Below, in pieces: positions 1-64,000 of a DNA stretch of 64,000 nt (positions within the stretch are counted from its first letter, which is position 1; the number at the start of each line of letters is the position of its first letter). Origin of the DNA: Stutzerimonas frequens (GTDB lineage: Bacteria > Pseudomonadota > Gammaproteobacteria > Pseudomonadales > Pseudomonadaceae). Below the pieces are notes generated by a model. It ran no database searches and was not told the origin of the DNA. It worked only from the letters and a program-made list of their open reading frames with translations. The DNA is taken from NCBI RefSeq assembly GCF_024448335.1, contig NZ_JAMOHM010000003.1:248001-312000 (forward strand), given 5' to 3'. The position numbers were made by a program, and so were the translations under genes.

Positions 1-203
1 CCATCACCGCCAGCAACTGCTGTTCCCGGTCGAGCAGCTCCACACCGAGCGCGTTGGGCAGGTAGGCCCGCACCACCATTCCATCGCCGTCCGGGTGCGG
101 TCCGAGCACGGCGAAGGGATTGCCATGTTCGGCTCGTACCAGGGCGTCCACATCGGTATCGCTGGGCATCAGGGTCTCCCCTGGCGTGGTCAGAACCGGG
201 CGA

Positions 204-211
<8 letters not shown>
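1..211 (-). CDS. glgB: 1,4-alpha-glucan branching enzyme GlgB (N-terminal part, cut by window edge)
   Basis: GlgB cuts alpha-1,4-glucan and re-joins pieces through alpha-1,6 links. Only the first 70 residues are visible; the gene runs off the left edge. They contain the N-terminal branching-enzyme signature HGNPFAVLGPH (about residues 29-39) at the start of the N-terminal carbohydrate-binding module. The ATG at 211 is preceded by GGAGG with 5-nt spacing and overlaps the treS stop codon (ATGATTGA), so translation is probably coupled. A second in-frame ATG at 169, also behind a GGAG, is possible. As last visible gene of the glgE-treS-glgB operon it would branch the linear glucan made by GlgE. 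The identification rests on a short stretch plus context. Confidence 0.85.
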
Positions 212-3530
<3,319 letters not shown>

Positions 3531-3664
3531 GTTGTTCATTCCTGTCGCAATGAAGGGCCGCGGTCGTTCGCAGCCCGGGCAACGACGAAACTGCAGCTGG
3601 AACCGACATCAACAAATCAATGCAACATGCTGATTTTGTACAGATTCCAGCCACATCCGGGAAA

Positions 3665-5677
3665 CTACTTGAGGTCGGGGTCCGGCCGCTGGGCAGTCAG
3701 GCGCCAGATTCCGAATGGCAGATGCCACGGTTCGATACGCATCCACTGGGTCTTGCCGTACCAGGTCCAGCGATGCCCGTTCATCAGGTCCTCGCCCTGG
3801 GTGTGGGCGTCATCCGGCAGGCCGAGCTCCCACAACGGCAGTTCGAAATGCGCTTCCTGCGCGTTGTGCGGGTCGAGGCTGATGGCTACCAAGATGAAGT
3901 TGGACAGGTCCGCCGAGCGCTTGCCGAAGTAGAGGATGTTGTCGTTCCACGCCAGGTAGGGCTTGAAACCCAGGTGCGTCTGCAGCGCCGGGTTCTGCCG
4001 GCGGATGCGGTTGAGCTGGGCGATCTCGGCCACGATGTTGCCCGGCGCCTGATAGTTGCGTGGCCGGATCTGATACTTCTCCGAATCCAGGTACTCCTCC
4101 TTCCCCGGAATCGCCGCCGACTCGCACAGCTCGAAGCCCGAGTACATGCCCCACAGCCCCGAGCCCATGGTTGCCAGTGCCGCGCGGATCAGAAAACCGG
4201 CACGACCGGAGTCCTGCAGGAAGAACGGGTTGATGTCCGGTGTATTGACGAAGAAGTTCGGCCGGTAGCAGTCGCGCAGCGGCGGCTCGTTCAGCTCGCT
4301 GAAGTACTCGGAAAGCTCCGCCTTGGTATTGCGCCAGGTGAAATAGGTATAGCTCTGGCTGAAGCCGACCTTGCCGAGGCGCGCCATCATGCCCGGGCGG
4401 GTGAAGGCCTCGGAGAGGAACATCACGTCGCGGTCGCGCTCGCGTATATCGGCGATCAGCCACTCCCAGAACGGCAACGGCTTGGTGTGTGGGTTGTCGA
4501 CGCGGAAGATCTTCACGCCCTGCTCCACCCAGTGCCAGACCACGTCACGTAGCGCGATCCAGAGGTCGGGCATGGCGTCCTCGGCGTAGAAGTCGACGTT
4601 GACGATGTCCTGGTATTTCTTCGGTGGGTTCTCGGCGTACTTGATGGTGCCGTCCGGGCGCCAGGAGAACCAGCCCGGATGCTCCTTGAGCCAGGGGTGG
4701 TCCTGGGAGCACTGGATGGCGAAGTCCAGAGCGATCTCCAGGCCGTGCTCGCGGGCCGCGGCCACCAGTTCGCGGAAATCGTCCAGCGTGCCCAGCTGCG
4801 GGTGGATGGCGTCGTGACCACCCTCTTCGCTGCCGATGGCATAGGGGCTGCCCGGGTCGTTCGGGCCGGCTTGCAGGCTGTTGTTCGGACCCTTGCGATG
4901 CTGGCGCCCGATGGGGTGGATCGGCGGGAAGTACAGCACGTCGAAGCCCATGTCGCGGATCGCTGGCAGACGCTTGTGCACGTCGCGGAAGGTGCCGTGT
5001 CGATTGGGGTCATCGGTCTCCGAGCGCGGGAACAGCTCGTACCAGCTGGCGAACTGCGCCAGCGGACGTTCGACATCCAGCGGATAGACCGGGCTGCGAC
5101 TGCAGTGCTCGCGCGGGTCGGCCGCGGCCATGGCTGCAGCGGTTTCCGCCGCCAGCAACAGCGACACGCGTTCGTCTTCCAGGTGCGCCGAGCCCAGCCG
5201 GTGCAGCAGGTCGTCGAGGATCGCGCGGTTCTCGCCCTGGGCGCGCGCTACGGCCTTCTCCAGCAGCAGCCGGCCCTCTTCCAGCTCCAGCTGAACCGGC
5301 ACGCCGGCGGTGTGCTTCTTCGACAGCTCGTAGCGATAGCTTTCGAACACGTCCCACCAGGCCTCGATGACGAACTCGTGTTCGGCCACCTGGGTCGGGG
5401 TGAACTGGCCTTGCCAGTTGTCGTTGCCGAGCAACTTCAATCGCGCGCGGCGCCAGTTGCTCTCGCCTTTCTCGCGCCAACAGACGGCGGCGGCCAGCTG
5501 GTCGTGCCCATCGGCGAAGATCCGGCTGGTCACCATCACCGGCTGGCCGATGATCGCCTTGGCGGCGAAGCGACCGTCATCCACCACCGGCAAGGTGGAT
5601 TCGATGGCGATGCGCGGCATCTGCAAGGCTTGTTCGAGTCGAGGGTGAATCGTCGCGTTGGGCTGTGCATCGCTCAT
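3665..5677 (-). CDS. glgE: alpha-1,4-glucan:maltose-1-phosphate maltosyltransferase GlgE
   Basis: GH13_3 enzyme that moves maltosyl units from maltose-1-phosphate to the non-reducing end of alpha-1,4-glucan. Length 670 aa, normal for GlgE. Visible are an N-terminal beta-sandwich region, a TIM-barrel with LYFPPIHPIGRQHRKGPNN, the nucleophile motif FRVDNPHTKPLPFWEWL, the acid/base Glu in MFLSEAFTRP, and NTPDINPFFLQDSGR near the end of the barrel. The open frame extends further upstream, but the ATG at 5677 has AGGAG 8 nt before it and starts the conserved part. First gene of the operon feeding treS-mak and glgB; together they form the trehalose-to-branched-glucan (GlgE) pathway. An AlgU-like promoter lies about 110 bp upstream. 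Confidence 0.94.
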   Translation of the reverse strand: MSDAQPNATIHPRLEQALQMPRIAIESTLPVVDDGRFAAKAIIGQPVMVTSRIFADGHDQLAAAVCWREKGESNWRRARLKLLGNDNWQGQFTPTQVAEHEFVIEAWWDVFESYRYELSKKHTAGVPVQLELEEGRLLLEKAVARAQGENRAILDDLLHRLGSAHLEDERVSLLLAAETAAAMAAADPREHCSRSPVYPLDVERPLAQFASWYELFPRSETDDPNRHGTFRDVHKRLPAIRDMGFDVLYFPPIHPIGRQHRKGPNNSLQAGPNDPGSPYAIGSEEGGHDAIHPQLGTLDDFRELVAAAREHGLEIALDFAIQCSQDHPWLKEHPGWFSWRPDGTIKYAENPPKKYQDIVNVDFYAEDAMPDLWIALRDVVWHWVEQGVKIFRVDNPHTKPLPFWEWLIADIRERDRDVMFLSEAFTRPGMMARLGKVGFSQSYTYFTWRNTKAELSEYFSELNEPPLRDCYRPNFFVNTPDINPFFLQDSGRAGFLIRAALATMGSGLWGMYSGFELCESAAIPGKEEYLDSEKYQIRPRNYQAPGNIVAEIAQLNRIRRQNPALQTHLGFKPYLAWNDNILYFGKRSADLSNFILVAISLDPHNAQEAHFELPLWELGLPDDAHTQGEDLMNGHRWTWYGKTQWMRIEPWHLPFGIWRLTAQRPDPDLK

Positions 5678-5787
5678 CGAACGGGCTCCTGAGGCGCAAG
5701 GGTTCGGATTGCCCGAGCCGCCTCTGGATGCGTCATCGTGCGGTTCGGGTGCCGACCCGCGGATGGCGGTTTTTGTCGGCTCTATCT

Positions 5788-5814
5788 TCCGAGCCAAGGG
5801 GCTGGGGAAAGTTC
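5788..5814 (-). promoter_or_regulatory. AlgU (sigma-22/RpoE-type) promoter candidate for the glgE operon
   Basis: On the minus strand the sequence reads GAACTT, 16 nt, then TCGGA. The Pseudomonas AlgU consensus is GAACTT-N16/17-TCTGA, so the -35 is perfect and the -10 has one mismatch. A transcript starting just downstream would have a leader of about 100 nt before the glgE ATG at 5677. A short inverted repeat (GGCTC/GAGCC, 5778-5795) overlaps the -10. The 319-bp gap 5678-5996 between glgE and the divergent small ORF holds no other gene that I can see. AlgU control of trehalose-related genes fits envelope and osmotic stress biology. Confidence 0.6.
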
Positions 5815-5996
5815 AGCGTTTTCCGGCCGCCAGGCAGCCCGTCCGGCGGCCGGTCGGCCGGCCCGCAGGAGCGATTGCAGCCGGCTGTCGCCGGGCGCTG
5901 GAGAGCCGACGTCTGGCCGGAACCGCTGCCCTGTGGCGCCCATCAATGAAGAACGTTCAGCACTGCCGCAAACCCCAGAAAAGGAGGAGGACGACC

Positions 5997-6161
5997 ATGA
6001 CGCATGCACGCCCCGATGTGCCACAGCCCGACCCGATCGTGCACGACCAGCCGGGCGACGTGCCGCAGGTACCCTGCGCCGACGAGCTGGACGAGCACAA
6101 ACCCGGCTCCCCCTATGGCAACCAGACGGTGGTGGATGCCGATAGCGCGCAGCCGGCCTGA
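5997..6161 (+). CDS. small acidic, proline-rich hypothetical protein (54 aa)
   Basis: Not recognised. The 54-aa frame starts at an ATG behind a very strong ribosome binding site (AAAAGGAGGAGG, spacing about 6), the main reason to call it real. The product is rich in Pro, Asp and Gln, has a single Cys (about residue 27), and has no hydrophobic segment, so it is probably a soluble disordered protein. It is divergent from glgE and converges on fdhE, with only 3 nt between the two stop codons. The position beside an AlgU-controlled glucan operon hints at a stress role, but this is inference. The frame is open further upstream (from 5658), but no good start is seen there. Confidence 0.55.
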   Translation: MTHARPDVPQPDPIVHDQPGDVPQVPCADELDEHKPGSPYGNQTVVDADSAQPA

Positions 6162-6164
6162 GCG

Positions 6165-7112
6165 CTACTCGCCAAAGACCAGCAGGGGGTTGTAGCCGCT
6201 TCTGGCATAGACGCCCTTGTCGGCCAGCATCAGGTCCAGCGGCAGGCTGGCAAGATCGTCGGCGACCGGGTCAGCGCGGCCCTGCAGTTGCCGCAGCACG
6301 ATCTTCAGGTAGCTTTCGCAGGCGCCGCAGGCTTCCGCCTGCACCGGCAGGAACGGCTCGCCCTGCTCATCGTCCAGCCCCAGATAGAGCAGCTGCCCAC
6401 CCGTCTCGCAGTTGCTGCACTTGACCCGCTCCAGGTGCCATTCCGTTGCACACAGCGCGCAGTGCAGGAAGCGCACGCCGCTGCGATACGGTTCGTTGTG
6501 CACCACGCTCGCTACGGGCGGCGAGCCACAGCAAGGGCACAAGGCCCGCGCCTCGGCCAGCGGTTGCGCTGGCGGACGTGGCAAGGCCGCCGCCAGGCGC
6601 ACCCAGGCCACCTGCAACGCTGCGGCCACCAGCGGCATCAGCCCGCGGGTCTCGGCGCTGCCGGCGCGCTGTTCCAGTACATCCTCGGCGATTGCCTGCA
6701 GTGCATCGGCATTCGCGTCACGCAGGGCCTGCAGCAGCGGTCTCTGCCGCTCACCGACATGCAGCGCCAGCGCATCGAGGATCGCGCGCAAATCACCCTG
6801 CCAGTCCAGATCGCGGCGCAACGCACGAAAGCCCAGCGGCGGCATGCGATGCTCCAAGGCTTGATCGAAGGCATCCGGCGCCGGACGCCAGGACGGTTCG
6901 CGCCCACTCAGGACCTGATGCTGGGCCTGTGCCAGGCGTGCCATGAAGTCGAGAAACTCGTCCAGCGCCGGCACCATGACCATCAGCTCGCGCAGGCGCA
7001 GCGCGCGGCGGCTGAACAGCTGGACGTCCGGTAGTACCACCTCTGGAGGCTCCATGATGGTGGTCGGCGCATAGCCGAACTCATGACCCGCCGCTCCGCG
7101 TTTTCCTTTCAT
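6165..7112 (-). CDS. fdhE: formate dehydrogenase accessory protein FdhE
   Basis: FdhE is a cytoplasmic rubredoxin-like protein needed for maturation of respiratory formate dehydrogenase. The 315-aa protein has a helical N-terminal half and a Cys-rich C-terminal half with four CxxC pairs: CPCCGS, CALC, CSNC and CGAC, the family hallmark. AAGGAA precedes the ATG at 7112. It is the last gene of the fdnGHI-fdhE operon, 19 nt after fdnI. In P. aeruginosa, as I recall, selA and selB follow this position; here the next gene is an unrelated convergent small ORF, so the selenocysteine insertion genes must be elsewhere. Confidence 0.93.
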   Translation of the reverse strand: MKGKRGAAGHEFGYAPTTIMEPPEVVLPDVQLFSRRALRLRELMVMVPALDEFLDFMARLAQAQHQVLSGREPSWRPAPDAFDQALEHRMPPLGFRALRRDLDWQGDLRAILDALALHVGERQRPLLQALRDANADALQAIAEDVLEQRAGSAETRGLMPLVAAALQVAWVRLAAALPRPPAQPLAEARALCPCCGSPPVASVVHNEPYRSGVRFLHCALCATEWHLERVKCSNCETGGQLLYLGLDDEQGEPFLPVQAEACGACESYLKIVLRQLQGRADPVADDLASLPLDLMLADKGVYARSGYNPLLVFGE

Positions 7113-7131
7113 GTTCGATTTCCTTGTTCAG

Positions 7132-7836
7132 TCATGTTTGGTTTCTCGAAGCCGCGGCATCGCCGGGCTCGCGATGGGGCAAGGCCGTCTCTTCGCCACG
7201 CTTGTCGCCGGCCATGACCTCGTCATACCAGAGCTTGTGGTGATGCCTGGCCCAGGCCGGGCTGACCCATCCCCGGGTCATCGCGCGAATCGAGCCCTTG
7301 ACCCAGATGGCCGAGTAGATGTGGATGATCAGCGTGAGGATGGCGACGAACGCCGTTACCGCGTGGATCAGCGCCGCCCAGCGCAGCGCCCAGATCGGCA
7401 TCTCGCTGGCCACCCAGGGTCGCCACAGCACCACACCTGTCACCAGCAGGACCGGCACCGTGGCCAGAAAAACCCAATACACCAGCTTTTGCCCGGCGTT
7501 GTTCTGGCCCACCGGCGGCAGCCGCTCGTCCCGGTTGGACAGCACGTCGCCGATCTGCCGCGCCCATTGCACGTCGTAGCGGCGGAACAGATTGGCGCGA
7601 AAGAAGCGCACCGCCTGGATCAGGAAGAACAGCGTCATGAACACACCGATGTACGGGTGCACGATGCGCGTCGGCTCCGGCCCGCCGAACAGTGCGGTGA
7701 GGCCGAAGAACGCCGGGTAGAACAGCGCCAGTCCGCTCAGCGTGAGCAGCACGAAGCAGATCGCGACGATCCAGTGGTTGGCCCGCGCCCAGGGGCCATA
7801 GCGCAGGATGCCTTTGCGTACGTTGGGATGACTCAT
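7132..7836 (-). CDS. fdnI: formate dehydrogenase gamma subunit, cytochrome b556
   Basis: Membrane subunit (234 aa) that anchors the formate dehydrogenase complex and passes electrons from the FdnH iron-sulfur clusters through b-type hemes to the quinone pool. About four hydrophobic helices are visible with histidines typical of the family: [14 protein letters not shown] near the N-terminus, a [17 protein letters not shown] helix, and [20 protein letters not shown]. The ATG overlaps the fdnH stop by 4 nt, indicating translational coupling. The hydrophilic C-terminal tail is on the cytoplasmic side by family topology. The symbol could equally be fdoI; sequence alone does not separate the E. coli Fdn and Fdo types. 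Confidence 0.92.
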
Positions 7837-8771
7837 GGCCGCCGCTCCTCGTCACGCAGATTCTGTTCACGGTCCGCCGAGGCTTTTTCCGCCTCGGGGT
7901 CGTCCTCCGGTTCTTCCTTCGGCCCCTTGGTCATGTAATGGAAGAAGCCGGCGAGTACGGACACGCCCAGCACCGCGGACATGATCGGCTTGGTCACGCC
8001 CTTCCACAGCTCCACCGTCGGGCTGATATGCGGATCCCTCGGCAGGCCACTGTAGATCTCCGGCTTGTCGGCGTGCTGCAGCACATAGATCACGTGGGTG
8101 CCGCCGACACCCGCCGGGTCGTAGATGCCGGCGTTCTCGTAGCCACGTTCGTTGAGTTTGCCGACCCGGTGCGCGCCGTAGTCGAGCATCTGGTCCTTGG
8201 TGCCGAACTGGATCGCGCCGGTCGGACAGCTTTTCACGCAAGCAGGCTCCAGGCCGTGATAGACGCGGTCGGAACAGAGCGTGCACTTGTAGGCCTTGTT
8301 GTCCTTCTTCGAGATGCGCGGAATGTCGAACGGGCAGCCTGCCACGCAGTAGCCGCAGCCGATGCAGTGCTCGGAGTTGAAGTCGACGATGCCGTTGGCG
8401 TACTGCACGATGGCGCCGGGCGACGGGCAGGCCTTCAGGCAGCCCGGCTCGGCGCAATGCATGCAGTTGTCCTTGCGAATCAGCCACTCCAGGCCGCCTT
8501 CCTCGTTTTCGTACTCGGAAAAGCGCATGACTTCGAACGATGACGGGGTCAGGTCCTGCGGCGCGTTATAGGTACCGTCGCATTCGCCGACCTCGTCGCG
8601 CAGGTCGTTCCACTCCATGCACGCCACCTGGCAGGCCTTGCAGCCGATGCACACCGACACGTCGATGAGCTTGGTCACCTTCTCCACGCCGCCGGAGCGG
8701 ATCTGCGGCGAAGGCTCGGTGGTCGCCGAACGCGCGATGATGTTCTGCAGGTTGATCTGGTCACCTCGCAT
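7833..8771 (-). CDS. fdnH: formate dehydrogenase beta subunit, 4x[4Fe-4S] ferredoxin-type
   Basis: Electron-transfer subunit of 312 aa linking the catalytic subunit to cytochrome b. Four cysteine clusters of ferredoxin type are visible: [37 protein letters not shown] and CTLCSDR followed by CVKSCP. A single C-terminal transmembrane helix (about residues 255-275) anchors it, followed by a charged tail. It starts 10 nt after fdnG behind AGGAGA and overlaps fdnI by 4 nt. By family knowledge it sits on the periplasmic face together with the Tat-exported catalytic subunit. Confidence 0.94.
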
Positions 8772-8781
8772 CAGGCGTCTC

Positions 8782-11700
8782 CTATAGCTTCTCGACGTTC
8801 ACCAGGAACGACTTGAATTCCGGGGTCTGGGTGTTGCCGTCGCCGACGAAGGGCGTCAGCGTATTGGTCAGGTGAGCCTTCCTGGCCACGCCGGTGAAGC
8901 CCCAGTGGATCGGGATACCGACCTGATGCACGGTGCGCCCGTCCACCTGAAGCGGCCGCAGGCGCTTGGTCACCACCGCCACGGCATCGATATGCCCGCG
9001 CTTGGAGCGCACGCGCACCTTTTCCCCCGCAGCGATGCCCAGCTCGCCAGCCAGCACCTCGCCGATCTCGACGAACTTTTCCGGCTGGACGATGGCATTG
9101 AGCAGCACGTGGGTCGTCCAGTAGTGGAAGTGTTCGGTGAGGCGGTAGGTGGTCGCCGCATACGGAAACTCCTCGAACGTGCCGAAGGTGTCGCGATCTT
9201 CCGCAAAGATGCGGGCAACCGGGTTGTGATAGGCCAGCGGGTTGTCCGGATGCAGCGGGTTGTTCGGAATCGGCGATTCCAGCGGCTCGTAGTGTTCGGG
9301 GAACGGCCCCTCGCCCAGCCACTCGCTGGCGAAGAAGTGCCCGGTGCCGCTCTCGGTGAGGATGAACGGCTTGACGTCGTCTTCCGGCGGCGCGGCCACC
9401 GGGTAGTCCGGCACATCGGCACCGACCCAGCGTTCACCGTTCCACCACACCAGCGCACGGTTCGGGTCCCAAGGCGTGCCGTCCGGGCGGGCCGACGCGC
9501 GGTTGTAGAGAATCCGCCGATTCAGCGGCCAGGCCCAGGCCCAGCCGAGGGTGACGCCGATGTCGTACGGGTCCGAGTTGTCGCGCCGGTCCATCATGTT
9601 GCCCTGCTCGGTCCAGGCGCCCGAGTAGATCCAGCAGCCGCAGGACGTCGAACCGTCCGCGCGCAGCTCGCCGAAGTCGTTGAGCAGCTCGCCCTTGCGA
9701 CGGATGATCCGCCCCTGGTCATCGATGTCCGCCAGCGCGCGGCCGTTGTATTCCTTGGCCAGCTCCGACGCGGCGGGATGCGCCGGGTCGCTGTAGTCCC
9801 AGGTCAGGTTGAGGATCGGCTCGGGGAAGGCGCCGCCCTCCTGCTGGTAGAGTTTCTGCAGGCGATGGAACAATCCGGCGAGAATCGCCGTGTCGGTCTT
9901 CGCCTCACCGGGCGGCGGTGCCGCCTGGTGGTGCCACTGCAGCCAGCGCGAGCTGTTGGTGATCGAGCCGTCGTCCTCGGCGAAGGTGGTGGTCGGCAGG
10001 CGGAACACCGCGGTCTGGATCTGGCTCGGATCGACGTCGTTGAACTCGCCATGGTTCTTCCAGAATTCGCCGGTTTCGGTGGCCAGCGGGTCCATGACGA
10101 CCAGCCATTGCAGCTTCGACAGCCCTTCCAGCACCTTGGCCTTGTTCGGGAACGCCGCGAGGATATTGAATCCCTGACAGAAAGCGCCGGTCATCTTGCC
10201 CTTGGTCATGTCGTTGACCGCGTAGAGCACGTCGTACAGCGGCTCGGACAGCTTGGGCAGCCAGTCGTAGCACCAGTCGTTATCGGCAGTTGCCGCCTCG
10301 CCATAGAACGCCTTCATCATGCTGACGAAGAAGCGCTCGTAGTGCTTCCAGTACGACACCTGATTGGGCAGCAACGGCTTGCGGATCTTCTCGCGGATGT
10401 AGTCCTCGTAGCGCTGGGCGCCAGCCGCCGGTAGCGTCATGTAGCCCGGCAGCAGATTGGACAGCAGGCCGATATCGGTCAGCCCCTGGATGTTGGAATG
10501 CCCGCGCAACGCATTGACCCCGCCGCCGGGCATGCCCATGTTGCCCAGCAGCAGCTGGACCATGGCGCCGGTGCGGATCATCTGCGCGCCAATGGAGTGC
10601 TGCGTCCAGCCCAGGGCATAGAGGATGGTCATGGTCTTGTCCGGCGCCGCGCTCTGTGCGAGCAGGTCCCAGAGCTGCAGGACCTTGGCCTGCGGCATGC
10701 CGCAGACGCGCTCGACCATCTCCACCGTGTAGCGGCTGTAGTGCTGGCGCATCAGCTGGAACACGCAGCGCGGGTGCTGCAGTGTCTCGTCGCGGCGGAC
10801 GAAGCCCTGCTCGTCGAGGTCGAAGTTCCAGGTGGCCTTGTCGTACTGGTGGCGCTCCTCGTCGTAGCCGGTGAACAGCCCGTCGTTGAACTCGAAGCCT
10901 TCGCGCACCAGGTGTGCCGCATCGGTGTAATGCAGCACGTATTCGTGGGCGTAGCGGTCATTCTCGATCAGGTAGCTGATCAGCCCGCCAAGGAAGACGA
11001 TATCTGTCCCGGTACGAATCCAGGCGTGATAGTCCGCCACCGCGGTGGTGCGGTTGTAGCGCGGGTCGATGGAGATCAGGATCGCGTCGCTGCGCTCCTT
11101 GGCCTGCATGACCCAGCGGAAGCCCACCGGATGCGCCTCGGCCGAATTCCCGCCCATGGACAGGACAATATTGGCATTGCGGATGTCGACCCAGCTGTTG
11201 GTCATGGCACCGCGACCGAATGAAGGGGCAAGACCTGCCACCGTCGGTCCGTGTCAGACGCGCGCCTGGTTGTCGAGTTTGAGAATACCCAGCGCCCGAG
11301 TGATCTTCTGCGTCAGGTACGCCGTCTCGTTGGTGCAGGCCGAGGCCGCCACCATCGAAGTGGTCATCCAGCGGTTGACCTGCCGCCCCTCCTCGTCCTG
11401 GCTCTCGAAGTTGCGGTCGCGGTCGTCCTTCATCAGGCGGGCGATGCGGTCGAGCGCCTCATCCCAGCTGATGCGCTTCCACTCATCGGTGCCCGGCTCG
11501 CGTACCAACGGGTAGCGCACCCGCGAATCGCTTCTGATGAAGTCGAGCACACCGGCGCCCCGCGGGCAGAGCGAACCGCGGCTGACCGGATGATCCGGAT
11601 CGCCCTCGACATGGAAGATGTGGTCATGGCTGTTGATCGCTCCGTCACCACGTGCATACAGCAACATGCCGCAGCCGACCGAGCAGTACGTGCATATGTT

Positions 11701-11847
11701 GCGGGTGACCTTGGCACCGGTGAGCTTGAAATGCCGCACCGAGGCCAGCGCCTCCTGCGGGGCGAACCCCATCATCGCCATGCTGGAAGCGCCCAATCCG
11801 GCTGCGCCGAACTTGAGAAACTGCCGCCGGGATACTCGTGCCGTCAT
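8782..11847 (-). CDS. fdnG: formate dehydrogenase alpha subunit, selenocysteine and molybdopterin containing
   Basis: Catalytic subunit that oxidises formate to CO2 at a Mo/W-bis-MGD centre in the periplasm. The frame is interrupted by one TGA (11254-11256) read as selenocysteine 198: the context is QARV[20 protein letters not shown], matching the Sec site of E. coli FdnG (Sec196). Including it the protein is 1021 aa, normal for the family. The N-terminus has a Tat signal ([14 protein letters not shown]), then a [4Fe-4S] motif [10 protein letters not shown]. The ATG at 11847 follows AGGAGA. Gene callers that stop at TGA would report two fragments (11254-11847 and 8782-11241). First gene of fdnGHI-fdhE. 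The 168-bp gap upstream shows no clear regulator site. Confidence 0.96.
11214..11256 (-). promoter_or_regulatory. SECIS element for selenocysteine insertion in fdnG
   Basis: The RNA immediately after the UGA folds into a bacterial SECIS-like hairpin inside the coding sequence. An outer 6-bp stem GACCGA/UCGGUC (11244-11249 with 11214-11219) and an apical 4-bp stem GGCA/UGCC enclose the loop GGUCU. The GGUCU apical loop at this distance from the UGA is the hallmark recognised by SelB in the E. coli fdhF and fdnG elements. It supports recoding of the TGA over a frame-breaking mutation. Confidence 0.88.
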
Positions 11848-12005
11848 CGGTATCTCCTGTCATGAATGCTCGGCTCAACTGCTAGAGGGTCGACTGGGTA
11901 CGGCTGGCAGAGGTTCAGACGGGATGACGGGCGGCTCTACCGCCGGGGATGCAAGGTGGTCGGAATGCGCTGCGTCCCGTCGGAAGCGTGACTGCGAGGA
12001 TGCAT

Positions 12006-12026
12006 AAAGGGCCGCTTAGCGGCCCT
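12006..12026 (-). terminator. hairpin overlapping the stop codon of the polymerase gene
   Basis: On the minus strand AGGGCCGC-TAA-GCGGCCCT is a perfect 8-bp stem whose 3-nt loop is the stop codon itself, followed by TTTAT. It probably ends transcription of the SDR-Ku-polymerase unit. The T tract is short, so strength is uncertain. Confidence 0.6.
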
Positions 12027-12936
12027 CGCGCAACCGCTCGAGCAGCTCCCGTCCCAACCGCTGGCGGGTGTTGCCGTAGTCGGACCAGGGGTCGTCGCTG
12101 CGCGTACTCAGGTAGTCGCGGACGTTGCCTAGCCGCCACTGATCGGCGCCCTCCAGGTGGCGCACTTCTTCCAGGCTCACCGGCAGCGACACGCCAAGGC
12201 CGGGCCGCGCCCGCACCGAGTAGGCGGCGACGGTACTGGCGCCCTTCTGGTTGCGCAGGTAGTCGACAAAGATGCGCCCAACACGATTCTGCGGGCCCAT
12301 CTTGTCGACGATCAGCTGCGGCGACTCCCGCGCCAGCCTCTCCGTCACCGAGCGCGCGAAGCTGCGCGCGCAATCCCAGTCGTGGCGCCGCTCGATCGGC
12401 ACCACCACATGCATCCCGCGCCCGCCGCTGGTCTTGAGGAAGGCGCGCAGCCCCAGCTCGTCCAGCAGCGCCAGGGTCAGCTCGGTAGCCTCGACCATGC
12501 TCGCCCAGGGCAGTGCCGGGTCCGGATCCAGATCGAAGATCACCCGGTCCGGTCGCTCGATGCGATCGCTGCGGGCGTTCCAGGTATGGAATTCGACGCT
12601 GCCCATCTGCACCGCCTCGATGACGGCGGTGATGTTGTCGGCTTGGATCAACCGGGCGTGCTCGGGATCGAGGTTTTTCGGCAGCGCACGCATGTGCGGC
12701 ATCTTCAACCGGCCGCAATGACGCTGGAAGAAACTCTCACCGCCTATACCTTCCGGCGCGCGGACGATGGAAAGCGGTCGCCCGGCGAGGTGTGGCACCA
12801 GCCAGTCGGCCACCGCCAGGTAGTACTCTGCCAGGGCCAGCTTGGTGGTGCCGCTTGTCTCGTCGATCACCCGCTGATGGCTGCTGATGCCGACACCGCC
12901 TACCAGTGGGCGAGCGCTGTCCTTTCGCGCGGCCAT
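12016..12936 (-). CDS. stand-alone LigD-type DNA polymerase/primase (NHEJ PolDom)
   Basis: This 306-aa protein matches only the polymerase domain of LigD, which fills gaps and adds (ribo)nucleotides at double-strand breaks during Ku-dependent end joining. The metal-binding pair is present in FDLDPDP, followed by the SGGRGMHVVVP substrate-binding strand, and the third catalytic Asp in FVDYLRNQKG, so it should be active. It begins with the domain-start motif GGVGISSHQRVI, so there is no sign of a lost ligase or phosphoesterase domain. Most Pseudomonas LigD proteins are roughly 840-aa three-domain enzymes. The gene starts 3 nt after the Ku stop codon and is surely co-expressed with it. No ATP-dependent ligase is present in this window. 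Confidence 0.88.
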   Translation of the reverse strand: MAARKDSARPLVGGVGISSHQRVIDETSGTTKLALAEYYLAVADWLVPHLAGRPLSIVRAPEGIGGESFFQRHCGRLKMPHMRALPKNLDPEHARLIQADNITAVIEAVQMGSVEFHTWNARSDRIERPDRVIFDLDPDPALPWASMVEATELTLALLDELGLRAFLKTSGGRGMHVVVPIERRHDWDCARSFARSVTERLARESPQLIVDKMGPQNRVGRIFVDYLRNQKGASTVAAYSVRARPGLGVSLPVSLEEVRHLEGADQWRLGNVRDYLSTRSDDPWSDYGNTRQRLGRELLERLREGR

Positions 12937-12939
12937 GCC

Positions 12940-13896
12940 TCAGCTGGCCTTCTTGCTGGATTTGCTGCTCGCCGCCGGTGCCTTGCGTGTGCGTGACGAG
13001 CTGGACGACTTGCTGGTCTTGGCCTTGCTCGCAGGCTTGGATTTGGCTGGCGCCTTTTCCGGCGCGTCGTCCTCTTCGTCCGCCTCGGCGGCGCGCGCCT
13101 TGCCCGGCTTGGCAGCCAGGCTGCGCTTGAGCAGCTCGGTGAGGTCGATGACATCCGCCGAGCGGCGATCCACCGCCTCTTCCGGCCCGCCCACGGCTTC
13201 CAGCTTGCCTTCGCGTGCCTTCTTCTCCACCAGGTCCATGATCTGGTCCTGGAAGGTGTCCTTGTACTGCTCCGGCTTCCACTTCTCGGTCATGTCTTCC
13301 ACCAGACGCTTGGCCATGTCCAGTTCGCGCTCGGCCAGGTCCGGATCGAGCGCTTCGTCCTTCAGTTCGAGGTACTCGACGCCGCGCACCTCGTCGGCCC
13401 AGCGCAGGGTGTTCATCACCAGCGCCTTGCCCAGCGGCATCACCACCGCCAGATGCTGCTTGTTGCGCAGCACCACGTTGGCGATGCCGACCTTGCCGGT
13501 CTGGATCAGCGTCTCACGCAAGAGCGCATAGACCTTTTCCCCACGCCGGTCCGGGGTCAGGTAGTACGGCGTGTCGATGTAGAGAAAGGAGATGTCCTTG
13601 GCATCGACGAAGGCGACGATGTCCACGGTCTGCGTGGCCTTGGGATGCGCCGCCTTGATCTCGTCGTCGCTGATGACCACGTAGTGGCCCTTCTCGTACT
13701 CGACGCCCTTGACGATGTTCTCGCTGTCGATGTCCTCGCCAGTGGTCTTGTTGATGCGCTTGTAACCGACCCGATCCATGCTGCGCTTGTCCAGCCAGTC
13801 GAAATCGATGCCCTGCCGCGTAGTGGCCGGCACCAGCGCCACCGGGATGTGTACCAGTCCGAAACTGACCGCGCCTTTCCAGATTGTGCGTGGCAT
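12940..13896 (-). CDS. ku: Ku protein for non-homologous end joining
   Basis: Bacterial Ku (318 aa) forms a homodimeric ring that binds DNA ends and recruits LigD. The start TIWKGAVSFGLVHIPVAL is the canonical Ku N-terminus; the core beta-barrel reaches about residue 250, with ALDPDLAERELDMAKRLVEDM typical of the family. It is followed by a 55-60 residue low-complexity tail rich in Lys, Ala and Ser, as in other bacterial Ku proteins with DNA-binding tails. AAGGAG lies before the ATG at 13896. It sits 35 nt behind the SDR gene and 3 nt before the polymerase gene, so the three probably form one unit. Confidence 0.95.
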   Translation of the reverse strand: MPRTIWKGAVSFGLVHIPVALVPATTRQGIDFDWLDKRSMDRVGYKRINKTTGEDIDSENIVKGVEYEKGHYVVISDDEIKAAHPKATQTVDIVAFVDAKDISFLYIDTPYYLTPDRRGEKVYALLRETLIQTGKVGIANVVLRNKQHLAVVMPLGKALVMNTLRWADEVRGVEYLELKDEALDPDLAERELDMAKRLVEDMTEKWKPEQYKDTFQDQIMDLVEKKAREGKLEAVGGPEEAVDRRSADVIDLTELLKRSLAAKPGKARAAEADEEDDAPEKAPAKSKPASKAKTSKSSSSSRTRKAPAASSKSSKKAS

Positions 13897-13931
13897 ACCC
13901 TGTACTCCTTCGCGTAGGTGCCGGCCTGCGG

Positions 13932-14789
13932 TCAGCCGTTGACCACGGTGCCGCCGTTGACGTGAATCACCTGCCCACTGACATAGGACGCATCGCTGCT
14001 GGCCAGATAGACGTAGGCCGGCGCCACCTCTTCAGGCTGGCCGGGCCGTTTCATCGGCACGTTGGAGCCGAACTCGGCGACCTTGTCGGCATCGAAGGTG
14101 GAGGGAATCAGGGGCGTCCAGATCGGTCCCGGCGCCACCGAGTTCACCCGGATGCCGCGCTCGGCCAGGCTCATGGCCAGGGCACGGGTGAAGGCGACGA
14201 TGGCGCCCTTGGTGGAGGAATAGTCGATCAGCATCGGGTTGCCCTTGTAGGCGGTCACCGAGCTGGTGTTGATGATCGAGGCGCCTTGCTGCAGGTGCGG
14301 CAACGCCACCTGGGTCAGCTGGAACATGCCGAACACGTTGGTACGGAAGGTCTGCTCCCACTGCTCCGGCGGGATGTCCTCGAAACGATCACGGGGATGC
14401 TGCTCGGCAGCATTGTTGACCAGGATGTCCAGCTTGCCGAACTGCCCCAGCGTCTCGTCCACGACCTTGCGGCATACATCGCGGTCGGCCACGTCGCCGG
14501 CGAAGGTCAGGCAGCGCCGGCCGTGTTGCTCGACGTCCTTGCGTGTCTGCTCGGCGTCCTGATGCTGGTCGAGGTAGAGGATCGCCACGTCGGCGCCTTC
14601 GCGAGCGAACAGCACCGCCACCGAGCGACCGATACCGCTGTCGCCGCCGGTGATGACGGCGACCTTGCCGGCGAGCTTGCCAGCGGCCTTGTAGTCCTCG
14701 CCGCGATATTCCGGGCGCGGGTTCATCAGCCCTTCCTTGCCGGGTTCCGCCTGCTGCTGTGGGGGTAGGGTCTGATTGTCGTCCGCCAT
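13932..14789 (-). CDS. SDR-family oxidoreductase (YghA-like)
   Basis: NAD(P)-dependent short-chain dehydrogenase of 285 aa with a roughly 40-residue hydrophilic N-terminal extension (PEYRGEDYKAAGKLAGK), typical of the YghA/general-stress SDR subgroup. Cofactor motif TGGDSGIGRSVA; NNAAEQH after the fourth strand; catalytic Ser in SSVTAYKGN and Tyr-x3-Lys in YSSTKGA; PGPIWTPLIPS follows. The substrate is unknown; relatives act on aldehydes or ketones. GGAGG precedes the ATG. Same strand as ku, 35 nt upstream, which suggests joint expression in stress or stationary phase. No clear sigma site could be assigned in the short region 14790-14867. Confidence 0.88.
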   Translation of the reverse strand: MADDNQTLPPQQQAEPGKEGLMNPRPEYRGEDYKAAGKLAGKVAVITGGDSGIGRSVAVLFAREGADVAILYLDQHQDAEQTRKDVEQHGRRCLTFAGDVADRDVCRKVVDETLGQFGKLDILVNNAAEQHPRDRFEDIPPEQWEQTFRTNVFGMFQLTQVALPHLQQGASIINTSSVTAYKGNPMLIDYSSTKGAIVAFTRALAMSLAERGIRVNSVAPGPIWTPLIPSTFDADKVAEFGSNVPMKRPGQPEEVAPAYVYLASSDASYVSGQVIHVNGGTVVNG

Positions 14790-14867
14790 GAAAAATCCTC
14801 CGTCAAGGTAGTGAGCCTGTCTTCGGAGGACTGGAACGCTGCGAGAAAAGTTTCTGCGGGGCGATGA

Positions 14868-14889
14868 GAGGGCCCTGTACAGGGCCCTC
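14868..14889 (-). terminator. 22-bp perfect palindrome after mexS (probable terminator)
   Basis: GAGGGCCCTGT followed by its exact reverse complement lies 6 nt beyond the mexS stop codon. It would form a strong GC-rich hairpin in the mexS transcript and separate it from the SDR gene downstream. No T tract follows directly, so it may be a 3'-end stabiliser and not a full intrinsic terminator. Confidence 0.5.
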
Positions 14890-14895
14890 GGATGG

Positions 14896-15912
14896 TCAGT
14901 TCAGCGTCAGCACGACACGACCACGGGGTACGCCGCTTTCGACGTACTGGTGGGCCTCGACTGCCTGCTCGAAGGGGAACTGGCGGTCGAGCTGTGGCCA
15001 GATCAGCCGGTCCACGGTGAGCTGGTTGATATGCTGCAGCGCACGCTCCACGGCCTCGCGGTTCTGCTCGATGCCCAGCTCCGGCTGCCCGGTGAAGTCG
15101 CACAGGCAATGCAGGAAGAACTTGAAGTTCTTTTTGAAGGCCGCGCAGACCGGTAGCGCGGTCTCGTTGCCGCCGTTCATGCCATAGAGGATCAGCTTGC
15201 CCAGCGGCGCCATGACATCGCCGAGCAGCTTCATCTGCGAGCCGCCGCAGGCATCCAGCACCACCTCGACACCGCGCCCTTCGGTCAGCTTCTGCAGGCG
15301 ACCGACCAGGTCTTCTTCCTCGGTGACGATCACCGTCTCGGCACCCAGTTCACGCAGGTAGTCACGGTCTTCGCTGGTGTCACAGGTGGCGATCACCCGT
15401 CCGCCCAGCGCCTTGGCCAGCTGCACGGCAGCCGGGCCGGTGCAATGCGCGGCCTGGTTGATCAGCACGTACTGACCGGGCTCCAGCTGAGCCAGTTCGA
15501 CCAAGGCGAAATAGCTCACCAGCATCGGCGTGTAGTGGATCGCCGCCTCGCTGGCGCTGAGCATGTCCGGGTAATGCACCAGGGCCTGCTGCGGCAGCAG
15601 CGCGTGTTCGGCATACAGCGGGTACTGATTGAGATCGTGGGCGGGGAAACCCGCCACCTGGTCGCCGACGCTGAAGCCCTGGACGCCCTCGCCCACCGCC
15701 AGCACCTCGCCCGCCACCTCGCTGCCGAGCCCGGCGGGCAGACGCGCATGGCGCGGCGCCAGGTCCTGCCGCCAGAGCACGTCGTTCCAGCTCACGCCGA
15801 CGGCGCGCACGCCGATCAGGACCTCGCCTGGGCCGGCAACCGGCACCGCGCGCTCTTCCTGACGCAACACGTTGGCCGGGCCGAACTGATGAAAACGGAT
15901 GATGCGGGACAT
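14896..15912 (-). CDS. mexS: MexS-type zinc-independent MDR oxidoreductase (NADPH:quinone reductase-like)
   Basis: Medium-chain dehydrogenase/reductase of 338 aa. It shows the GroES-like N-terminal domain (GEVLIGVRAVGVSWNDVLWR) and a Rossmann region reading YVLINQAAHCTGPAAVQLAKALGG. The classical zinc-binding Cys/His set of alcohol dehydrogenases is not evident. It is divergent from mexT and next to mexEF-oprN, exactly the P. aeruginosa arrangement. There MexS loss causes MexT-dependent pump induction, probably by build-up of a reactive metabolite. A MexT-box-like site oriented toward this gene lies at 15996-16019. GAGGGG precedes the ATG. Confidence 0.9.
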   Translation of the reverse strand: MSRIIRFHQFGPANVLRQEERAVPVAGPGEVLIGVRAVGVSWNDVLWRQDLAPRHARLPAGLGSEVAGEVLAVGEGVQGFSVGDQVAGFPAHDLNQYPLYAEHALLPQQALVHYPDMLSASEAAIHYTPMLVSYFALVELAQLEPGQYVLINQAAHCTGPAAVQLAKALGGRVIATCDTSEDRDYLRELGAETVIVTEEEDLVGRLQKLTEGRGVEVVLDACGGSQMKLLGDVMAPLGKLILYGMNGGNETALPVCAAFKKNFKFFLHCLCDFTGQPELGIEQNREAVERALQHINQLTVDRLIWPQLDRQFPFEQAVEAHQYVESGVPRGRVVLTLN

Positions 15913-15995
15913 TGCGACCCCTCACTTACTACTGTGCAAACGGACTCTATCGTCAGTATCGTCACAACTCCAGCGAGCGACGCGGATTCCCATCG

Positions 15996-16019
15996 ATAGT
16001 TGCCATGCACGGCAATGAT
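15996..16019 (-). promoter_or_regulatory. MexT box upstream of mexS
   Basis: On the minus strand the site reads ATCA-N5-GTGCAT-N4-ACTAT. The MexT box as I recall it is ATCA-N5-GTCGAT-N4-ACYAT, so both outer blocks are perfect and four of six central bases agree. The site includes an inverted repeat TTGCC/GGCAA. It lies 84 bp from the mexS ATG and in the 258-bp mexS-mexT intergenic region, as expected for the nod-box-like LysR target. Confidence 0.65.
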
Positions 16020-16170
16020 GGGTTTGCGTATGTATCCTCGCGCGGCGCATTGCAGGTTTGTGCATTTCGAAAGCGGGATCGGGCATGCGCTCGCCGGTGC
16101 AAGCTGTCTAGAATGCACCGACCCACGAACCGGACCGTGGTCCGGCCATCAGGCTCGACGTGAACCAGGC

Positions 16171-17088
16171 ATGAATCGCAACGACCTTCGCCGTGTTGAC
16201 CTCAATCTGCTGATCGTCTTCGAAACGCTGATGCATGAGCGCAGCGTGACCCGTGCCGCCGAGAAGCTCTTTCTCGGCCAGCCGGCGATCAGCGCCGCAC
16301 TGGCCCGCTTGCGCACCCTGTTCGACGACCCGCTATTCGTGCGCACTGGCCGCAGCATGGAACCCACCGCCCGCGCGCTGGAGATCGCCCAGCTGTTGTC
16401 GCCGGCACTGGACTCGATCTCCACTGCCGTGAGCCGCGCGTCCACCTTCGACCCGGCCACCAGCACCCAGGTGTTTCGCATCGGCCTGACCGATGAGGTC
16501 GAGTTCGCCCTGCTACCGCCGCTGCTGCGTCGCCTGCGCGCCGAGGCACCGGACGTGGTGCTGGTGGTGCGGCGCGCCAACTATCTATTGATGCCCGGCC
16601 TGCTGGCATCCGGCGAGATCTCGGTAGGCGTCTGCTACACCGAGGAGCTGCCGGCCAACGCCAAGCGCAAGGTACTGCGCCGGCCCAAACCGATGCTGCT
16701 GCGCGCCGACAGCATTCCCGGCCGGCTGAGCATGGAGGACTACTGCAGCCGCCCCCATGCCATGGTCTCCTTTGCCGGCGATCTCAACGGCTATATCGAC
16801 GAGGAACTCGCCCTGCACGGCTGCAAGCGCAAGGTGGTGCTGGCGGTGCCGCAGTTCAACGGTCTGGCCAGCCTGCTCGCCGGCACCGATATCATCGCCA
16901 CCGTCCCGGATTACGCCGCAGCCGCGCTGGCGGCCAACGGTGGCGTGCGCGCCGAGCCCTTGCCCTTTCAGACCAGCCAGGACTTCGAGCTGTCCATGGC
17001 TTGGCGCGGAGCTCAGGACAACGACCCCGCCGAACGCTGGCTGCGCTCGCGTATCCAGATGTTCGTCGGCGACCCGGATAGTCTGTAG
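16171..17088 (+). CDS. mexT: LysR-family transcriptional activator MexT
   Basis: LysR regulator (305 aa) that activates mexEF-oprN and mexS. The N-terminal winged helix begins MNRNDLRRVDLNLLIVFETL, and the DNA-reading segment is AAEKLFLGQPAISAALARLR, essentially identical to P. aeruginosa MexT as I remember it. The C-terminal effector domain ends AERWLRSRIQMFVGDPDSL, also a MexT feature. The frame is intact, unlike the frameshifted mexT of some P. aeruginosa laboratory strains, so the gene can be functional. The start at 16171 is the conserved Met; the frame stays open upstream to 16000 without family similarity. Confidence 0.93.
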   Translation: MNRNDLRRVDLNLLIVFETLMHERSVTRAAEKLFLGQPAISAALARLRTLFDDPLFVRTGRSMEPTARALEIAQLLSPALDSISTAVSRASTFDPATSTQVFRIGLTDEVEFALLPPLLRRLRAEAPDVVLVVRRANYLLMPGLLASGEISVGVCYTEELPANAKRKVLRRPKPMLLRADSIPGRLSMEDYCSRPHAMVSFAGDLNGYIDEELALHGCKRKVVLAVPQFNGLASLLAGTDIIATVPDYAAAALAANGGVRAEPLPFQTSQDFELSMAWRGAQDNDPAERWLRSRIQMFVGDPDSL

Positions 17089-17186
17089 GGCGGAAAACGG
17101 CGCAGCCTATTCCACGGGTATGCCGCCCCACGCACACCGCCTCGTCATTCCAGTGCCCTGCCCCAGCAGCTCCTTCTAGCAGTCCC

Positions 17187-17258
17187 GTAGGGTGGGCTTC
17201 AGCCCACTAAGCGTTCCCAGACATCAAGGCCCGTTGGTGGGCTAAAGCCCACCCTACG
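17187..17258 (+). repeat. REP pair (inverted BIME-like element)
   Basis: Two inverted hairpin units, GTAGGGTGGGCTTCAGCCCAC (17187-17207) and GGTGGGCTAAAGCCCACCCTAC (17236-17257), face each other across about 28 bp. Each unit can fold alone and the outer GTAGGGTGGGCT arms can pair with each other. This is typical of extragenic REP doublets in Pseudomonas. It lies in the 359-bp gap between mexT and mexE and may end mexT transcription. The gap otherwise holds only the MexT box and the mexE promoter region. Confidence 0.8.
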
Positions 17259-17346
17259 AATCCCCTCTCGAGTGTCCATACCTGACGCGACGGCACCAAC
17301 ACCTCGCACGACGTCCTCGCCCCGCGCTGATATCGAATGCCCAACC

Positions 17347-17370
17347 ATCACCGCCAATGATATTCACCTT
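17347..17370 (+). promoter_or_regulatory. MexT box upstream of mexE
   Basis: ATCA-N5-AATGAT-N4-ACCTT matches the recalled MexT box ATCA-N5-GTCGAT-N4-ACYAT at the first block, the GAT half and four of the last five bases; the LysR nod-box core ATC-N9-GAT is exact. It lies 78 bp before the mexE ATG (17448), a fitting place for activation by MexT. Confidence 0.55.
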
Positions 17371-17447
17371 TGGCCCGTTCGATTTCTGCTGAACGACTTG
17401 ACCACGCAGACTCCTGCCATCAACAAATCCGACTTGCGGAGTCAAGC

Positions 17448-18677
17448 ATGGAACGTTCGCTCAACGCCTTGCGTTTTCCCCTTATTGCCCTGACGGTGCT
17501 GATCACCGCCGCCTGCGGCAAGGCACCGGAGGCCACCCAGTCGGGTACACCGCCGCCTGCGGTCAGCGTGGCCGAAGTCATCGAGCAGCAGGTAACCGAG
17601 TGGGACGAGGTCACCGGGCGGCTGGAGGCACCGGAGTCGGTGGAGATCCGCCCGCGCGTCTCGGGCTTCATCGACAAGGTGGCCTTCGAGGAAGGCGCGC
17701 TGGTGAAAAAAGGCGACCTCCTGTTCCAGATCGATCCACGCCCGTTCCAGGCCGAGGTCAAGCGGCTGCAGGCGCAGCTGCAACAGGCCCGCGCGACCCA
17801 GCAGCGCACGGCCGCCGAAGCCGAGCGCGGCGAGCGCCTGCGGCAGAAGAACGCGATTTCCGCCGAACTGGCCGATGCCCGTGTCAGCGCCGCCAGCGAA
17901 GCGAAATCCGCGGTCGCGGCGATCCAGGCGCAGCTGGACAAGGCCCAGCTGGACCTCTCCTTCACCCGCGTGACGGCGCCCATCGACGGCCGTGCCGGCC
18001 GCGCACTGATCACGGCCGGCAACCTGGTCAACGCCGGCGAGGCCCTGCTGACCACGCTGGTCTCCACCGACAAGGTCTACGCCTACTTCGAAGCGGACGA
18101 ACGTCTGTACCTGAAGTACCGCGAGTTGGCGCGTCAGGGCGACCGCGGCGAGGCGACGCCGGTCTATCTCGGCCTCTCGGACGAGGACGGCCACCCGCAT
18201 CTGGGCCACATGGACTTCATGGACAACCAGGTCGACCCGCGTACCGGCACCATTCGCGGCCGCGCGGTGTTCGACAACCGCGACCGCAGCTTCACCCCCG
18301 GCCTGTATGCACGGCTGAAGCTGGTCGGCAGCCCGACCTACGAGGCCGTACTGATCAAGGACGTGGCGGTGGGCACGGACCTGGGCAAGAAGTTCGTCCT
18401 GGTACTCGCCGAGGACGGCACCGTCGCCTACCGGCCGGTCGAGCTCGGGCCCAAGCTCGAGGGGCTGCGCATCGTGCGCGATGGCCTGGCCAAGGGCGAG
18501 CGCATCGTGGTCAACGGCCTGCAGCGCGTACGCCCGGGTAGCCCGGTGCAGCCCGAGTCGGTGCCGATGGCCGACGCCGAGACGCTGGCGGCGCTGAAGC
18601 AGCAGAACCGTGCGATCAGCGAGGCGATGAAGCCGCAGGTCGACGAGCGCACCCTGGCCCAGCGCCCGAGCAGCTGA
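17448..18677 (+). CDS. mexE: RND efflux membrane fusion protein MexE
   Basis: Periplasmic adaptor (409 aa) linking the MexF pump to the OprN channel. The N-terminal signal with lipobox-like LITAAC suggests a lipoprotein. The barrel/hairpin parts are typical: DEVTGRLEAPESVEIRPRV, GALVKKGDLLFQIDPRPF (lipoyl half), a coiled-coil hairpin (about 105-175, Gln/Ala rich), and SFTRVTAPIDGRAGRALITAG. The start at 17448 gives the normal length and an intact signal; the frame is open 78 nt further upstream. First gene of mexEF-oprN, downstream of a MexT box. The system exports chloramphenicol, fluoroquinolones and trimethoprim in P. aeruginosa; specificity here is inferred. Confidence 0.93.
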   Translation: MERSLNALRFPLIALTVLITAACGKAPEATQSGTPPPAVSVAEVIEQQVTEWDEVTGRLEAPESVEIRPRVSGFIDKVAFEEGALVKKGDLLFQIDPRPFQAEVKRLQAQLQQARATQQRTAAEAERGERLRQKNAISAELADARVSAASEAKSAVAAIQAQLDKAQLDLSFTRVTAPIDGRAGRALITAGNLVNAGEALLTTLVSTDKVYAYFEADERLYLKYRELARQGDRGEATPVYLGLSDEDGHPHLGHMDFMDNQVDPRTGTIRGRAVFDNRDRSFTPGLYARLKLVGSPTYEAVLIKDVAVGTDLGKKFVLVLAEDGTVAYRPVELGPKLEGLRIVRDGLAKGERIVVNGLQRVRPGSPVQPESVPMADAETLAALKQQNRAISEAMKPQVDERTLAQRPSS

Positions 18678-18772
18678 CCGTCCGACAGCAGTCCTGAACT
18701 CCGGCGCGCCAGCCGCGCCCATCCGATCGATCCGCCAGGGCGCGCCCGCCGCGCCCTCCCCCGGAGTGCGCC

Positions 18773-21700
18773 ATGAATTTCTCGCAATTCTTTATCAAGC
18801 GGCCGATTTTCGCCGCCGTGCTGTCGTTGGTGATCCTCATCGGCGGCGCCATCTCGCTGTTCCAGTTGCCGATCAGCGAATACCCGGAAGTGGTGCCGCC
18901 CACCGTGGTGGTGCGCGCCAACTTCCCCGGCGCCAACCCTAAGGTGATCGGCGAAACCGTCGCCTCGCCGCTGGAACAGGCCATCACCGGCGTCGAGGGC
19001 ATGCTCTACATGTCGTCCCAGGCGACCGCCGACGGCAAGCTGACGCTGACCATCACCTTCGCCCTCGGCACCGACCTGGACAACGCCCAGGTGCAGGTGC
19101 AGAACCGCGTGACGCGCACCATGCCGACCCTGCCCACCGAGGTGCAGCGCCTCGGCGTGACCGTAGACAAGGCCTCCCCCGACCTGACCATGGTGGTGCA
19201 CCTGACCTCGCCGGATAACCGCTACGACATGCTCTACCTGTCCAACTACGCCGCGCTCAACGTCAAGGACGAGCTGGCGCGGCTGGACGGTGTGGGCGAC
19301 GTGCAGCTGTTCGGCCTGGGCAACTATTCCCTGCGCGTCTGGCTCGACCCGAACAAGGTCGCCCAGCGCAACCTCACCGCCACCGACGTGGTCAACGCCA
19401 TCCGCGAGCAGAACCGTCAGGTCGCCGCCGGCGCCCTGGGCGCCCCGCCGGCACCGGGCGCCACCGACTTCCAGCTGTCGATCAACACCCAGGGGCGCCT
19501 GGTGGACGAGGAGGAGTTCGAGAACATCATCGTGCGCGCCGGCGAGGACGGCGAGATCACCCGCCTGAAGGACATCGCCCGCATCGAACTGGGCTCCAGC
19601 CAGTACGCCCTGCGCTCGTTGCTGAACAACCAGCCGGCGGTGGCCATCCCGATCTTCCAGCGGCCGGGCTCCAATGCCATCGCCATCTCGGACCTGGTGC
19701 GCGAGCGCATGGCCGAGCTCAAGCAGAGCTTCCCCCAGGGCGTGGACTACGAGATCGTCTACGACCCGACCATCTTCGTGCGCGGCTCCATCGAGGCGGT
19801 GGTGCACACCCTGCTCGAAGCCATCGTGCTGGTGGTGCTGGTGGTGATCCTGTTCCTGCAGACCTGGCGCGCCTCGATCATTCCGCTGGCCGCCGTGCCG
19901 GTGTCGCTGATCGGCACCTTCGCGGTGATGCACCTGCTCGGTTTCTCGCTCAACGCGCTGTCGCTGTTCGGCCTGGTGCTGGCCATCGGCATCGTGGTGG
20001 ATGACGCCATCGTCGTGGTGGAGAACGTCGAGCGCAACATCGGCCTCGGCAAGTCGCCGGTAGAGGCGACCCGCCAGGCCATGAAGGAAGTCACCGGGCC
20101 GATCATCGCCACCGCCCTGGTGCTCTGCGCGGTGTTCATCCCGACTGCGTTCATTTCCGGCCTTACCGGGCAGTTCTATCAGCAGTTCGCACTGACCATC
20201 GCGATTTCGACGGTGATCTCGGCGTTCAACTCGCTGACCCTGTCGCCGGCGCTGGCTGCGACCCTGCTCAAGGCCCACGATGCGCCGAAGGACGGCTTCT
20301 CACGGCTGCTCGACCGGCTGCTCGGCGGCTGGCTGTTCCGCCCGTTCAACCGCGTGTTCGACCGCGCCAGCCATGGCTACGTCGGCGTGGTGCGGCGCAT
20401 CCTGCGCGGCAGCGCCGTGGCACTGCTGGTCTACGTCGGCCTGGTGGGCCTGGGTTATCTGGGCTTTGCCAGTACCCCGACCGGCTTCGTTCCGCAGCAG
20501 GACAAGCAGTACCTGGTCGCCTTCGCCCAGCTGCCGGACGCCGCCACCCTTGACCGTACCGAGGATGTGATCAAGCGCATGTCGGAAATCGCCGGCAAGC
20601 ATCCGGGCGTGGAGAACACCGTGGCCTTCCCGGGGCTGTCGATCAACGGTTTCACCAACAGCCCGAACAGCGGCATCGTCTTCACCCCGCTCAAGCCCTT
20701 CGATGAGCGCAAGGACCCGTCGCTCTCGGCCAACGCCATCGCGGCGGACCTGAACGGTCAGTTCGCGCAGATCCAGGATGCCTTCATTGCCATCTTCCCG
20801 CCGCCACCCGTACAGGGCCTGGGCACCATCGGCGGCTTCCGCGTGCAGGTGCAGGATCGCGGCAACCTCGGCTATGAGGAGCTGTACAAGCAGGTGCAGA
20901 ACGTCATCGCCAAGAGCGCCGACTATCCGGAGCTGGCCGGCCTGTTCACCAGCTATCAGGTCAATGTGCCGCAGGTGGACGCCGATATCGACCGCGAGAA
21001 GGCCAAGACCCACGGCGTGGCGATCGATGACATCTTCGACACCATGCAGGTCTACCTCGGCTCGCTGTATGCCAACGACTTCAACCGCTTCGGCCGCACC
21101 TATCAGGTCAACGTCCAGGCCGACCAGAAGTTCCGCCTGGCACCGGAGCAGATCGGCCAGCTGAAAGTGCGCAACAACCGCGGCGAGATGGTCCCGCTGT
21201 CGACCTTTGTCAGCGTCACGGACAGCGCCGGCCCGGACCGGGTGATGCACTACAACGGCTTCCTCACCGCGGAGATCAACGGCGCCGCTGCACCGGGCTA
21301 CAGCTCAGGGCAAGCCGAGGCCGCCATGGAGCGCCTGCTTCAGGCCGAGCTGCCCAACGGTATGACCTACGAATGGACCGAGCTGACCTACCAGCAGATC
21401 CTCGCCGGCAACACCGCGGTGTTCGTTTTCCCGCTCTGCGTGCTCCTGGCCTTCCTGGTGCTGGCCGCGCAGTACGAGAGCTGGAGCCTGCCGCTGGCGG
21501 TGATCCTGATCGTGCCGATGACGCTGCTCTCGGCCATCACCGGGGTGATCCTGGCCGGCAGCGACAACAACGTCTTCACCCAGATCGGCCTGATCGTACT
21601 GGTCGGCCTGGCATGCAAGAACGCGATCCTCATCGTCGAGTTCGCCAAGGACAAGCAGGAAGAAGGCATGGACCGGCTCGCCGCCACCCTGGAAGCCTGC

Positions 21701-21943
21701 CGCCTGCGTCTGCGGCCGATCCTGATGACCAGCTTCGCCTTCATCATGGGTGTGGTGCCGCTGGTGCTCTCCAGCGGGGCCGGTGCCGAGATGCGCCATG
21801 CCATGGGTGTTGCGGTGTTCAGCGGCATGCTTGGGGTGACGTTCTTCGGCCTGTTGCTGACCCCGGTGTTCTATCTGGTGATTCGCGCCTTCGTCGAGAA
21901 GCGTGAAGCGCGCAAGGCGGTATTCAAGGAGGCCCGCGCATGA
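18773..21943 (+). CDS. mexF: RND multidrug efflux permease MexF
   Basis: Proton-driven inner-membrane transporter, 1056 aa, of the HAE-1 RND family. It begins FSQFFIKRPIFAAVLSLVI and has the twelve-helix layout with two large periplasmic loops. The TM4 proton-relay pair is visible in GLVLAIGIVVDDAIVVVENV, and the partner Lys region in TM10 reads VGLACKNAILIVEFAKD. GGAG lies 7 nt before the ATG, in a 95-nt spacer after mexE. It overlaps oprN by 4 nt. Confidence 0.95.
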   Translation: MNFSQFFIKRPIFAAVLSLVILIGGAISLFQLPISEYPEVVPPTVVVRANFPGANPKVIGETVASPLEQAITGVEGMLYMSSQATADGKLTLTITFALGTDLDNAQVQVQNRVTRTMPTLPTEVQRLGVTVDKASPDLTMVVHLTSPDNRYDMLYLSNYAALNVKDELARLDGVGDVQLFGLGNYSLRVWLDPNKVAQRNLTATDVVNAIREQNRQVAAGALGAPPAPGATDFQLSINTQGRLVDEEEFENIIVRAGEDGEITRLKDIARIELGSSQYALRSLLNNQPAVAIPIFQRPGSNAIAISDLVRERMAELKQSFPQGVDYEIVYDPTIFVRGSIEAVVHTLLEAIVLVVLVVILFLQTWRASIIPLAAVPVSLIGTFAVMHLLGFSLNALSLFGLVLAIGIVVDDAIVVVENVERNIGLGKSPVEATRQAMKEVTGPIIATALVLCAVFIPTAFISGLTGQFYQQFALTIAISTVISAFNSLTLSPALAATLLKAHDAPKDGFSRLLDRLLGGWLFRPFNRVFDRASHGYVGVVRRILRGSAVALLVYVGLVGLGYLGFASTPTGFVPQQDKQYLVAFAQLPDAATLDRTEDVIKRMSEIAGKHPGVENTVAFPGLSINGFTNSPNSGIVFTPLKPFDERKDPSLSANAIAADLNGQFAQIQDAFIAIFPPPPVQGLGTIGGFRVQVQDRGNLGYEELYKQVQNVIAKSADYPELAGLFTSYQVNVPQVDADIDREKAKTHGVAIDDIFDTMQVYLGSLYANDFNRFGRTYQVNVQADQKFRLAPEQIGQLKVRNNRGEMVPLSTFVSVTDSAGPDRVMHYNGFLTAEINGAAAPGYSSGQAEAAMERLLQAELPNGMTYEWTELTYQQILAGNTAVFVFPLCVLLAFLVLAAQYESWSLPLAVILIVPMTLLSAITGVILAGSDNNVFTQIGLIVLVGLACKNAILIVEFAKDKQEEGMDRLAATLEACRLRLRPILMTSFAFIMGVVPLVLSSGAGAEMRHAMGVAVFSGMLGVTFFGLLLTPVFYLVIRAFVEKREARKAVFKEARA

Positions 21944-23373
21944 AGTTCTTCACCCTTTCCCTGCTCGCTCTGACCATCGCCGGTTGCGCGGTCGGTCCGG
22001 ACTACCGCGCGCCTCAACCGGAGCCGGCGCGGTTGCTTCAGGCCGAGCATGGCGGCCACGACCGTTCGCGCTTCGAGGCAGCCTGGTGGCGGCAGTTCGA
22101 GGACCCGACGCTGGACGCCCTGGTCGGCGAAGCGCTGGATGAGAACCGCGAACTGCGCATCGCCTATGCCCGCCTGCGTGCGGCCCGAGCGATTCGCGAC
22201 GACATCAGCAATGATCGTTTGCCGACCGTCACCGCTGGCGCCAGCGCTGATATCGGCAAGGCCCAGCAACCGGGGTTCAGCGAAGAACGGGTGAACGCCG
22301 AACGTTACGACCTGGGCCTGGACATGGCCTGGGAACTGGACCTGTTCGGCCGTATCCAGCGCAGCCTGGAGGCCAGCGAAGCGCAGGCCGAGGCCGCCGA
22401 GGCTGAGCTCTATCAATTGCAGGTCAGCCTGATCGCCGAGCTGGTGGATGCCTACGGTCAGCTGCGTGGCGCCCAGCTGCGCGAGCGGATCGCCCGCGAC
22501 AACCTGGCCAACCAGCGCAATTCCCATGAGCTGACCGAGCAGCTGCGCGAAGCGGGTGTCGGCAGCGAACTCGATGTGCTGCGCGCCGATGCCCGTCTGG
22601 CGGCCACCGAGGCGAGCCTGCCGCAGCTCAGGGCACAGCAGGTGCGTGCACGCAATCGCATCGCCACCCTGCTCGGCCAGCGCGCCGATCAGCTCAGCGT
22701 CGACCTCTCGCCCCGCGAGCTGCCGGCAATCGCCAAGCCGCTACCGATTGGCGATCCCGGCGAGCTGCTGCGTCGGCGTCCGGACATCCGTGCGGCCGAA
22801 CGTCAACTGGCGGCGGCAACTGCCAATGTCGGCGTAGCCACAGCCGATCTGTTCCCGCGAGTGAGCCTTTCCGGATTTCTCGGTTTCATCGCCGGGCGCG
22901 GCTCGCAGATCGGCTCCAGCGCCGCACAGGCCTGGGGCGTGGCGCCGAGCATCAGCTGGGCGGCGTTCGACCTGGGCAGCGTGCGCGCCCGTCTGCGCGG
23001 TGCCGAGGCGGATGCCGACGCCGCGCTCGCCGGTTATGAGCAGCAAGTGTTGCTGGCGTTGGAGGAATCGGAAAACGCCTTCAGCGACTACGCCAACGCC
23101 CAGCAGCGCCTGCTCTCGTTGATCCGCCAATCGACGGCCAGCCGCGCCGCCGCACAGCAAGCGGAAATCCGCTATCGCGAAGGCACGGCTGATTTTCTCG
23201 TGCTGCTCGATGCCGAACGCGAGCGACTGCAGGCAGAGGATGCCCAGGCCCAGGCCGAGGTGGAGGTCTACCGCTCGGTTGTGTCGTTGTACAAGGCGCT
23301 CGGGGGTGGCTGGGACCTCGGTGGTCAGTCCGCTCGCCTCGCGGTTTCGGCGGCCGGTCAGGCGAAAATGTGA
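21940..23373 (+). CDS. oprN: outer membrane efflux channel OprN
   Basis: TolC-like outer membrane lipoprotein (477 aa) completing MexEF-OprN. The signal peptide ends in the lipobox ALTIAGC followed by AVGPDYRAP, the usual start of the NodT/OprM family. Two repeated helical halves follow (GLDMAWELDLFGRIQRSLEA and SISWAAFDLGSVRARLRGAE). The family motif YREGTADFLVLLDAERERLQ lies near the C-terminus, then YKALGGGWD. Translation is probably coupled to mexF by the ATGA overlap. No clear terminator directly follows; the downstream leader of dctP contains strong inverted repeats instead. Confidence 0.93.
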   Translation: MKFFTLSLLALTIAGCAVGPDYRAPQPEPARLLQAEHGGHDRSRFEAAWWRQFEDPTLDALVGEALDENRELRIAYARLRAARAIRDDISNDRLPTVTAGASADIGKAQQPGFSEERVNAERYDLGLDMAWELDLFGRIQRSLEASEAQAEAAEAELYQLQVSLIAELVDAYGQLRGAQLRERIARDNLANQRNSHELTEQLREAGVGSELDVLRADARLAATEASLPQLRAQQVRARNRIATLLGQRADQLSVDLSPRELPAIAKPLPIGDPGELLRRRPDIRAAERQLAAATANVGVATADLFPRVSLSGFLGFIAGRGSQIGSSAAQAWGVAPSISWAAFDLGSVRARLRGAEADADAALAGYEQQVLLALEESENAFSDYANAQQRLLSLIRQSTASRAAAQQAEIRYREGTADFLVLLDAERERLQAEDAQAQAEVEVYRSVVSLYKALGGGWDLGGQSARLAVSAAGQAKM

Positions 23374-23389
23374 CACGGTGCCGCTCCCG

Positions 23390-24512
<1,123 letters not shown>

Positions 24513-24540
24513 CCGCCGCGCGCGACGCCGCTTAGGACGC

Positions 24541-24573
24541 AAAAGCCCCGCCGATCATGCGGGGCTTTTTTTT
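24541..24573 (+). terminator. strong intrinsic terminator between dctP and opmB
   Basis: AAAAGCCCCGC, 7-nt loop, GCGGGGCTTTT, then more T residues: a perfect 11-bp stem followed by a T tract. The A run on the other side makes it work for the opposite strand too, so it probably ends both dctP (+) and opmB (-). Confidence 0.93.
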
Positions 24574-24597
24574 CCGGCAGCGACCTCGCGACTGGAA

Positions 24598-26076
24598 TCA
24601 GGGCGCGTCCGGCGAAGCCGCAGCCGTCGGTGACTGATCCAGCTGCGCGCTGTCCCAGCCACCGCCCAGCGCGGCGATCAGCAGCACACTGGCGGTCAGC
24701 CGATCGCCCAGCAGGGTCAGGTTGGTGCGCTCGTTGTTCAGCGCGGTGGTCTGCACCGTGGCAACGCTGAGGAAATCGACGGTGCCTGCCCGGTACTGGT
24801 TCTCGATCAGCCGCAGCGATTCCTGAGCGGCCTCCAAGGCCTCACGCTGAACCACTGCCTCCTCTTCCAGCACACGCAGCTGCACCAGGTAATCCTCGAC
24901 CTCGCGGAAGCTGTCGAGCACGGTCTGTCGGTAGTTGGCGACCGTCTGGTCGTAACTGGCTTCGGCGCGCTCCAGTTCGGCGCGCCGGCTGCCGAAGTCC
25001 AGCAGTGTCAGCGCGAGTTGCGGGCCGAGCGACCAGAACCGGTTGGGCACGCTGAACAGGTCGCTGAAGCTACTGTTGCGGTAGCCACCGCTGGCGGAGA
25101 GCGTCAGGTCTGGATACCAGGCCGCTTCGGCGACGCCGATGTTGGCGTTGGCCGCCATGACCTGGCGCTCGGCGGCGGCAATATCGGGACGCCGCTCCAG
25201 CAACTGTGACGGCACGGCTAGCGGCACGCCCGGCAGCGCCGGGATGTCCTCGCGCACTGCGATGTCCAGCTCCGAGGGCGCAACGCCGATGAGCACGGCA
25301 ATCGCGTGTTCCATCTGCGCCCGCTGCCAGCGCAGGTCGATGGCCTGGGCCTGGGTACTCTTGAGTTGTGTCTGCGCCTGGGTGACGTCGGATTTCGGCA
25401 CGATACCGGCTCGATACTGGTTCTCGGTCAGGCGCAGCGAGCGTGCGTAGGCCGCGACGGTCTGATCAAGCAGGCGCTGATGTTCGTCGATCACCCGCAG
25501 TTGCAGGTAGGTCTGCACCAACTCGGCCTGCAGGCTCAGCCGCACCGCGGCCAGGTCTGCAGTGCTGGCCTGCATGCTGGCGCGGTTCGCTTCCAGATTG
25601 CGCCGCAGCCGGCCCCAGATGTCCGCTTCCCAGGACGCACTCAGGCCTGCTTCGTAGCTTTCGCTGACGCCACTGCTGAACGAGCCGCCGCTGGTGTCCG
25701 AGCTACCGCTGCCCTGCGCCGAACGGGTCACGCCGGCGCTGCCGGAAAGGATCGGGAACAGCTGCGAGCGTGCACCACGTACCAGTGCCCGGGCCTGACG
25801 GAACTGAGCCTCGGCCGCTGCCAGGTTCTGATTGTCGACATTCAGCCGGCCGACCAGGGCGTCCAGCTCGGCATCGCCATAAAGCCGCCACCACTCGCCA
25901 CGCGCCAGCACATCGGCCGGCGCCGCGGCTTTCCAGCCTTCAGCCTGCTTGAACTCGGCGGCTACCGGCAGTTCCGGCCGTTGATAGTCCGGCCCCAGGG
26001 TACAGGCACTCAACGACAGAGCCAGAACGGCAGCGGCGATGGGTTGCAGGGGCATCTTCAGCGACAACGGGTTCAT
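24598..26076 (-). CDS. opmB: outer membrane efflux lipoprotein OpmB
   Basis: TolC-type channel of 492 aa and last gene of the muxABC-opmB operon. The signal peptide ends in the lipobox LSLSAC, followed by TLGPDYQRPELP. Two internal repeats (SASWEADIWGRLRRNLEANR and LALTLLDFGSRRAELERAE) and the NQYRAGTVDFLSVATVQT motif near the C-terminus are typical of the family. It overlaps muxC by 4 nt, so coupling is likely. OpmB is the dedicated channel of MuxABC in P. aeruginosa; the assignment here follows the operon order. Confidence 0.9.
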   Translation of the reverse strand: MNPLSLKMPLQPIAAAVLALSLSACTLGPDYQRPELPVAAEFKQAEGWKAAAPADVLARGEWWRLYGDAELDALVGRLNVDNQNLAAAEAQFRQARALVRGARSQLFPILSGSAGVTRSAQGSGSSDTSGGSFSSGVSESYEAGLSASWEADIWGRLRRNLEANRASMQASTADLAAVRLSLQAELVQTYLQLRVIDEHQRLLDQTVAAYARSLRLTENQYRAGIVPKSDVTQAQTQLKSTQAQAIDLRWQRAQMEHAIAVLIGVAPSELDIAVREDIPALPGVPLAVPSQLLERRPDIAAAERQVMAANANIGVAEAAWYPDLTLSASGGYRNSSFSDLFSVPNRFWSLGPQLALTLLDFGSRRAELERAEASYDQTVANYRQTVLDSFREVEDYLVQLRVLEEEAVVQREALEAAQESLRLIENQYRAGTVDFLSVATVQTTALNNERTNLTLLGDRLTASVLLIAALGGGWDSAQLDQSPTAAASPDAP

Positions 26077-29000
26077 AGCGAATTTTCCAGGGCAGCATCG
26101 GTGCGTACACCGCGCCAGCTGTTGAAACGATGACGCAGACGGTCCAGGTACAGATAGACCACCGGCGTGGTGTAGAGGGTCAGGATCTGGCTCAGCAGCA
26201 GGCCACCGATGATGGTCAGGCCCAGCGGCTGACGCATTTCGGCGCCTTCAGCGCCGCCGAGCAGCAAGGGCAGCGCGCCGAGGATCGCCGCCATGGTGGT
26301 CATCAGAATCGGGCGAAAGCGCAACAGGCAGGCTTGGTGAATCGACTCGGCGGGCGACAGCTTGTCCTGGCGCTCGAACTGCAGCGCCAGGTCGATCATC
26401 AGAATGGCGTTTTTCTTCACCACGCCGATCAGCAGGAACAGCCCGAGCAACGAGATCAGGCTGAACTGGTTGCCGGTGAGGATGATCGCCAGCAGCGCGC
26501 CGACTCCGGCCGATGGCAGCGTCGAGAGAATGGTCAGCGGGTGAATGTAACTCTCATAGAGAATGCCCAGCACGATGTAGACCAGCAGCAAGGCGCCGAG
26601 GATCATCAGCGGCTGGCCCTGTTGAGTGCTCTCGAAGGCGCTGCCGGTGCCGCCGAGACGGCCCTGTACCTCGCTCGGCAGGCCAATTGCCGCCACCGCC
26701 CGCTCGATCGCCAGCGTTGCCTGGTCGAGGCTGACGCCCGGGGCGAGGTCGAAGTCGATGTTCTCCGCAGCGAACTGGCCATCATGGCTGACCCGGTCTT
26801 CTTCCAGACTGCGCTCGTAGCGTGCGAAGGCCGCCAGCGGAACACGGCGACCCTCCCCGGTGATGACGTGAATCTGTTCGAGTACCTCAGGGTAATCGGC
26901 GTAGCCTGGGTCGATTTCCATTACCACGCGGTACTGGTTGAGCGCCTCGTAGATAGTGGAAATCTGCCGCTGACTGAAGGCGTTGTTGAGCAGCGTGGTC
27001 ACCGTGCTCATGTCGATGCCCAGACGCTTGGCGGCATCCCTGTCGACCTTGAGGGTGATCTGTTGCGCTCCTTCGCCATCATTGGCGTCGATGCTGGTCA
27101 GCTCGGGCAGCGCCGAAAGCGCCTGGGTGACCCGTGGCACCCAGGTGCGCAGGTCGCCGAGATCACTCGCCAGCAACGTGTAGGAATAGGCCGAGCTGCT
27201 CTGCCTGCCGCCGCCGAACTGCAGATCCTGGTCGGCCATGAGGAACATGCGCCCGCCGGGCACTGTGGGCTGGTTCTTGCGGATGCGCTCGATCACCTTC
27301 TGCGCCGAGATCTTGCGCTCGCTCAGGGGCTTGAGGCGCACGATCATGAAGGCATTGTTGATGCCGCCCTGCCCGCCGATAAAGCCGGCCACGCTCTCCA
27401 CTGCCGGATCGGCCAATACCGCCTTGCGGAAAATCTCCATCTTCGGCTGCATGACCTGGAACGACAGGCCGTCGTCGCCGCGGATGAAGCCGGTCAGCTG
27501 ACCGGTGTCCTGCTGTGGAAGGAACGTCTTGGGCACCTGCACGTAGAGCACCACGTTCAGCGCAATGGTCGCCAGCAGGCTCAACAGGGTGATGCGCCGA
27601 TGACGCAGCGCCCAGCTCAGCGAGCGATCGTAGTAGCGCAGCAGCCACTGGTGCGCCGCGTGGCTCCAGCGCTGCAGGCGCCCTTCCGTCGCCGCTTCGT
27701 GGGATTTGAGCCAACGCGCGCAGAGCATCGGCGTCAGCGTCAGCGAGACCAGCAGGGAAACCAGGATCGCTGCCGCCAGGGTGATGGAGAACTCGCGAAA
27801 CAGCCGCTCGACGATGCCGCCCATGTAGAGGATCGAGACGAACACCACCACCAGCGACAGGTTCATCGACAACAGCGTGAATCCGACTTCGCGGGTACCG
27901 ACATAGGCGGCCTTCAACGGAGGCATGCCTTCATCGATATGCCGGGCGATGTTCTCCAGCACCACGATGGCGTCATCCACTACCAGGCCGGCGGCCAGGA
28001 TCAGTGCCATCAGCGAAAGGATGTTCAGCGAAAAGCCGAACAGGTACATCACCGCGAAGGTGCCGACCAGCGACACCGGCACCGCCAGCGCCGGAATCAG
28101 CGCGGTGCGCAGGCGACCGAGAAACAGGAACACCAGCACGATGACCAGGCCCACCGCGATCAGCAGCGTGCGCTCGGCCTCGTGCAGCGTGGCGCGGATC
28201 ACCGGCGAGCGGTCCATGGCGATATCCAGGTCGACGCTGCCCGGCATGATGGCCTGCAGCGCCGGCAACTCACGGCGAATGCCTTCGATGGTTTCGATGA
28301 TGTTGGCACCGGCCTGGCGGTTGACGATCAGCAGCACCGCCTGCTCATTGTTGAAGAAACCGCTGTTGTAGCGGTCCTCGACCGAGTCCCGAACCCGTGC
28401 CACGTCACCCAGGCGCAGCGCGGCGCCGTCCTGGTAGCGGATGATCAGCGGCGTGTAGTCGGCGGCCTGGTGGAGTTGGTCGTTGGCGCGCACCTGCCAG
28501 TGCCGGTCGGCGTCCTCGACCATGCCCTTGGGCCGGCGCACGTTGGCATTGGCGATGGTCTGGCGCACCTCGTCCAGCGAAACGCCGTACTGTTCCAGCT
28601 GTTGCGGCTGCAATTCGACGCGCACCGCCGGCAACGAGCTGCCACCGACCTGGATCTCGCCAACGCCGGACACCTGCGACAGCTTCTGCGCCAGGATGGT
28701 GGAGCCGATGTCGTACAGCTCGGCCTTGTCCAGCACGTCCGAGGTCAGCGAGAGCACCATGATCGGCGCCTGGGACGGGTTGATCTTGCGATAGGTGGGC
28801 ATGCTGCGCATGCCGCTGGGCAACAGGTTGCGCGCGGCGTTGATCGCTGCCTGCACATCGCGGGCAGCTCCATTGATGTCGCGATCCAGATCGAACTGGA
28901 TGATGATCCGCGTCGAGCCCTGGCTGCTGCGGCTGGTCATCTGGCTGACCCCGGCGATGCTGCCCAGCGAGCGCTCCAGTGGCGTGGCCACGCTGGAGGC

Positions 29001-29177
29001 CATGATTTCCGGGCTGGCGCCGGGCAGGCTGGCCTGCACGGTGATCACCGGGAAATCCATGTTCGGCAGCGGCGACACCGGTAGCAGGCCGAAGCTGACC
29101 CCACCCAGCAGCAGGATCGCCAGGCTGAGCAGCATCGTCGCCACCGGGCGGGCGATGAACGGGGCAGAAAGGTTCAT
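26073..29177 (-). CDS. muxC: RND efflux permease MuxC (MdtC-like)
   Basis: Second RND permease of the heteromeric MuxBC pump, 1034 aa. It starts MNLSAPFIARPVATMLLSLA and keeps the TM4 charged pair region LMALILAAGLVVDDAIVVLE and the TM10 segment GVVKKNAILMIDLALQ. MdtBC/MuxBC transporters need both permeases in one trimer; in E. coli only one of them seems to conduct protons productively. It lies 28 nt behind muxB and overlaps opmB. No internal break is visible. Confidence 0.92.
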   Translation of the reverse strand: MNLSAPFIARPVATMLLSLAILLLGGVSFGLLPVSPLPNMDFPVITVQASLPGASPEIMASSVATPLERSLGSIAGVSQMTSRSSQGSTRIIIQFDLDRDINGAARDVQAAINAARNLLPSGMRSMPTYRKINPSQAPIMVLSLTSDVLDKAELYDIGSTILAQKLSQVSGVGEIQVGGSSLPAVRVELQPQQLEQYGVSLDEVRQTIANANVRRPKGMVEDADRHWQVRANDQLHQAADYTPLIIRYQDGAALRLGDVARVRDSVEDRYNSGFFNNEQAVLLIVNRQAGANIIETIEGIRRELPALQAIMPGSVDLDIAMDRSPVIRATLHEAERTLLIAVGLVIVLVFLFLGRLRTALIPALAVPVSLVGTFAVMYLFGFSLNILSLMALILAAGLVVDDAIVVLENIARHIDEGMPPLKAAYVGTREVGFTLLSMNLSLVVVFVSILYMGGIVERLFREFSITLAAAILVSLLVSLTLTPMLCARWLKSHEAATEGRLQRWSHAAHQWLLRYYDRSLSWALRHRRITLLSLLATIALNVVLYVQVPKTFLPQQDTGQLTGFIRGDDGLSFQVMQPKMEIFRKAVLADPAVESVAGFIGGQGGINNAFMIVRLKPLSERKISAQKVIERIRKNQPTVPGGRMFLMADQDLQFGGGRQSSSAYSYTLLASDLGDLRTWVPRVTQALSALPELTSIDANDGEGAQQITLKVDRDAAKRLGIDMSTVTTLLNNAFSQRQISTIYEALNQYRVVMEIDPGYADYPEVLEQIHVITGEGRRVPLAAFARYERSLEEDRVSHDGQFAAENIDFDLAPGVSLDQATLAIERAVAAIGLPSEVQGRLGGTGSAFESTQQGQPLMILGALLLVYIVLGILYESYIHPLTILSTLPSAGVGALLAIILTGNQFSLISLLGLFLLIGVVKKNAILMIDLALQFERQDKLSPAESIHQACLLRFRPILMTTMAAILGALPLLLGGAEGAEMRQPLGLTIIGGLLLSQILTLYTTPVVYLYLDRLRHRFNSWRGVRTDAALENSL

Positions 29178-29205
29178 GCCTGCCCCCGCGCGATTGCAGT
29201 CCGGC

Positions 29206-32200
29206 TCACGCTTGCGCCTCCGCCAGCGGCTCGCGACGGCGCCCGAAGCGCTGGCCGAGGCGGTCGAAGAACAGGTAGATCACCGGCGTGGTGAACAGCG
29301 TCAGCAGTTGACTGAGCAGCAGACCGCCAACCAGCACCAGGCCGAGCGGCTGGCGCAACTCAGCGCCGGAACCGGACGCCAGCATCAGCGGAATCGCACC
29401 GAACAGTGCCGCCAGGGTGGTCATCAGGATCGGCCGGAAGCGCAGCAGCGCCGCGCGGTAGATCGCATCCTGCGGGCTCATGCCTTGCTGCCGTTCGGCC
29501 TCAAGGGCGAAGTCGATCATCATGATCGCGTTCTTCTTGACGATGCCGATCAACAGGATGATGCCGATGATCGCGATAAGCCCGAGATCGTTGCCGGTCA
29601 GCAGCAAGGCGAGCAAGGCGCCCACCGCCGCCGAGGGCAGCGTGGAGAGGATGGTGATCGGGTGGATGTAGCTCTCGTAGAGCACGCCGAGCACGATGTA
29701 CATGGTCACCACCGCGGCAAGGATCAGCAGCAGCGTGCTCGACAGCGAGGCGCGGAAGGCCTCCGCGGCACCCTGGAAACGCGTCTGGATTCCTGCCGGC
29801 AGGCCGATCTCCTGCTCCACCGCCTCGATCACCTCCACTGCCTTGCCGAGCGACACGCCATTGGCCAGGTTGAACGAGAGGGTCACCGCCGGAAACTGAC
29901 CGATATGGTTGATCAGCAGCGGTGCGTTGCGCTGTTCCAGGGTTGCCAGGCTCGACAGCCGCACCGGCGTGCCGCCTTCGCTCTGCACGAACAGCTGCTC
30001 CAGCGCCTGCGGTCCGAGGCGGTTGCCCGCCTCCGCCTCCAGCACCACGCGGTACTGGCTGGCCTGGGTGAAGATGGTGGAGATCTGTCGCTGGCCGAAG
30101 GCGTCGTACAGCGCATCGGTGATGTCCGCGACCTGGATGCCGAGGCGCGCCGCCGCGTCGCGGTCGATGTCCAGATAGATCTGCAGACCATTGCTCTGCA
30201 GGTCGCTGGCCACGTCGGTCAGCTCCGGCCGCTCGCGCAGCGCCTCGACCAGGCGCGACGTCCACTCCTGCAGCAACTCGCTGTCCGGCGTTTCCAGGCT
30301 GAACTGGAACTGCGTGCGGCTGACCCGGTCCTCGATGGACAGGTCCTGCACCGGCTGCAGATACAGCTCGATACCCGGCACCTTTGCCAGCTCCGGCCGC
30401 AGGCGATCGATCACCTGGCTGGCAGTCAGGTCGCGCTCGCCGTGGGGCTTGAGGTTGATCAGCAAACGGCCGCTGTTGAGCGTGACGTTACTGCCGTCAA
30501 CGCCGATATAGGACGACAGACTGTCCACCGCCGGATCGGCAAGAATCACTCGCGCCAATGCCTGTTGACGCTCGCTCATGGCGCGGAAGGAGATCGACTG
30601 CGGTGCCTCGCTGATGCCCTGGATTACGCCGGTGTCCTGCACCGGGAAGAAACCCTTGGGCACGGCAAGGTAGAGCACAACCGTCAGCCCCAGTGTGACG
30701 ATTGCCACCACTAGGGTCAGCGTCTGGTGGCGCAGCACCCAGGTCAGCCAGCGCGAATAGCCACCGATCAGCCGCTCCACCCAATCGGGTTTCTCTTCTG
30801 CCGCGTGGGGTTTGAGCAGCTTGGCGCACATCATCGGGGTCAGCGTCAGCGAGACCACCAGGGAGATGAGGATGGCCACTGCCAGGGTGATGGCGAACTC
30901 GCGGAACAGCCGGCCCACCACGTCCTGCATGAACAACAGCGGGATCAGCACGGCGATCAGCGAGAGGGTCAGGGAGATCAGGGTGAAACCGATCTGCTTC
31001 GCGCCCTTGAGCGCCGCGTTGAGCGGGGTCTCGCCCTCCTCCAGGTGCCGCGCGATGTTCTCCAGCATGACGATGGCATCGTCGACCACGAAGCCGGTGG
31101 CGATGGTCAGCGCCATTAGCGTCAGGTTGTTCAGCGAGAAGCCGCACAGGTACATCACGGCGAAGGTGCCGACCAGCGACAGTGGCACCGCGATCGACGG
31201 GATCACCGTGGCCGACAGCTTCTTGAGAAAGACGAAGGTCACCATCACCACCAGGAAGGTGGCGAGCATCAGCTCATGCTGCACATCGGTGACCGCGGCG
31301 CGGATGGTCTGGGTGCGGTCGGTAAGCACGATCACGTCGAGCCCGGCCGGCATGCTGGCGGTCACCTCCGGCAGCAACGCCTGGATGCGCTCGACCACCT
31401 CGATGACGTTGGCGCCCGGCTGGCGCTGGATGTTCAGCAGCACGGCCTGGCTTTCGTTGGCCCAGGCGGCGAGACGTTCGTTCTCGGCGCCATCGACGAT
31501 CTCGGCTACGTCTCTCAGGCGCAGCGCGGCGCCGTCCTGATAGGTCAGGATCAGCTCGGCGTACTCCTCCGGCGTCTCCAGCTGGTCGTTGGCGTCAAGC
31601 ATCGACACCCGCGTCGGTCCATCGAAGTTGCCCTTGGGCTGGTTGACGTTGGAGTTGGCGATCAGCGAACGTACGTCGGCCAGCGACAGGCCATAGGCGG
31701 CCAGCGCTTCTGGATTGGTACGGATACGCACCGCCGGCCGCTGCCCGCCGGCGATGCTGACCATGCCGACGCCGTTGATCTGCGCCAGCTTCTGCGCCAT
31801 GCGGGTATCGACCAGATCGTGCAGCTGCGGTAGCGGCAACGCATCGGACTTTACCGCCAGCGTCAGCACTGGCGTATCTGCCGGGTTGACCTTGTTGTAG
31901 ACCGGCGGCGCCGGGAGGTCGTTGGGCAGCAGGTTGTTCGCCGCGTTGATTGCCGCCTGCACTTCCTGCTCCGCGATATCCAGCGCCACTTCCAGCGAGA
32001 AGCGCAGGGTGATGACCGAAGCACCGCCCGAGCTGGTCGAGGACATCTGCGCGAGCCCCGGCATCTGGCCGAACTGGCGCTCCAGCGGAGCGGTTACCGC
32101 GCTGGTCATCACCTCCGGGCTGGCGCCTGGGTAGAGTGTCGTCACGCGGATAGTCGGGTAATCGACCTGCGGCAGCGCGGCCACCGGCAGCAGCTTGTAG

Positions 32201-32283
32201 GCGATCAACCCGGCCAGCAGGATCGCGACCATGCTCAGCGTGGTCGCTACCGGTCGCAGGATGAACAGGCGGGAGATATTCAT
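29206..32283 (-). CDS. muxB: RND efflux permease MuxB (MdtB-like)
   Basis: First RND permease of the MuxBC pair, 1025 aa, starting [22 protein letters not shown]4 region [20 protein letters not shown] and TM10 region [18 protein letters not shown] are intact. Clearly paralogous to MuxC next door but distinct, as expected for the heterotrimeric MdtBC class. The ATG overlaps the muxA stop by 4 nt. In P. aeruginosa MuxABC-OpmB exports aztreonam, macrolides, novobiocin and tetracycline; this range is family knowledge, not seen here. Confidence 0.93.
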
Positions 32284-33521
32284 CGCGCCTCGCGCTCCGC
32301 GGCCTCGTCACCACCTAGGACCGGCTTCTCGGCCGCCTCCTCGGCCATTCGCTGGCCGCTCACGACCTCGACCTCAGCACCGTCACGCAGGCGGTCGGTG
32401 CCTTCCATCACCACGCGCTCGCCGACTTCGAGGCCCTTGAGCACCACGGTGGTTTCGCCGTTGGTAGGGCCGGCCTCTAGCGATCGCAGTTCCACCTTGC
32501 TGTCGTCGCCGACGACATAGGCGAAGGTGCCGCGCGAGCCGAACTGCAGCGCCGCCGACGGAATCAGCACGGCGTCGCGCAGGGTCTCCACCCGCAGGCG
32601 GACGTTGACGAACTGGTTGGGGATCAGCAGCTCCGCTTCATTGTCGAAACGCGCCTTCAGGCGCAGCGTGCCGGTGGTCGCATCGATCTGGTTGTCGATA
32701 CTTTCCAGCACGCCCTCGCCGAACAGCACGCGTTCGCCACGATCCCAGGCCTGCACCGCCAGCTCGTCGCCCTGCCGATAGCGGGTCAGCACCGGCAGCA
32801 GGTCACCCTCGGGCAGGGTGAAGCTGATCGACATGGGCTGGGTCTGCGTGATGACCGCCAACGGCGTGGTGTCATTGGCCGACACCAGGTTACCTGCGTC
32901 GAGTTGGCGAAGACCGACTCGACCGTCGATGGGTGAGCGGATCTGGGTGAACTCCAGGTTCAGGCGCGCCTCGTTGACCGCAGCCTGATTCGCCGCCAGC
33001 GTGCCCTGATACTGGCTGACCAGCGCCTCTTGGGTATCCAGTGTCTGCTTGGCAATGCTGTCTTCGGCGTACAGGCCGCGATAGCGCTCGAGATCCACCT
33101 GGGCATTCTTCAGCTGCGCACGGTTCTGCTGCAGCGTGCCTTCGGCCTGTTGTAGCGCGACCTTGTAAGGCCTCGGATCAATCACGGCCAGCAGGTCGCC
33201 CTTCTTGACACGCTGCCCCTCCTCGAAGCGCAGTTCCACCAGCTCGCCGCCGACCCGGCTGCGCAGATTGACCGTGTTCAGTGGCGTCACGCTGCCCAAG
33301 GCTTTCTGGAACACCTCGAACTCGCCCTGCTCTACCGTCGCGACACGCACCGGAACCGGGCCGCCGAACGCGCCGAATCCCGGTCGACCACCCGGGCGCT
33401 GCGGGGCGTCCTTGGCAGCGGGCCATAGCCACCAGATCAGCGCCGCAATGGCGATGACGGCGATGATTAGAACCACCCAGCGAAGGCTGGAGCGCGTGGA
33501 TGTGGGATGCGTCTCGGACAT
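32280..33521 (-). CDS. muxA: RND membrane fusion protein MuxA (MdtA-like)
   Basis: Periplasmic adaptor, 413 aa, with one N-terminal membrane helix ([20 protein letters not shown]) and no lipobox, unlike MexE. Lipoyl and hairpin segments are typical: [40 protein letters not shown] and [20 protein letters not shown]. The C-terminal tail is rich in Glu/Ala. The start at 33521 gives an intact membrane anchor; the frame is open to 33578 without a better signal. No good Shine-Dalgarno is visible. First gene of muxABC-opmB, with a CpxR-like box 64 bp upstream. Confidence 0.9.
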
Positions 33522-33584
33522 GAACGGAGTTCGCTTGAAAAGGAGCGTGAACCATAAGCAGTCGCGATCCGCTCGCAAAGTGCC

Positions 33585-33600
33585 TTTACGGCATTTTTAC
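33585..33600 (-). promoter_or_regulatory. CpxR box candidate upstream of muxA
   Basis: On the minus strand GTAAA-AATGCC-GTAAA lies 64 bp before the muxA ATG. The E. coli CpxR box is GTAAA-N5-GTAAA, and the looser N4-8 form is used for Pseudomonas. MdtABC in E. coli is an envelope-stress (Bae/Cpx) target, so the site fits. The rest of the 285-bp muxA-flippase gap shows no clear element. Confidence 0.55.
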
Positions 33601-33806
33601 GTATCGGCATGTACACGATGACCGGTTCAGAGCCATGGGCCTGGAACCATGGAGCAGGTCTTAAGTCTATCTAGCGTTCCTCTCGCGGCCCGTGCGCGAG
33701 TGGAGCTCTGTGAGCAAGCCCCGCGCTTTGCAGCACGTCGAAATCGGACATTGTCGTGTCGTTCAACGAGCCATCGCCTCATCGATGGCCGGCATAGGAT
33801 CAAGGA

Positions 33807-35273
33807 ATGAATGCATCGCTGGTCATTCTGGCGCTCACCGTCGCCAGCTTTCTTCTCGGTTTTCTTCGCGATCTGTTCATCGCCCGCTCGTTTGGCCTCA
33901 GCTGGGAAGCGGATCTCATCTTCGTTGCGCTGATCCTGCCGCTGTTCTTCGAGAACTTCCTCGGCCTGGCATTGCGCGACACCATGATCCCTTACCTGCA
34001 GAAGCTGCGCAGCCAGTCGGAATCGCTGTTCGAGGCGGTCGCGCGCTGGCTCTACTGGCGTGTGATGCTGCTCGGTGCCGCCGCCTGCGCACTGATCGTG
34101 CTCTCCAGCTACTGGGTACTCAACGCGCTGGCGCCCGGTTGGACCGCCGAGCAGGTAGCCAGCGGTCAGCTGGTGTTCTGTGTCGGCGCACTGCTGATCG
34201 CCGTGCAAGCGGCGCTTTACTGCCAGGGCGCACTGCTGAACATGGACAACGTGTTCATCATGCCGATGACGCGCACGCTGCTACTCAATGCCGGGGCGAT
34301 CGTCGGCATTCTGTTGTTCGAGCCCAGTGGCATGGTGATCTTCCTCGGCATGCTGCTGCCGCAGGTTGCGCTGATCATCGTCCAGCACCGGCGCATCCGC
34401 TACATGCGTGGCGAAGCGTTGCCGCTGGAGAAGGGACATGGCAGTCAGTTCGGACTGGCGTTCGCGCCAGTGCTGCTAGCTGCCGGGGCGCAGCAGGCAT
34501 GCATACTCGCCGAACGCATGTTCGCCTCGTTTCTCGAGGAAGGCAGCATCACCATGCTTTCCTTCGCCTTCCGCATCGTCACCATTCCGCTGACGCTGTA
34601 CGCCATGTCGGTGCTGTCGGTCTTGTTTCCGCAGTTTTCCTCAAGCTGGAACGACCAGGACCATAGCGGTCACGCCGCTGTGATCCGCAAGGGGTTGCTG
34701 GCGACGCTGTTGTTCCTCGTTCCTGCCGCAGTGGTGCTGTGCTCCTTCCCCGAGGCGGTAGTCTCGGTGTTGCTCGAACGTGGGCAGTTCGGCGCGGCCC
34801 AGACGCAGGCAACGGCTTCGCTGATGGTGATCTACGCGCTCGGCCTACCGGCGATGGGACTTGCCCTGCTGTGGGGACGGGCGTTGCTTGCGCAGCACCA
34901 GGCGCGTCTGTTCCTGGTCATTACGCTGATCAGCTCGGTCATGACCATAGCGCTGGATGCTGCACTCTATCGCCACTACGGCGCCGCCGGGCTGGCACTG
35001 GCCTTCACCAGCGGGGCCATGTTGCAGGCCCTGTTCATGGGGCTGTTCGTCTACCGCACCTCGCCCCGAGGCGCCGGCGTGGCCGTACTGGCGCGCTGGC
35101 TGGCGACCGCAGTAGCGCTCGCCGGGGCAGTGCATTTCCTGCCGCAGCCACAGGGCTTCGTCGAACTGTGCCTTTACATCGGGCTGGTGCTGGTGGGTTT
35201 CGCCGCAGGGGTCACCCTACTGGGTGAGCGTGATCTGTTCCGTCCGCGCTATTGGTCGATGCGCAAGGCCTGA
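33807..35273 (+). CDS. MurJ/MviN-family lipid-linked saccharide flippase paralogue
   Basis: Polytopic membrane protein of 488 aa with about 13-14 hydrophobic helices, in the MOP/MviN superfamily whose best-known member MurJ flips lipid II. The first helix has the MurJ-like GFLRDLFIARSFG with both Arg residues (about 21 and 27). The MurJ segment that carries essential Arg residues (LPNLLRRIF in E. coli, from memory) is replaced here by LPLFFENF, so it is probably not the housekeeping MurJ. It may flip a different polyprenyl-linked glycan. Single gene, divergent from muxA and convergent with the SAF oxidoreductase, with a strong hairpin between them. Confidence 0.75.
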   Translation: MNASLVILALTVASFLLGFLRDLFIARSFGLSWEADLIFVALILPLFFENFLGLALRDTMIPYLQKLRSQSESLFEAVARWLYWRVMLLGAAACALIVLSSYWVLNALAPGWTAEQVASGQLVFCVGALLIAVQAALYCQGALLNMDNVFIMPMTRTLLLNAGAIVGILLFEPSGMVIFLGMLLPQVALIIVQHRRIRYMRGEALPLEKGHGSQFGLAFAPVLLAAGAQQACILAERMFASFLEEGSITMLSFAFRIVTIPLTLYAMSVLSVLFPQFSSSWNDQDHSGHAAVIRKGLLATLLFLVPAAVVLCSFPEAVVSVLLERGQFGAAQTQATASLMVIYALGLPAMGLALLWGRALLAQHQARLFLVITLISSVMTIALDAALYRHYGAAGLALAFTSGAMLQALFMGLFVYRTSPRGAGVAVLARWLATAVALAGAVHFLPQPQGFVELCLYIGLVLVGFAAGVTLLGERDLFRPRYWSMRKA

Positions 35274-35316
35274 CAGACGCTCACCGTCGTCGCGAGCTGA
35301 AGTTCCAACGGCAGAA

Positions 35317-35353
35317 ACGACAAGGCCGCTGCGTGGTGCAGCGGCCTTGTCGT
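35317..35353 (+). terminator. bidirectional hairpin between convergent genes
   Basis: A perfect 16-bp stem (35317-35332 with 35338-35353) around a 5-nt loop GTGGT lies between the stops of the flippase gene (+) and the oxidoreductase gene (-). There is no long T tract, but the strength and place argue for termination in both directions. Confidence 0.75.
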
Positions 35354-35367
35354 CAGGACGTTCATGC

Positions 35368-36612
35368 TCACCCCCCCAGGGCGAGCATTCCCATGGTGCT
35401 GACGCAGGGCGTCGTCCAGCCGTCCGATGTGGCATCGGATTTCTGCGGACGCGGTCGGCGCTGCTCCATGACGATGTCCAGCGCACGACTGGGCAGGATA
35501 TCGATATCGTCGAAGGTGATGATCTGCCCCGGCTCGACCGCACGCTTGAGCGCCGTCTTGCGTAGCAGGCCGATGGGTACGTGATCCGGATGCTCGGCGA
35601 GCTTGATCGCCTCGCCACGGAACTGGAAGCCACCGATTCCACGATCGATCAGCTCACCGGGCTTCATGGCGCGCTTGGCAATCGCCGCCACGCCCAAGGT
35701 CGGCTCGGTCGAGTTGTTGAGCAGCACACCGCCTCCGTCCAGCACGCGGCGCAGGGTCTTGCCCACCTCCAGCGAACACAGATGGAAAGGCCTGACCAGC
35801 GTATAGAACGGCCCGCGTCCCAGCTTGAAGTACTCGATGGCTCGCGCCTGATCCTCGTCGTGCCGCCCGACCAGGAATACGCCACCGGCTGGATAACCTG
35901 AGGGGATCACATAGTCGACGATCGGCTGTCCAGCGCGCTCGGCCATCATTCCCAGCAAGCTGGCGCTGTCGTCCAGATTGGTCGAGGCCAACCCTTCCAT
36001 GCCCTGGCGGGTAATGGTCGCGCCAAGGCCGTTGCCGAGGATCACCTGTTCGATCTGCACCTTGGTGCCATCGGTAAAGGAGGTCGTCTGGTCAACGCTG
36101 ATGCCTTGTCGATTGGCCCAGTAGGCCATGTCTTCGGGCGACGGGTCGTGGTTCAGATAGCCCTTCATGTTGCCGTAGACCATCGGCTGGAAGCCCATCT
36201 GCAGCGCATCTTCGCGCAACGCAGCGAGCGAGCCGGGCTGATCGCCCTCGGCTTCGGTGAGAAAACCCTTCCCCGCCAGGTAGGAACCCGTGGTGACCTG
36301 CAGCTCGGCGTTGACGGTCACCACCTGCAGCCCAGCCTCGAAGGCCCGTTCGATGACCGAAGTACCGTGAAAGACATCACCACTGCATTCGACGATCAGA
36401 TCGGAATGATCGATCAGCTCGTCCAGCGAGTTGGTCAATGCCTCGGGCAGCGGAAAGTCAGTCAGCGAGGAAAGCGGGCGGCGCGTCAGGACGCGGGAGA
36501 TCTGCATGTCCTGATAGTGCCGTTTGATCAACCGAACGATGCCGTGGGCAATCATTCCGGTTCCGGATATACCGATTCTTTTGACATCTGAGGTAGGCAT
36601 AACTGAATCCAT
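35368..36612 (-). CDS. NAD(P)-binding oxidoreductase with C-terminal SAF domain (homoserine-dehydrogenase-like)
   Basis: Protein of 414 aa with an N-terminal Rossmann fold (RIGISGTGMIAHGIVRLI) like homoserine dehydrogenase or DapB, a middle domain with QPMVYGNMKGYLNHDPSPED, and a C-terminal SAF-like part (LKRAVEPGQIITFDDIDILP). This architecture corresponds to the COG4091 group of predicted homoserine-dehydrogenase-like proteins; the reaction is unknown to me. It lacks an ACT domain, so it is not the biosynthetic homoserine dehydrogenase. A second start at 36600 is equally possible; neither has a clear Shine-Dalgarno. Convergent with the MurJ-like flippase, which raises but does not prove a role in glycan synthesis. 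Confidence 0.7.
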   Translation of the reverse strand: MDSVMPTSDVKRIGISGTGMIAHGIVRLIKRHYQDMQISRVLTRRPLSSLTDFPLPEALTNSLDELIDHSDLIVECSGDVFHGTSVIERAFEAGLQVVTVNAELQVTTGSYLAGKGFLTEAEGDQPGSLAALREDALQMGFQPMVYGNMKGYLNHDPSPEDMAYWANRQGISVDQTTSFTDGTKVQIEQVILGNGLGATITRQGMEGLASTNLDDSASLLGMMAERAGQPIVDYVIPSGYPAGGVFLVGRHDEDQARAIEYFKLGRGPFYTLVRPFHLCSLEVGKTLRRVLDGGGVLLNNSTEPTLGVAAIAKRAMKPGELIDRGIGGFQFRGEAIKLAEHPDHVPIGLLRKTALKRAVEPGQIITFDDIDILPSRALDIVMEQRRPRPQKSDATSDGWTTPCVSTMGMLALGG

Positions 36613-36808
36613 TCAATGGGCATCAGCTCTATGACAGCAGCCGCGCGAAAAGATTTTTAAGAAAAGCTGCCTAATTGCCATCTTTGTGGGCTTGCGCTCA
36701 CCCTGAAATCCTCTGGTAAGCGACACCACGGAAAGTAGTTCGACCCCGATGTTTCCGCTAATTGACCTCGACAGGCGGTTTCACCTGTGCCGATTGATTT
36801 CTGTCGCC

Positions 36809-36840
36809 AAAAAAACGGCGAGCCCCTAAGGACTCGCCGT
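36809..36840 (-). terminator. intrinsic terminator of tpx
   Basis: On the minus strand the 8-bp stem ACGGCGAG/CTCGCCGT with a 10-nt loop is followed by seven T residues, 20 nt after the tpx stop. A standard rho-independent terminator. The rest of the gap 36613-36808 shows nothing recognisable. Confidence 0.92.
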
Positions 36841-36860
36841 CGACTAGCCATTAGCGCGCT

Positions 36861-37361
36861 TCAGGCAAGTGAAGCGATAGCTGCCTCGTAGTTCGGTTCG
36901 CTGCCGATCTCGCTGACCAGTTCGCTGTGCAGCACGCGATCCTGCTCATCCAGCACGACTACCGCGCGTGCAGCAACGCCGGCCAGCGGACCGCTGGCGA
37001 TCGCCACACCGTAGTCCTTGAGGAACTCGGCGCCCCGCATGGTTGACAGGTTGACCACATTTTCCAGCCCCTCGGCGCCACAGAAGCGCTTCTGCGCGAA
37101 AGGCAGGTCGGCGGAGATGCACAGCACGACGGTGTTCTCGAGCGCATTGGCCTGAGCATTGAACTTGCGCACCGACGTGGCGCAGGTCGGCGTATCGACA
37201 CTTGGGAAGACGTTGAGGATCTTGCGCTTGCCGGCAAAGGCTGCCAGCTCGACGTCGGCGAGGTTGGCGCCTACCAGGCGAAACGGCTTGGCCTGCTGGC
37301 CGGCCTGCGGAAACTCGCCGGCTACCTGGACGGGGGTGCCTTTCAGGGTGACTTCTGTCAT
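36861..37361 (-). CDS. tpx: thiol peroxidase Tpx
   Basis: Atypical 2-Cys peroxiredoxin (166 aa) that reduces lipid and hydrogen peroxides using thioredoxin. The peroxidatic Cys60 sits in [11 protein letters not shown] and the resolving Cys94 in [11 protein letters not shown], both at family positions, and the length is normal. GGAG lies 7 nt before the ATG. Single gene between two terminators. No OxyR site could be assigned in the short upstream region. Confidence 0.95.
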
Positions 37362-37390
37362 TGCTTCGCTCCTCGATGGGTGACACGAAA

Positions 37391-37419
37391 AGGCCGCGGG
37401 GCCATCAGCCCCACGGCCT
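37391..37419 (-). terminator. intrinsic terminator of the AgcS symporter gene
   Basis: AGGCCG-C-GGGGC, loop CATCA, GCCCC-A-CGGCCT forms an 11-bp stem with one mismatch. On the minus strand it is followed by TTTTC, about 80 nt past the symporter stop. A second hairpin (AACCGCC/GGCGGTT, 37460-37479) lies between the stop and this one. Confidence 0.75.
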
Positions 37420-37497
37420 GAAAGAGGGCCCGAGTGTAGCCTCGGACCGCCGATCGGTGAACCGCCATCTAGGGCGGTTACCGACCATTACCGGACA

Positions 37498-38841
37498 TCA
37501 GCTGCGTGCGAAATATTCCTTGGTCAGCTTGACCACTACCGGACTCAGCAGCAACAGCGAAACGAGGTTGGGGATCGCCATCAGGCCGTTGAGGGTATCG
37601 GCCAACAGCCAGGCGAAGTCGAGCTGGGCGATGGCACCGAACGGCACCGCCAGCACCCAGATCACACGGAAAGGCCAGATGGCTCGCGTGCCGACCAGAA
37701 ACTCCCAGCACTTCTCGCCGAAGTAGCTCCAGCCCAGGATGGTAGTGAAGGCGAAGACCACCAGCGCGATGGTCAGGATGATGCCACCGATACCCGGCAT
37801 GGCCGACTCGAAGGCTGCCGCGGACAGCGCCGCCCCGCTTTCGCCGCTGGTCCAGACGCCGGTGCAGATGATCGCAAGGCCTGTCATCGAGCAGACGATG
37901 ATGGTGTCGATGAACGTACCCAGCATGCCGATCATGCCCGAGCGCACCGAGCTGGTGGTGGTACCGGCCGCCTGAGCGATACCGGCGGTACCGAGGCCCG
38001 CCTCGTTGGAGAAGATGCCACGAGCCACACCGAAGCGAATTGCCGCCATGACCGCAGCGCCGGCGAAACCACCGGTCGCGGCGATAGGGGTGAAAGCGTG
38101 GGTGAAGATCAGATCGAAGGCTGCCGGAATCGCCGAAGCGTTGACTACCAGCACCACCACCGCGGCGATCAGGTAGGCCAGACACATGAACGGCACCAGC
38201 GAGGCGGCGACCACGCCGATGCGGCGGATGCCGCCAAGGATCACCAGCCCGACCACCACCATGGTCAGCAGCCCCGTCATCCAGAGCGGTACGGCAAAGG
38301 TCGTTTCCAGCGCATGAGCCATGCTGTTGACCTGCACCATGTTGCCAATGCCGAAGCCGGCCAGCCCGCCGAAGATGGCGAATGCGGTGCCGAGCCAGAC
38401 CCACTTCTTGCCCAGGCCGTTCTTGATCGCGTACATCGGGCCGCCAACGTGCTCGCCCCGGTCGTCCTTCTCGCGGTAATGAACCGCCAGCACGACCTCG
38501 CAGTACTTGGTCGCCATACCGACCAGCGCGGTGCACCACATCCAGAACAGCGCCCCCGGCCCGCCGAGAAAGATCGCGGTCGCCACACCGGCGATATTCC
38601 CTGTCCCCACTGTCGCGGCCAGGGAGGTCATCAGTGCCTGGAACGGGCTGATTTCACCGGTCGAATCATCCCCCTTGGCACGGCCGCGCCACATCAGCGC
38701 AAAGCCTGTGCCGATGCGCGTAAGCGGCATGAACTTGAGGAAGATCATCAGGAACAGACCGGTACCGAGGATCAGTACCAGCATGGGTGGGCCCCAGACG
38801 AGGCCGTTTACGGTATTGACGAGGTTGTTCAGAAATTCCAT
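37498..38841 (-). CDS. sodium:alanine/glycine symporter, AgcS (DagA) family
   Basis: Inner-membrane sodium-coupled amino-acid carrier of 447 aa with about 10-11 helices. The family signature LAATVGTGNIAGVATAIFLGG is present (about residues 75-95), followed by GGPMYAIKNGLGKKW and FSNEAGLGTAGIAQAAG. The likely substrates are alanine, glycine or D-alanine, from family knowledge. AAGGTG precedes the ATG. The gene is single, and its 493-bp upstream region carries several hairpins that could be part of its leader. Confidence 0.9.
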   Translation of the reverse strand: MEFLNNLVNTVNGLVWGPPMLVLILGTGLFLMIFLKFMPLTRIGTGFALMWRGRAKGDDSTGEISPFQALMTSLAATVGTGNIAGVATAIFLGGPGALFWMWCTALVGMATKYCEVVLAVHYREKDDRGEHVGGPMYAIKNGLGKKWVWLGTAFAIFGGLAGFGIGNMVQVNSMAHALETTFAVPLWMTGLLTMVVVGLVILGGIRRIGVVAASLVPFMCLAYLIAAVVVLVVNASAIPAAFDLIFTHAFTPIAATGGFAGAAVMAAIRFGVARGIFSNEAGLGTAGIAQAAGTTTSSVRSGMIGMLGTFIDTIIVCSMTGLAIICTGVWTSGESGAALSAAAFESAMPGIGGIILTIALVVFAFTTILGWSYFGEKCWEFLVGTRAIWPFRVIWVLAVPFGAIAQLDFAWLLADTLNGLMAIPNLVSLLLLSPVVVKLTKEYFARS

Positions 38842-39334
38842 TCGAGCACCTTATTTCTTATAAGCGAGTTCCCTCGCGTTGGGGGCGCGCTACCGTGGAG
38901 CCGTTGAAAAACATGACGCTTGTGGCGGTGGTTTTTCAGCGACCAGGTACCGACGACTCCGATCCGCCTCTGGAGCTGGTAAGCGCTGAGGTCCGCAGCG
39001 CTTTGCAAGACTCGTGCTAGAGCGTTGCGCGGCGATGACCGCGACGGTCGGAAGCGTGGATGCTACCACTGCATTCGCTCGTTGGGCGCGGGGCAATCGC
39101 GCCAGATTCGATGATCGAATCGACGCAGGAACCAGACCGAACGGTCAAACCCGGACAGCCCGCGCCCGCCGAATAGCGAATGGCAAGCAAAGCGAACTCA
39201 GCGTAGCCCAGTCTGGTGCGCGCGCCAGTGGTCGCTGGCGCGCTTTGGTGCGGCTGTTGCCATATCAGATCGATCAGCCGGGTAGAACAGCGCAGCAAGG
39301 CGACGGCCGCCCTGCAGCCACGCCGTGCCTGCGT
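38842..39334 (-). other. 493-bp non-coding region with several hairpins (agcS leader / tamB 3' region)
   Basis: No convincing gene. Reading on the minus strand toward agcS, the structures are: a 9-bp hairpin GCGCGCCAG/CTGGCGCGC (39220-39243), a possible tamB terminator; an odd-centred palindrome GATTCGAT-G-ATCGAATC (39105-39121), an operator candidate; an 11-bp stem with one G-U pair built on TGAAAAAC/GTTTTTCA (38902-38941); and a GCGAG-TTCC-CTCGC tetraloop hairpin (38864-38877) just before the agcS ribosome binding site. A structured 5' leader for agcS is possible. The glycine-riboswitch signature was looked for and not seen. Confidence 0.5.
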
Positions 39335-42300
39335 TCAGAAATTGCGGCGGTAGAAGATGTCCAGCGAACTGGCCAGACCGCTGGCCGCCTCGAGAAAAAT
39401 CCGCCGCGTCAGTTGATAACGCAGCGCGATGGTATTGGACGGCTCGAACACGCCGACGCCGTAGCGCAGGGCCAGGCGTTCGGTCAGTCGGCCGGTGGCG
39501 ACCACGCTGGTGCTAGCACCCGTGCCTTCTGTGTCCAGCTGGAAATCCTGAATGCCCAGGCGTTGCGCCAACCCGCCTGTAATCGATGAGCTGCCAGCCA
39601 GGCCAAGGCCCAGCGCCGCCTGGGCCAGCAGGTTGCTGTCCCCGGTATCGGCGCCCAGCGGTCGCCCCAGCACCAGATAGGCCAGTGCCTGCTCCTGACT
39701 CATGGCAGGTTCGGAAAAGACGTCGATCCGCGGCTGTTCGGCGCTACCTGTGATGCGCAGGCCGGCCACCACGTTTTCCGCCTCGATCCGGCGGATCGCC
39801 TCGATATTGAGGAACGGCTGGCTGATCAGGCCGGTGAAGAGCAGCTCGGCACGCCGGATAGTCAGGCGCTGACCGTAGGCGCGATAGCGGCCGTTCTTCA
39901 GCTGCAGCTCGCCGCGCGCATCCAGGTTGTCACCGATATGCAGGTAGCCGGCGAGATCCGCGGTCAGGCCGAAGCCGGAGAAGCGCAGGCGATCCTGTCC
40001 AACCTCGACATCGATATCCATCTTCACCGCCAGCGGCGTAGCCTCCTCCTCGGCTTCACGACCGACGATCACGGTGTCTTCGGACACCTTCACCGTCGAC
40101 GGCGGCAATTCACGCACCGTGATCGCGCCCCGTGGCACCTCGACCCGACCACTGACGGCCAGTTGCTGGCCGCTCAGAACGATGCGCAGGTCAGGCTCGA
40201 CTTCAAGGTCGGCGTAAGGCTCAACCACCACCGGCAGGCGACTGCCCTTGATCGCCAGGTCCAGATCCGTTTCGTTCCGCCAGTCCAGTGCGCCGCTCAG
40301 GCTGCCGCGCCCCTGTTCGCCGGCCCGCCAGTTGCCGTCGATGTCCAGTCGCTCGCCCTCGATCAGCATGCGCGCCCGCAGGTCTTCGAAGGTCGTCGGC
40401 AGCTCATTGCCGGCGACCTCCCCGTCGCTCAACAGCAGCTGGCCATTGAGCGTCGGCTGCTGCAGGGTGCCGGCCAGCTGGCCACTTCCGTTCAGTTCGC
40501 CGCGCAAACGCTCGACCATCGGCACAAACGGGCGCGCCACCGAAAGATCGAGACCACTCAGGCGAAACTCGCCATCGATTGGCTTGGCCGCAGGCCGCGG
40601 ATCGATCTGCAGCTGCACGTCCAGTTCGCCCAGCTCACCGCCCTGAAAACGCAGCTGGCTGTCGATTCGCTCCGGCAGCAAGCGACTGTTCAGCGCCAGG
40701 GTCTGATAGGGGAAGTCGTGCCACTCGTCCGCATCGCGAATGCGCAGCACGCCGGGGCCGGCGTCGACCTGAACCCGGCCATTGGGTCCGCCAGCGGGAA
40801 GGTCCAGCTCGATATCGGCATTCAACTCGCCCTGCCAGCGGAAATCTTCGGGCAGATACTCGGCCAGGGTCTGAAGTGAGAAATCGCGCAGGCGATAGCG
40901 AATCTGCGGCTCCGGCAGCAGGCGCTGATTCTCCGCACAGAGGCTGGCGGGCCCGGAGCGCCAACAATGCGCACCGAATTCCAGTCGGCCATCGGCAAAA
41001 CGCTGCAGCGTGGCCGGCTGTTGCAGGGCCCAGTCCTGCTGCTGCGCGCTGAGTTCGCCACGCGTCAGCCGGCCAAGCCAGTCCTCACCGCGCCACCCGC
41101 CATCGAAGGCCAGCGCCAGGTCTAGCAACGGACCCTGTAGCTGCAGCTCGGCCTGATGCCGCTCGGCAGTGCCTTGGGCATTGATCCGCAGTGCTCCAAG
41201 ATCGGTCTCGCCTGCGCGGATTCGCTCAGCATCTAGCGCCAGCCGACCGCGCTCCCCATCGGATAGCTGACCCTGCAAGCTGAGGCGACGCAGCCGATTG
41301 TCCTGATAAGCGAGGTTGCGGCCGCTGAGCTCGAGCTGCCCGCTCGGCGCCGCTGCGGTTCCCGCCAGCGTGACCTCGCCGTTCACCCGCCCTCTGAGAT
41401 CGGGCCACAGCTGTGCCAGGCGGCTCAGTTCCAGTTGCAATCGACCATCCAGCGTCTGTGCCCAGGTGCCGCTGCCGTGCACGCGGTTATCGCCCATGCG
41501 CAGGTCGATGACCGGCAGGTTCCAGCGTTCGCCTTCGCCGTTGGCCTGCAATTGCAGGCTGGTGTTCTGGCCGCGCAGGCGCCCGGCGACGTCGAGGCTC
41601 GCCTCGGCCTGCAACTGCTCGTCACGCAAGGCGCCCTGGCTTTTCAGCGAACCGCCGAGATTGCCCGGCAGCTCGGCCAGCCAGTACGCCGGATCGAGCT
41701 CGCTCAGCGTCAGGTCCGCTTTCCAGTCCACGCCCTCGGCGAAGCCGACACTCAACGACCCCGTCGCACTGCCCTGCCCGGCCTGCAGTTGCAGTTGCGG
41801 TAGATGCACGGCTTCGAGATTGCCGCTGACCGGGCTGTTCAAAGTGAAATCTCCGGCCGGGCCGGTCATCGCCGAATCGAAGTTGCCGAGGTAGTTGCCA
41901 TTGTCGTATTGGATCTGCGCGTTGAGTTCGCGCAGTGTCACCGGCGGCTCCTCGATCGCCGGGTAGAGCCGTCGCCAGGGAAAATCGCGCCACGCCAGCT
42001 CGGCATTGGCGACCAGGCCGTCTTGCCAGGCGATGTCGCCAGAAAGGCTCACCCGGCGCTGCTGCCCGGCATCCAGCTCGAGCACGTCGATCTGTGCGCC
42101 GCTTGGGTTGACTATGCCTTCGAGCGCCAGGCGCACGGCACCGCCCTCGCCCGGCAGCCGACCGGTGCCGAGCAGGCGGTAACCATCTTCCATATCGCCG
42201 GTCGCGGTGAGTTCCAGTTCCTGCAGGCGCAGGGTTTCCGGCAGATCGGGCACTGCCTTGAAGCCGTCTGCGGTGAGCCTGATGGTCGCCGGCAATCGCT

Positions 42301-43018
42301 CGTCCAGCGCACGAACCTGGCCGCTGAGCGTGCCGTCGAGATAGCCCTGACTCTCGACCTCGAGTTGCAGCTGCTCGCGCAGCTCGCCCTCGACCGCGAG
42401 CTGCAGAGCCCACGGCTGCTCGTCAGCAGGCGGCTGCAGCGCTGCCTGCCCCTGCAGCTGCAGCGGCCAGGCGCCGCTGGGCTGCAGTCGGCCAGTCACT
42501 GACAGGTCCACATCCGCCCTGCGCACGTCGAGGCGCTGGATGTCCAGGCCATCCGCACGCCAATCTGCCTGCAGATACAGGTTTCGCACCTGCTCGCTTT
42601 CATTGAGCGTCACCCGGCCAATCTCAATGTGTTCGACTTGCAGCGCCAGCGGTAGATCGAGCTCAGGCAAGCTGAAGGGCTCCGCCGCCGGGTCAGGCTC
42701 GCTGGGCGGGAAGCTGAGGTCGATGTCGCCGGTGACCAGCTCGTCGATGCACAGCGTGCGCTTGAGCAGGCATGCCGGCGACCAGGCAAGACGGGGCTGT
42801 TGCACTTCGACGCGACTGCCGTCCTGCTCCCAGATCAGCCGCTCGGCCTGCCAGCGCTGGCCGAGTCGGCCTTCGAACGCTTCGACCGTCAGCCCCGGCA
42901 CCTGCCCCAGCAACCAGCGGCTGCCGCTGGCGGTGCCGAGCAGCACGGCGGTGACGATGAGCACGAGCAGTATCAGCCCAAGCAGCGTCCAGCCAAGCCC
43001 ACGCAGTACCCGCATCAC
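39335..43018 (-). CDS. tamB: translocation and assembly module protein TamB
   Basis: Large (1227 aa) AsmA-like protein with one N-terminal membrane anchor (LLGLILLVLIVTAVLL) that spans the periplasm to the outer-membrane partner TamA. Most of the length is repetitive beta-rich sequence with many LRGELNGSG/LQLQANGEGE-like strands, forming a lipid-conducting groove. The C-terminal DUF490/TamB domain is present (EQALAYLVLGRPL, GLAQRLGIQDFQLDTEG), ending in a Phe (FYRRNF) as in beta-barrel-linked proteins. It overlaps the tamA stop by 4 nt. Role: assembly of some outer-membrane proteins and phospholipid transport to the outer membrane. Confidence 0.93.
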   Translation of the reverse strand: MMRVLRGLGWTLLGLILLVLIVTAVLLGTASGSRWLLGQVPGLTVEAFEGRLGQRWQAERLIWEQDGSRVEVQQPRLAWSPACLLKRTLCIDELVTGDIDLSFPPSEPDPAAEPFSLPELDLPLALQVEHIEIGRVTLNESEQVRNLYLQADWRADGLDIQRLDVRRADVDLSVTGRLQPSGAWPLQLQGQAALQPPADEQPWALQLAVEGELREQLQLEVESQGYLDGTLSGQVRALDERLPATIRLTADGFKAVPDLPETLRLQELELTATGDMEDGYRLLGTGRLPGEGGAVRLALEGIVNPSGAQIDVLELDAGQQRRVSLSGDIAWQDGLVANAELAWRDFPWRRLYPAIEEPPVTLRELNAQIQYDNGNYLGNFDSAMTGPAGDFTLNSPVSGNLEAVHLPQLQLQAGQGSATGSLSVGFAEGVDWKADLTLSELDPAYWLAELPGNLGGSLKSQGALRDEQLQAEASLDVAGRLRGQNTSLQLQANGEGERWNLPVIDLRMGDNRVHGSGTWAQTLDGRLQLELSRLAQLWPDLRGRVNGEVTLAGTAAAPSGQLELSGRNLAYQDNRLRRLSLQGQLSDGERGRLALDAERIRAGETDLGALRINAQGTAERHQAELQLQGPLLDLALAFDGGWRGEDWLGRLTRGELSAQQQDWALQQPATLQRFADGRLEFGAHCWRSGPASLCAENQRLLPEPQIRYRLRDFSLQTLAEYLPEDFRWQGELNADIELDLPAGGPNGRVQVDAGPGVLRIRDADEWHDFPYQTLALNSRLLPERIDSQLRFQGGELGELDVQLQIDPRPAAKPIDGEFRLSGLDLSVARPFVPMVERLRGELNGSGQLAGTLQQPTLNGQLLLSDGEVAGNELPTTFEDLRARMLIEGERLDIDGNWRAGEQGRGSLSGALDWRNETDLDLAIKGSRLPVVVEPYADLEVEPDLRIVLSGQQLAVSGRVEVPRGAITVRELPPSTVKVSEDTVIVGREAEEEATPLAVKMDIDVEVGQDRLRFSGFGLTADLAGYLHIGDNLDARGELQLKNGRYRAYGQRLTIRRAELLFTGLISQPFLNIEAIRRIEAENVVAGLRITGSAEQPRIDVFSEPAMSQEQALAYLVLGRPLGADTGDSNLLAQAALGLGLAGSSSITGGLAQRLGIQDFQLDTEGTGASTSVVATGRLTERLALRYGVGVFEPSNTIALRYQLTRRIFLEAASGLASSLDIFYRRNF

Positions 43019-44748
43019 AGCTCCGGCCCCATGGAGAAATGCAGGCGGACGCCACCGTCACCATCCAGCGGGTGGGCGACGTCGACGCGAATCGGGCCGA
43101 CCGGTGACACCCAGCGCACACCGACGCCGACAGCACTCTTGAGCGTGGGAATTTCCAGCGAGTTGAATGCATTGCCTTGATCAAAGAAGGTGGCGACACG
43201 CCATTTCTCGCTGATCGAATACTGATACTCGGCGCTGACCGCGAACTGATAGCGGCCGCCTATCTTGTCGCCATCGGAGTTGGTCGGTGACAGGCTCTGG
43301 TAGTCGTAGCCGCGCACGCTCTGATCACCACCGGCGAAGTAACGCAATGAAGGGGGCACATTGACGTATTCATCCGTCCAGTTGCCGCCTAGTTGCACGC
43401 GACCGAGAAAGCGATGCCGCTTACCCAAGGTGGTCAACCCGCGTAGCTGGGCATTGGCGTGGATCAGATCGGCGTCCGACAACAGCCCCGCCTTGGCCGC
43501 GGCCAGCTCGAACTGCAGGCGATAGCCATGGCTGGGGTCGATACGGTTGTCGCTGCGCAGGTAACTGTAGGCGACACCGGGCATCAGCAGCGTGCTCAAC
43601 CCTGAATCGTCGCCGAGGCGGTATTCCTCGTGCTGCCATTTCAATGAGAGCACCCGCAACCAGCCACTGGGCAGCTGGCTGTGCCACTCGGGGCCGACCC
43701 TGAGCAAGCGGCTGAGGCTGTCGGTGCCGGCGATTTCCTCATACTGATAGCCGCCGACGAAGCGCAGCTTGTCGGTCAACGGTGGGTCGAGGGGAATGTC
43801 GTACCAGAGGCCGACGTTCTGCCTTGGCGCGGACAACTCGGCCTCGGCGCCGTAGCTGTGACCTTGCGGATTGACCCAGTGGCGTGTCCAGTCCAGGCGG
43901 ATACGCGGCCCAACGTCGGTGGAATAGCCGAGCCCGAGCCCGAAGGTTCGCGGCTTGCGAGTTGTCAGACTGACCGCGACGGGGATCCGCTGTTCGCGAG
44001 CACTGGTGGGGTTGGCATCGACCCGCACACCCTCGAAATAACCGCTGGACTGCAGCGCCTGGGTCAGTTCGGCGATCAGCTCCGAGTCATAAGGTGTATT
44101 GGCCTCGAAAGGCACCATGCGCGACAGCAGGTCGTCGTCGAATGGCGCATCGCCTTCGAAACGCACATCCCCCAGCCGGTAACGCGGGCCGCTGTCGAAC
44201 ACCAGATCGATGTCCGCGATGTTCTCCCGCGGATCGACCGCCAGCCGCTGCTGAGTGAAGCGCCCGTCAAAATAACCGAAGCGCGAAGCCTGATTGAGGA
44301 ACTGCTGTTTCACGTCCTCGTAGCGGCCGTGATTGAGCACATCGCCCTGACGCAGGCTGCGCTGAGTGACGCGAAAGCCCGAAAATTCCGCCGCCGGCCC
44401 TTCCAGCCGCACATTGATGTTGCGTAAGCGCACCGGTTCGCCGGTCCGCACCCGCAGCACCAGGGTCGGTTCCTCGCCCTCACGCACGTCGGTGCGGATG
44501 CGGCTGCGGTAGTAGCCCAGCGCTTGCAGGGCTTTCTCTGCCTGACGCTGCGCCACCCGGCTGTAGCGCAGCAACTCGCGCGCATCCCGGTCGCCCAGGT
44601 CGCCGATGTAGTTCTCGACATTCTCCCGCAGCGCCCGGTCTTCCGGTTCGATCCGAACGTCCAGCTCGGCGGCGACGGCCTGAACGCCGCTCAACATCAG
44701 GATCGCAATTGCGGCTACCAGCAGGCCGATTCGGTTCGATTTGCGCAT
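43015..44748 (-). CDS. tamA: outer membrane assembly factor TamA (Omp85 family)
   Basis: Outer-membrane beta-barrel protein of 577 aa with a signal peptide (RIGLLVAAIAILMLSG...AVAA), three POTRA domains (about 25-260) and a 16-strand barrel. The Omp85 L6 loop motif appears as GGDQSVRGYDYQSL (VRGY). The C-terminal strand reads VRLHFSMGPEL. The Met at 44748 starts the signal peptide; the frame is open upstream to 44898 but that part has no signal-like features. In an operon with tamB (4-nt overlap). Confidence 0.93.
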   Translation of the reverse strand: MRKSNRIGLLVAAIAILMLSGVQAVAAELDVRIEPEDRALRENVENYIGDLGDRDARELLRYSRVAQRQAEKALQALGYYRSRIRTDVREGEEPTLVLRVRTGEPVRLRNINVRLEGPAAEFSGFRVTQRSLRQGDVLNHGRYEDVKQQFLNQASRFGYFDGRFTQQRLAVDPRENIADIDLVFDSGPRYRLGDVRFEGDAPFDDDLLSRMVPFEANTPYDSELIAELTQALQSSGYFEGVRVDANPTSAREQRIPVAVSLTTRKPRTFGLGLGYSTDVGPRIRLDWTRHWVNPQGHSYGAEAELSAPRQNVGLWYDIPLDPPLTDKLRFVGGYQYEEIAGTDSLSRLLRVGPEWHSQLPSGWLRVLSLKWQHEEYRLGDDSGLSTLLMPGVAYSYLRSDNRIDPSHGYRLQFELAAAKAGLLSDADLIHANAQLRGLTTLGKRHRFLGRVQLGGNWTDEYVNVPPSLRYFAGGDQSVRGYDYQSLSPTNSDGDKIGGRYQFAVSAEYQYSISEKWRVATFFDQGNAFNSLEIPTLKSAVGVGVRWVSPVGPIRVDVAHPLDGDGGVRLHFSMGPEL

Positions 44749-44898
44749 GGCGCGCAATGCTAGCACGGGCTGTCTGGCATGCCCGAGCACGCGGGCCAGG
44801 GGGTTTGTAAGGCGGTCTTGCGGTGGGACAGGCATCGGCTGACATCGCGTGGCTTCAGACCAGTCAGACTGACCCGCCCGGATAAAATTCGCCCACAC

Positions 44899-45534
44899 CT
44901 AGCGCGCCGCTTCCATCCGCCGTGGCGCCGGATGGAAGAAGACATGTTCGACGACCGGTCCTACCGCGACCTGGCCGATTTCTTCGTAGCCCTGCCGTTG
45001 ATAGAAGTTCAGGTAGCGCGGGTTGCCGGTGTCGATGACCAGGCCCTGGGAGGTTTCGTCTTCGGCACACCACTCATGCACCGCTTCCAGCAGCTGCTCG
45101 CCGTAGTGCTGGCCCTGGAACTGCGGGTGCACCCCGAGCAGCGGCAGCAGGTGCACGGCATCGCTGGGCAGGCAGGCAAGCACGGCGGCGTGGTAATCCA
45201 GATAGCGCCGCGTACAGCGGAAACCGGCAGTCAGCAGCATCCGCGCGCGCCAGGCCCAGCTCTCGGTGATATCCAACCGACGCTGCGGCGGCGCGATCAG
45301 CGCAACGGCGATCAGCCGGTCGTTCAGCAATAGCCCCAGCGCCGGTTGCTGCTGCAGAAAATGCTGGTTAACCAGCTCCCGCACGGTCGCGCGCACGCGC
45401 TGTTGATAGCCCGGGCGATCGGCTTCGAAGAGGTAGGCAAAGGTCGGTTCGTGGCGGTAGGCGTGATACAGCAATGAACGGGTTTCGCGGTCGTAACCAC
45501 TGTCGAGCGTGCGAACCTCGGCGGACATCGGCAT
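44899..45534 (-). CDS. GNAT-family N-acetyltransferase
   Basis: Protein of about 211 aa with the GNAT acetyl-CoA fold. The conserved motif A reads LLGVHPQFQGQHYGEQLLEA (Q-x-x-G-x-x-G/A-like), followed by LVIDTGNPRYLNFYQRQGYE near the C-terminus, both typical. Substrate unknown. It lies 150 nt upstream of tamA on the same strand, so it may be in the same transcript. Start uncertain: 45534 has GAGAG 7 nt before it; 45555 (seven codons longer) is the alternative. Confidence 0.75.
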   Translation of the reverse strand: MPMSAEVRTLDSGYDRETRSLLYHAYRHEPTFAYLFEADRPGYQQRVRATVRELVNQHFLQQQPALGLLLNDRLIAVALIAPPQRRLDITESWAWRARMLLTAGFRCTRRYLDYHAAVLACLPSDAVHLLPLLGVHPQFQGQHYGEQLLEAVHEWCAEDETSQGLVIDTGNPRYLNFYQRQGYEEIGQVAVGPVVEHVFFHPAPRRMEAAR

Positions 45535-45754
45535 GACGGCTCTCGGCTTTTTCATGATGGGTGATTGCAACTTAGCAGCGCTTCGCGCCGCCCGCCACGT
45601 CGGCAGATGACCAGCAGAGCGCGCCGCGGCAATCGCCGTGACAGCGCCTTTGTACCTGCGGCACGGTGTCTCTAGAATCAGCGCTTCAAGTCCATCAGTT
45701 ACCGGCGCGCGCCGTTGATACGCGTCGCGACAGCGTCCCTCCCATGGAATCCTC

Positions 45755-46567
45755 ATGAAAATCGTTTCATTCAACATCAACGGCTTACGCGCCAGACCTC
45801 ATCAGCTTTCTGCAATCATCGACAAGCATCAGCCGGACGTCATCGGTCTTCAGGAAACCAAGGTGGCCGACGAGCAGTTTCCCCAGGCGGAGATCGAAGC
45901 GCTCGGCTACCACGTCCACTATCACGGGCAGAAGGGCCACTACGGCGTCGCCCTGCTCTCGCGCCAGGCACCGCTGGAGATACACAAGGGCTTTCCCAGC
46001 GACGGCGAGGAGTCGCAGAAGCGTTTCATCTGGGGCCGCTTCGCCGATGCCAACGGCCAGCCGGTCACCGTCATGAACGGCTACTTCCCCCAGGGCGAAA
46101 GCCGCGCCCATCCGGTGAAGTTTCCCGCCAAGACCAAGTTCTACGCCGACCTACAGACACTGCTCGAACAGCAGTTCCGCCCCGAGGAATCCCTCGCGCT
46201 GATGGGCGACTTCAATATTTCCCCGCAGGACTGCGACATCGGCATCGGCGAAGTGAACGCCAAGCGCTGGCTGCGCACCGGCAAGTGCAGCTTTCTCCCC
46301 GAGGAGCGCGAGTGGCTCGAACGCCTGAAGGGCTGGGGGCTGCAGGACAGCTTTCGCGCCCTCAACCCGGAAGTCGTCGATCGCTTCAGCTGGTTCGACT
46401 ATCGCAGCCGCGGTTTCGAGGACGACCCGCGCCGCGGCCTGCGCATCGACTACATCCTCACCACCGCAGCGCTGCACCAGCGCGTGACCGATTGCGGCGT
46501 CGACTACGACATCCGCGCGATGGAGAAGCCTTCGGACCACTGTCCGGTGTGGATCGAGCTGCGCTGA
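45755..46567 (+). CDS. xthA: exodeoxyribonuclease III (AP endonuclease)
   Basis: Base-excision-repair enzyme (270 aa) that cuts at abasic sites and degrades DNA 3' to 5'. Canonical ExoIII motifs: [17 protein letters not shown], the metal Glu in GLQETKV, Asp/Asn in [22 protein letters not shown], and the catalytic His in [10 protein letters not shown]. Length is normal. Divergent from the GNAT gene; the 220-bp gap 45535-45754 shows no clear operator. Confidence 0.96.
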
Positions 46568-46601
46568 CGACCGCTGCGCAATTCCGGCAGCGCCGCCCGC
46601 G

Positions 46602-46633
46602 CTGTCATTTATTGGTAACCGAATCGTCTTAAT
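46602..46633 (+). promoter_or_regulatory. Pho box and -10 candidate upstream of the PstS-like/OmpA gene
   Basis: CTGTCAT-TTAT-TGGTAAC (46602-46619) has a perfect first PhoB half-site, an AT-rich 4-bp spacer and a second half resembling the TTGTCAC of E. coli phoA (5 of 7). CTTAAT (46628-46633), 8 nt further, can serve as the -10. It lies 30-60 bp before the ATG at 46663, and the gene product has a phosphate-binding motif, which strengthens the reading. Confidence 0.5.
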
Positions 46634-46662
46634 CTCGCGGCCTTCTACAAGGAGGTCGCGAG

Positions 46663-48018
46663 ATGACGCCACGAGTGTTTGGACGGTTCTGGAATTGGGC
46701 ATTGCCCCTGCTGTTGCTCACGCTTGGAAGCGCCTCCGGCAACAGCCTCGCCGCCCCGCCGGACGGAACGACCATACTGCGCATCCACGGCTCCAACACC
46801 GTGGGTGCCAAGCTGGCACCGATGCTGGTGGCCGGCCTGTTCGAGGCCAAGGGCCTGCAGTCGGTCCGCATCGCCCCGGCCGGCAAGGAGAACGAGCAGC
46901 GCGTCACCGCCCTCGACGAGCGCGGCAAGACCATTCAAGCGCTGGTCGCAGCCCATGGCACCGGTACCGGATTCGCCGGGCTGAAAGACGGCACTGCCGA
47001 CCTCGCCGCTGCTTCGCGACCGATCAAGCAGAGCGAAGCGCAGAGCCTCGCCGCCCTGGGCGACATGCGCAGCGCCGAGAGCGAACAGGTCATCGCCATC
47101 GATGGCCTGGCGGTGATCGTCCATCCCGATAACCCGGTGCAGTCGCTCAGCGTAGAACAGGTCGCACGCCTCTTCTCAGGCGAGATCGCCAACTGGCGTG
47201 AGCTCGGCGGTGCCAATGCAGCGGTCGAGTTGCACGCTCGCGATGACCAGTCCGGTACCTACGACACCTTCAAGGAACTGGTCCTGGGCAGCCAGGGCAA
47301 AACGCTGGCTACCAATGCAACGCGTTACGAGTCCAACGACGCCTTGTCCCTGGCCGTCAGCCGCCGTAACGGGGCCATCGGCTTTGTCGGTCTCGCCTCT
47401 GTCGGCAAGTCGAAGGCGCTGGCAATCACCGACGGCGATTCCCAGCCCATGCCACCGACCACGGCCCTGGTCGCCACCGAAGACTATCCCCTGTCGCGGC
47501 GCCTGTTCCTCTACGCCGATCCACAGAAGCAATCTAAATGGACCCGCGAATTCCTGACGTTCGTGCATAGTCCTGCGGGGCAAGCCATCGTCGAGAAATC
47601 CGGCTACGTGGCCCAGGCCATCGCGCCGATCAGGCTGCCGGCGCAGGCGGCGATGCCCGCTGCCTACCAGCAATTGGCACGCGAAGCGCAACGGCTGACG
47701 GTCAACTTCCGCTTCGCCGAAGGCAGCGCGCAGCTGGACAACAAGGCCCAGCGCGATGTGCAGCGTTTGATCGACTATCTCAACAGCCACGACAAGCAGA
47801 TGAACGCGGCGGTGCTGGTCGGCTTCGGCGACGCCCGCAACGATCCCGCGCGAACTGCCTTGCTGTCCAAGCTGCGCGCCATGGCGGTGCGTCGCGAACT
47901 GGCCCGTGGCGGCATCCTTGTAAAGGAAATCAATGGTTTGGGCGATCAACTTCCGGTGGCATCTAACAGCGAAGCTGGCCGCATCAAAAATCGCCGCGTC
48001 GAAGTCTGGGTGTACTGA
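46663..48018 (+). CDS. PstS-like phosphate-binding protein fused to OmpA domain
   Basis: Periplasmic protein of 451 aa with a signal peptide (about 1-30). Residues about 35-310 form a PstS-type type-II periplasmic binding domain: LRIHGSNTVGAKLAPML, the SRPIKQSE loop, and RDDQSGTYDTFKEL (about 193-206), matching the PstS anion-binding pattern R-x-D-x-SGT. Residues about 345-451 are an OmpA-like peptidoglycan-binding domain ending in KNRRVEVWVY. So it is a phosphate-type binder tethered to the cell wall, not part of a visible ABC transporter. A strong AAGGAGG lies before the ATG, and a Pho-box-like site upstream suggests induction by phosphate limitation. It could be a Pi reservoir, sensor or surface protein. 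Confidence 0.85.
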   Translation: MTPRVFGRFWNWALPLLLLTLGSASGNSLAAPPDGTTILRIHGSNTVGAKLAPMLVAGLFEAKGLQSVRIAPAGKENEQRVTALDERGKTIQALVAAHGTGTGFAGLKDGTADLAAASRPIKQSEAQSLAALGDMRSAESEQVIAIDGLAVIVHPDNPVQSLSVEQVARLFSGEIANWRELGGANAAVELHARDDQSGTYDTFKELVLGSQGKTLATNATRYESNDALSLAVSRRNGAIGFVGLASVGKSKALAITDGDSQPMPPTTALVATEDYPLSRRLFLYADPQKQSKWTREFLTFVHSPAGQAIVEKSGYVAQAIAPIRLPAQAAMPAAYQQLAREAQRLTVNFRFAEGSAQLDNKAQRDVQRLIDYLNSHDKQMNAAVLVGFGDARNDPARTALLSKLRAMAVRRELARGGILVKEINGLGDQLPVASNSEAGRIKNRRVEVWVY

Positions 48019-48117
48019 AACAAGTGCAAGATCGTATCGGCCGCCAGCTGCGGGCGTACTGTCCCGCTACAGGCGTCGGGTTTAAGCTCGGGCGATTTCC
48101 GCCAGCAGGGATCGCCC

Positions 48118-49050
48118 ATGTACCTCGTCTGTGGTGAAGCACTTTTCGATGTGTTCGCGGCCTCGACTGACAGCCGCAGTCGCCTGAATCTGGAAGCCGT
48201 CGCAGGTGGCTCGCCGTTCAACGTCGCCGTCGGGCTGGCCCGGTTGGGCGCGCAGACCGCACTGCTCGGTGGGCTCTCGCGCGATCATTTCGGTCAGCGC
48301 CTGCTAGAGCTGCTGCAGGAAGAAGGCGTCGCCACCGAGCATCTCGCCATCTTCGATGCGCCGACCACCCTGGCGATGGTCGCCATCGGTGCCGATGGCA
48401 GTCCGGTCTACAGCTTTCGCGGCGAAGGCTGTGCCGATCGCCTATTGCGGCCCGAGCAGCTGCAGCCGCTGCCGGCAGACATTCGTGGCATCCATTTCGG
48501 TTCCTATTCGCTGGTGACGCCGCCGATTGCCGATACGCTGCTGGCCTTGCTGCATCGTGAGCATGCCCAGCGCCTGATTTCGCTCGATCCGAACATTCGC
48601 CTTAACGTTGAACCCAGCCTCGAACGCTGGCGCGAGCGGGTCGAGGCGTTCGCCGAGCGTGCACATCTGATCAAGGTCAGCGACGAGGATCTGACCTTGC
48701 TCTATCCAAACATGGCGCCAGCGTGCATCGCCCAGCGCTGGCTGGACCATCACGCCGAGCTGGTGGTGCTTACCCGCGGTGCCGACGGCGCACAGCTCTT
48801 CAGCCGCAAGCACGGCCAGCTGCACGTGGCAGCGCAGGCGGTGACGGTGCGTGACACCGTGGGCGCCGGCGACACCTTCCAGGCCGCGTTGCTCGCCTAC
48901 CTGGCCGAACAGCAGCTGGACTCGCCGCACGGACTCGCACAGATGGCGCCTGCGCAACTGCAGGCCATGCTCGCCTTCGCCAGCAGCGCCGCCGCCATCA
49001 CCTGTTCCCGGCGTGGTCCGGACCTACCCTACCGATACGAAATTGCCTGA
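48118..49050 (+). CDS. mtlZ: PfkB-family fructokinase (MtlZ)
   Basis: Sugar kinase of 310 aa that would phosphorylate the fructose produced from mannitol by MtlD. PfkB motifs: GGSPFNVAVGLARLG near the N-terminus and the catalytic DTVGAGDTFQAALLAYL (anion hole GAGD) near the C-terminus. AGGGA precedes the ATG. In P. fluorescens mtlZ is, as I recall, the last gene of mtlEFGKDYZ; here it is upstream of mtlR instead. Substrate assignment is from family and context. Confidence 0.87.
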   Translation: MYLVCGEALFDVFAASTDSRSRLNLEAVAGGSPFNVAVGLARLGAQTALLGGLSRDHFGQRLLELLQEEGVATEHLAIFDAPTTLAMVAIGADGSPVYSFRGEGCADRLLRPEQLQPLPADIRGIHFGSYSLVTPPIADTLLALLHREHAQRLISLDPNIRLNVEPSLERWRERVEAFAERAHLIKVSDEDLTLLYPNMAPACIAQRWLDHHAELVVLTRGADGAQLFSRKHGQLHVAAQAVTVRDTVGAGDTFQAALLAYLAEQQLDSPHGLAQMAPAQLQAMLAFASSAAAITCSRRGPDLPYRYEIA

Positions 49051-49116
49051 CCGGTTTGGCCGTTGCGCCCTCAGCGGCTATAACCCTTCGTGGCCTTTCA
49101 CGACAACGGACCCTGC

Positions 49117-50022
49117 ATGAGAGCGTTGAAGATTACCGACCCGTCCTACGAGCTGATGGACGACCACCACGGCAACTCGCTGATCTATCGCGAACACGGT
49201 TTCCCCTGCCCGCTGGTGCGGTGGCACAACCACAAGGAATACGAACTGCATCTGATCGTCGCCAGCTCCGGCAAGGTCTTCGTCGGCGACTACGTGGGCA
49301 ATTTCGGACCGGACAGCCTGTTTCTCACCGGCCCGCACCTGCCGCACAACTGGATCAGTCAGGTCGAGGACGGCGAGGTCGTGGCCAAGCGCGACATGCT
49401 GGTCAACTTCACGGACGAGATGCTCGAGGCCGGCCACGCAGTGTTCTCCGAGCTGCGGACCTTCACGCCGATGCTCGAGCGCTCGCGCTACGGCATCGAG
49501 TTTCGCTGTCCGCAGACTATCGCCCAAGCACGCCAGCTGATGCAGCAGATCGCCGACAGCCGCGGCGCTACCCGCCTCGGCTATTTCCTGATCATGCTCG
49601 AGCTGCTTGCCAGATGCGACGACTACCAGTTGCTCTCCGGCGCCACCTCGGCACAGTTGAGCGACGAGCAGCAGGCCGACCGGACCAACATGGCGGTCAA
49701 CTACATCTTCGAACACTACATGCGCGAGCTGCCGCTGGAGGAAGTCGCCAGCCATCTCGGCATGAAACCCACCTACTTCTCGCGCTTCTTCAAGCGCGCC
49801 ACCGGGCGCTGCTACGTCGAGTTCGTCAACAGCCTGCGCATCAGCAAATCCTGCGAACTGCTGCTCGATCAGGACAAGCCGGTCACGGATGTCTGCTTCG
49901 AATCGGGTTTCAACAACCTGTCCAATTTCAATCGCCGCTTCCAGCAACTCAAGGGCATGACCCCATCGCGCTATCGGCGTCTGGTCGAACAACGCCTGAC
50001 CGAGCAGAACCTGGCCAGCTGA
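49117..50022 (+). CDS. mtlR: AraC-family activator of mannitol genes, MtlR
   Basis: Regulator of 301 aa with an N-terminal cupin-like sugar-sensing domain (LVRWHNHKEYELHLIVASSG, HLPHNWIS) and a C-terminal pair of helix-turn-helix motifs (LEEVASHLGMKPTYFSRFFK and VTDVCFESGFNNLSNFNRRF). Close in wording to MtlR of P. fluorescens as I remember it. The chosen ATG at 49117 starts the conserved part; the frame is open 27 nt upstream. It lies directly before mtlE, whose promoter region has a matching direct repeat. Confidence 0.92.
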   Translation: MRALKITDPSYELMDDHHGNSLIYREHGFPCPLVRWHNHKEYELHLIVASSGKVFVGDYVGNFGPDSLFLTGPHLPHNWISQVEDGEVVAKRDMLVNFTDEMLEAGHAVFSELRTFTPMLERSRYGIEFRCPQTIAQARQLMQQIADSRGATRLGYFLIMLELLARCDDYQLLSGATSAQLSDEQQADRTNMAVNYIFEHYMRELPLEEVASHLGMKPTYFSRFFKRATGRCYVEFVNSLRISKSCELLLDQDKPVTDVCFESGFNNLSNFNRRFQQLKGMTPSRYRRLVEQRLTEQNLAS

Positions 50023-50165
50023 TACGCTTCCGGCCGGGCGGGTTCGGCGCCCTCTTCCTGGACTGTCTCTACGTTCGCGCCATTACGGTTGTGGCAAAGC
50101 CTCATTCTTGAGCCCCGGCGACGGGTCTGGTCGGTGCCGCTGCGAGCGGCCCGCCTCGCTCAACC

Positions 50166-50233
50166 GAGTGCAAAAAAGTATCGAAGCGAGTGCAGTCACG
50201 GCTTTGTCGCGCTGCTCCCCCCGGCGTTGTAAT
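50166..50233 (+). promoter_or_regulatory. mtlE promoter with MtlR operator candidate (direct repeats)
   Basis: GAGTGCA occurs twice in direct orientation (50166-50172 and 50188-50194), 22 bp apart, i.e. two helical turns, as AraC-type activators prefer. Ten nt downstream follows a weak -35 TTGTCG (50204-50209), an 18-bp spacer and the -10 TGTAAT (50228-50233), one mismatch from TATAAT. The arrangement suggests activator contact beside RNA polymerase. It lies in the 298-bp gap mtlR-mtlE, where I see no other element. Confidence 0.55.
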
Positions 50234-50320
50234 GCTCGCGAGACGCTCGTAGCGCAGTACGCGGGCAACAACAAAAACAATAAGTGCTTCCAGGCCCTGC
50301 TCTGGAAGAGGAGTCCACGA

Positions 50321-51628
50321 ATGAAAGCATTCCACTTGCTGCTCGGCACCGCCTGCATGGCCTCGATCGGCCTGGCCCAGGCCGCCGAAACCCTCACCGT
50401 CGCCACCGTCAACAACGCGGACATGATCCGCATGCAGCGCCTCTCCAAGACCTTCGAACAGCAGAATCCCGACATCAAGCTCAACTGGGTGGTGCTGGAG
50501 GAGAACGTCCTGCGTCAGCGCCTGACGACTGACATCGCCACCGATGGTGGCCAGTTCGACGTGCTCACCATCGGCATGTACGAGGCCTCGCTGTGGGGCG
50601 ACAAGGGTTGGCTCGCTCCGATGACCGACCTCCCTGACGACTACGACCTGGACGACGTCTTCCCCTCGGTTCGCGAAGGCCTTTCGGTCGACGGCACCCT
50701 TTACGCACTGCCCTTCTATGCCGAAAGCTCGATGACGTACTACCGCACCGACCTGTTCGAACAGGCCGGTCTGGACATGCCCGAACACCCGACTTGGACC
50801 CAGATGGCCGAGTTCGCCGAAAAGCTGCACAAGCCTGGCGAGGACCAGTACGGCATCTGCCTGCGCGGCAAGGCCGGCTGGGGCGAGAACATGGCGCTGG
50901 TCACCACCGTCGCCAACGCCTTCGGCGCGCGCTGGTTCGACGAGAAGTGGCAGCCCGAATTCGATGGCCCCGAATGGACCAAGGCCGCCAAGTTCTATGT
51001 CGACCTGCTCAGCCAATACGGCCCGCCCGGCGCCTCCAGCAATGGCTTCAACGAAAACCTGGCGCTGTTCAACAGCGGCAAATGCGCCATGTGGGTCGAT
51101 GCGACCGTTGCCGGCTCCTTCGTGACCGATGAATCGCAGAGCAAGGTCGCCGACAAGGTCGGTTTCACCTTCGCACCGCAGGAGACCACCGACAAGGGCT
51201 CGGCCTGGCTGTACTCCTGGGCACTGGCGATCCCGACCAGTTCGCAGCAGAAGGACGCCGCCAAGACCTTCACCGCCTGGGCAACGTCCAAGGACTACGC
51301 CAAGCTCGTCGCCGAAACCGATGGCGTCGCCAACGTGCCGCCGGGCACACGCGAGTCCACCTACAACGAGCAATACATGGCCGCTGCGCCATTCGCCGAG
51401 ATCACCCTGGAATCGCTCAAGCAGGCCGACCCCGCCTCGCCATCGGCCAAGCCGGTGCCCTACGTCGGCATCCAGCTGGTCACCATCCCTGAGTTCCAGG
51501 CCATCGGCACCCAGGTTGGCAAGATGTTCTCCGCCGCGCTGACCGGGCAGATGCCGGTCGAGCAGATGCTCACCGCGGTGCAGCAATCCACGACGCGGGA
51601 AATGAAGCGCGCCGGTTATCCCAAGTAG
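50321..51628 (+). CDS. mtlE: mannitol/polyol ABC transporter substrate-binding protein MtlE
   Basis: Periplasmic binding protein (435 aa) for mannitol, sorbitol or arabitol. Signal peptide about 1-21 (HLLLGTACMASIGLAQAAE), then a cluster-D type-I binding fold with TVNNADMIRMQRLSKTFEQQ and LYALPFYAESSMTYYRTDLF. The ATG at 50321 has AGAGGAG 8 nt upstream and an intact signal; the frame opens further upstream but contains the promoter. First gene of mtlEFGKDY. A hairpin follows its stop, as often after binding-protein genes. Confidence 0.93.
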   Translation: MKAFHLLLGTACMASIGLAQAAETLTVATVNNADMIRMQRLSKTFEQQNPDIKLNWVVLEENVLRQRLTTDIATDGGQFDVLTIGMYEASLWGDKGWLAPMTDLPDDYDLDDVFPSVREGLSVDGTLYALPFYAESSMTYYRTDLFEQAGLDMPEHPTWTQMAEFAEKLHKPGEDQYGICLRGKAGWGENMALVTTVANAFGARWFDEKWQPEFDGPEWTKAAKFYVDLLSQYGPPGASSNGFNENLALFNSGKCAMWVDATVAGSFVTDESQSKVADKVGFTFAPQETTDKGSAWLYSWALAIPTSSQQKDAAKTFTAWATSKDYAKLVAETDGVANVPPGTRESTYNEQYMAAAPFAEITLESLKQADPASPSAKPVPYVGIQLVTIPEFQAIGTQVGKMFSAALTGQMPVEQMLTAVQQSTTREMKRAGYPK

Positions 51629-51656
51629 GCATTTTCTTCCGAAGATGAAATCGGAC

Positions 51657-51674
51657 AGGGCTCACCCGAGCCCT
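51657..51674 (+). other. intercistronic stem-loop between mtlE and mtlF
   Basis: AGGGCTC-ACCC-GAGCCCT, a perfect 7-bp stem with 4-nt loop, sits 28 nt after the mtlE stop without a T tract. Such hairpins stabilise the upstream mRNA segment in malE-type operons and would allow more MtlE than MtlF/G to be made. Confidence 0.6.
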
Positions 51675-51702
51675 CATGGCCTTCTTTCAGCCGGAGCACA
51701 CC

Positions 51703-52647
51703 ATGGCCACCCCATCTGCAGCCTTGCCCAAGGCACCTGTCACCGATACGGCAAGCGAGCCGAGCGAGCGCAAGCCACGCCGCTTCGGCCCCAGTTGGTT
51801 TCTCGTCAGCCCGTCCGTTGCGATGTTGCTGCTGTGGATGCTGGTTCCGCTGTCGATGACCGTCTACTTCTCGGTGATCCGCTACAACCTGCTCTATCCC
51901 GGTGAGAACGATTTCGTCGGGCTGGAGAACTTCCATTACTTCCTGACCGATGCCGGCTTCATGCCGGGCATGACCAACACACTGATCCTGGTGGGCAGCG
52001 TGTTGCTGATCAGCGTCGTGCTCGGCGTGCTCATCTCTGCCCTGCTGGAGGCGGCGGATTTCGCCGGCCGCGGGATCGTCCGGGTGCTGCTGATCTCGCC
52101 GTTCTTCATCATGCCGACCGTGAGCGCGCTGGTCTGGAAGAACCTCATCTATCACCCGGTCTCGGGCATTCTCGCGGCGGTGTGGAAGTTCTTCGGCGCG
52201 CAGCCGGTGGACTGGCTTGCACAGCACCCGCTGGCGTCCATCGTGATCATCGTGTCCTGGCAGTGGCTGCCCTTCGCGATTCTGATCCTGATGACGGCCA
52301 TGCAGTCCCTCGATCAGGAACAGAAAGAAGCCGCCCGCCTCGACGGTGCCGGCCCCATCGCCATCTTCTGGCACCTGACCTTGCCGCATCTGGCGCGCCC
52401 CATCGCCGTGGTGGTGATGATCGAAACCATCTTCCTGCTATCGGTCTTCGCCGAGATCTTCACCACTACCAGCGGTGGTCCCGGCTATGCCTCAACCAAC
52501 CTTGCCTATCTGATCTACACCCAGGCACTGCTGCAATTCGACGTCGGCATGGCATCGGCCGGCGGATTGATCGCGGTGGTCATCGCCAATATCGCGGCGA
52601 TCATTCTGGTGCGGATGCTCGGCAAGAATCTCACCGAAAAATACTGA
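51703..52647 (+). CDS. mtlF: mannitol/polyol ABC transporter permease MtlF
   Basis: Inner-membrane permease (314 aa) of the MalF type with about six helices after a hydrophilic N-terminal stretch of about 35 residues. The EAA loop that contacts the ATPase is visible as KEAARLDGAGPIAIFWHLTL. Start chosen at 51703 because GGAG lies 6 nt before it; an upstream ATG at 51676 has no ribosome binding site and falls in the hairpin. Confidence 0.92.
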   Translation: MATPSAALPKAPVTDTASEPSERKPRRFGPSWFLVSPSVAMLLLWMLVPLSMTVYFSVIRYNLLYPGENDFVGLENFHYFLTDAGFMPGMTNTLILVGSVLLISVVLGVLISALLEAADFAGRGIVRVLLISPFFIMPTVSALVWKNLIYHPVSGILAAVWKFFGAQPVDWLAQHPLASIVIIVSWQWLPFAILILMTAMQSLDQEQKEAARLDGAGPIAIFWHLTLPHLARPIAVVVMIETIFLLSVFAEIFTTTSGGPGYASTNLAYLIYTQALLQFDVGMASAGGLIAVVIANIAAIILVRMLGKNLTEKY

Positions 52648-52657
52648 GGACAGACCG

Positions 52658-53491
52658 ATGCTGACGCTCAAACAAAGTCGCCGCCTCAATACCCTGGTAG
52701 TCGGGGTGTTCGCCTGGGCCGTGGCGCTGCTGCTGTTCTTCCCGATCTTCTGGATGCTGCTGACCAGCCTGAAGACCGAGATCGACGCCTTCGCCACACC
52801 GCCGCAGTTCATCTTCACGCCGACGCTGGAAAACTACCTGCACATCCAGGACCGCAGCGGCTATTTCAAGTACGCCTGGAACTCGGTGACCATTTCCTTC
52901 GGCGCGACCGCGCTGGGCATGCTGATCGCCATTCCCGCCGCGTATTCGATGGCCTTCTACGAGACCAAGCGCACCAAGGGCACGCTACTCTGGATGCTCT
53001 CGACCAAGATGCTGCCGCCGGTGGGCGTGCTGGTGCCGATCTACCTCTTGGCCAAGCAGTTCGGCCTGCTCGACAGCCGCGCGGTGCTGATCATCATCTA
53101 CACGCTTATCAATCTGCCGATCCTGGTGTGGATGATCTACACCTACTTCAAGGACATCCCCCGCGACATCCTCGAAGCGGCGCGCATGGACGGTGCCACG
53201 CTGCTGCAGGAGATGCTTCGCGTGCTCCTGCCGATCAGCAAGGGCGGGCTCGCCTCGACCATGTTGCTGTCGCTGATCCTGTGCTGGAACGAAGCCTTCT
53301 GGTCGCTGAACCTGACCTCGTCCAACGCCGCGCCGCTGACCGCGCTGATCGCCTCCTACTCCAGCCCCGAAGGCCTGTTCTGGGCCAAGCTCTCGGCTGT
53401 CTCCACCCTCGCCTGCGCCCCCATCCTGATCTTCGGCTGGATCAGCCAGAAGCAGCTGGTGCGCGGCCTGTCGTTCGGCGCCGTGAAATGA
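52658..53491 (+). CDS. mtlG: mannitol/polyol ABC transporter permease MtlG
   Basis: Second permease (277 aa) of the MalG type with six predicted helices and the EAA motif ILEAARMDGATLLQEMLRVLLP. It forms the membrane channel with MtlF. The ATG lies 10 nt after mtlF behind GAGGA. Confidence 0.93.
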   Translation: MLTLKQSRRLNTLVVGVFAWAVALLLFFPIFWMLLTSLKTEIDAFATPPQFIFTPTLENYLHIQDRSGYFKYAWNSVTISFGATALGMLIAIPAAYSMAFYETKRTKGTLLWMLSTKMLPPVGVLVPIYLLAKQFGLLDSRAVLIIIYTLINLPILVWMIYTYFKDIPRDILEAARMDGATLLQEMLRVLLPISKGGLASTMLLSLILCWNEAFWSLNLTSSNAAPLTALIASYSSPEGLFWAKLSAVSTLACAPILIFGWISQKQLVRGLSFGAVK

Positions 53492-53529
53492 GCGCCGTCT
53501 GACAACCAAGAACAACTGAGGATTCGAAC

Positions 53530-54633
<1,104 letters not shown>

Positions 54634-54736
54634 CGCCCGACGTCGCGCCCAGCTCTTCCAACGGCAGGTCGCTGCGCCCGTAAAGGCAGCGATCCCGCCC
54701 CCGGCTTTTCCACATTCAAGCCCAGCGAGGCCCGAG

Positions 54737-56215
<1,479 letters not shown>

Positions 56216-56226
56216 CGGGGTCCGGC

Positions 56227-57750
56227 ATGTTTCTCGGGATCGATTGCGGCACTCAGGGCACCAAAGCGCTGTTGCTCGACGCCAATAACGGGCGCGTGCT
56301 CGGCCAGGGCTCGGCCGGCCACGATTTGATCAGCGGGCCCAATGGCCGACGCGAGCAGGACACCGAGCAGTGGACCGCCGCCTTCGCTAGTGCTACCGCC
56401 GCGGCACTGGCCGAGGCCGGAGTCGACGGCGATGCCGTGCTGGGCATTGGTGTGTCCGGGCAGCAGCATGGCTTGGTTACGCTCGATGCCGCGGGCCGCG
56501 TGTTGCGCCCGGCCAAGCTCTGGTGCGACACGGAGTCGACTACGGAGAATCAGCGCCTGCTCGACTGGCTGGGCGGTGAACAGGGTTCGCTGCAGCGCCT
56601 CGGTATCGTCATCGCACCGGGCTACACGGTGTCCAAGCTGCTGTGGATGAAGGAGCAGCATCCCGCGCTGTTCGCACGGATCGCCCATATCCTGCTGCCC
56701 CACGACTACCTCAATTACTGGCTGACCGGGCGTTGCGTAAGCGAATACGGCGACGCCTCCGGCACCGGCTATCTCGATGTGCGCACCCGGCAGTGGGCGT
56801 TCGACATCCTGCGGTATGTCGATCCCAGCGGCCGTCTGGAGGCGGCGCTGCCCGAGCTGATCGAACCCCATCAGCCGGTCGGCCGGCTACGCCCCGAACT
56901 TGCCGTCCGGCTGGGCCTGAACTCCCAGGCCATCGTGGCGAGCGGCGGTGGTGACAACATGATGGGCGCCATCGGCACCGACAACATCCGCCCCGGCGCG
57001 ATCACCATGAGCCTGGGAACCTCCGGCACACTCTACGCGTTCTCCGGGGAACCTCGGATCAGTCCACAGCCATCAGTTGCGACGTTCTGCTCGTCCAGCG
57101 GGGGCTGGCTGCCGCTGATCTGCACCATGAACCTGACCAACGCCAACGCGGCGATACGCGAACTGCTGGAGCTGGACCTAGATGCGTTCAACGCGCTGGT
57201 GGCGCAGGCGCCGATCGGCTGCGAAGGCGTCACGATGCTGCCGTTTCTCAACGGCGAGCGCGTCCCCGCCCTGCCCCAGGCCAGCGCCAGCCTGCACGGC
57301 CTGACCGCCGACAACCTGAGCCGCGCCAACCTCTGCCGCGCGGTGCTCGAAGGCGTGACCTTCGGCCTGCGCTATGGGCTGGATCTGCTGCGCGAAAGCG
57401 GCATTCGCAGCGAGCGGATCCAGCTGATCGGTGGTGGCGCGAAGAATCCGCAGTGGCGGCAGATCGTCGCCGACCTGATGGCCACGCCGGTGGTCTGCAC
57501 CCGCCACAGCGAGGCCGCGGCGCTGGGCGGCGCGATCCAGGCGGCATGGTGCCATGCGCGACAGCAGGATCCCGAAGCCAGCCTCCAAGCCATCTGCTCG
57601 CGCTGCGTCAGCCTGGACGAAGACACCGCGGTCGCGCCGGTCACCGAATCGGTTCGAGCCTATGAACAAGCCTATCGGCGCTATCGACAGCTGGTGGCGA
57701 GCACCTATGGCGGGCAGACACCACCGGAGCTGACGCCGGTCACCTCCTGA
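56227..57750 (+). CDS. mtlY: xylulokinase MtlY
   Basis: FGGY-family kinase (507 aa) that phosphorylates xylulose formed from arabitol. N-terminal phosphate motif GIDCGTQGTKALLLDA, FGGY region with GYTVSKLLWMKEQHP, and the second-domain motif RIQLIGGGAKNPQWRQIVAD. I choose the ATG at 56227 (GGGG upstream); a GTG at 56212 overlapping the mtlD stop would add five residues. Last gene of the operon, before a strong bidirectional terminator. Confidence 0.92.
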   Translation: MFLGIDCGTQGTKALLLDANNGRVLGQGSAGHDLISGPNGRREQDTEQWTAAFASATAAALAEAGVDGDAVLGIGVSGQQHGLVTLDAAGRVLRPAKLWCDTESTTENQRLLDWLGGEQGSLQRLGIVIAPGYTVSKLLWMKEQHPALFARIAHILLPHDYLNYWLTGRCVSEYGDASGTGYLDVRTRQWAFDILRYVDPSGRLEAALPELIEPHQPVGRLRPELAVRLGLNSQAIVASGGGDNMMGAIGTDNIRPGAITMSLGTSGTLYAFSGEPRISPQPSVATFCSSSGGWLPLICTMNLTNANAAIRELLELDLDAFNALVAQAPIGCEGVTMLPFLNGERVPALPQASASLHGLTADNLSRANLCRAVLEGVTFGLRYGLDLLRESGIRSERIQLIGGGAKNPQWRQIVADLMATPVVCTRHSEAAALGGAIQAAWCHARQQDPEASLQAICSRCVSLDEDTAVAPVTESVRAYEQAYRRYRQLVASTYGGQTPPELTPVTS

Positions 57751-57785
57751 GGCGCAGCGCTCGGTCACAGGCAAACGGTCATAAA

Positions 57786-57817
57786 AAAGGCAAAGCCACG
57801 TGTGTGGCTTTGCCTTT
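57786..57817 (+). terminator. strong bidirectional intrinsic terminator
   Basis: A perfect 14-bp stem AAAGGCAAAGCCAC / GTGGCTTTGCCTTT with loop GTGT lies between the convergent mtlY and acyl-CoA dehydrogenase genes. A-rich sequence on the left gives a T tract for the minus strand; the plus strand has a shorter one. Confidence 0.93.
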
Positions 57818-57840
57818 GGTCCTTTCCCAGGGATGACGCC

Positions 57841-59067
<1,227 letters not shown>

Positions 59068-59149
59068 GGGCGACAACCTTCTGGCAGGTAATGTTTTGTA
59101 GTTTTGAATGCTAGAGGAGGCCTGGTGATTTATCTAAGCTATTTTCCTC

Positions 59150-59196
59150 GTGTATAAACATTCATCACCGATATATGATCGGCGAATCCGATACAC
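59150..59196 (+). promoter_or_regulatory. LysR operator candidate between the acyl-CoA dehydrogenase and lysR genes
   Basis: The 145-bp divergent gap contains nested inverted repeats: outer GTGTAT (59150-59155) / ATACAC (59191-59196) and inner CCGAT (59168-59172) / ATCGG (59178-59182). The position just before lysR fits autoregulation and control of the divergent gene. Confidence 0.45.
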
Positions 59197-59212
59197 GCCG
59201 GAGAGCACAACA

Positions 59213-60124
59213 ATGAACCTGAACAAGGTCGATCTGAATCTATTCATCGTCTTCGACGCCATCTACACCGAAGCGAACCTCACACGTGCCGGGCAGATCG
59301 TCGGCATCACCCAGCCCGCCGTTTCCAACGCCCTCGCCCGCTTGCGCGAGACGTTCAACGATCCGCTCTTCGTGCGTACCGCCCAGGGCATGGTGCCGAC
59401 GCCGATGGCGCAGAACATCATTGGCCCGGTACGCAATGCGCTGCAGCTGCTGCGGGTATCGGTGCAGGAAAGCCGCACCTTCAGCCCGGCGCAGGCAAAC
59501 AAGACGTTCCGCATCAGCATGACCGACCTCACCGAGGCGGTGATGCTGCCGCCGCTGTTCCAGCGCCTGCGCCGCCTGGCACCGAACGTGAAGATCGAGA
59601 GCATGCTGGCCAAGCGCCGCGAGACGACCAAGGAACTGGCCGCCGGCCGCCTGGACTTCGCCATGGACGCGCCACTCAACACCGACCCGCAGGTGCGTCA
59701 CGTCAAGCTGCTGGAAGATCGCTACATCTGCGCCATGCGCCGCGGCCACCCGCTGGCCAAAGACAAGCTCACCCTGGAGCAATACCTGTCGCTGTCGCAC
59801 ATCCACATTTCCAGCCGCCGCAGCGGGCTTGGTCTGGTGGACCTGGCATTGGGCAAGATGGGCCTGCAGCGCAAGATCGCCCTGCGCTCACAGCACTACC
59901 TGATGGCGACCCAGGTGATCGACCAGACCGACATGGCGGTGACCGTTCCCGAGCGTTTCGCCCGGCGGCACAACCTGCACCAGGTCGACCTGCCGGTGGA
60001 CATCATGCCGCTGGAAACCCACATCTACTGGCATGAAAGCACCGATCAGGACCCGGCCAACCGCTGGATGCGCGAGCAGATGATCGAGATCGCCCAGCAG
60101 GTCACCGCGCAGCAGGATCTCTGA
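59213..60124 (+). CDS. LysR-family transcriptional regulator
   Basis: Regulator of 303 aa in the NodD/NahR-like branch. The winged helix begins MNLNKVDLNLFIVFDAIYTE, with recognition region GQIVGITQPAVSNALARLRE followed by DPLFVRTAQGMVPTP. The effector domain is of type-2 periplasmic-binding form. GGAGAG lies 8 nt before the ATG at 59213. Divergently transcribed from the acyl-CoA dehydrogenase gene, the classic arrangement of a LysR activator and its target. Inducer unknown. Confidence 0.88.
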   Translation: MNLNKVDLNLFIVFDAIYTEANLTRAGQIVGITQPAVSNALARLRETFNDPLFVRTAQGMVPTPMAQNIIGPVRNALQLLRVSVQESRTFSPAQANKTFRISMTDLTEAVMLPPLFQRLRRLAPNVKIESMLAKRRETTKELAAGRLDFAMDAPLNTDPQVRHVKLLEDRYICAMRRGHPLAKDKLTLEQYLSLSHIHISSRRSGLGLVDLALGKMGLQRKIALRSQHYLMATQVIDQTDMAVTVPERFARRHNLHQVDLPVDIMPLETHIYWHESTDQDPANRWMREQMIEIAQQVTAQQDL

Positions 60125-60130
60125 TTCCCT

Positions 60131-60148
60131 GGCGGGTGAAAGCCCGCC
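60131..60148 (+). terminator. hairpin between convergent lysR and lacI-type genes
   Basis: GGCGGG-TGAAAG-CCCGCC lies exactly in the 24-nt gap between the two convergent stops. Short GC-rich stem, no T tract; probably a weak shared terminator. Confidence 0.5.
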
Positions 60149-61168
60149 TCAGGCGCTGTCGCGCATTACCACTTCGAAGCCCACGTCGATACAGCGCTCG
60201 GCAGGCTGCCGACCTCGCATCAGGCTCAGCAGCATCTGCGCCGCCAGCTCGCCGATTTCGCCACGCCGGGTGCGCACCGTGCTCAGCGCCGGATGCATCC
60301 AGGCCGCCGCCGGCAGGTCATTGAAACCGGCAATTGCCAACCGCCCCGGCACGTCGAGCCCCAGCTGATGGGCGCGAAACAGCGCCCCAAGGGCCAGGTC
60401 GTCGTTGTTGAAGAACACCGCGTCGATCTGCGAGTGCTGAGCCAGCAGCCGATCCAGCAGCTCCGCGCCAAGCCCAATGGACGACAGCTGTGGCGTCAAC
60501 AGCTCCAGAGTCGGCTCATAGCGACCGGCCTGACGCATGGCCTGACGGTAGCCTTCGGCGCGTTGCAGGGTCCGAGGGTCGAGCTGCGCCGCGGCGAACG
60601 CAACGTGACGATAGCCGCGCTCGAGCAGCGTGCGGGTCATCGCCGCGCCGGCCTGCAATTGCGAGAAGCCGACGCAATAGTTGTCCGCCTGATCGCTCAG
60701 CTCCATCAGCGTGACCCGTGGCGCCGTGTAGCCGGCCAGCACTGCCCGCGCCGCCTCGCTGCGCTCGAAACCGGTGAGCAGCAGTCCGGCCGGCTGATGG
60801 GCCAGATAGGCGCGCAGCAGCCGTTCGTCCTCTTCGGGGCGATAGTGGCTGACGCCGATCATCATTTCGTAACCCGCCGGCATCAGCACCCGCTGGATGG
60901 CCTCGACGGTGTCGACGAACACCGCGTTGGACAGCGAGGGGATGATCACCGCCACCAAGTTGGAGCGCGAACTGGCCAGGCTGCGCGCCGCGGGGTGCGG
61001 CACATAGCCGAGCGCCTTGACCGCCTGCTCGACACGCTCACGCAATGCATCGGATACCAGATCCGGTTGCGACAGCGCGCGGGATGCCGACATCAGCGAG
61101 CAGCCGGCACTACGTGCGACATCCGAGAGGGTTACCCGCTCGGCAGAGCGGCGACGGCGTGTGGTCAT
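60149..61168 (-). CDS. LacI-family transcriptional regulator (GntR-like, sugar acid)
   Basis: Repressor of 339 aa with an N-terminal LacI helix-turn-helix (VTLSDVARSAGCSLMSASRA), hinge region AARSLASSRSN and a periplasmic-binding-like sensor domain (VAVIIPSLSN, DAVFFNNDDLALGALFRA). It resembles the gluconate repressor GntR of Pseudomonas in outline, but I cannot prove the ligand. It follows the TRAP dctP gene on the same strand after 58 nt, so it is likely cotranscribed and controls that operon. The operon promoter and operator lie beyond the window edge. Confidence 0.87.
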   Translation of the reverse strand: MTTRRRRSAERVTLSDVARSAGCSLMSASRALSQPDLVSDALRERVEQAVKALGYVPHPAARSLASSRSNLVAVIIPSLSNAVFVDTVEAIQRVLMPAGYEMMIGVSHYRPEEDERLLRAYLAHQPAGLLLTGFERSEAARAVLAGYTAPRVTLMELSDQADNYCVGFSQLQAGAAMTRTLLERGYRHVAFAAAQLDPRTLQRAEGYRQAMRQAGRYEPTLELLTPQLSSIGLGAELLDRLLAQHSQIDAVFFNNDDLALGALFRAHQLGLDVPGRLAIAGFNDLPAAAWMHPALSTVRTRRGEIGELAAQMLLSLMRGRQPAERCIDVGFEVVMRDSA

Positions 61169-61226
61169 GCGCGTTCCATTGGTCGAAAGCGGCGGATTCT
61201 AGCAGCGGGCATTCTGGGGGCGCCTC

Positions 61227-62243
61227 CTAAGGTGCGGCCTTTTCCACTTCGGCCTGCACCTGATCGAACAGGTCCTGGCCGACCGCATCGATCACTGTCT
61301 GGATCGCCGGCTGCGCCTGCTCACGCATGCGCTGGATCTCCTCCGGGCTGACCTCGTTGATCTGCATGCCGTGCTCTTTCAGCGCCGCCAGGGCCTGGCT
61401 CGCCTCGCGACGGGTGTCCTCGCGCTCGGCATCACGCGCCTTCTGGGCCGCCGCCATGATGATGCCCTGCTCGGTTTCCGAGAGCCCGTCCCACCAGCGC
61501 TTGGACGCCGTGACGATCCAGGGGCTGTAGACGTGATTGGTCACGCTGAGGAACTTCTGCACTTCATAGAACTTGGAAGACAGGATGGTGTTGTAGGGGT
61601 TTTCCTGGCCGTCGACCGCCTTGGTTTCCAGCGCAGTGAAAAGCTCGGAGAACGGCAGCGGCACCGCATTGGCGCCCATGCGCTTGAAGGTGTCGATAAA
61701 CACCGGATTGGGCATCACGCGCAGTTTGATGCCATTGAAGTCCTCGAACTTCTCGATTGGCCGCGCGCTGTTGGTCACGTTGCGAAAGCCATTCTCCCAG
61801 TAGGCCAACCCGACCAGCCCCTTTTCCTCGAGCTTGTCCATGATCTGCCGACCCACCGGCCCGTCCAGTACCTGATCGGCCTGGCCAGGATCGGTGAAGA
61901 GAAACGGCGTGTCCCACACCGCCATTTCCTTGGTGATGCCGACCAGCGTCGCGGTCGAGCCGACCATCATTTCCTGTGCGCCGCCGATCAGCGCGTTCTG
62001 CATCTGGTCGTCCGAGCCGAGGCTGGCCGAACCAAACGTACGCACTTTCAGCTTGCCGTCCGAAGCCTTGGCCACCTCTTCGGCGAGCAGTTTCACTGCC
62101 CTGCCCTGGTTGCTGTCTTCGTTGAGGCCGTAGCCGAAGCGGATCATGCGCGGGCGGATGTCGTCGGCGGCGTGGACCTGGCCGAGGCCGAGTGTGCTGC
62201 CGAGCAATGCGGCAGTCAGGGTGCTGATGATGAGTCGTTTCAT
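61227..62243 (-). CDS. TRAP transporter solute-binding protein DctP
   Basis: Periplasmic receptor (338 aa) with a signal peptide ending near VHAADD. DctP motifs: IRFGYGLNEDSNQGRAVKLL, GIKLRVMPNPVFIDTFKRMG with the conserved carboxylate-binding Arg, and AVDGQENPYNTI. The RVMPNPVF form occurs in receptors for sugar acids as well as dicarboxylates, so the ligand is open. Third gene of the operon dctQ-dctM-dctP-lacI. A paralogous but distant orphan receptor lies at 23520. Confidence 0.9.
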   Translation of the reverse strand: MKRLIISTLTAALLGSTLGLGQVHAADDIRPRMIRFGYGLNEDSNQGRAVKLLAEEVAKASDGKLKVRTFGSASLGSDDQMQNALIGGAQEMMVGSTATLVGITKEMAVWDTPFLFTDPGQADQVLDGPVGRQIMDKLEEKGLVGLAYWENGFRNVTNSARPIEKFEDFNGIKLRVMPNPVFIDTFKRMGANAVPLPFSELFTALETKAVDGQENPYNTILSSKFYEVQKFLSVTNHVYSPWIVTASKRWWDGLSETEQGIIMAAAQKARDAEREDTRREASQALAALKEHGMQINEVSPEEIQRMREQAQPAIQTVIDAVGQDLFDQVQAEVEKAAP

Positions 62244-62304
62244 GGAGCGGTACCTTTCTTGTTGTTGGGCTGTTGGGTGTGTCGCTGGAGTTCCACGACC
62301 GGCG

Positions 62305-63582
62305 TTACCGCAGCCAGGCCAGGGGTACGGTGATGATCGAGGGCGCGGCTATGAGCAGCCCGACGATCACCAGGTAGACGAGGAAGAACGGCATCACGCC
62401 GCGCACCAGGGTTTCCATGCGCAGCCGGCCGATGCCGCCGACCACGTTGAGCACGGTGCCTACCGGCGGGGTGATCAGCCCGATGGAACCGATCAGCACG
62501 AACATCACGCCGAAATACACCGGATCGATGCCGGCCTTGATCGCGATGGGCGCCAGCACCGGACCGAGGATCAGAATGGTCGGGGTCAGGTCCAGCACCA
62601 TGCCGACAGCGATCATTAGCAGCATGATGGCGACCATCAGCAGCTTGGGATCCTGCGCCAGCGGACCGAGCATCGCCGCGATCTCGTCGGGCAGCTGGGC
62701 CAGGGTGATCATGTACGCCGATACCGTCGCCGCGGCGCAGAGAAACATCACCGACGCCGTAGTGCGGCTGGCACGCGTGAGCACCTCGACCAGCCCGGCC
62801 CAGGTCAGTTCGCGATACAGCAGGGTCGACACCGCCAGCGCGTAGACCGCGGCGACCACGGCGGCTTCGGTCGGGGTGAACAGCCCGCCGCGCAGGCCGC
62901 CGACGATGATCACCGGCAGCATCAGCGCCGCCGCCCCGTCGACTAGCACGCGGCGGCGCACGGCACCGCTGGCCTTTTCCTGTTTCGGTTCGTCGATCCG
63001 CCGGGCGATCAGCGTCCAGGCGACGATCAGGCCCATGCCCATGATCAGCCCCGGCACCATGCCGGCGAGAAACAGCTGGCTGATCGACGTGCCGGTCACC
63101 ACGCCGTAGATCACGAACGGCATCGACGGCGGAATGATCGGGGCGATGATCCCGCCCGCCGCCACCAGGCCCGACGACGAACTCAGCGGGTAGCCGCGCT
63201 CGCGCATCATCGGCAGCAACAGCGTCGCCAGCGCGGCGGTATCGGCCAATGCCGAGCCGGACATGCTGGCCAGCAGCACCGAAGCGGCAATCGCCACGTA
63301 ACCCAGGCCGCCACGCTTGTGGCCGAAATAGGCCTGCGCCATGGCGATGATGCGCCGGGAGATGCCACCTGCATTCATCAGCTCGCCGGCCAGGATGAAG
63401 AACGGCACAGCCAGCAGCGGGAAGCTGTCAGCGCCGGCCTGAAGGTTTTGCGCCAAGAGCTGCACGTCCCAGAAATCCAGGTACCACATCAGCACCGAGC
63501 CGGTGAGCAGCAGCGCGAAAGCGATGGGCATGCCAAGCGTCATGAAGCCCAGCAGCGATGAAAGGAAGACGACGACGGTCAT
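62305..63582 (-). CDS. TRAP transporter large permease DctM
   Basis: Twelve-helix sodium-coupled permease (425 aa) of the DctM/SiaM type. Family motifs: PLLAVPFFILAGELMNAGGI near the N-terminus and LITPPVGTVLNVVGGIGRL near the C-terminus. GAGGA lies before the ATG. It works with DctQ and the DctP receptor of the same operon. Confidence 0.93.
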   Translation of the reverse strand: MTVVVFLSSLLGFMTLGMPIAFALLLTGSVLMWYLDFWDVQLLAQNLQAGADSFPLLAVPFFILAGELMNAGGISRRIIAMAQAYFGHKRGGLGYVAIAASVLLASMSGSALADTAALATLLLPMMRERGYPLSSSSGLVAAGGIIAPIIPPSMPFVIYGVVTGTSISQLFLAGMVPGLIMGMGLIVAWTLIARRIDEPKQEKASGAVRRRVLVDGAAALMLPVIIVGGLRGGLFTPTEAAVVAAVYALAVSTLLYRELTWAGLVEVLTRASRTTASVMFLCAAATVSAYMITLAQLPDEIAAMLGPLAQDPKLLMVAIMLLMIAVGMVLDLTPTILILGPVLAPIAIKAGIDPVYFGVMFVLIGSIGLITPPVGTVLNVVGGIGRLRMETLVRGVMPFFLVYLVIVGLLIAAPSIITVPLAWLR

Positions 63583-63633
63583 ACAAGGTCCTCGGTTGGG
63601 CAGTGCCCGTATTGTTCTGATTGCGGCGTCGCT

Positions 63634-64000
63634 TCAGTCCGCGGTGACATTCGCAGCGGCGGTGGCCGATGGCTGATCGCGCCGCCAGACGTTGGCCAGC
63701 TGCAGCAGCGCCAGTACCGCCAGCGCGACCATGCTTGCAGCCACCGGCAGCATCGCCAGGCCCAGCGGATAGCCGACTACCGGGCTGTTGATGGTCCAGC
63801 CGAACTGCATCTGGTTCCAGCCGCCCCAGGCCGCCAGGCCGCTCGCAGCAGCCACCAGCAGCCAGCTGACGGAGTCGACGACGCGGCGGAACAGCCGCGG
63901 GAAGCGGTCGCGCAGCATGGAAAAGCTCATCAGCTCGCCGCGGCGCATGCTCGAAGCGACGCCGACGAATACCAGCCAGACGAATGCCAGCCGCGACAGC
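63634..64000 (-). CDS. TRAP transporter small permease DctQ (cut by window edge)
   Basis: The frame is open through the right edge, so the true start lies beyond the window and the internal ATG at 63948 is not the gene start. Visible residues include the DctQ signature RLAFVWLVFVGVASSMRRGE (conserved RxGE) and two further hydrophobic helices, SVSWLLVAAASGLAAWGG and LGLAMLPVAASMVALAVLAL. The C-terminus is a short hydrophilic tail. 51 nt separate it from dctM. Confidence 0.87.
   Translation of the reverse strand, partial: LSRLAFVWLVFVGVASSMRRGELMSFSMLRDRFPRLFRRVVDSVSWLLVAAASGLAAWGGWNQMQFGWTINSPVVGYPLGLAMLPVAASMVALAVLALLQLANVWRRDQPSATAAANVTAD

Follow-up and report, generated by a model that had tools for sequence, protein, structure and literature searches.

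Why should a bacterium encode a LigD-type polymerase as a separate protein directly behind its ku gene, and which ligase would seal the ends on which that polymerase acts? The question is raised by a locus of Stutzerimonas frequens within the window, that is, the whole stretch of 64,000 nucleotides of DNA that was analysed, and the features concerned are the following.

14825-14854, minus strand: conserved promoter-like element GAAACTTTT-N13-AGTCCTCC upstream of the SDR gene (alignment and pattern search; position obtained via L001 3008-3037).
13932-14789, minus strand: SDR gene (PRK06701-like short-chain dehydrogenase/reductase), 285 aa, presumed to be the first gene of the operon (open reading frame and family scans).
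12940-13896, minus strand: ku, 318 aa, the sole Ku match of the genome (open reading frame and family scans).
12937-12939, minus strand: gap of 3 nt between ku and the polymerase gene, GGC between TGA and ATG (sequence).
12016-12936, minus strand: stand-alone LigD-type polymerase (PolDom), 306 aa (open reading frame, PF21686/TIGR02778, match to 2FAO, D135/D137/D225).

The open reading frames and family scans bore out the preliminary description, which had placed the SDR gene, ku and a 306-aa LigD-type polymerase on one strand, with 35 nt between SDR and ku and 3 nt between ku and the polymerase. The SDR matched NF005214/PRK06701 with 452.9 bits (cut-off 413), Ku matched PF02735 as well as TIGR02772 (307.8 bits, cut-off 150) and is 95% identical to the Ku of S. 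kunmingensis and P. songnenensis, and the polymerase matched LigD_Prim-Pol PF21686 with 288 bits (cut-off 27.4) and TIGR02778 with 278.3 bits (cut-off 214.7). The 306-aa protein consists of the polymerase domain only and is not a three-domain LigD, in which phosphoesterase, ligase and polymerase are joined in one protein. The best of its five matches among solved structures was to the polymerase domain of Pseudomonas aeruginosa LigD (PDB 2FAO/2FAQ/2FAR), with which it aligned over nearly its full length (residues 6-302 against 9-306 of the 309-residue chain of 2FAO, 358 bits). D135, D137 and D225 align with the catalytic Asp residues of 2FAO, so that the three catalytic positions are intact, as had been claimed; whereas the P. 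aeruginosa polymerase is the C-terminal domain of LigD, the Stutzerimonas protein is separate and belongs to another clade.

The genome from which the window was taken (4.38 Mb, 32 contigs, completeness 100) contains, according to profile searches, one Ku, two polymerase, one phosphoesterase and two ATP-dependent ligase domains. These comprise a complete LigD of 855 aa with all three domains in the order phosphoesterase-ligase-polymerase, encoded on the same contig and the same strand as the stand-alone polymerase and about 38 kb away from it (L007 6100-8667), and a second ligase domain elsewhere; no second ku was found. Since the genome holds a complete LigD, the earlier statement that ku is paired with a polymerase and no ligase is true of the locus and not of the genome. 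Of the two possibilities that had been offered with it, a full LigD elsewhere with an additional polymerase at this locus proved correct in the domain search, and end joining by way of a separate ligase is not needed. A recently split ligD gene, which had been named as the finding that would speak against such a unit, is excluded, because the distant LigD is complete and contains the only phosphoesterase domain that was found in the genome. The second ATP-dependent ligase domain is encoded on a different contig from the ku locus, among other genes, and the frames flanking it presumably encode, as judged by eye, a metallo-beta-lactamase-type nuclease and an Lhr helicase. Between ligD and ku, domains of GlgE, alpha-amylase plus maltokinase-cap, CBM48/alpha-amylase, isoamylase-type and 4-alpha-glucanotransferase are encoded, an interval that we take, from what is familiar in Pseudomonas, to be a glycogen/trehalose neighbourhood.

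The same arrangement was found in most of the genus. Among 54 Stutzerimonas genomes, each at least 90% complete, the polymerase domain was present in 52 (two in 48 genomes, three in G037 and one each in G035, G042 and G049) and Ku was detected in exactly these genomes, whereas G008 and G022 lack both. In 49 of the 52 ku-bearing genomes, ku is followed on the same strand and within 1.2 kb by a polymerase frame of less than 420 aa. Among the three exceptions, G039 has a contig break and a short polymerase frame at the end of another contig, and in G035 and G049 ku adjoins a full LigD and there is no stand-alone polymerase. G042 has both ku and the stand-alone polymerase, and searches with the polymerase and phosphoesterase domains detected no LigD in it. 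In the 41 genomes in which the stand-alone polymerase and the first-listed LigD share one contig, the median distance between them is 40.0 kb (range 20.1-174.3 kb), and both lie on the same strand in 37. The conserved gene order in the named ku loci is QOR-SDR-ku-POL: 32 of these 80 loci read SDR-ku-POL, 2 end before POL and 46 are otherwise arranged, several of the latter (e.g. L070-L073 and L077) having neither a polymerase nor a LigD in the DNA examined. Over 43 Stutzerimonas rows, among which are repeats of one genome, the distance from ku to the first in-frame ATG or GTG was -4 to 18 nt in 40, the outliers being L048 (50 nt), L058 (49 nt) and L176 (123 nt). Because the identical ku-polymerase order recurs throughout Stutzerimonas, the arrangement is not a product of chance.

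Among 148 genomes of the family, 80 contain the polymerase domain; without the Stutzerimonas genomes, 61 of them remain, of which five have multiple matches (G061, G071, G073, G131 and G155), with a frame of less than 420 aa only in G073 and G131 of a second genus, g5. The domain was matched in 11 g5 genomes, and the two that contain it twice both combine a ku-polymerase-SDR order with an unlinked full LigD. At the level of the class, the polymerase domain was found in 33 of 276 genomes, and several of the short polymerase frames adjoin separate phosphoesterase and ligase frames, thus forming split LigD sets, unlike the situation in Stutzerimonas.

The preliminary description had taken the SDR link as a sign of general-stress control. 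An alignment of 26 hand-picked rows revealed the element GAAACTTTT-N13-AGTCCTCC upstream of the SDR gene. The element was present, always at that spacing, in 44 of 181 loci, a number that counts repeats of one genome, and it was exact in 31 of 34 Stutzerimonas-type named loci. We assume it to resemble an ECF-type promoter. Since L071 and L072, which are without a polymerase, carry it too, the element goes with SDR-ku and not with the polymerase. The exact pattern matched the window's genome three times, one match being the SDR site, versus two for the reversed control, and the GGAAC variant had no match in that genome; when up to three mismatches were allowed, there was no match in L007 or L008 and two in the window, namely an exact one at the SDR site and one with three mismatches, against a mean of 1.30 expected by chance. 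No such element was seen upstream of ligD in nine aligned rows, three of which are from the window's own genome, and sigma-70 and terminator scans over 11700-15200 gave no hit for either. General-stress control was not borne out: the conserved element and the glycogen/trehalose-type genes are at most suggestive of it, and the genome contains no second convincing site of the element.

Where the stand-alone polymerase came from was addressed with trees of the polymerase domain, built from 86 of 162 rows (thinned at 88% identity) plus 2FAO, the fragment L004 having been excluded beforehand, and with a more careful tree of 61 rows that was left after removal of 18 outgroup and 8 further close rows. 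The Stutzerimonas stand-alone polymerases form a single clade (100/99). The LigD proteins fall into a ku-linked clade (100/97) and a mostly unlinked clade (99/94) containing the P. aeruginosa LigD and the LigD of the window's genome. The exceptions are ku-linked LigDs, that of P. mangrovi lying inside the unlinked clade and those of P. luteola, P. asuensis and G111 lying outside both. A tree of the phosphoesterase and ligase domains (48 of 97 LigD rows) recovered the same two clades, with SH-aLRT values of 99 and 99, and the same exceptions. The LigDs of Pseudomonadaceae thus comprise at least two lineages, so that 'the Pseudomonas LigD' is not a single entity.

One explanation, namely that the stand-alone polymerase arose recently by duplication of this domain from the LigD of the same genome, could appeal to the presence of both copies in one genome at 51% identity over 291 columns. 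Joining the stand-alone polymerases with the Stutzerimonas LigDs, however, costs 62.9 log-likelihood units (p-AU 1.2e-5), and their clade stands apart; a recent duplication is thereby ruled out as a candidate, and we regard it as exceedingly improbable. The stand-alone polymerase was not copied from the LigD of its own genus but represents a separate and older lineage. In the best tree the stand-alone polymerases are placed beside the ku-linked LigD clade (93/82), and those of g5 inside it. An association with the unlinked LigD clade (AU, p 0.33) and one shared origin of the Stutzerimonas and g5 stand-alone polymerases (AU, p 0.11) were not rejected, and since the clades tested had been named after viewing the tree, these tests are weakened, with the exception of the own-genus LigD test. 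Most likely, the stand-alone polymerase is the polymerase end of a ku-linked LigD from which phosphoesterase and ligase have gone, presumably by truncation.

A rival that concerns the origin only, in which a stand-alone gene of foreign origin was inserted behind ku as opposed to truncation of a ku-linked LigD in place, arises from the Ku tree (55 hand-picked rows), in which the Stutzerimonas Ku groups with those of P. indica, PIC25 and P. kuykendallii (85, unstarred). The loci of these closest relatives have no polymerase near ku, so that insertion would do as well as truncation in place, and the next long frames after ku in P. kuykendallii (L073) resemble, by eye, GlgE and TreS of the window. 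On the other hand, the best tree puts the stand-alone polymerase beside the polymerase domains of ku-linked LigDs, and the g5 stand-alone polymerase occupies the slot that is held elsewhere by a ku-linked LigD; we give insertion a chance that falls somewhat short of even. The leaders examined contain no remnant of lost LigD parts. In L070, whose Ku belongs to the Stutzerimonas Ku clade and has a long branch there, SDR and ku are present with no polymerase nearby.

In a comparison of 134 rows chosen by identity from 162 (repeats of one genome included), D135, D137 and D225 were Asp in all 51 Stutzerimonas stand-alone rows and in all 83 LigD rows, and a role of the conserved Asp of the metal site has been reported in Mycobacterium tuberculosis (PMC8656161). 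At the thresholds used, only five positions (R72, V105, F134, R173 and V224) were specific to the stand-alone polymerases where the LigDs agree, all of them conservative, and 2FAO has V at the position of V224 as well. The median dN/dS over 21 pairs of seven genomes was 0.24 for the stand-alone polymerase, 0.17 for the LigD polymerase domain, 0.10 for Ku and 0.11 for SDR; the stand-alone polymerase is thus under purifying selection and evolves faster than the LigD polymerase domain. This ratio, the highest of the four genes compared, would fit a decaying leftover without function, as would the polymerase of G021 (L176), the match of which contains one in-frame TAG, the frame ending at residue 277 of 306. 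Such decay is, however, very unlikely in view of the intact Asp triad, of a dN/dS well below 1, of the 101 out of 102 polymerase-domain matches in the genus (LigD copies included) that have no internal stop and of the position beside ku in 49 of 52 genomes.

As to the function of the pair, our preferred reading, to which we assign a probability of about 0.64, is that Ku and the stand-alone polymerase are made together, that the polymerase is brought to its site of action by Ku and that the distant LigD seals, an older polymerase lineage having been kept beside ku. The SDR-ku-polymerase operon, if transcribed as one unit, would yield Ku along with a free-standing LigD-type polymerase, the second of the genome; Ku on broken DNA ends would bind and recruit this polymerase, which might add or fill in a few nucleotides, probably ribonucleotides, since LigD polymerase domains prefer these; and the three-domain LigD, the gene of which is about 38 kb distant, would trim and seal the break in trans, in a division of labour between the two proteins. 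The locus without a polymerase (L070), the genomes without a stand-alone polymerase (G035 and G049) or without LigD (G042), the TAG in G021 and the faster evolution were counted against this model, as were the grouping with the unlinked LigD clade that the AU test left standing, the position of the Stutzerimonas Ku in the Ku tree and the leaders free of LigD remnants. In M. tuberculosis, Ku was reported to bind more tightly to the polymerase domain of LigD than to its ligase domain (PMC9638933).

The same M. tuberculosis work, according to which the recruitment of LigD by Ku probably depends chiefly on the polymerase domain (PMC9638933), would also agree with a brake or decoy, i.e. a polymerase that fills the polymerase-binding site of Ku and so limits or times the recruitment of LigD, with catalysis being secondary; that the polymerase adjoins ku and LigD is encoded elsewhere points the same way. 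A pure decoy would not need the three catalytic Asp residues that all 51 rows retain, and we consider this role unlikely. Still less probable is a part in excision repair with the other ATP-dependent ligase, for which mycobacterial Prim-PolC and LigC provide a precedent (PMC5663958) and the second ligase domain of the genome a possible partner, as the polymerase adjoins ku and that ligase lies on another contig among other genes.

Related systems are known from other bacteria. Mycobacterium smegmatis has two polymerases in addition to that of LigD, presumably PolD1 and PolD2. These LigD-like polymerases are described as having the same activity in vitro as the polymerase domain of LigD (work cited in PMC5124664). 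In Streptomyces, the kuA-polK pair was reported to be conserved in all tested strains except one, with ligases encoded elsewhere and ligD detected in 29 of 38 genomes (PMC5124664), and ku of S. coelicolor was earlier described beside a separate polymerase gene (PMC1378119). Multiple copies of the polymerase domain were found in 37% of NHEJ-positive bacteria (PMC7719229). The Stutzerimonas locus is of the kuA-polK kind in its gene arrangement: immediately after ku comes the gene of a stand-alone LigD-type polymerase, the pair recurs in most of the genus, and ligases are encoded elsewhere. Streptomyces differs in that it has a ligC-polR locus as well and that S. ambofaciens carries three ku genes, whereas the genome of the window has one ku, an SDR gene upstream of it and one complete LigD with phosphoesterase, ligase and polymerase. 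The kind is already known, and it is the gammaproteobacterial case that is new. No paper on LigD in Stutzerimonas or P. stutzeri was found in a search that spanned part of the literature, and the available portions of the NHEJ literature compared yielded no description of a two-lineage history of LigD.

As a tentative and rather doubtful scenario, two lineages of end-joining ligases may have met in these bacteria, the unlinked LigD taking over the sealing and the ku-linked LigD being pared down, perhaps twice (in Stutzerimonas and in the second genus), to a polymerase carried by Ku. If true, bacterial end joining would be divided, as in eukaryotes, between a module of Ku and polymerase and another, encoded separately, for sealing. 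In Streptomyces, in which the polK single mutant was only weakly sensitive and PolK was proposed to act as a ligase adapter, the contribution of the Ku-linked polymerase as distinct from that of LigD was a question left open (PMC5124664), and Stutzerimonas would offer a tractable gammaproteobacterial genus in which the two could be separated genetically.

Among the Stutzerimonas genomes that departed from the usual set of ku, a stand-alone polymerase and one LigD, G042 carried both ku and the stand-alone polymerase (locus L161), while no LigD was found in this 99% complete draft when it was searched by polymerase and phosphoesterase domains. In G021 (L176) the reading frame of the stand-alone polymerase contained an in-frame TAG close to its C-terminal end, and the distance from ku to the polymerase was 123 nt. 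The ku and LigD frames of a further genome, G011 (L177, L016), looked broken, which may reflect assembly errors. An additional LigD copy (L175) was present in the genus member G037 (L174, L175), and in our trees this copy was placed within the unlinked LigD clade, outside the LigDs of Stutzerimonas.

The gene located downstream of the polymerase in the window is the following:

gene for formate dehydrogenase-N alpha, on the minus strand at 8782-11847, read as two ORFs that share a single frame and are separated by a TGA

The TGA separating these ORFs, at 11254-11256, is most likely a selenocysteine codon. Among the Stutzerimonas loci (L039-L086), only part possess a formate dehydrogenase gene at this position.

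In other gammaproteobacteria (L139, L140, L141, L146, L147), the phosphoesterase/ligase and polymerase parts of LigD were observed as separate adjoining frames, which in some of these loci also adjoin ku.

A stand-alone polymerase was likewise found in a second genus of the family, g5, where the gene order is ku-polymerase-SDR (L119 and L121) and the polymerase occupies the slot that is held in other loci by a ku-linked LigD. A shared origin of the g5 and Stutzerimonas stand-alone polymerases was not rejected by the AU test (p 0.11); the g5 polymerase possibly represents an independent case.
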